From a virus, in IMG/VR virus record IMGVR_UViG_3300031973_001005, positions 1 through 22,941 of that record: DNA of 22,941 nt; one strand, 5' to 3'. A program made the position numbers and the translations under genes. A model generated the notes under the pieces. That model was not told the origin of the DNA, did not search any database, and saw only the letters and a program-made list of their open reading frames with translations. Shown piece by piece: positions 1 to 22,941 of the stretch (positions within the stretch are counted from its first letter, which is position 1; each line of letters starts with the position of its first letter).

Positions 1-126
1 GAAGCAATGGCTTGCGGAGTCCCTAGAATCATCAATGAAAACGGAGGAAACAGAGAAATAGAGGTCGTCCCATGGTCAAATATCGCTAACCAACTCATAA
101 AAACGCTATGGCCAAGCAAAAAGTGA
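1..126 (+). CDS. C-terminal fragment of a GT4-family glycosyltransferase
   Basis: The frame is open from base 1 and stops at TGA 124-126, so only the last 41 residues are present. They begin EAMACGVPRIINENGGNREI, which closely resembles the E-A-M-A-C-G-x-P-x-I block followed by GG-x-x-E-I that forms the nucleotide-sugar site near the C-terminus of GT4 (GT-B fold) glycosyltransferases. The usual loop after this block is shortened, and the chain ends with a short helix (NIANQLIKTLW). Known enzymes of this family transfer a sugar from an activated donor; in phages they modify DNA, virion proteins or host surface glycans. Which applies here cannot be told. The gene overlaps the next ORF by 19 bases in another frame, as in a compact phage operon. 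Most of the protein lies outside the window, so the family call rests on one motif. Confidence 0.6.
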   Translation, partial: EAMACGVPRIINENGGNREIEVVPWSNIANQLIKTLWPSKK

Positions 127-374
127 AGTGTCCATTCGAGCCAGCTAAAGGAAAGTTCATCGCCGAGGAGGTAGTGATAGGGAGTAAAGACGGCATCCTC
201 TTACCGGATAGCCTCAAACAGAAGCGAATGGTTGTATTGGAATCAGCTTTAGAGGGCGTAGAGGCAGGCGATCAGCTCGTTATTGACGCTCAGACAGCAT
301 TTCAGGTGGTACATGAGATGAAAACCTACTGGATATTCGGTCAGAACGACTATTGCGCAAAGTGGAAGAAATAG
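108..374 (+). CDS. 88-aa protein with a weak GroES-like (co-chaperonin) pattern
   Basis: The ATG at 108 lies inside the end of the glycosyltransferase frame and has no Shine-Dalgarno site. Residues 29-35 read GILLPDS, and residues 51-59 read VEAGDQLVI, followed by about 28 residues ending in an aromatic-rich strand (TYWIF). This order (GI-x-LPDS, then a VxxGDxVxx strand, then a C-terminal beta strand) is the skeleton of the 10-kDa chaperonin GroES, whose usual length is about 95 aa. Phages such as T4 (gp31) encode distant GroES replacements used for capsid folding, so the role would be plausible near head genes. The match is loose: the N-terminal strand is short and the mobile-loop region is unclear. 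It could equally be an unrelated small beta protein. The next gene starts 3 bases after its stop. Confidence 0.35.
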   Translation: MAKQKVKCPFEPAKGKFIAEEVVIGSKDGILLPDSLKQKRMVVLESALEGVEAGDQLVIDAQTAFQVVHEMKTYWIFGQNDYCAKWKK

Positions 375-377
375 CGT

Positions 378-542
378 ATGGATATAAACAAATACGCCGC
401 TCTTCAAAAGATAATCGAAGAGATGGAAGAAGAGAACGCCAATGGTAAAATCATCCTTTTCATGGAAGACGGAGAGGTGAAAGCCGTAGAGGTTGACAGA
501 AAAGTAAAATTACTCTTGCATATTTCACAGCCCTTGGTATAA
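378..542 (+). CDS. 54-aa hypothetical protein
   Basis: This short ORF runs from ATG 378 to TAA 540-542, three bases after the previous stop, with the same TATG start context as the other genes. The N-terminal half is an acidic amphipathic helix (IIEEMEEEN at residues 12-20). The middle is a likely beta hairpin (KIILFMEDGEVKAVEVD, residues 24-40), and the end is hydrophobic. No family is recognised. The strand-turn-strand pattern around EDGEVK looks like a genuine folded unit, and the codon pattern resembles the neighbours. The last codons and stop coincide with the -10 box of the promoter at 516-543. It may be the last gene of the upstream operon. Confidence 0.5.
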   Translation: MDINKYAALQKIIEEMEEENANGKIILFMEDGEVKAVEVDRKVKLLLHISQPLV

Positions 543-543
543 T
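516..543 (+). promoter_or_regulatory. Sigma70-type promoter with consensus -10 box
   Basis: A perfect TATAAT at 538-543 is preceded, with a 16-base spacer, by TTGCAT at 516-521, a partial -35 box that keeps the TTG. Transcription would start near 550, only about 22 bases before the terminator hairpin at 572. The box overlaps the stop codon of the 54-aa ORF. A TTGACA at 493-498 is 39 bases from the -10 box, too far to pair with it. Confidence 0.55.
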
Positions 544-571
544 AAAAGTAATCCAGTCTCAGACATGACGA

Positions 572-608
572 AGACGGGTCCCCACTGTAGGGGTCCGTCT
601 CTTTTTTT
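572..608 (+). terminator. Rho-independent terminator upstream of the terminase genes
   Basis: AGACGG (572-577) pairs with CCGTCT (595-600). After a G-T pair and one bulged T, CCCC (580-583) pairs with GGGG (590-593) over a six-base loop ACTGTA. C601 is followed by seven Ts (602-608). This is a textbook intrinsic terminator. With the promoter at 516-543 it would give a transcript of about 60 nt. It may also end transcription of the upstream operon. Confidence 0.88.
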
Positions 609-610
609 AT

Positions 611-692
611 CGGCGATTGGTTAATCCATCGACGGCACTAAAGGCATCAGTCCCTCCTAGATTCGACCCTAGAGAGCACTAGCCACTCGCCG
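611..692 (+). other. Non-coding leader of the terminase operon with a closing inverted repeat
   Basis: No ORF is supported between the terminator and the small terminase start. CGGCGA (611-616) is exactly complementary to TCGCCG (687-692), which could close an 82-nt domain. Inside it, CTAG (657-660) can pair with CTAG (669-672) over an eight-base loop. The place just before the small terminase gene is where many phages keep a DNA-packaging recognition site or a late-gene control element. Six paired bases can occur by chance, so this is only a candidate. Confidence 0.25.
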
Positions 693-704
693 AAAGAACA
701 AGAA

Positions 705-1094
705 ATGGAAGGTGATTGGATCGAAGAAATGATTATACGGGAGGCGACTCCAAGAACTGCTCGGAAAGAAACTGTAGCAGAATTTGCTGCGAAATGGGGT
801 ATAGCGGAAAGTACCTATTACTACCAGTCCTCCAATCCAGACAATGAAAAGAAGATAGTCGAACTTTGCTTTAAACAAGCCAAAAAGAGAGCGCCAGAAA
901 TACTAGAGAAGCTCGGAGATAAAGCGAGTGAAGGAAATGAGAAGTCAATGGAGATGTTTCTGAAACTCGTATTGGAAAAAGCAGAGAAGAGCGAAGTCAA
1001 AGTAAATGATGGAGTAGACGACAAAGAGTTCGATTCATTGATGGCTAGCTATGCAAGACGAAAAGAAGGTAGCAGTCCTGAAGAAGTTATTTGA
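705..1094 (+). CDS. terS: Terminase small subunit (DNA recognition)
   Basis: The 129-aa protein has a helix-turn-helix at about residues 23-40 (VAEFAAKWGIAESTYY), followed by long amphipathic helices (about 48-95) and a disordered acidic tail. This is the usual layout of small terminases: DNA-binding N-terminus, oligomerising helical core, and a C-terminal tail that contacts the large subunit. The length is within the normal range. It overlaps the large terminase gene by 44 bases, as expected for a packaging pair. ATG 705 has no good Shine-Dalgarno site. ATG 729 is an alternative start with GGAAGGTGA upstream at rather long spacing; both keep the HTH. The protein would bind the packaging site and hand DNA to the motor. 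The call rests on architecture and position, not on a diagnostic motif. Confidence 0.8.
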   Translation: MEGDWIEEMIIREATPRTARKETVAEFAAKWGIAESTYYYQSSNPDNEKKIVELCFKQAKKRAPEILEKLGDKASEGNEKSMEMFLKLVLEKAEKSEVKVNDGVDDKEFDSLMASYARRKEGSSPEEVI

Positions 1095-2427
1095 AAGGGA
1101 TATTGAGAGCTTCGGGGCATTTTTCTTCAAGAATCACTTAAGAAAGAAAACCCCTGATTTCCACAGGGAGATATATCGGATGTATGAGGACGAGAGTAAG
1201 AAGCGTGTTGCGTTAGGAGCGCCACGCGGACACTCGAAATCAACTATAACCGATCTGGTCTATCTCGCTTGGGTAATCGTTCACAAGAAAGCGCATTTCG
1301 TTCTCTTGGTATCGGACACATATTCACAAGCGACACTGTTCCTTGAAGCTTTAAAATCAGAGTTTGAAAGCAACGAACGGCTAACTCGGTTCTACGGGAA
1401 GCTCACATCTGATAACTGGTCAGAAGGAGAGATTGTCTCGAATGGAGTCATGGTAAAGGCTTTAGGGGCTGGTATGAAGGTCCGTGGCCTAAAGTTCCGT
1501 GAATACCGCCCAGAACTTATCCTCGTTGATGACTTGGAGAACGATGAGCTGGTAGAGAACAAAGACCGCCGCGAGAAGCTCGAACGCTGGTTCAATGGAG
1601 CCTTGATACCTTCTCTAGACCGTGACGGACGAGTCATCATTATCGGGACCATTCTCCACTACGACTCGCTCTTGGCTAAGATGCTCGACCAGGAAAAGTA
1701 CACCGAGTACGAAAAGCGTACTTACCGTGCACTTAATGGCGGACAGTCTCTCTGGCCGGAACACCTCACGGTAGAGGATTTGGAGAAGATTAAGCAGGAG
1801 TACATCGAAAAAGGCCAAGCCTCACTCTTTTTCTCAGAGTACATGAATGACCCGATCGACAAAGAAAGCCAGGAGTTCAAGAGAGAGAACTTCCAATACA
1901 GGACATGGGACGAACTCAGTAAGCTCCAAACGAAAGGCTACCTCACCATAGACACAGCCATTTCTGAGAAGGCAAGCGGTGACTATACCGGGTTCGCTCT
2001 AGTCTTTGTGGATAGGGAGAATAAGTGGACAGTTAAAGCGTGGCACGAGCGACTTAGCCCAAAGGCCCTGATAGACAAGATATTCGACCTCTACCAAGCA
2101 TTCAGAATAGACACAATAGGAATTGAAAAGACCATTTACTTACAAGCAATCAAGCCGTTCCTAGACGACGAATGCAGATTGAGAAACATATTCCCAAGAA
2201 TCGTTGAACTCGAACACAATCAACAGGCAAAGGAAACAAGAATTAGAGGACTTATCCCACGGTACGAATCAAAAAGCATCTTCCATCTCCAACACGAATG
2301 CACAGACCTTGAAGAAGAACTCCTGACCTTCCCGAAGGGAATCCACGATGATGTAATCGACGCCTTAGCCTATCAAACGCAAATCACTCAGCCCGTAATG
2401 AGCCAGTACAAAGTCAAAACCTACTAG
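1051..2427 (+). CDS. terL: Terminase large subunit (packaging ATPase and nuclease)
   Basis: The 458-aa protein has both halves of a large terminase. In the N-terminal ATPase, GAPRGHSKST (56-65) is the Walker A loop and ELILVDDLE (155-163) carries Walker B D160/D161. A coupling-motif candidate is IIIGT (196-200). In the C-terminal RNase H-like nuclease the expected acids are D301 (TIDTA), E359 (GIEKT) and D433/D434/D437 (HDDVIDALA). No key residue is missing and the length is typical. It would drive DNA into the prohead through the portal and cut the concatemer. It starts inside the small terminase gene (44-base overlap) in context GCTATG without a Shine-Dalgarno site, which suggests translational coupling. 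The HNH gene follows one base after the stop. Confidence 0.96.
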   Translation: MQDEKKVAVLKKLFERDIESFGAFFFKNHLRKKTPDFHREIYRMYEDESKKRVALGAPRGHSKSTITDLVYLAWVIVHKKAHFVLLVSDTYSQATLFLEALKSEFESNERLTRFYGKLTSDNWSEGEIVSNGVMVKALGAGMKVRGLKFREYRPELILVDDLENDELVENKDRREKLERWFNGALIPSLDRDGRVIIIGTILHYDSLLAKMLDQEKYTEYEKRTYRALNGGQSLWPEHLTVEDLEKIKQEYIEKGQASLFFSEYMNDPIDKESQEFKRENFQYRTWDELSKLQTKGYLTIDTAISEKASGDYTGFALVFVDRENKWTVKAWHERLSPKALIDKIFDLYQAFRIDTIGIEKTIYLQAIKPFLDDECRLRNIFPRIVELEHNQQAKETRIRGLIPRYESKSIFHLQHECTDLEEELLTFPKGIHDDVIDALAYQTQITQPVMSQYKVKTY

Positions 2428-2428
2428 G

Positions 2429-2914
2429 ATGACAAAGCAATGCACAAAATGTAAGAAACGAAAGAGCCTCCTGAGCTTTTTCTCCGATAGACAGAAAAGA
2501 GACGGACTTACATCGCACTGCAAAGTTTGTAAGAGGACGACACACTTGAGTTGGTACTGGAAAAACCAAGACGAAAGGAAAGAAAAAAGTGGTAAGTACT
2601 ATAAGACTAAATCTGGAGAAATAAAGAAATACGGTAGGGAGAGGTATAGGGAAATAGTGAACGAAATTTTTGAACTACTCGGCGAGAAGTGTTCTCGGTG
2701 CGGGTATGAGGATAAACGAGCTATCCAGATAGACCATGTAAATGGTGGCGGTAATAGAGAGAGAGTGGCTAGGGGTAACACAGTCCAGATTTACAAGGAC
2801 ATATTAGATGGCGCCAGGAACGGTAGTAAGGACTTTAAGCTGCTGTGTGCTAACTGCAACATAATCGAAGGCATAGAAAAAGGATACAAGAAATCTATAT
2901 GGCATCAAAAGTAG
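2429..2914 (+). CDS. HNH endonuclease with N-terminal zinc finger
   Basis: The 161-aa protein starts with a zinc-binding unit, C5-x2-C8 paired with C31-x2-C34, within a K/R-rich segment. It ends with an HNH nuclease: C88-x2-C91, then IDHVNGGG (101-108, catalytic H103), then LLCANCN (138-144) with C140-x2-C143 and N144. Paired cysteines around the H and N residues are typical of the zinc-supported HNH fold. Such genes act as free-standing homing endonucleases, or, when beside terminases in some HK97-like phages, as packaging cofactors. It lies between the large terminase and portal genes with one base before it and a 16-base overlap with the portal gene. Codon choice is looser and more A/T-rich than in the portal or capsid genes, which fits a recent insertion. 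Confidence 0.9.
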   Translation: MTKQCTKCKKRKSLLSFFSDRQKRDGLTSHCKVCKRTTHLSWYWKNQDERKEKSGKYYKTKSGEIKKYGRERYREIVNEIFELLGEKCSRCGYEDKRAIQIDHVNGGGNRERVARGNTVQIYKDILDGARNGSKDFKLLCANCNIIEGIEKGYKKSIWHQK

Positions 2915-4959
2915 AAACCATAGAGCAAATAGCCATTGAAACACTCCGTCAGCACGACGACTCGTTCAGCGAACTGAAAGAACGCTGGGCTTCTTTGTAT
3001 AACCGCTTTGAAAACAAGCTACGGGCTGGTTCAATTACGGCTGAGACTGAAGCGAAAGTCCGTCTCGGTCAGGCGTATGCCCTTGTGGAGAATGGCGTTT
3101 CACGAATCATGGCGCAGAGTCCTCGCTTCCGTTACCTCGCTAGAGAGAAAGGTGACACGAAGTCAGCCGATCTCTACAATGAGTTCTCAGAATATCAGCA
3201 CGACCAAGCTCGGAGCCAGGAAAAGTACGAAGAAGCCGCTAAATGGGCTCTTATCTGCGGTCTTTCAGGAATGAAGATGGGTTGGAAGACTGAGCGCATA
3301 GTCAGGAAGAAGCGAGCAAAAGAGGCTATCTTTGGGAAAGTCATTACTGACCCAACCCTTGTGTCCGTCATGGACAAGCTGAACTTTGGAAAGGATGTGA
3401 AAGTGGAGGAGGCAGAGGACATTTCTACCTGGACGATAGACGTTATCCGCCCGTTTGACCTCATCTGGGATAAAGAAGCAACCGACCCAGAGAATGCTAT
3501 GGTTCTTGGTTTCAAGGCCCGAAAGACCATGCGTTGGCTCAAGCAGAACGGATACGACACAGAGGCGTTTGAGGGAACGCTCAAAGCATCGGGAGATTAC
3601 TGGAAGAAACAAGTCTCAGCGTATAAAGAGGGGACCGATACGACCATAATTGTAGAGAACATTGTCTGTGAGGTAGCCGAGCTTTATGTCTCTTACCTAA
3701 ACGAGCAAGGAATTACAGAATACTGGGTAGTAACGTTAGCTGGTGCGGCTGACTCGAACATCAAGCCAGTGTCTTTGAAAACAGAAGAGAACCCATACGA
3801 CAAGAAGTTCGCTCCGATAGCAATTTTCCGGCCAATGAAGCGACCAGGAAAGTTCTATGGTTTCGGAATCATCGAGCCGGTCGAGTCGGTCATTGACGCC
3901 GAGGAAGACACGCTCAACATGACCATCGAGCAAGGCTGGGTAGACCTTTCTAAGCCGATTGAGTTTGACCCGAACAACGTTCTTGACCCAGACGGTATCC
4001 GCTACGGTGCCAGAGTCGCTATCCCTGTCCGTGAGATCGGGAAATCTGTTGGTGTTCTACAGACTGCAACCCCAAATGCCGGTGTCTCTTCATTCCTCAT
4101 GGGGTACCTCGAAAAGACCAAGCAGAACGTTTCAGCCATTACGGATTATCAGACTGGAGCGAATCAGTACAACAAGGGCGCACAGACAGCAACCGAAATC
4201 AATACGAAGACTTTTCTCTCAGACCAGAGAATCAACAAGATACTCAGGGCATTTGAAACAGATATGCTTGAGCGGACTGGACGGATGGCACTCTGGCTAA
4301 ACCAGCAGTATCTACAGGACACGGCGAAGGCGATATTCCGAATCCTCGGGAAAAAGGGTCAGATGCTAGAAAAGGAAATCAAGTTTAAGAACATTGAAGC
4401 TATTAAGGACTTGGCTGTCGTCCTTGGTTCATCAGCATATATTATGCAGACTGAAATGCGTAACAAATGGTCTTCTCTGCTCCAGCTCATGGCTCAAGAA
4501 GCAGTCTTGCCTCCTGGAGTCGGTGTTCCGCTCATGCGCGAGTACGCCTGGGAACGCCTAGCTGAAGAGGGCTACGGTATTAAAGACACGGAAAACCTCA
4601 TCCCATCTCTCAGAGAACGAGAAGAAGCAACCGTCCAGAAGAAGCTCGCAAACCTAGAAGACGCCAAGCAAGAGAATCTCGATCCGGCAACGGCAAGAGT
4701 TCTCCCCGATGACATCCATTCAGTCCACATTGCGCTTCACAAGGCTGCTCTCCAAGGTCAAGGCGCTCCTGGCCCAGATGGGCAGACGATTCCTTACACT
4801 CCTGAACAGATGGTCCTCATGACGTCTCACTTGAACGCCCATGTCGCCGCGGTGGGAGGACAGATGAGCGGTACGAACATGGCAATGGAACAGGCAGTCG
4901 GACAACAGATTCAAAATCAAGTAACACCTCAACAGCAACCAAATGGACCCGTACAGTAA
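2899..4959 (+). CDS. Portal protein
   Basis: This 686-aa protein follows the terminase and precedes scaffold and capsid genes, the normal portal slot. The first 150 residues are long helices (for example KYEEAAKWALICGLSGMKMG) as in the outer wing of portals. The block DVIRPFDLIWDKEATDP begins the core common to podovirus-type portals, and the segment GIIEPVESVIDAEEDTLNM resembles the conserved helix before the channel region. The C-terminus is rich in Gln, Pro and Ala (VTPQQQPNGPVQ), as in portals with an extended barrel or flexible tail. The length suits large podovirus portals. Twelve copies would form the channel at one capsid vertex, docking terminase during packaging and the adaptor afterwards. 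The start TATATG lies inside the HNH gene and lacks a Shine-Dalgarno site. Confidence 0.92.
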   Translation: MASKVETIEQIAIETLRQHDDSFSELKERWASLYNRFENKLRAGSITAETEAKVRLGQAYALVENGVSRIMAQSPRFRYLAREKGDTKSADLYNEFSEYQHDQARSQEKYEEAAKWALICGLSGMKMGWKTERIVRKKRAKEAIFGKVITDPTLVSVMDKLNFGKDVKVEEAEDISTWTIDVIRPFDLIWDKEATDPENAMVLGFKARKTMRWLKQNGYDTEAFEGTLKASGDYWKKQVSAYKEGTDTTIIVENIVCEVAELYVSYLNEQGITEYWVVTLAGAADSNIKPVSLKTEENPYDKKFAPIAIFRPMKRPGKFYGFGIIEPVESVIDAEEDTLNMTIEQGWVDLSKPIEFDPNNVLDPDGIRYGARVAIPVREIGKSVGVLQTATPNAGVSSFLMGYLEKTKQNVSAITDYQTGANQYNKGAQTATEINTKTFLSDQRINKILRAFETDMLERTGRMALWLNQQYLQDTAKAIFRILGKKGQMLEKEIKFKNIEAIKDLAVVLGSSAYIMQTEMRNKWSSLLQLMAQEAVLPPGVGVPLMREYAWERLAEEGYGIKDTENLIPSLREREEATVQKKLANLEDAKQENLDPATARVLPDDIHSVHIALHKAALQGQGAPGPDGQTIPYTPEQMVLMTSHLNAHVAAVGGQMSGTNMAMEQAVGQQIQNQVTPQQQPNGPVQ

Positions 4960-5146
4960 ATATCTCGAGGACGAGTTCGATGAGACGGAGCTGATGAAAG
5001 AAACCCACAGGCTGCTTATCGAAGGCAAAGTCGAAGAAGCTAAACTCAATGCTCAAAAGGTAGAAGCCGTGAAGTATGTCAAACAATCCCTCAAAAAAGT
5101 CGAATACGGGATTCAGCGCGGACGAACTGATGGCGATAGCGTTTAA
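4943..5146 (+). CDS. 67-aa charged helical hypothetical protein
   Basis: The start overlaps the portal end by 17 bases and the frame runs through to TAA 5144-5146. The product is strongly helical and charged (ETELMKETHRLLIEGKVEEA, then KYVKQSLKKVEYGI). No family is recognised. Small helical proteins between portal and scaffold are frequent in podovirus-like genomes and sometimes act as scaffold or core partners, but nothing here shows a role. The last 71 bases overlap the next ORF in another frame, so at least one of the two may be a chance ORF; this one looks the more regular. Confidence 0.5.
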   Translation: MDPYSKYLEDEFDETELMKETHRLLIEGKVEEAKLNAQKVEAVKYVKQSLKKVEYGIQRGRTDGDSV

Positions 5147-5261
5147 GCATAGGAAACCCCGTCAGTATCCATACTCCGTGAAGACAAGATACGGAAAGCA
5201 ACTCGGTGAACAGTTCGTACCCAATCAAAGCTACAACCCGTCTGGCAACCTAGGACGCTAA
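5076..5261 (+). CDS. 61-aa basic hypothetical protein
   Basis: ATG 5076 has the TATG context seen at other starts. The product is basic: a flexible N-terminus, a short helix (ADELMAIAFKHRK, residues 15-27), then a Tyr/Arg-rich tail (QYPYSVKTRYGKQLG). The tail is free of overlap and reads like a real coding stretch, ending just before the scaffold promoter region. No family is recognised. It overlaps the preceding 67-aa ORF by 71 bases. Confidence 0.45.
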   Translation: MSNNPSKKSNTGFSADELMAIAFKHRKPRQYPYSVKTRYGKQLGEQFVPNQSYNPSGNLGR

Positions 5262-5274
5262 ATACAAGGCTAAA

Positions 5275-5280
5275 TATAAT
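5275..5280 (+). promoter_or_regulatory. Candidate promoter -10 box before scaffold and capsid genes
   Basis: A consensus TATAAT lies at 5275-5280 in one of the few gaps in the head module (5262-5311). No convincing -35 box is present 16-18 bases upstream (TAGGAC at 5251-5256 is poor), and there is no extended -10 TG. Transcription from about 5287 would leave a leader of about 25 bases before ATG 5312. The position before the two most highly expressed head genes makes it plausible; a single hexamer in AT-rich DNA can also be chance. Confidence 0.35.
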
Positions 5281-5311
5281 CGTCCGCTCGTACGCTAACG
5301 GGCAAAACACT

Positions 5312-5941
5312 ATGGCTGAAGAGCCTATCGCCGCGACAGAGGTGACTCCAGACACCACAGGCCCGGCACCTGAAACAACTGAAGTACAGCAGCCCGTCAG
5401 TGAAGACGCACAAACCCCTGCCAAGAGTGCTGACGAGAAGTACCAGCAGACCCTGACCGCTTTGCGGGAAGAGCGCCAGAAGCGCAAGCAGAAGGACTCC
5501 GAACTCGAAGAGCTAAGGGAACGACTGGCACGTATCGAAAGCAAAGAGGAAGAAGAGCCAGAAGAAGAGGAGGAAGCGCCAAAACGCTACCGACAGACAA
5601 AGGCTGAGGCCCTGTCAGAACTCGCAATCAAGCTCGTGAAGGACCCTGGTTTTAAGGACCGACTCGATCTCGTTGAAGAGAAGATGGCAATGGGAATGAC
5701 GCTGGAGGCTGCCGATAACGCCGTACTCGCTGACATCGCTCGAAAGATGATGTCGTCTCCACAAGGCTCTAGTCCTCAAAGAGTTCCTAATTCAATCAAT
5801 CCAACAGCTATACCAGAAGCACCATCAAAACGCCCAACTGGGAACGTGGTGGAAGACGCGATTGCTGGGAGACTCAACATCCCAGAAGAACAGCGTATCG
5901 CCATCATGCGACTTCGTGAAAGCGGGCGCTCTGGAAGCTAA
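5312..5941 (+). CDS. Capsid scaffolding protein
   Basis: The 209-aa product lies directly before the major capsid gene. Residues 1-40 are a disordered Pro/Thr/Glu-rich region. Residues 42-80 form a charged coiled coil (REERQKRKQKDSELEELRER), followed by a run of glutamates (79-88). Residues 95-150 are helical, then comes a Pro/Ser linker and a small basic-acidic C-terminal helix (LNIPEEQRIAIMRLRE), like the helix-turn-helix that scaffolds use to touch the capsid shell. This composition, length and position are typical of phage internal scaffolds that guide prohead assembly and leave before packaging. Scaffolds diverge fast, so no sequence motif is diagnostic. No protease motif is evident. The start CACTATG lacks a Shine-Dalgarno site; the -10 box at 5275 may serve it. 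Confidence 0.82.
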   Translation: MAEEPIAATEVTPDTTGPAPETTEVQQPVSEDAQTPAKSADEKYQQTLTALREERQKRKQKDSELEELRERLARIESKEEEEPEEEEEAPKRYRQTKAEALSELAIKLVKDPGFKDRLDLVEEKMAMGMTLEAADNAVLADIARKMMSSPQGSSPQRVPNSINPTAIPEAPSKRPTGNVVEDAIAGRLNIPEEQRIAIMRLRESGRSGS

Positions 5942-5949
5942 CTAAGGCA

Positions 5950-6840
5950 ATGGCATCCATTACAGGTTTGCACACCCCGACCACCAATGCGGTAGAAGTA
6001 CCGGAACTGTGGCCTGGTCTCGTGCTCGAATTTCAGAAAGAGAATCTCGTCATGGCCAATCTCGTCACCCGACGCGATATGGACGTGGCGAATGGTGGAG
6101 ACATCATCCACTTCCCGGTGACTGCGGCGGCTTCTGTCGTTGCGTACACCAACGGCAAGCGTGTCACTGATAACCTCTCGGCTAACACCGACACGGAGGT
6201 TACGCTGACCATCGACAAGTTCTACTTCAGCGGTTTCCACATCCCGTATCACCTCAAGGCCCAGTCGAAGTACGACATCAAGGCTGAACGTGCCCGGGCT
6301 GCTGGTCACGCGATTGCAAAGCAGATCGACACCGACCTCGCTGCGCTCGCCGACTCTCTCACCACGACTGACATCAATGACGCCTCTGCAACCGACCAGG
6401 TTGACGACCTCGTTATTGCTGACATCGTTGGTGCGTTCACGACCCTGAACAACAACAATGTACCGGATACGGACCGCTCCTGGGTGTTCCATCCGTCAGC
6501 GTACGGCGAACTGCTCAAGATGACTGGTAACTACTTCATCTCTTACGACTTCCGAAACGGCAAGCCGCTGGAGAACGGACTTATCGGTCAGATTCTCGGT
6601 TCCAATGTGTACCTCTCGACCAACACGGACACTGTTTCTGACGGTTCCCCGGCCGAGACGGCGATCAACAACCTTTACTTCCACCGTCAGGCGTTCGCGC
6701 TTGCGATGCAGGTTACTCCGGAAGTTGACGACGTGTACGATGCCGATACGATGGGCGACCTCTTCAACGTGAAGACCGCTTATGGTGTCGCAATGCTCCG
6801 TGGCGACCACGGTGTCTGCATCCGCACTGTGAACGACTAA
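5950..6840 (+). CDS. Major capsid protein, HK97 fold
   Basis: The 296-aa protein follows the scaffold gene by 8 bases and has the layout of HK97-fold major capsid proteins of podovirus-like phages. The N-terminal arm (VPELWPGLVLEFQKENLVM) leads into a beta E-loop region (GGDIIHFPVTAAASVVAYTN). A spine-helix segment follows (KAERARAAGHAIAKQIDTDL, about residues 112-131), then the A domain with VFHPSAYGELLKM. The C-terminal strand ends with a DHGV motif. It is a single-domain coat protein of ordinary length, without insertion or protease domain. The gene is more G/C-rich at third positions than its neighbours, as expected of the most highly expressed virion gene. A GC-rich hairpin follows at 6858-6880 with no T tract. 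The only near Shine-Dalgarno element is AAGG, two bases from ATG. Confidence 0.94.
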   Translation: MASITGLHTPTTNAVEVPELWPGLVLEFQKENLVMANLVTRRDMDVANGGDIIHFPVTAAASVVAYTNGKRVTDNLSANTDTEVTLTIDKFYFSGFHIPYHLKAQSKYDIKAERARAAGHAIAKQIDTDLAALADSLTTTDINDASATDQVDDLVIADIVGAFTTLNNNNVPDTDRSWVFHPSAYGELLKMTGNYFISYDFRNGKPLENGLIGQILGSNVYLSTNTDTVSDGSPAETAINNLYFHRQAFALAMQVTPEVDDVYDADTMGDLFNVKTAYGVAMLRGDHGVCIRTVND

Positions 6841-6857
6841 CAACTCAATAGTTCTTA

Positions 6858-6880
6858 GGGGGTGGGAGTAATCCTCCCCC
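6858..6880 (+). promoter_or_regulatory. GC-rich hairpin after the capsid gene
   Basis: GGGAG (6864-6868) pairs with CTCCC (6874-6878) around the loop TAATC. After an unpaired T, Gs upstream can pair with the extra Cs. No T run follows, so it is not a standard terminator. It lies between the capsid stop and the next start and could stabilise the capsid mRNA or weaken read-through. The frame through it could also be read from GTG 6862 as an N-terminal extension of the next gene, which is less likely. Confidence 0.45.
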
Positions 6881-6897
6881 CAATAGAGCTAAAGAAT

Positions 6898-7089
6898 ATG
6901 AAGTACCGATACTGTAAGAGAGGCTGCCACATGACTGACCAAATGAAAGATGTCTGTCCATCGTGCGGTGGCCTGATGGCAGAAGTCGATGATAAAAGTA
7001 TTGAGTCACTTAAGCGAGACCTGACACAAATGCAGATGGAGGCGGGACGGGACGCCGCAAGAGGGAGATATGTAAATAACCGGATATAG
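6898..7089 (+). CDS. 63-aa zinc-ribbon protein
   Basis: The start chosen is ATG 6898 in context AATATG, as in other genes here. A GTG at 6862 would add 12 residues but would place the hairpin inside the gene. C6 and C10 (YCKRGCHM) pair with C20-x2-C23 (VCPSCGG) to form a small zinc ribbon. The rest is one charged helix (IESLKRDLTQMQMEAGRDAA). No family name can be given. Small zinc-ribbon proteins between capsid and adaptor genes may be minor head proteins or transcription regulators. Two bases separate its stop from the next start. Confidence 0.6.
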   Translation: MKYRYCKRGCHMTDQMKDVCPSCGGLMAEVDDKSIESLKRDLTQMQMEAGRDAARGRYVNNRI

Positions 7090-7091
7090 TT

Positions 7092-7736
7092 ATGGCGACA
7101 CAAGCCTCATACAAAACACTCGTCCAATCCGAGATTGATGACACCTCAGCGAAGCTCGCAACTGTCATAAATCAGGCGATTAAGGATGTCTATCAGGAGA
7201 TTCTTCTGTATACAGCCAAGTGGTTGGTTGGTACGAGCCAGGAAACGCAGGTCGGATCGACTTCAGTGCGCTATGTGACCCCGACTGCATTCATGCAGAT
7301 CACGGATGTCCAGTGGAAAGATGCCGGAGAGACGGATTATCGACAGCTTGACCCAATGGAAGAGCACGAATACCTCAAAAAGTACGTCAATACTGATACA
7401 GGAAGACCGACAAAGTGGTATGTGAATGGTTCTAAGGTATATTTTGACCGGATTCCCGACACGGTAGGTACGGCTCTCATAACTTACATACCAGTTCAGG
7501 ACGAATTAACGGGCGATGAAGTCTCAGTTATCCCAGATCGCTTCACCAGAGTCCTACTTATGGGTGTTATATGGCGCGTAAAGGCCTATGAACGGCTCCC
7601 AGAGGCCACTGAATACAAGAAGTGGTACAAAGGCCCGTTTTCTGAACAGGGACGCATAGATGGCGAATTAGGGGCCATGATTCAAGAGCTATCAAGCAAC
7701 CAACGAAGTAAGAAATTGAAGTTCTGGGGACGATAA
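7092..7736 (+). CDS. Head-tail adaptor / connector protein candidate
   Basis: The 214-aa protein sits in the slot after the capsid gene where podovirus-like genomes encode the ring that binds beneath the portal. The N-terminus is helical (TLVQSEIDDTSAKLATVINQ, then KDVYQEILLYTAKWLV). The middle is a beta barrel-like stretch with KWYVNGSKVYFDRIPD (108-123), a pattern seen in phage adaptor proteins. It is followed by the helix RFTRVLLMGVIWRVKAYERL and a basic C-terminal tail (KKLKFWGR) that could insert into the portal. Adaptors of the P22 gp4 and T7 gp11 type are of similar length. I see no motif that fixes the family. The start follows the previous stop by two bases, and the next gene starts one base after its own stop. 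Confidence 0.62.
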   Translation: MATQASYKTLVQSEIDDTSAKLATVINQAIKDVYQEILLYTAKWLVGTSQETQVGSTSVRYVTPTAFMQITDVQWKDAGETDYRQLDPMEEHEYLKKYVNTDTGRPTKWYVNGSKVYFDRIPDTVGTALITYIPVQDELTGDEVSVIPDRFTRVLLMGVIWRVKAYERLPEATEYKKWYKGPFSEQGRIDGELGAMIQELSSNQRSKKLKFWGR

Positions 7737-7737
7737 T

Positions 7738-9363
7738 ATGCCTTTCCCGTCGAATCCATACCGAACGAAGAACCTTCCGAGCTTTCGCTTAGGAATGAAC
7801 ACACTCCAAGACCAGATGGAGATTTCGGACTTTGAATTGGCGGATTCTGAGAACTGGGATGTCGATGAAGACTCGCTTCTCATGTCAGCCGGGTATGTGC
7901 AGTGGGCAGATGACGCTGATGCCGGTCCTTATTGGGGGATTTTCCAGTTCGTAAAGTCCGATGGGACTCAAGTAAATATCAGACAGCGCCAAGGAACGCT
8001 TCAATACAACACCGGGGAGGCTGGATCTGGAGAGTGGACGACTTGTACGCTACCGACTGCTGGGTCTCCGGCAGCGACCATTACGCTTACCCAGTACCCA
8101 TGCACTTTCGCTCAGTTAAATGACAAGGTTCTTTGGGGAAATGGGATTGACTCAACAATGCAGTCGACGGACGGAATAACATGGACCATACCGACCTATG
8201 GGAGTCCGGCACAGGAGCTTCCAAAGTCCTATGTTTTTAACAACGGGAAGAATAGGATTATATTCTTCAAACAAGATGCAAATAGGTTCAGAATCGACTG
8301 GTCGAACATCAATGACCCTCTTACGATAGACGCAGCGTCTTACGCTCTTGTCGATCCGAATAATGGACACGGCGTCCGTGGGATGGCAAAAACACCGATT
8401 GGCTCCACGTTGCTTTTCACGGCGGGTGCATTGTACGAGGTTTCCGACTATGTAGATAACGGGATTGTCGACATTAACTTGGTAGCGGATAATGTTCACC
8501 TCTCTTCCCACCAGTCAATCGTTACCACAGAGGACTCGGTCATTTTCCACGCTTACGACGGGATTTACGAGTACATCAACGGAGCAGTACGGAAGATTTC
8601 AGGCCGGATTAGCCCGACAGGAGACAACTTCATAATCAAACCGCATCTTGTTTGCGCTGTATACATCAACGGGACGGTGTATATGTCGACTCCTGACGTG
8701 AGTATTTCCCAGGATTACAACACGCAAGAGTGGATGATTCATAAATTTCTCGGACGAAACGACCCGCTTCAGCCGTATGTGATTATGAAGAATCAACGGT
8801 ACTTTGGTTGCTATGGACTAATGTTTACTGACCAAGCTGACGAAGTTTACCTCACGCCAATTGTCGGAGATTCAAGACCATCAACACTGGGGAGTCCAGC
8901 CGTAACCAATAGTTTATTCGCATTCGTTATCAACTACAGGGACGTAGACCACGAGAATGGTCTTGACGGCTCGGCTCAGACATCGACGTTCACGACCAAG
9001 TTCTTTTCCGAGGACATCCCATTCCATGTAAAGCGATTCAAGAAAGCATTTGCCCAGTTTGAACTGGAGAATACCCTAACGTATACGTTGGAGTACCGAT
9101 TCCAACCGTACGGTGAGTGGCAGTCATACGGAGCGACATTGACTCCAGAAGGTTCTCTTGACTTCCTGCTTGAAGATGACTCAGAAGGCGGGTTCTCTGA
9201 GGGGTTCTCATTCTCGCAATCAGAACTCGGTAACGTGGCTGTGCCGATCGAACACTCAAACACCTCAAGAGGTATACAGTTTCGAATGACCGTCTCGTCG
9301 ATTCTCCCAGTAAGACTCTACGGTATGGCATTTAATTACTACACTAAACCGCAATTCAGATAA
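7738..9363 (+). CDS. Tail hub / nozzle-like protein (beta-propeller candidate)
   Basis: The 541-aa product is nearly all beta. Its N-terminus (FRLGMNTLQDQMEISDFELA, then SENWDVDEDSLLMSAGYV) is a known style of opening for podovirus tail tube or hub proteins (P22 gp10 and T7 gp12 type), in which a list of strands encodes a beta propeller. Further repeats include SIVTTEDSVIFHAYDGIYEY and NGAVRKISGRI. It directly follows the adaptor, which matches the adaptor-nozzle order of short-tailed phages. The C-terminal part (VKRFKKAFAQFELENTLTYT and on) looks like a separate beta sandwich. The protein would form the narrow tube through which DNA leaves. The family match is by pattern and context. The start context is TAATATG without a Shine-Dalgarno site. 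Confidence 0.58.
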   Translation: MPFPSNPYRTKNLPSFRLGMNTLQDQMEISDFELADSENWDVDEDSLLMSAGYVQWADDADAGPYWGIFQFVKSDGTQVNIRQRQGTLQYNTGEAGSGEWTTCTLPTAGSPAATITLTQYPCTFAQLNDKVLWGNGIDSTMQSTDGITWTIPTYGSPAQELPKSYVFNNGKNRIIFFKQDANRFRIDWSNINDPLTIDAASYALVDPNNGHGVRGMAKTPIGSTLLFTAGALYEVSDYVDNGIVDINLVADNVHLSSHQSIVTTEDSVIFHAYDGIYEYINGAVRKISGRISPTGDNFIIKPHLVCAVYINGTVYMSTPDVSISQDYNTQEWMIHKFLGRNDPLQPYVIMKNQRYFGCYGLMFTDQADEVYLTPIVGDSRPSTLGSPAVTNSLFAFVINYRDVDHENGLDGSAQTSTFTTKFFSEDIPFHVKRFKKAFAQFELENTLTYTLEYRFQPYGEWQSYGATLTPEGSLDFLLEDDSEGGFSEGFSFSQSELGNVAVPIEHSNTSRGIQFRMTVSSILPVRLYGMAFNYYTKPQFR

Positions 9364-9367
9364 ACTT

Positions 9368-10228
9368 ATGTCAACAGTTATCACCACGTTTCCAGACGGT
9401 ACTTACACGACATCCAACAAGCCTTCGGTTGAAACGCTGAAGACGGATATTCAAGCACTCGAAACAGGCCACAATGAGCTTGAAACACGCGTTATTGCTG
9501 CAACAACGTCAGCCTCCGGAACAGTCGAACTCGCAACCACAGCCGAAACGACCACCGGTACGGACGCCACTCGCGCCGTTACCCCAGACGGACTCCATGA
9601 CATGACTTCTCTCGCCGGTGCAGCCTGGTTGAAAGATGAAGACAACATGGCATCTGACTCAGCGACAACTGTTCCTAGCCAACAGAGTGTGAAGGCGTAT
9701 GTAGACACTTCAATCGCTACACAGACAAGCAAGACATACGTTACACCAGTAATCAATACGTCAATTTCTGGTACGGCGATTGCTTCTGGAGCAGAAGTAA
9801 CCACTGGAACGGACGACACGCAGATTGTCACGCCCAAGGCGCTAGGGGACGCCGGAGTGAATACTCGTCTGAAGTCAAAAGTCATAACAGCCACCAGGGA
9901 TTTAACTGCTGCATCTGGCAATGTCAGCTATACGGGTGTCGGTTTTACCCCTACTGCTATCGTTTGCTTTGCCAACATAGACAACACTGGAACTTCCGCT
10001 TATTTCTCTTTCGGAGCAGTCGATAGCGCGAAGACCGAGGGTGGGTTGCAATACGAACACGAAACAGCCGTGAGATCAACCGCAACACTGGTATACATTC
10101 AGCCAGCCGCTAGTAATAACCAAACGGCTGTTGTCGATAGTTTCGACGCAGATGGATTTACTCTGACATGGACGAAAGCCAACTCACCGACCGGAACAGC
10201 TCAACTCGTATTCATCTGTTTCAGCTAG
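9368..10228 (+). CDS. Tail fibre protein with two fibre repeats
   Basis: The 286-aa product has a short N-terminal coiled region (ETLKTDIQALETGHNELETR), then two copies of the tail-fibre repeat. Copy one (about residues 50-76) reads SGTVELATTAETTTGTDATR and continues AVTPDGL. Copy two (134-159) has the same frame: SGTAIASGAEVTTGTDDTQ, then IVTPKAL. This resembles the phage fibre repeat of lambda-like and T4-like fibres (SxGxVxLATxAE...GTDxTRAVTPxGL). Between them is a VPSQQSVKAYVD segment also common in trimeric fibres. The C-terminal 100 residues (GFTPTAIVCFANID to FTLTWTKANSPTG) form a beta-sandwich domain, probably the receptor-binding tip. It would be a homotrimeric fibre contacting the host surface. 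Confidence 0.8.
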   Translation: MSTVITTFPDGTYTTSNKPSVETLKTDIQALETGHNELETRVIAATTSASGTVELATTAETTTGTDATRAVTPDGLHDMTSLAGAAWLKDEDNMASDSATTVPSQQSVKAYVDTSIATQTSKTYVTPVINTSISGTAIASGAEVTTGTDDTQIVTPKALGDAGVNTRLKSKVITATRDLTAASGNVSYTGVGFTPTAIVCFANIDNTGTSAYFSFGAVDSAKTEGGLQYEHETAVRSTATLVYIQPAASNNQTAVVDSFDADGFTLTWTKANSPTGTAQLVFICFS

Positions 10229-10229
10229 T

Positions 10230-10481
10230 ATGCAAAGAGACGCCTCACAAGTTAAGAAACGACATGGATCGGACTTCAACGCACGAGGTCAGCAGGTTCG
10301 GCGTGTCGGGAAGCCACTAGAAGACGATGATGCGCTTACCTGGTCAATCCCTGAATACACGACAGCGGAAAGGGACGACCTCCCAGTAACGACGACCAGT
10401 TTTCTCCTGATATTCAACTCAACGACATCGAAACTTAACTTTTACGACGGCGCGGCATGGCGGGTCGTAACATCCACCTAA
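10230..10481 (+). CDS. Small fibre-associated virion protein
   Basis: The 83-aa protein starts one base after the fibre stop, in context TAGTATG. Its N-terminal half is basic and flexible (KKRHGSDFNARGQQVRRVGK). The C-terminal half ends FLLIFNSTTSKLNFYDGAAW, a strand pattern (IFNxTTxKLNFYDGxxW) that recurs at the ends of many phage and bacterial surface-fibre modules. It may cap or anchor the fibre encoded upstream, or be a head-decoration-like protein. No catalytic motif is visible. Confidence 0.6.
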   Translation: MQRDASQVKKRHGSDFNARGQQVRRVGKPLEDDDALTWSIPEYTTAERDDLPVTTTSFLLIFNSTTSKLNFYDGAAWRVVTST

Positions 10482-10482
10482 T

Positions 10483-11523
10483 ATGGCATACGAAATCAGT
10501 CCTGACGCACAGGCAGTAATCAATCAAGCCGGACAAGGGGCAATGGAATATGTCCAGGGCCTTAGTGGCTTTGGCAATAAGCTGACTTCCGGTGAAGCCA
10601 CTCGTGCTTTGTCAAATTTCAAAGCGACTCCGACTGTCGGCCAACAGGTTCAGACTGGAATTGCTCAACTCGGATCTCAGCAGTATCAGTTCGACCCCAA
10701 TCAGTATCTCCCAGCCATTCAGGGACAGGCCGAATCCATCTATAGCCCGCAACAGGCTCAGCTTGAAGCTATCCGCCAACTGCAACAGGCCTCGTATCAG
10801 GATGTAAAAGTACAGACAGAAAAAGACTTTCAGAAGCGGCTACAGCAGGAAGTGGAGGCGGTGAACGCTCGGGGTGCTTTCTTCTCTGGCGGGGCAGTCC
10901 AAAACGAACAAGACATCCGAAGCTCACAGCAGTCGGCTCAGACACAGCTCGCTCTCCAATTCGCCGCTGGACAGTATGGAAACTACGCGCAGCAAGCCGC
11001 CCTCGCAGCCGAAAAGACACAGTTTATACAGGATAGGTTGGTAAACGCAGAGTCGAGTGCTTACGCTCGATGGACAGACCAAAGAAACTTCAGTCTTCAA
11101 GCTCTTCAAACCCAATACAGTGTTTACGCAAACGAAAGGGACTTTGCTCGAAGTGTGTTTGAGTCAGACCGAACATTTGAACAGCAGCAAAAACAGTTTG
11201 AGCAGACATACGATATAACATCAGAGCAGTTCAAAATGGCAAAGCAGGAGTTCAATATCGACATGAAGATAAAGGGTCTATCCTACGACCAAGCACTGAA
11301 AAAGTTTAAGGAGTCGACTGCCAATAAGAATACTGGTGTCTTGGGAACTGACGAGTACGGAAATGACATCGAGCAAGGCTCATGGGACGATTGGCAGAAA
11401 ACGCATACCAACTCTACTGTTACTCTAGCTCCCGGAACATCTGCTCCATCCGGAGGCATATACCAAGGTGCTGATGGTACCATTATGTATCCGAATGGTA
11501 ATAAAGTTAAAATAGCCTTCTAA
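10483..11523 (+). CDS. Internal virion / DNA-ejection protein candidate
   Basis: The 346-aa product is Gln- and Ala-rich and largely helical, with long heptad-like stretches (QQAQLEAIRQLQQASYQDVK; FESDRTFEQQQKQFEQTYDI). Around residues 129-138 it carries ARGAFFSGGA, a Gly-rich turn also seen in phage internal proteins. The C-terminus is a small Gly/Thr-rich beta part (TVTLAPGTSAPSGGIYQG). It lies directly before the 1105-aa protein, in the way T7-like and P22-like phages pair a smaller ejection protein with larger ones. It would be stored in the head and leave with the DNA to help form a channel in the envelope. The assignment rests on composition and order only. The start is TAATATG, one base after the previous stop. 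Confidence 0.55.
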   Translation: MAYEISPDAQAVINQAGQGAMEYVQGLSGFGNKLTSGEATRALSNFKATPTVGQQVQTGIAQLGSQQYQFDPNQYLPAIQGQAESIYSPQQAQLEAIRQLQQASYQDVKVQTEKDFQKRLQQEVEAVNARGAFFSGGAVQNEQDIRSSQQSAQTQLALQFAAGQYGNYAQQAALAAEKTQFIQDRLVNAESSAYARWTDQRNFSLQALQTQYSVYANERDFARSVFESDRTFEQQQKQFEQTYDITSEQFKMAKQEFNIDMKIKGLSYDQALKKFKESTANKNTGVLGTDEYGNDIEQGSWDDWQKTHTNSTVTLAPGTSAPSGGIYQGADGTIMYPNGNKVKIAF

Positions 11524-11524
11524 T

Positions 11525-14500
11525 ATGGCAACTGAATATCAGACAACTGCAACGAAAAATCCATATGCGCCAAATGCGCAGAAGGCTAAGTTTCGATCTA
11601 CTCTAGGTGAGATAATGCGGAAACGCAAAGACCCAGAATACGCCCGTCATGTGCTAACGGATGTCATGGGAATAGACGAGGCCATTGTAGACCAAGAGCT
11701 GGTTCGGTATCAGGCGGTTTCAGCAGGTCAACCGGCACCACCGGAACAGGCGTTAGCTCCTGAGCTTTCCAGCCCGCAGCAGCAACGAGTGGATGCAATC
11801 AATACAGTCTCTTCTCTAATGAAGAACTATCGTGACTTATACGATAAATACACGACTGACGACGGACTAGGGATTCAAATTACTGGGGAACAGGCAGCAG
11901 AATTAAAGACAGCGAAGTCAACTATTGAATTTGCCATCGCAAACGCAGTTGGAACAGGAGCCTTGCAAGCTGCTGACCGTGCGGTTGTTCAGGATTTACT
12001 ACCAGACCCAACGGGTATTCTAAGCGGACTTGGAATTGCTGTTCGTGGTGGTAAAAAAGGTGCCTTAGCCTCGATTGACACCGCACTTGCACAGTTCAAA
12101 GCATCCAGAGAGACTATCGAAACTGGAAAGGCCGTACCAGTCGGTCCAATAGGAGCAAAAACACCTCCAGAAAACGGGAGCCTAAAAGTGGACACAAATA
12201 AAGAAGTGAATCTGAATACACCAGAAGAAGCAGCTAAGTGGGTTCAGCAGTTTCCAGACGACCCACGAGCGGAAGAGGTGAAGAAATCACTGGAGAGGGT
12301 CGGTTTCAAACCGAGCCAAGAGATGATAGATAGTTCAAGACAAGCTGTCATACAGGACCTTGTAAAGCAGGGCGTATCAGACCCAGTTGAGATCAAGAAA
12401 ATGCTGGACGAACAGTCGAGTTCACAAGGACTAGGGCAGTCAGATTTCAGCCTAGAAGAAATTAAGAAACTATCTGGCGCACCAAGCACTCCAAGTACAG
12501 GTACAAACACTGACTTCATAGCTCTAGGTGGGGCAGCTGGAGAAAGCATTGGTTCGTTTACTGGTGGAAACAAGATTGGTGAGGCTATAGGCAACATTGT
12601 TGGTGGAGCTTTGGCAAAATACGGTGACGCTGGCAGAACCTTCCAAGACACTCTCGCTAAATTGGCAGAAGCAAAAGCGAATGGGAAGATTACTGAAGAA
12701 CAGTTCAACAAAGCAGTTGCCATTCAAGAAAAGGGTGCTAAAGAGGCTTTTGGGTATAACGGGCCATCGCTCCGTGAAGTCGCTGGAGACGCTGTAAAAG
12801 CTGCCATCACCGTGCTTGGTGGAGCAGAAGTAAAAGGTGCAACATTTTTAGGGACAGTCGGTAGGGCTGCTCTCTGGGGTGGTGCGTACGGAGCCGCTGA
12901 TGCACAATCACAAGGGAAGGGAATGGCTGATACGCTCAAAGAGTCGGCGACTACTGCTGCTCTTTCTATTCTTTTCCCAATAGCTGGGGCTGTTGGGAGT
13001 AAGCTGCGGACTACGGCTTTTGGAAAGAATACTCCAGCCGAAGCATTGGGAGAGATTCTCCAAGGGAAAACCAAAGACCTGACCGCCGGGCAGAGGGTCT
13101 TTAAGGTACTCGATACAAAAGGTGTTGAGACATACGACCAGCTTGGACAGCGAACGGACGACTTCATTAGCGCCAGCGCACAGAAAGTCGACGAACTCCT
13201 TGGTAAAGACACCACGGTTCGGACGCTGGATGCTTTAGCAACTAAAGGCAAGACTCTCGGTGGGAAGGTAGTTTCTACCAATTACGTCGAGAAAGCTATG
13301 CAGCAACTCCAAGAACTCTACACGAAGGTTGGAGATGGTGTTTCGGCTGCTAACATGAGAGAGTTGCTTCAGAAGGCACGATCGCAAGGTTTGACTAACC
13401 TCGAAGTGAACCAACTGGCCCGCAAGTATAATATCGAGTTTGGTGACAGGGCCTTTAATAAGGTTGGTGATGCTTTGACCAGCGTCAACTCTCAGATGTA
13501 TGAGACTGTCCGTAAAGGTCTTAAGGACGTTGCGAGAAGTGGACTCAATGGAGAAGCAGCTAAGAACCTTGATTCACTTATCAGTGATGCGTACTCGGTA
13601 CGAACCCTTATCCGAAAGAACATCGAAAAGGTGAATGCTCTGGATCAACGAGTGGCTAAACGAAGCTGGGGCGAAAAGATTGGAAGAGGATTAGGGATTG
13701 CAACAGATACCATCACAGGTGGACTCCTTTCAGGATTCGTAAAGAAGTTCATCCCCAGTAACGTTGGTCTCAAGACACTCAATGCACTTGATTTGGAACA
13801 GGCACTCTCAAAAAACTTGAGAATCCTTGAGGAAGCGACCAAGGCGGAAACACCTGGCGCACTCATAAAGGCCATCAAGAAGCTTAATCGTGGGATCGTC
13901 AACAAAGTTAAAGGCAAAGGCGGCCTCTCTCTTCAGGATGTAACAAAACAACCAGGATATGACCCTCTCCTCCAAGAAGCCAGGAAGTATAAGAGTGCAG
14001 AGGAGTTTGTGAAGGCACAGGGAGATACTTTTTATCATGGCGGTACACCAATAAAAGAAGTGGGCAATATGCGAAGTCGTTGGAAGGCATTTTATATGTC
14101 TGAAAACCCGACTTACGCCAAGTCTCATGGTGGTAACGGCTCAAGCCTAAATGAGATGGTTCTCTCCAAAGGAGCCAAGATGGCTGACTTGCGTAAACCA
14201 AGTGAAGAACTTATTGCTCAACTAGACCAAGCAACAAAGGGGAGAACAACTGGGAAAACATTTAACATCCAAAAACCGGATGGCTCAACTGTCGGCGTCT
14301 CTGAAGTTATCGACCGACCTGACTTTGGTGCGTATACACAAAAACAAGTTATTGAAGGGATAAGACAAGGTAAAGCTCACTTCGCGGAAGAACCAGCCAT
14401 AAAAGAAGCACTGAAAAAACTTGGCTATGACGGGATGATTACGCAGGAGAGTAAGTTTGGAGCAAACTACGGCGTATGGAATAAGAATGTCGTCAAAACC

Positions 14501-14842
14501 AAATCCCAACTCACCGACCTCTGGAAGAAAGCTCATGGAGAGACTAAGAGAGGATTTGGTACTGGCGCAGGGAGAATGAAGAACGAGATGGAAAAGATTA
14601 GCCTCAATGTTGGTGAAGTCTACACGAAAGGAAAGAAGATTAAAGAATCTATCCTAAACGAGTTGGCGGATTTTACCGAATACGCTGCAAAGCAGAAACA
14701 AGGCAGTAAGATAGAGAGAATACCTGAAGAAATCAGGGCGAGGGCTATCGCAGAGAAGCTCGGAATTAACCCCGATGTATCAAACTGGATGCTATCAAAG
14801 AAGTTTGGAAAGCTCCTCAAAGAAAATAACTGGAATAGATAA
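11525..14842 (+). CDS. Large ejected virion protein with C-terminal ADP-ribosyltransferase-like domain
   Basis: The 1105-aa protein is the largest in the window. Residues 1-300 are helical and hydrophilic. Residues about 331-368 are Gly/Ala-rich (FIALGGAAGESIGSFTGG; GEAIGNIVGGALAKYG), and residues about 420-495 hold further hydrophobic segments (ATTAALSILFPIAGAVG), consistent with membrane insertion. A helical middle follows (540-780). Residues about 820-1000 look like an ART fold: FYHGG (836-840), AFYMSENPTYAKSHG (855-869), LGYDGMI with E975 shortly after, and NYGVWNKNVVK (981-991). These match in order the YHGT, FYxT-xxPxYA, GYDG and F/W-N-xx-V-K elements of phage-borne ARTs (polyvalent-protein type). 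ARTs move ADP-ribose from NAD+ to a target; T4 Alt is an injected precedent. The substrate is unknown. It starts in TAATATG context. Confidence 0.68.
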   Translation: MATEYQTTATKNPYAPNAQKAKFRSTLGEIMRKRKDPEYARHVLTDVMGIDEAIVDQELVRYQAVSAGQPAPPEQALAPELSSPQQQRVDAINTVSSLMKNYRDLYDKYTTDDGLGIQITGEQAAELKTAKSTIEFAIANAVGTGALQAADRAVVQDLLPDPTGILSGLGIAVRGGKKGALASIDTALAQFKASRETIETGKAVPVGPIGAKTPPENGSLKVDTNKEVNLNTPEEAAKWVQQFPDDPRAEEVKKSLERVGFKPSQEMIDSSRQAVIQDLVKQGVSDPVEIKKMLDEQSSSQGLGQSDFSLEEIKKLSGAPSTPSTGTNTDFIALGGAAGESIGSFTGGNKIGEAIGNIVGGALAKYGDAGRTFQDTLAKLAEAKANGKITEEQFNKAVAIQEKGAKEAFGYNGPSLREVAGDAVKAAITVLGGAEVKGATFLGTVGRAALWGGAYGAADAQSQGKGMADTLKESATTAALSILFPIAGAVGSKLRTTAFGKNTPAEALGEILQGKTKDLTAGQRVFKVLDTKGVETYDQLGQRTDDFISASAQKVDELLGKDTTVRTLDALATKGKTLGGKVVSTNYVEKAMQQLQELYTKVGDGVSAANMRELLQKARSQGLTNLEVNQLARKYNIEFGDRAFNKVGDALTSVNSQMYETVRKGLKDVARSGLNGEAAKNLDSLISDAYSVRTLIRKNIEKVNALDQRVAKRSWGEKIGRGLGIATDTITGGLLSGFVKKFIPSNVGLKTLNALDLEQALSKNLRILEEATKAETPGALIKAIKKLNRGIVNKVKGKGGLSLQDVTKQPGYDPLLQEARKYKSAEEFVKAQGDTFYHGGTPIKEVGNMRSRWKAFYMSENPTYAKSHGGNGSSLNEMVLSKGAKMADLRKPSEELIAQLDQATKGRTTGKTFNIQKPDGSTVGVSEVIDRPDFGAYTQKQVIEGIRQGKAHFAEEPAIKEALKKLGYDGMITQESKFGANYGVWNKNVVKTKSQLTDLWKKAHGETKRGFGTGAGRMKNEMEKISLNVGEVYTKGKKIKESILNELADFTEYAAKQKQGSKIERIPEEIRARAIAEKLGINPDVSNWMLSKKFGKLLKENNWNR

Positions 14843-14845
14843 GCT

Positions 14846-15736
14846 ATGCGACCAGACGAAGTAAATCTTGACGAAGAGTTTGGGCCAGAACTACCAGAAA
14901 AGGTAGAGGTGGTTAATTTCCCACAGACCGAGAAGATAGGCGGACTCATCTCAGACCTAAAGGCGGCGATCGAGGCAATCGAAACGAATGTCTCTGTTAA
15001 TGTCGGAACCAGCGAACTGGCAGAAGTCGTCAAGGGTCTTGAGGCATGGCAAATCACTACAGTCGAAGCGATTAACGCTATCCCACATCCAGTCGAACCG
15101 AAAGACTACACCAAGAACCTAGAGGAAATAAAGAAAGCTCTGAAGAAAGACGTGGACTTCGCCCCTGTCGTCGCTGCGCTCTCTCGTCTAGAGGCAAGGG
15201 AGACAAAAGTAGAAGTCCCAGGGTTCACCGAATTGAAAGAAGCTATTGCATCAGTTGGTGAAAAGATTGACAATATAAAGGGGTTTGAAATACCAGAAAA
15301 GCTCATTTATAAAGACCAGATTAAGGTTTCTGTAGACCGGAGCGGTTCGGGAGGAGGAAACATAGATACCTCTTTGCTGGCGACAGCTGCAAAACAGGAC
15401 ACAATCGTTACTGCCCTTGGTGAATCCGCCATCGCCGCTACTTCAGTAGACGCTTCTTCAGTTGGTGACAATGTGATTGTTTCAATCACGAATACCCCAA
15501 AGCTCTATTATGTCTGTCTTTCCGCCAACGGAGCCAACAGTGCTGACGTGACGGCCATCGTGAAAATCGGGGCTACGACGAAGTACAAGGTTTCTCTCAA
15601 GGCTGGGGCTATCTGGGCCAGGAACATCGGGGCTGAAAAGAGATACGTCACTGGGAGTGCAGGGGATGATATAATCGTTAATTTGTCGGCTGCGGAGACG
15701 GTACACGTCTCAGTAGAATACGCTGACGCAGCATAA
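14846..15736 (+). CDS. Virion structural protein, coiled coil plus beta-sandwich
   Basis: The 296-aa product has an acidic N-terminus (VNLDEEFGPELPEKVEVV), then a helical, coiled-coil-like half (KIGGLISDLKAAIEAIE; NLEEIKKALKKDVDFAPVV). A Gly/Ser hinge (DRSGSGGGNIDTSLLATAAK) leads to a C-terminal beta domain of about 110 residues (KLYYVCLSANGANSADVTAI; DIIVNLSAAETVHVSVEY). The LLATAAKQDTIVTAL segment is a common linker in phage surface proteins. It lies between the ejection protein and a large beta-rich surface protein, which suggests a trimeric neck or tail appendage. No enzyme motif is visible. The start follows the previous stop by three bases. Confidence 0.5.
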   Translation: MRPDEVNLDEEFGPELPEKVEVVNFPQTEKIGGLISDLKAAIEAIETNVSVNVGTSELAEVVKGLEAWQITTVEAINAIPHPVEPKDYTKNLEEIKKALKKDVDFAPVVAALSRLEARETKVEVPGFTELKEAIASVGEKIDNIKGFEIPEKLIYKDQIKVSVDRSGSGGGNIDTSLLATAAKQDTIVTALGESAIAATSVDASSVGDNVIVSITNTPKLYYVCLSANGANSADVTAIVKIGATTKYKVSLKAGAIWARNIGAEKRYVTGSAGDDIIVNLSAAETVHVSVEYADAA

Positions 15737-15739
15737 ACT

Positions 15740-17884
15740 ATGGCACGCTTAGCAATCGAACAACTCGTCACCACGCCCTCGACACTCAACTACCTGTCTG
15801 AGAGTGCTTACGATTACACGAAATGGAACCTTGGAAAAGGTCTCATTTACAACGCCGGAGCCACAGCAATCGACAAATACATCGCTCCTGACTTCCAGGC
15901 CATCCGACCGATGGAAGAATCGACCGCTTTCGCTGTTACTCAGATATACGCCCACAATCACTCTTCGACTATCTGCTATGTGTTCGGAGTAGAAGCCCTC
16001 ACAACCGCCGTTGCCACTCGTCGCGTCCACCTTTGGGAATTGAACCGAAAGACTGGTGCTCGCTCATGGAAGGGGTTTATCACCATGACACTCCTGACGG
16101 CAACCGCTCACACCGTCCGAAACTTCACGATGGATGTGAAGGAGGAATCGACCGGAACTATCGCTGTTTCAGGAACGACTGTTACTGGTACAAGCACCCA
16201 ATTTGCTACCAATAAAGTGGCCGTCGGAGCGAGAATCGGATTCGGTTCGACTGACCCGTCAGCCATCACCACCTGGTATCGAATATCTGCCCGTGGTTCT
16301 GACACGTCCCTAACTCTCTCAACAAGTGCTGGGACTATTTCTGCCGGAACTGCTTATGTCATTCAAGAGTTCCGTCCTGTCTATACCGCCACGAATGCCA
16401 CGACCACGAACGGAGGGACACACTACGGAAAGGGTATCTCAATAGAAGACTTCGTTCCTGGTGGAACGACTATTGCTGTTGCTGTTTCAACGGACGATGT
16501 AAAGGCGATGTACTGGCTCAAGGATGCAGCAACTCAAACAAACATTGCGGCTGCCGGAGCTTCACTTGACCGTGCCTCTGCTACCCCGACGAGTCTCGAT
16601 ATGTATGTGCTCGACCTGGTATCAGCTGGTAACTACAAAGTCTATAAATACAATATCCGAGCGGCACTAACGGTCGCCTCTGGTGCTTCGGTCTCTGCCT
16701 GGACACTCACTACCGGAAACCAAGCCGTTACAGGAACAGGAAGCCAGAACGCAAACCTTTGTATTGCTACCGCCGGACACGGACTCGGAAGCGGAGTGAA
16801 GTCACTCTACTTTGTCACAACGACTCGTTTGTATCGAGCTGCCGTCGCCAATATCACTTCTGGCAACACTTCCTGGCAGTCTGATGTCATTGCTGAAATC
16901 CCAACCGGAGGTACATCGACCTTCGCGGCTACTTCAGGTCTTTCGACCATCGAATACATGCCGTCGATTGATGCCTTCGTCATCGGAACAACAAGTGCTA
17001 CTGGGAACTTCTCCTATGTTTCCCAGTACGTCGCATCAGGGAATCAATTCCAGCGACAATTCGGACGAGACTACAAACACCAAGACCAGTCGCTCAAAGA
17101 TAGCGGACACCCGACTATATTCTCGAACCAAATCCTCCCGATGGCGTTCACTGATGCCGGAGCCAACAGACTCTTCGTCTGCAAACAGGGAACAACTGCT
17201 CTGAACAACCAAATCTATGTCATGGCTTTCGGTGCTGACTGGGAGTACGCCGCCGCCTCTTCTGGCCGTCTCATCTCGCCAGAAATCCCGACTCCAAACG
17301 CTCTCAAGTACTACAGAATCTTTGCTAACGAAGTGCGGTTTGTAGGGAGTGCCGCTCTCGGAAAGCCGACTGAGCCCTATCGCATCTACGCCCGAACAGC
17401 GAATATCACGACTGACGCAACGACTGGCTGGACACTGATTGAAAACACGAACGACCTCTCAGCCTTTGCTGGAGCTTCGTCGATTCAGTTCGCTATCGAA
17501 TTCCGGACTATCGGTGAATCATGCCTCCCAGCAAGAATCCTCGGTCTCAACCTTTCCTATGAGGACAACACTTCTGACAGCCACTTCGCGCTCTCGGTAG
17601 CAGAATCAAGCCTCGCCAGCAAACAATTCTCGTTCTGGTTTGCCACAGCCTTCGGCGGAACCGTACCGAAGCTCTACATCCGACTCTATGACGCAGTCAC
17701 AGGAGGGCTTCTCGACACTGACGACAGCGTGGCTCAAGCAGGAACATGGGAGAAATCAACGGACGGAGTGACCTACGGAGCCTACAACTCAACAGACCGT
17801 GGAAACGACACCACCTATATCCGCTACACCCCAGCCTCACTCGCTGACGGAATACAAGTAAGAGCAGAATTAACACAAGCATAA
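15740..17884 (+). CDS. Large beta-rich virion surface protein
   Basis: The 714-aa product is nearly all beta and rich in Thr, Ser, Ala and Gly. Residues 138-211 form a compact module (GTIAVSGTTVTGTSTQF to DTSLTLSTSAGTISAGTAYV) of the beta-sandwich type found repeatedly in phage tail proteins. Residues 220-560 contain strand-turn repeats (SLYFVTTTRLYRAAVANITS; TIEYMPSIDAFVIGTTSATG) that read like propeller blades. The end (WEKSTDGVTYGAYNSTDRGN) is another small beta domain. It probably forms part of the tail or a host-contact spike. No glycanase or lyase active site is obvious, though one could hide in the propeller. The gene ends in a one-base overlap with the next start (TAATG). Confidence 0.55.
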   Translation: MARLAIEQLVTTPSTLNYLSESAYDYTKWNLGKGLIYNAGATAIDKYIAPDFQAIRPMEESTAFAVTQIYAHNHSSTICYVFGVEALTTAVATRRVHLWELNRKTGARSWKGFITMTLLTATAHTVRNFTMDVKEESTGTIAVSGTTVTGTSTQFATNKVAVGARIGFGSTDPSAITTWYRISARGSDTSLTLSTSAGTISAGTAYVIQEFRPVYTATNATTTNGGTHYGKGISIEDFVPGGTTIAVAVSTDDVKAMYWLKDAATQTNIAAAGASLDRASATPTSLDMYVLDLVSAGNYKVYKYNIRAALTVASGASVSAWTLTTGNQAVTGTGSQNANLCIATAGHGLGSGVKSLYFVTTTRLYRAAVANITSGNTSWQSDVIAEIPTGGTSTFAATSGLSTIEYMPSIDAFVIGTTSATGNFSYVSQYVASGNQFQRQFGRDYKHQDQSLKDSGHPTIFSNQILPMAFTDAGANRLFVCKQGTTALNNQIYVMAFGADWEYAAASSGRLISPEIPTPNALKYYRIFANEVRFVGSAALGKPTEPYRIYARTANITTDATTGWTLIENTNDLSAFAGASSIQFAIEFRTIGESCLPARILGLNLSYEDNTSDSHFALSVAESSLASKQFSFWFATAFGGTVPKLYIRLYDAVTGGLLDTDDSVAQAGTWEKSTDGVTYGAYNSTDRGNDTTYIRYTPASLADGIQVRAELTQA

Positions 17885-18207
17885 TGGCACTCCTCGACAT
17901 AGTCACTACCTTTGGACAGTCTCCAGTCCTCGCTTTCGCAAGAGGAGATGTTGGAACTGTGATTGACATGACCTCACGAGATAACGAGTTTACGACACCA
18001 AGATTAGGAGTGGGGCAGGTTTTCCCTGGGGTAGGGGATGTTGATCTAGGAGTAACCTATGGGCCAACAGGAGCTGACTACACAGGAACACTCGAACAAC
18101 CAGCCGTAACAGATGTATTGGTCGGTGTGCAGTATGGTGCTGGTGGGACAGAGTTTACCGGTGAAGCTACTGGTGGAGGAGGATTCATATCGATAATAAA
18201 TGAGTAG
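17884..18207 (+). CDS. Small tail-associated protein with a tandem Tyr-Gly repeat
   Basis: The 107-aa protein starts within the stop of the preceding gene (TAATG). The C-terminal half has a repeat, GVTYGPTGADYTGTLEQPAV then GVQYGAGGTEFTGEA, about 26 residues apart (positions 56 and 82). The pattern G-V-x-Y-G-x-x-G-x-x-[YF]-T-G-[TE] is seen in tandem in surface proteins of phages and bacteria. A related element (LGVGQVFPGVGD) precedes it, so three degenerate copies may be present. It may be a fibre adaptor or a connector for the large fibre that follows. No function can be assigned. Confidence 0.5.
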   Translation: MALLDIVTTFGQSPVLAFARGDVGTVIDMTSRDNEFTTPRLGVGQVFPGVGDVDLGVTYGPTGADYTGTLEQPAVTDVLVGVQYGAGGTEFTGEATGGGGFISIINE

Positions 18208-18208
18208 T

Positions 18209-20644
18209 ATGAAAGTCGGCCAAAAAATATACACGATATACGGCTATCTCGTCGTAACCGATAAACGCTACTCGGCTGTTTCAAACAGCGTGGTTTGGTA
18301 CGGGATGGATCAGTTTGGAACTGAATATGCTATCACGAAAGAAATTCTGAGAGAAGAACCGAAAGAAGTGGAGGAAAAAGAACCAGCTATTGAAGATGAT
18401 TTTGGAATTAAGTTCATAGCACGGGCAATTAAACTGAGACGCGGTATAAAGGGTGAAAAAGGCGATCGTGGGCCAGTCGGACCAGCCCCGTCAGACTCTT
18501 ACCTACTGAGTCTCATACGGCCACTTATCCCAGCTCCGCTAAAAGGAGAGAAAGGAGACGCACCGACCGCAGAAGAACTGTTGGCAATCATAAAGCCTCT
18601 CATACCTAAGCCGAAAAACGGAAAAACGCCTACAAAGACTGAGTTGCTGGCACTGATTAAACCGCTTATTCCAGAGCCAAAGAAAGGTGAGGACGGTTTA
18701 ACAGCGTACGAAATAGCGAAAAAGAACGGGTTTCAAGGAACCGAGAAAGAATGGCTGGCTTCTCTAAAAGGAAGAGACGGACTTAACGGTCTAAACGGAG
18801 GTGGAGGTGGTATCCACGAGATCAAACACGCCACGGACGTTGCGATTTCTAGTCCAACAAATGGTCAGGCATTAAAATATAATGCTACTACAGGGAAATG
18901 GGAGAACGGTACTGTTTCTGGTGGTTCTGGTACTCCTGGTGGTTCCGATACTCAAGTCCAATTTAATGATGGCGGGGCTTTTGGCGGAGAGGCAGGATTC
19001 ACATACAACAAAACAACCGATACTGTAACGGTTAGCTCAGCGAATGCTGACGCAATTGTTCAAGCCGGAGACAACGAAGTGAACATCGGAGCATCAAGCG
19101 ATGATGCCGTGAATATCGTTGGGAATAACCAGGTCATTTCCACCTTCAGCGGCTGGGAATACGGGGCGCAAGTTCTCCAGCAGTGGTGGGGCGACAAGAC
19201 CATTCTCCTGGTTTCAGCGCCATCGGCTAGCCCGGAGGAATCGACTGTCACCACGATGCTTGATTTGGGTAGTGGAAATAAGGAGTGGGTAGACTGGACA
19301 ATCGAGGATTACGCAGGGGTGGACCATAAGGCGTCTATCAATATCGCCAAAGCTGGGACTGGAACAATTGTCCCATTTGTCATCCGTACTTGGGACCAAG
19401 ACGCTGGAACAGTTGCCGCAGTCGGAAAAGAGTATTTCACCATCACACCTTCATCGGAAGTCGTCATCAATGAGTCAAGTCAGGACGTAAACTTCCGCGT
19501 CGAAGGCGATACAGAAGCTAATCTTATTTTTGCCGATGCTGGAACGGGAAGGGTGGCTATTGGAAACAATGCACCTGCAGCAAGACTTCATGTTACTGAT
19601 GTGCAGGACTCGTCCTCAGTTCAAGCCGCCATATTCGAGGGAAACCGAGCAACGCCAGCAACGAATGACCAGGTTTACGCCTCTTTCAAACTATCAGACT
19701 CGGCAGGAAATCAAGACGAATTTGTAAGAATAACAGCCAGGGCGACCGATGTTACATCGACATCTGAAGACGCAAGGCTTGGTTTCTCACTTATTGAGGC
19801 CGGGTCATTGACAGATGAGTTGTATTTGACTGCATCAGCACTTACTCCAGCAACTTCTGCCGGACTTAATCTTGGAAACTCAACAGAACCGTTCTCGAAC
19901 GTGTTCCTAGCTGCCGGAGCAGGTGTAAACATGGGTAACGGAGACGTAACAGTAAATAATCCAGCGACGAATGTTCTCCGATTCTCTGGTGCGTCAAGCG
20001 GATTCGAGTTCACTGATGGTCCAATCATTCCGGTTACAAGCGATGGAGTTGCGTTAGGCACTACGACAAAAATGTTCTCCGACCTCTTCCTCGCTTCTGG
20101 CGGCGTTATTAATTGGAACGCCGGAAACGCGACGCTGACCCATTCGGCAGGACTCCTGACGTCGAATGTCCCTCTTAGTCTTGGGACTTCCAACGCCCTT
20201 ACCTCAGGAACTATCGAACTCGGCCACGCTTCTGATACCACTCTCTCCCGTTCGGCGGCCGGTGTTCTTGCTGTCGAGGGAGTCGTCATCCCATCAATCT
20301 CTTCAACAAGTACTCTGACGAACAAGCGCGTTACTCCACGAACCGGCACGACTACTTCCTCTGCTACCCCGACTATTAACACGGACAACGTAGACTTCTA
20401 CTCTCTTACTGCCCAGGCTGCAGATATTACCTCATTCACCACGAACCTTTCAGGAACGCCGACCGAGGGGCAAAAGCTCTGGATTGCGATTACAGGTACG
20501 GCAGCGAGAGCGATCACATGGGGGTCTTCATTCGAGGCTTCGACTGTGGCTCTCCCGACTACAACCGTTTCAACGAACCGCCTTGATGTAGGGTTTGTCT
20601 GGAACACGGTCACTTCTAAATGGCGCTGCGTGGCGACATGCTAA
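18209..20644 (+). CDS. Collagen-like tail fibre with trimeric beta head
   Basis: The start is taken at ATG 18209, one base after the previous stop (TAGTATG, as at 10230), rather than ATG 18200 inside the previous gene. The 811-aa product begins with a small anchor domain (1-65). Gly-X-Y collagen-like segments (GIKGEKGDRGPVG, about 79-91) alternate with three repeats of LL-x-x-I-[RK]-PLIP (99, 124, 146). TAYEIAKKNGFQGTEKEWLA (about 165-184) is a module frequent beside collagen repeats. It is followed by GRDGLNGLNG and a glycine run. QVQFNDGGAFGGEAGFTYN (249-267) begins a beta stalk, and the last 110 residues (SATPTINTDNVDFYSLTAQA; GTAARAITWGSSFEA) form a widespread fibre-tip domain. Collagen helices and these heads trimerise. 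It is probably the main receptor-binding fibre. No chaperone peptidase S74 is visible. Confidence 0.82.
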   Translation: MKVGQKIYTIYGYLVVTDKRYSAVSNSVVWYGMDQFGTEYAITKEILREEPKEVEEKEPAIEDDFGIKFIARAIKLRRGIKGEKGDRGPVGPAPSDSYLLSLIRPLIPAPLKGEKGDAPTAEELLAIIKPLIPKPKNGKTPTKTELLALIKPLIPEPKKGEDGLTAYEIAKKNGFQGTEKEWLASLKGRDGLNGLNGGGGGIHEIKHATDVAISSPTNGQALKYNATTGKWENGTVSGGSGTPGGSDTQVQFNDGGAFGGEAGFTYNKTTDTVTVSSANADAIVQAGDNEVNIGASSDDAVNIVGNNQVISTFSGWEYGAQVLQQWWGDKTILLVSAPSASPEESTVTTMLDLGSGNKEWVDWTIEDYAGVDHKASINIAKAGTGTIVPFVIRTWDQDAGTVAAVGKEYFTITPSSEVVINESSQDVNFRVEGDTEANLIFADAGTGRVAIGNNAPAARLHVTDVQDSSSVQAAIFEGNRATPATNDQVYASFKLSDSAGNQDEFVRITARATDVTSTSEDARLGFSLIEAGSLTDELYLTASALTPATSAGLNLGNSTEPFSNVFLAAGAGVNMGNGDVTVNNPATNVLRFSGASSGFEFTDGPIIPVTSDGVALGTTTKMFSDLFLASGGVINWNAGNATLTHSAGLLTSNVPLSLGTSNALTSGTIELGHASDTTLSRSAAGVLAVEGVVIPSISSTSTLTNKRVTPRTGTTTSSATPTINTDNVDFYSLTAQAADITSFTTNLSGTPTEGQKLWIAITGTAARAITWGSSFEASTVALPTTTVSTNRLDVGFVWNTVTSKWRCVATC
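18503..18703 (+). repeat. In-gene repeat encoding LL-x-x-I-[RK]-PLIP modules
   Basis: Three degenerate repeats of 22-25 codons encode LLSLIRPLIP, LLAIIKPLIP and LLALIKPLIP, each followed by x-P and a Gly-rich charged linker. The codons differ between copies, so the repeat is old at the DNA level but kept in the protein. It lies within the collagen-like part of the fibre. Confidence 0.75.
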
Positions 20645-20645
20645 T

Positions 20646-21701
20646 ATGGCCTACTCAAACGGATACACTTATCGGAAGAAAATTACCGTAGACGCCACCA
20701 AGGTATCTGGGGCTGGTTCTCTTACAGATTTTCCGTTTCTCGTTTCTCACACTGACGCCGCGTTGAAGACGACTGCTAACGGCGGGAAAGTTGAAAATTC
20801 ATCTGGTTACGATATCCGTTTTGAAACCACCGGTGGCACAGAACTCGACTACGAGCGGCTTCTCTATGTCGCAACGACTGGACAAATAATCGCTTGGGTA
20901 CAAGCGACGATAGATGGCACAACGAGCACGGAGATTTACCTGTACTACGGAAATTCGTCTATTTCCACTGACCAATCTGACCCGACAGGAACATGGGATG
21001 CAAACTATAAAGGTGTCTGGCATATGACCGAAGACCCGTCCGGTTCTGCTCCACAACTCCTCGATTCGACATCGAACAACTACGACATGACAACAGCCGG
21101 GTCGATGACGTCTGGCGACCTCGTGACTGGTCAGATATATAAGGCCATAGACTTCGACGGAACAGATGATGAGGCAAAGAACACTGCTTGGGCTTCAGTC
21201 ATCGATGAAAATGACGCATTCACTATTGAGCACTGGTTCAACATCTCCTCTACCCCAAACTCTCAGATGGTGGCCTGGGGTGAGGCTGGGGCAAATAACC
21301 TTGCTTCTACTGGTACCTATGGAAATGAAATTGGGTATCTAGGGTATGCAAACGACCACGTTGTTTCTGCTGCCCCTTATGACGACGGCGCTTGGCATCA
21401 CCTGGTTGTCACCCACGATGGGTCAACAATGAAGGTATTGATTGATGGTTCACAGGTCCTTTCTGATAGCACCACAACTGGGATAAACGCCTCACAAGAC
21501 CTCTACTTCGCCAGATGGAAGGACGGAGGATTCTACCCAGCAAAACTGGAAGAAATCCGTATCTCTACAGGCGCACGGAGCAACGACTGGGCCATCACTA
21601 CATACGAAACAGCAAAGAATCCCAGCACTTTCTATTCGCTCGGTACGGAGGAAACATCTAGCGCTACAGTAAACAGTAATTTCTTTATGTTTTTTAACTA
21701 A
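20646..21701 (+). CDS. DUF2341-LamG surface protein
   Basis: The start is ATG 20646 in TAATATG, one base after the fibre stop; an ATG 51 bases upstream would lie inside the fibre gene. Residues 5-105 follow DUF2341: YTYRKKITVDATKV, then LTDFPFLVSHTD, DIRFETTGGTELDYE, and the closing EIYLYYGN. Residues about 120-330 form a concanavalin A/LamG-like lectin domain (KAIDFDGTDDEA; FTIEHWFN; DGAWHHLVVTHDGSTMKVLI), the classic jelly-roll core. The C-terminus ends NSNFFMFFN, a hydrophobic tail seen on similar proteins. This pairing is frequent in surface and phage proteins and is thought to bind glycans. Here it is the last virion-type gene, presumably a receptor-binding or decoration protein. Confidence 0.82.
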   Translation: MAYSNGYTYRKKITVDATKVSGAGSLTDFPFLVSHTDAALKTTANGGKVENSSGYDIRFETTGGTELDYERLLYVATTGQIIAWVQATIDGTTSTEIYLYYGNSSISTDQSDPTGTWDANYKGVWHMTEDPSGSAPQLLDSTSNNYDMTTAGSMTSGDLVTGQIYKAIDFDGTDDEAKNTAWASVIDENDAFTIEHWFNISSTPNSQMVAWGEAGANNLASTGTYGNEIGYLGYANDHVVSAAPYDDGAWHHLVVTHDGSTMKVLIDGSQVLSDSTTTGINASQDLYFARWKDGGFYPAKLEEIRISTGARSNDWAITTYETAKNPSTFYSLGTEETSSATVNSNFFMFFN

Positions 21702-21707
21702 ACCACT

Positions 21708-21881
21708 ATGCCACGCAAAACAGCAGGTAGAATCGTGCCGAAGAGTGCTAAGCAGATCGCCGCAGCCACAAAGACCATTCTCGCCTACGAATGGAAGGAC
21801 GACTCCATGAATATCATGCGTGGATTCGTTATGGGATTCGCCGTTTGTTTCATCGCCGCTCTGATTGTGATGAGTGTATGA
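21708..21881 (+). CDS. 57-aa single-span membrane protein (holin or spanin candidate)
   Basis: The ORF runs from ATG 21708 (CACTATG) to TGA 21879-21881. The N-terminal 30 residues are basic (MPRKTAGRIVPKSAKQIAAA), then comes a single hydrophobic span (RGFVMGFAVCFIAALIVMSV, 38-57) ending at the C-terminus. It overlaps the next gene by four bases (ATGA), so the two are probably translated together. Position at the end of the structural genes and size fit a small lysis protein, but there is no diagnostic motif. Confidence 0.55.
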   Translation: MPRKTAGRIVPKSAKQIAAATKTILAYEWKDDSMNIMRGFVMGFAVCFIAALIVMSV

Positions 21882-22165
21882 AGTCCACGGAGTTTCACGA
21901 GCTAAAGGACATGATTGAATCGCTCGCACTAGCAGCGAGGCAGTCTGGCGTCCCATCAGCCGTGCTCCTTGAAATAAGGAACAAGTTGGACAACCACATA
22001 GCTATCCACGAAGAGGACATACGAAAGATAAACGAGAAGCTTGACCCGGTATATAAAGCCTTTCAAACGGCTTCTGGATTCAAAGCTACCGTTCTTCTTA
22101 TCGCCACTACTCTTGGTGGAATCTGGGCGTCTGTAGAAGCATTCAAGAAACTTACGGGGAAGTAG
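21878..22165 (+). CDS. 95-aa coiled-coil membrane protein (holin-like)
   Basis: The start is ATG 21878, overlapping the stop of the 57-aa gene as ATGA. The same frame is open further upstream, but an earlier start would overlap that gene. Residues 1-65 are a charged helix (ELKDMIESLALAARQ; LEIRNKLDNHIAIHEEDIRK), followed by one membrane span (KATVLLIATTLGGIWASVEA, 69-88) and a basic tail (FKKLTGK). This layout, a cytoplasmic coiled coil with a C-terminal span and a lysine-rich end, is common for small phage holin-like proteins. Together with the 57-aa protein it probably makes the lysis pair. No endolysin gene is seen in the window. Confidence 0.6.
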   Translation: MKSTEFHELKDMIESLALAARQSGVPSAVLLEIRNKLDNHIAIHEEDIRKINEKLDPVYKAFQTASGFKATVLLIATTLGGIWASVEAFKKLTGK

Positions 22166-22171
22166 GACTTT

Positions 22172-22237
22172 CCCCCCTGCCGCACGGTAGAGGGGAGGGC
22201 CTTCGGGGTAACAGCCGATTCGTCGGCTCCCTCCGCC
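22172..22237 (+). ncRNA. Strongly folded intergenic RNA element with UUCG loops
   Basis: No T tract follows, so this is not a plain terminator. AGCCGA (22213-22218), loop TTCG, TCGGCT (22223-22228) is a perfect six-pair stem with a UUCG tetraloop. Around it GGAGGG (22194-22199) pairs with CCCTCC (22229-22234), also enclosing a small CC-TTCG-GG hairpin (22200-22207), to give a three-way junction. Just before it, CCCC (22172-22175) can pair with GGGG (22192-22195), closing a stem with an inner TGCC/GGTA hairpin and loop GCAC. That stem and the GGAGGG stem share G22194 and G22195, so the two folds compete. It lies after the holin-like gene and before a gene with a strong ribosome-binding site. 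Confidence 0.5.
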
Positions 22238-22252
22238 AACAGTTCTTTACTT

Positions 22253-22257
22253 AGGAG
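22253..22257 (+). promoter_or_regulatory. Strong Shine-Dalgarno site for the zinc-finger gene
   Basis: AGGAG at 22253-22257 lies six bases before GTG 22264. It decides the non-ATG start and contrasts with the virion genes, which lack such sites. Confidence 0.75.
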
Positions 22258-22263
22258 AAGGTC

Positions 22264-22539
22264 GTGAAAGGCCAAAAGCTCCATGAGCTGCAAGAAAAAT
22301 ACACCATAAATGGATTTTGCATCATTTGTGGAAAAGGGTTCCAGTACCCATACGGGCGCTGGCATGTCGAAGGTCAGCTTCAATCAGGCACTTGCTCAAA
22401 GGCCTGCGAAGCAATACAGGAGAAACGTCATGTCGATCATCAGACTTGCGGTGGAAACACTCGGTCGGAAGACCAACCAGAGCATCAGGGAAATCCTGGC
22501 AGCCGCCTACTTCAAGAAGTACGGCAAGCCCATGCCTGA
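22264..22539 (+). CDS. Small zinc-finger protein, overlapping the next gene
   Basis: The GTG start at 22264 is set by AGGAG six bases upstream. Residues 1-56 look real: a helix (KLHELQEKY), then C19-x2-C22 (FCIICGKGF) and C44-x3-C48 (TCSKACEA), a zinc ribbon similar to those of small phage regulators. From residue 56 the frame overlaps the next gene for 110 bases, and the product there (for example TCGGNTRSEDQPEHQGNPGS) is low-complexity and unlike a folded domain. The natural protein may be shorter, or a base may be missing or extra in this copy. The overlap is unusually long for this genome, where most overlaps are under 20 bases. Confidence 0.5.
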   Translation: MKGQKLHELQEKYTINGFCIICGKGFQYPYGRWHVEGQLQSGTCSKACEAIQEKRHVDHQTCGGNTRSEDQPEHQGNPGSRLLQEVRQAHA

Positions 22540-22636
22540 ATCCTCTCTCATGGAAGATGTGCGCCGTTGGAACAGCGGCGAGTGCAACATCTCGTATCTC
22601 TACGACTTTGTAATGAGTACGGAAACGTCCTCATGA
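22430..22636 (+). CDS. 68-aa helical protein, possible winged-helix type
   Basis: AGGAG at 22418-22422 lies seven bases before ATG 22430, the clearest ribosome-binding site in the window along with that of the previous gene. The frame is open upstream of this ATG too, but the Shine-Dalgarno site fixes the start. The product is compact and helical (RLAVETLGRKTNQSIREILA, then KKYGKPMPESSLMEDVRRWN), with a turn and a basic second helix as in small winged-helix proteins. No family is recognised; a regulatory or DNA-binding role is only a guess. Codons are richer in G/C than in the virion genes (GCC, CTG, AAG), which suggests a different source. Confidence 0.55.
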   Translation: MSIIRLAVETLGRKTNQSIREILAAAYFKKYGKPMPESSLMEDVRRWNSGECNISYLYDFVMSTETSS

Positions 22637-22642
22637 ACTCCT

Positions 22643-22738
22643 GACCTCAGCCATGTCTGGGGTCCCTATTTCCCAGCCTAAGTCTCATACCGCTTGGGCT
22701 AGGGAATGGGCCAAAGACCTGATGCCACTTGTATCAGG
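22643..22738 (+). other. Row of three hairpins in an intergenic stretch
   Basis: No long ORF covers 22637-22744. Hairpin 1: GACCTCAG (22643-22650) pairs over eight positions, one of them G-T, with CTGGGGTC (22657-22664), loop CCATGT. Hairpin 2: CCCAGCCTAAG (22672-22682) pairs with CTTGGGCTAGGG (22693-22704), eleven pairs with one bulged A and a ten-base loop. Hairpin 3: CCTGAT (22718-22723) pairs with ATCAGG (22733-22738) over a nine-base loop. None is followed by a clean T run. The region could mark the end of the late operon, an RNA processing site, or a small structured RNA. Confidence 0.45.
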
Positions 22739-22744
22739 CGTTAA

Positions 22745-22941
22745 TCCTCGAATCAGAAACCTATAAATGAGTCAGAATCAATCAGAATTATTCGCTGGTT
22801 TGTTGGGGGTCTGTTGTGTGTCGTTGTTATCGCTGTTTGTCTACTCGTTCTGGGAGTAAGGTGGGCGACTCAAGAGCCATCATTCATCGAGCCAAGGGTG
22901 ATCGCCAGTAAGAAGTACGAGCCAAACCCAAGACCGATGAA
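22745..22941 (+). CDS. Partial membrane-anchored protein, start unclear, runs off the window
   Basis: The frame is open from 22745 (just after an in-frame TAA at 22742-22744) to the window end. It encodes a hydrophobic span (IIRWFVGGLLCVVVIAVCLL, then VLGVRW) followed by a soluble, basic, Pro-containing tail (EPSFIEPRVIASKKYEPNPR). There is no ATG or GTG before the span; the first usual start is TTG 22814, which would cut into it. An ATG at 22767 lies in a different frame that stops at 22859. A single-base indel near the G run at 22805-22809 would join the two. Phage proteins with an N-terminal span and a charged tail include spanins, but the identity is open. Confidence 0.4.
22767..22859 (+). 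CDS. 30-aa hydrophobic ORF (low support)
   Basis: ATG 22767 to TAA 22857-22859 encodes 30 residues, with a short polar start (MSQNQSELF) and one hydrophobic span (AGLLGVCCVSLLSLFVYSFW). It could be a tiny membrane peptide. It overlaps the membrane-encoding frame that runs off the window end, so either the two are joined by an indel or shift, or only one is translated. Confidence 0.25.
   Translation: MSQNQSELFAGLLGVCCVSLLSLFVYSFWE

What the first reader, a model, noticed from the sequence alone, without database searches (positions are those of the whole stretch)
14021..14530. ADP-ribosyltransferase-like domain at the end of a virion-ejected protein
Residues about 820-1000 of the 1105-aa protein contain, in order, FYHGG, AFYMSENPTYAKSHG, GYDGMI with a nearby Glu (E975), and NYGVWNKNVVK. 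This is the element order of ART toxins and of ART domains in phage polyvalent proteins. Combined with Gly-rich hydrophobic segments upstream in the same chain, the protein looks like a delivery vehicle that brings an NAD-dependent enzyme into the cell with the DNA, like T4 Alt but inside an ejection-type protein. The target could be RNA polymerase, a defence protein or a nucleic acid.
Basis: partly seen in the sequence, partly recalled or inferred. Interest (0 to 1): 0.7.

Follow-up and report, generated by a model that had tools for sequence, protein, structure and literature searches.

The report
Swappable ADP-ribosyltransferase cassette in phage protein
A big protein from a bacterial virus, probably injected into the cell with the DNA, ends in a predicted ADP-ribosyltransferase enzyme, and that enzyme sits between two short DNA stretches that are nearly identical in dozens of otherwise unrelated viruses carrying different enzymes, so it looks like an interchangeable tool in a standard holder.

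Summary
Residues ~834-989 of the 1105-aa protein (window 11525-14842) are an ADP-ribosyltransferase (ART) domain of the known ART-PolyVal family. AlphaFold2 on a 30-row alignment gives pLDDT 94.8; Foldseek finds AcrIF11, MbcT, tankyrase, PARP4, a cyanophage pre-ejectosome chain and viral ART-PolyVal proteins. H838 and the Y857 column are conserved; E975 is not family-wide (7/30 rows), D969 (26/30) is the better third residue. Injection and catalysis were not tested.

The unexpected part is the frame around it. A 5' arm (13965-14023) and a 3' arm (14492-14533) recur, in frame, in 34 loci (window included) around different cargo: mostly ARTs, also a GNAT, a ParB-like domain and unassigned domains. 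DNA similarity among these loci is almost confined to the arms (208 and 168 locus pairs, against 6 in cargo and 4 elsewhere). In pairs with homologous backbones, silent sites are saturated in the backbone but not in the arms (40% versus 81% same codon). Cargo relatedness ignores arm type. Best reading: an exchangeable effector cassette, swapped by recombination at conserved arms, on a virion protein. I found no description of the arms in the papers searched. The recombination mechanism is inferred.

The parts
11525..14842 (+). 1105-aa protein in the structural (late) gene block; candidate virion/ejection protein that carries the cassette
   Evidence: ORF. Same-strand block with terminase (1051-2427), portal (2899-4959), major head protein (5950-6840) and SU10-type adaptor (7092-7736). 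Virion location inferred, not shown.
12530..13801 (+). Backbone, residues 336-759, homologous to residues 100-508 of a 1090-aa protein in L066 that carries a different ART cargo
   Evidence: 35% identity over 436 columns, E=7e-51
13965..14023 (+). 5' arm (F type): ...GAAGCCAGGAAGTATAAGAGTGCAGAGGAGTTTGTGAAGGCACAGGGA, encodes EARKYKSAEEFVKAQG; predicted helix 825-832
   Evidence: DNA model R1, 55.6 bits, E=2e-15; conservation stops at the arm edges; helix in the AF2 model
14024..14491 (+). Cargo: ADP-ribosyltransferase domain of ART-PolyVal type, residues 834-989
   Evidence: Pfam PF18760 E=0.013 for the window copy, 2.5e-4 and 1.3e-5 for close copies, 4e-21 for a distant copy; AF2 pLDDT 94.8; Foldseek
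14036..14038 (+). H838, strand-1 histidine of the ART signature
   Evidence: 29 of 30 rows H
14093..14095 (+). Y857, strand-2 tyrosine of the ART signature
   Evidence: 19 Y, 4 F, 3 W of 30
14429..14431 (+). D969 of GYDG, best candidate for the third residue of the published H-Y-D signature
   Evidence: 26 of 30 rows D; H-Y-D from PMC5512222; assignment inferred
14447..14449 (+).
   Evidence: 7 of 30 rows E
14492..14533 (+). 3' arm (K-TDI type): GTCAAAACCAAATCCCAACTCACCGACCTCTGGAAGAAAGCT (starts one codon inside), encodes VKTKSQLTDLW(KKA); predicted helix 993-1003
   Evidence: DNA model R2, 38.3 bits, E=7e-10 at 14492-14532; alignment A7; helix

Best explanation
The segment is the ADP-ribosyltransferase cargo of an exchangeable effector cassette built into a phage virion protein. 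Two short DNA arms encode the N- and C-terminal helices that frame the cargo. They stay nearly the same in sequence while the domain between them is replaced, in frame, by a different effector domain. The arms are short homologies at which cargo is exchanged between co-infecting or resident phages by homologous recombination; the same arm peptides give each cargo a compatible join to the backbone. The carrier protein most likely enters the cell with the phage DNA, where the ART uses NAD+ to modify a host macromolecule, plausibly a defence or transcription component. Shown: the ART fold prediction, the arms, the variety of cargo, independent assortment of arm type and cargo, and excess synonymous conservation in the arms. 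Inferred: homologous recombination as the agent, injection, catalysis and target.
For: AF2 pLDDT 94.8, pTM 0.85. Fold hits: 6kyf AcrIF11 (prob 1.00), 6fkg MbcT, tankyrase, PARP4, 9k3a_B cyanophage pre-ejectosome; viral ART-PolyVal proteins to E=4.5e-8. Pfam ART-PolyVal in 26 of 30 rows. 35 distinct bracketed cassettes. Information content confined to the arms. 208 and 168 of 561 locus pairs share 5' and 3' arm DNA, against 6 pairs in cargo and 4 elsewhere. Six disjoint pairs with homologous backbones: same codon 100/124 in arms, 677/1684 in backbone, Fisher p=7e-19. Arm types pair, p=5e-8, yet cargo homology crosses types: W-W 3/120, F-F 21/171, W-F 21/304. Non-ART cargo: GNAT and ParB-like. 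Window and L066: homologous backbone, different ART. Some 3' arms look chimeric (L102). Two tandem cassettes in L070 and L112.
Against: The window copy alone is below the Pfam cut-off (16.7 versus 31.2 bits). Foldseek against PDB gives no hit below E=0.001 and modest TM-scores. The third catalytic position is variable, so some members may be inactive. No proteomics, so virion location is unproven. Loci were found by arm or ART peptide patterns, so their number is no estimate of frequency, though the patterns allowed synonymous codons. No pair of near-identical viruses differing only in cargo was found.
Confidence: 0.62

Rival explanations
1. Ordinary ART-PolyVal domain in a polyvalent virion protein; the arms are just the domain's own terminal helices, conserved at protein level.
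For: The family is known and common in phage polyvalent proteins (PMC5512222). Most cargo found is ART-PolyVal. In the model the arms are helices flanking the domain.
Against: The same arms flank GNAT, ParB-like and unassigned cargo. Arms lie mostly outside the Pfam profile match. The ART domains of Tunturiibacter phage Tunturi_5 have no arms. Protein-level selection does not explain silent-site conservation of 81% versus 40% in backbone.
Confidence: 0.17
2. A dedicated mobile element: the arms are sites of a specific recombinase or endonuclease that moves in-frame domain cassettes.
For: Sharp arm edges, DNA conservation across viruses with no other similarity, tandem cassettes.
Against: No recombinase was identified and none was systematically sought. 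Arms are not inverted repeats of each other by eye, and no hairpin is shared by the arm types. Homologous recombination suffices.
Confidence: 0.12
3. The arms are protein docking or cleavage helices that anchor or release any cargo, and their DNA similarity reflects only recent spread.
For: Peptides EARKYKSAEEFVKAQG and IKTKSQLTDIWNKA are predicted helices; arm types pair at the two ends.
Against: Needs recent spread among viruses whose backbones are saturated at silent sites; that spread is itself cassette exchange.
Confidence: 0.09

Closest known systems
ART-PolyVal (Pfam PF18760), ARTs of phage polyvalent proteins (Iyer et al. 2017, PMC5512222)
   Same: Fold, H and Y motif order, conserved GYDG region, setting in a large protein among virion genes
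   Different: Window copy scores below the family cut-off; it has a longer segment before the last hairpin and N at 981; DNA-conserved arms were not found described in that paper
AcrIF11 (PDB 6kyf; PMC12421852)
   Same: ART fold in a phage protein, Foldseek probability 1.00
   Different: Free-standing small protein with a known target (Csy1/Cas8f); here a domain of an 1105-aa protein, target unknown
T4 Alt
   Same: Proposed mode: ART delivered with phage DNA
   Different: Alt belongs to the R-S-E clade (PMC5512222); this is H-Y type and a fused, bracketed domain
Cyanophage A4 pre-ejectosome chain (PDB 9k3a_B)
   Same: Best PDB fold match, in an ejectosome chain
   Different: No sequence match of the whole protein; arms not examined there
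Polymorphic toxins with exchangeable C-terminal domains (from general knowledge)
   Same: Constant part plus swapped effector domains
   Different: Constant sequence lies on both sides of the cargo, is DNA-conserved, and cassettes can be internal and tandem

Membership tests
ART-PolyVal (PF18760) | Profile match over the curated cut-off | tested here: not met
   Window copy 16.7 bits versus 31.2; related cassettes L010 and L011 exceed it, 26 of 30 rows match at E<=0.01. So it is filed as a divergent relative, linked through intermediates, not as a certified member.
ART-PolyVal (PF18760) | ART fold | tested here: met
   AF2 pLDDT 94.8; Foldseek to ARTs
ART-PolyVal (PF18760) | H in strand 1, Y in strand 2 | tested here: met
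   H838 29/30, Y857 19/30 plus F/W, both within predicted strands 833-840 and 856-859
ART-PolyVal (PF18760) | Asp in strand 5 | tested here: inconclusive
   D969 26/30 lies just before a strand; no coordinates available to place it in the pocket
ART-PolyVal (PF18760) | NAD+-dependent transferase activity | not testable with these tools
   needs protein
Polyvalent protein | Two or more domains of different activity in one phage or plasmid protein near virion genes | tested here: inconclusive
   Only the ART was assigned in the window protein; position among virion genes met
T4 Alt-type ART | R-S-E active site | tested here: not met
   H-Y motifs instead
Virion ejection protein | Present in virion and transferred to the cell | not testable with these tools
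   gene position and fold match only

The most novel reading that the evidence does not exclude
The arms define a dedicated, widely shared exchange system for effector domains in virion proteins of uncultivated phages, including phages of Patescibacteria (CPR), in which a recombinase or arm-directed recombination moves in-frame cassettes between unrelated viruses, so that phages assemble their injected arsenals from a common pool.
Probability: 0.2. Interest if true: 0.85.

Novelty: new variant of a known kind. Interest (0 to 1): 0.62.

Why it matters
If right, it gives a sequence handle (two short arms) for finding injected phage effectors of any fold, including the unassigned cargos here, without knowing their families. 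It also makes testable how phages renew their early anti-host proteins, for which recombination cassettes have only been suggested (PMC5512222, section on kinases). The ART itself is a candidate early inhibitor of host defence or transcription.

Tried and rejected
Single-sequence AF2 of residues 800-1105 was uninformative (pLDDT 40). tblastn of the protein or domain in isolated phages and plasmids found nothing significant. Tunturi_5, the best isolated-phage hit to a bracket query, has ART domains but no arms. PHROGs gave nothing for this protein. A profile match to D-tagatose epimerase was dropped: weak, partial, different fold. Hairpins as recombination sites: not shared by the arm types. 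Upstream 346-aa gene as a shared partner: no homologue in 20 related loci. Arms in cellular genomes: 2 of 380 in the phylum of L011, 1 of 200 in that of L010, itself, so they are not a common chromosomal repeat. Rfam: no match in the window. Arm peptides in the literature: none.

Full report
What is there. The window is a fragment of a tailed-phage genome with terminase, portal, major head protein and an SU10-type adaptor in one same-strand block. The 1105-aa protein at 11525-14842 follows in the same block. Profile searches of the whole protein found no ART. The excised domain hits only Pfam ART-PolyVal, weakly (E=0.013).

Relatives. Scans of viral contigs found three further close members: L003/L004 (about 61% identity), L008/L014 (about 58%), L015/L016 (about 50%). 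They score 2.5e-4, 1.3e-5 and 0.006 against ART-PolyVal. More distant relatives found with the same alignment, L011 and L010, score 4e-21 and 1.6e-9. So the window domain joins the family through intermediates.

Fold. AlphaFold2 on a 30-row alignment (A8) gave pLDDT 94.8 and pTM 0.85. Foldseek against PDB ranks a cyanophage A4 pre-ejectosome chain, the anti-CRISPR ART AcrIF11 (6kyf, probability 1.00), the toxin MbcT, tankyrase 2 and PARP4 among its best matches; E-values are above 0.001 and the remaining list is noise. The viral library gives ART-PolyVal proteins and other large phage proteins with E down to 4.5e-8. H838 is 29/30 and Y857 mostly Y. E975 is 7/30. The column of N981, which by its NEYVVFD-like context resembles the PARP glutamate (my reading), is E 10, N 7, H 5. 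D969 of GYDG is 26/30. The published signature is H-Y-D, so D969 is my choice, unproven.

The brackets. Comparing the window protein with L004 showed similarity confined to residues 824-1002, and hits from the wider scan included several that matched only the first ~20 residues of the query. Those proteins have the same start, EAKKYKSAEEFVKAQG or AKASGQSFDEWVKGQG, and the same end, IKTKSQLTDIW or IKTRSQLKAEW, around other domains. A regular-expression census over all loci gave 35 distinct cassettes in 34 loci, window included. Cargo: ART-PolyVal in most; a GNAT (L060) and a weak ParB_N match (L073); several with no Pfam match.

The arms are conserved as DNA. Per-column information averages about 1.3-1.75 bits inside the arms and about 0.1-0.3 well outside. 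Blastn among 34 loci found 208 pairs sharing the 5' arm and 168 sharing the 3' arm, but cargo DNA in 6 pairs and anything outside the cassette in 4. At identical residues, the same codon is used in 76-85% of cases, against 44-53% expected from codon usage. The sharpest control uses pairs of proteins with homologous backbones: same-codon rate 0.396 in backbone (expected 0.421) and 0.737 in arms (expected 0.439) over 14 overlapping pairs; in six disjoint pairs 677/1684 and 100/124, p=7e-19. So arms are younger than the backbones that carry them, or constrained as DNA. The search patterns allowed synonymous codons, so they did not create this.

Exchange. The 5' and 3' arms come in matched types (W with R-KAE, F with K-TDI; 33 of 35, p=5e-8), with a recombinant-looking 3' arm in L102 (first half as in the F type, second half as in the W type). 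Cargo homology ignores type: 3 of 120 W-W, 21 of 171 F-F and 21 of 304 W-F pairs. The window cargo and its closest relative L003 lie in different arm types. Homologous backbones carry different cargo: window and L066, L090 and L093, L082 and L102, L074 and L082, L056 and L060. Tandem cassettes occur in L070 and L112.

Hosts. The virus of L063/L092 reads TGA as glycine within its cassette, as Gracilibacteria and Absconditabacteria do (general knowledge). L011 lies in a Woesebacteria bin, and a second genome of that phylum has two arms. Some of these viruses therefore probably infect Patescibacteria. The host of the window virus is unknown; the terminase search gave only distant hits.

How it probably works. 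Carrier protein packed in the virion, entering with the DNA; the ART modifies a host target using NAD+. AcrIF11 shows that a phage ART can disable a defence complex (PMC12421852). Arms provide homology for in-frame replacement. Each step after the sequence facts is inference.

Novelty. The ART domain is a divergent relative within a known kind. The paired DNA-conserved arms around diverse effector cargo were not found by term searches in the two key papers or by searching the arm peptides in full text; absence from that library is not proof of novelty.

Noticed in passing
L063:3978-4566 (L092:4236-4824): Cassette interrupted by eleven in-frame TGA codons, several where glycine is expected (YH*T for YHGT); read with code 25 it is open to a TAA, so the virus likely infects a TGA=Gly bacterium.
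   Followed up: partly
L112 (G237 contig 40): Patescibacteria genome contig with an open frame that holds two tandem cassettes, one with truncated arm motifs; cargo not assigned.
   Followed up: no
L066, protein residues ~670-830: A second ART-like unit (IQEAKKLFHHTDVKIG...GEGIYATN) just before the bracketed one, with only a remnant of the 5' arm.
   Followed up: no
L083:9392-9852: Cassette with a broken reading frame after the ART start, possibly a decaying copy or an assembly error.
   Followed up: no
window 20595-21701: Protein with a laminin-G/concanavalin-like lectin domain (PF13385, 1.3e-15) and DUF2341, downstream of the collagen-like tail protein; likely a receptor or glycan binder.
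   Followed up: no
window 2429-2914: Protein with CxxC motifs and an HNH-like look between terminase and portal, possibly a homing endonuclease or packaging nuclease.
   Followed up: no
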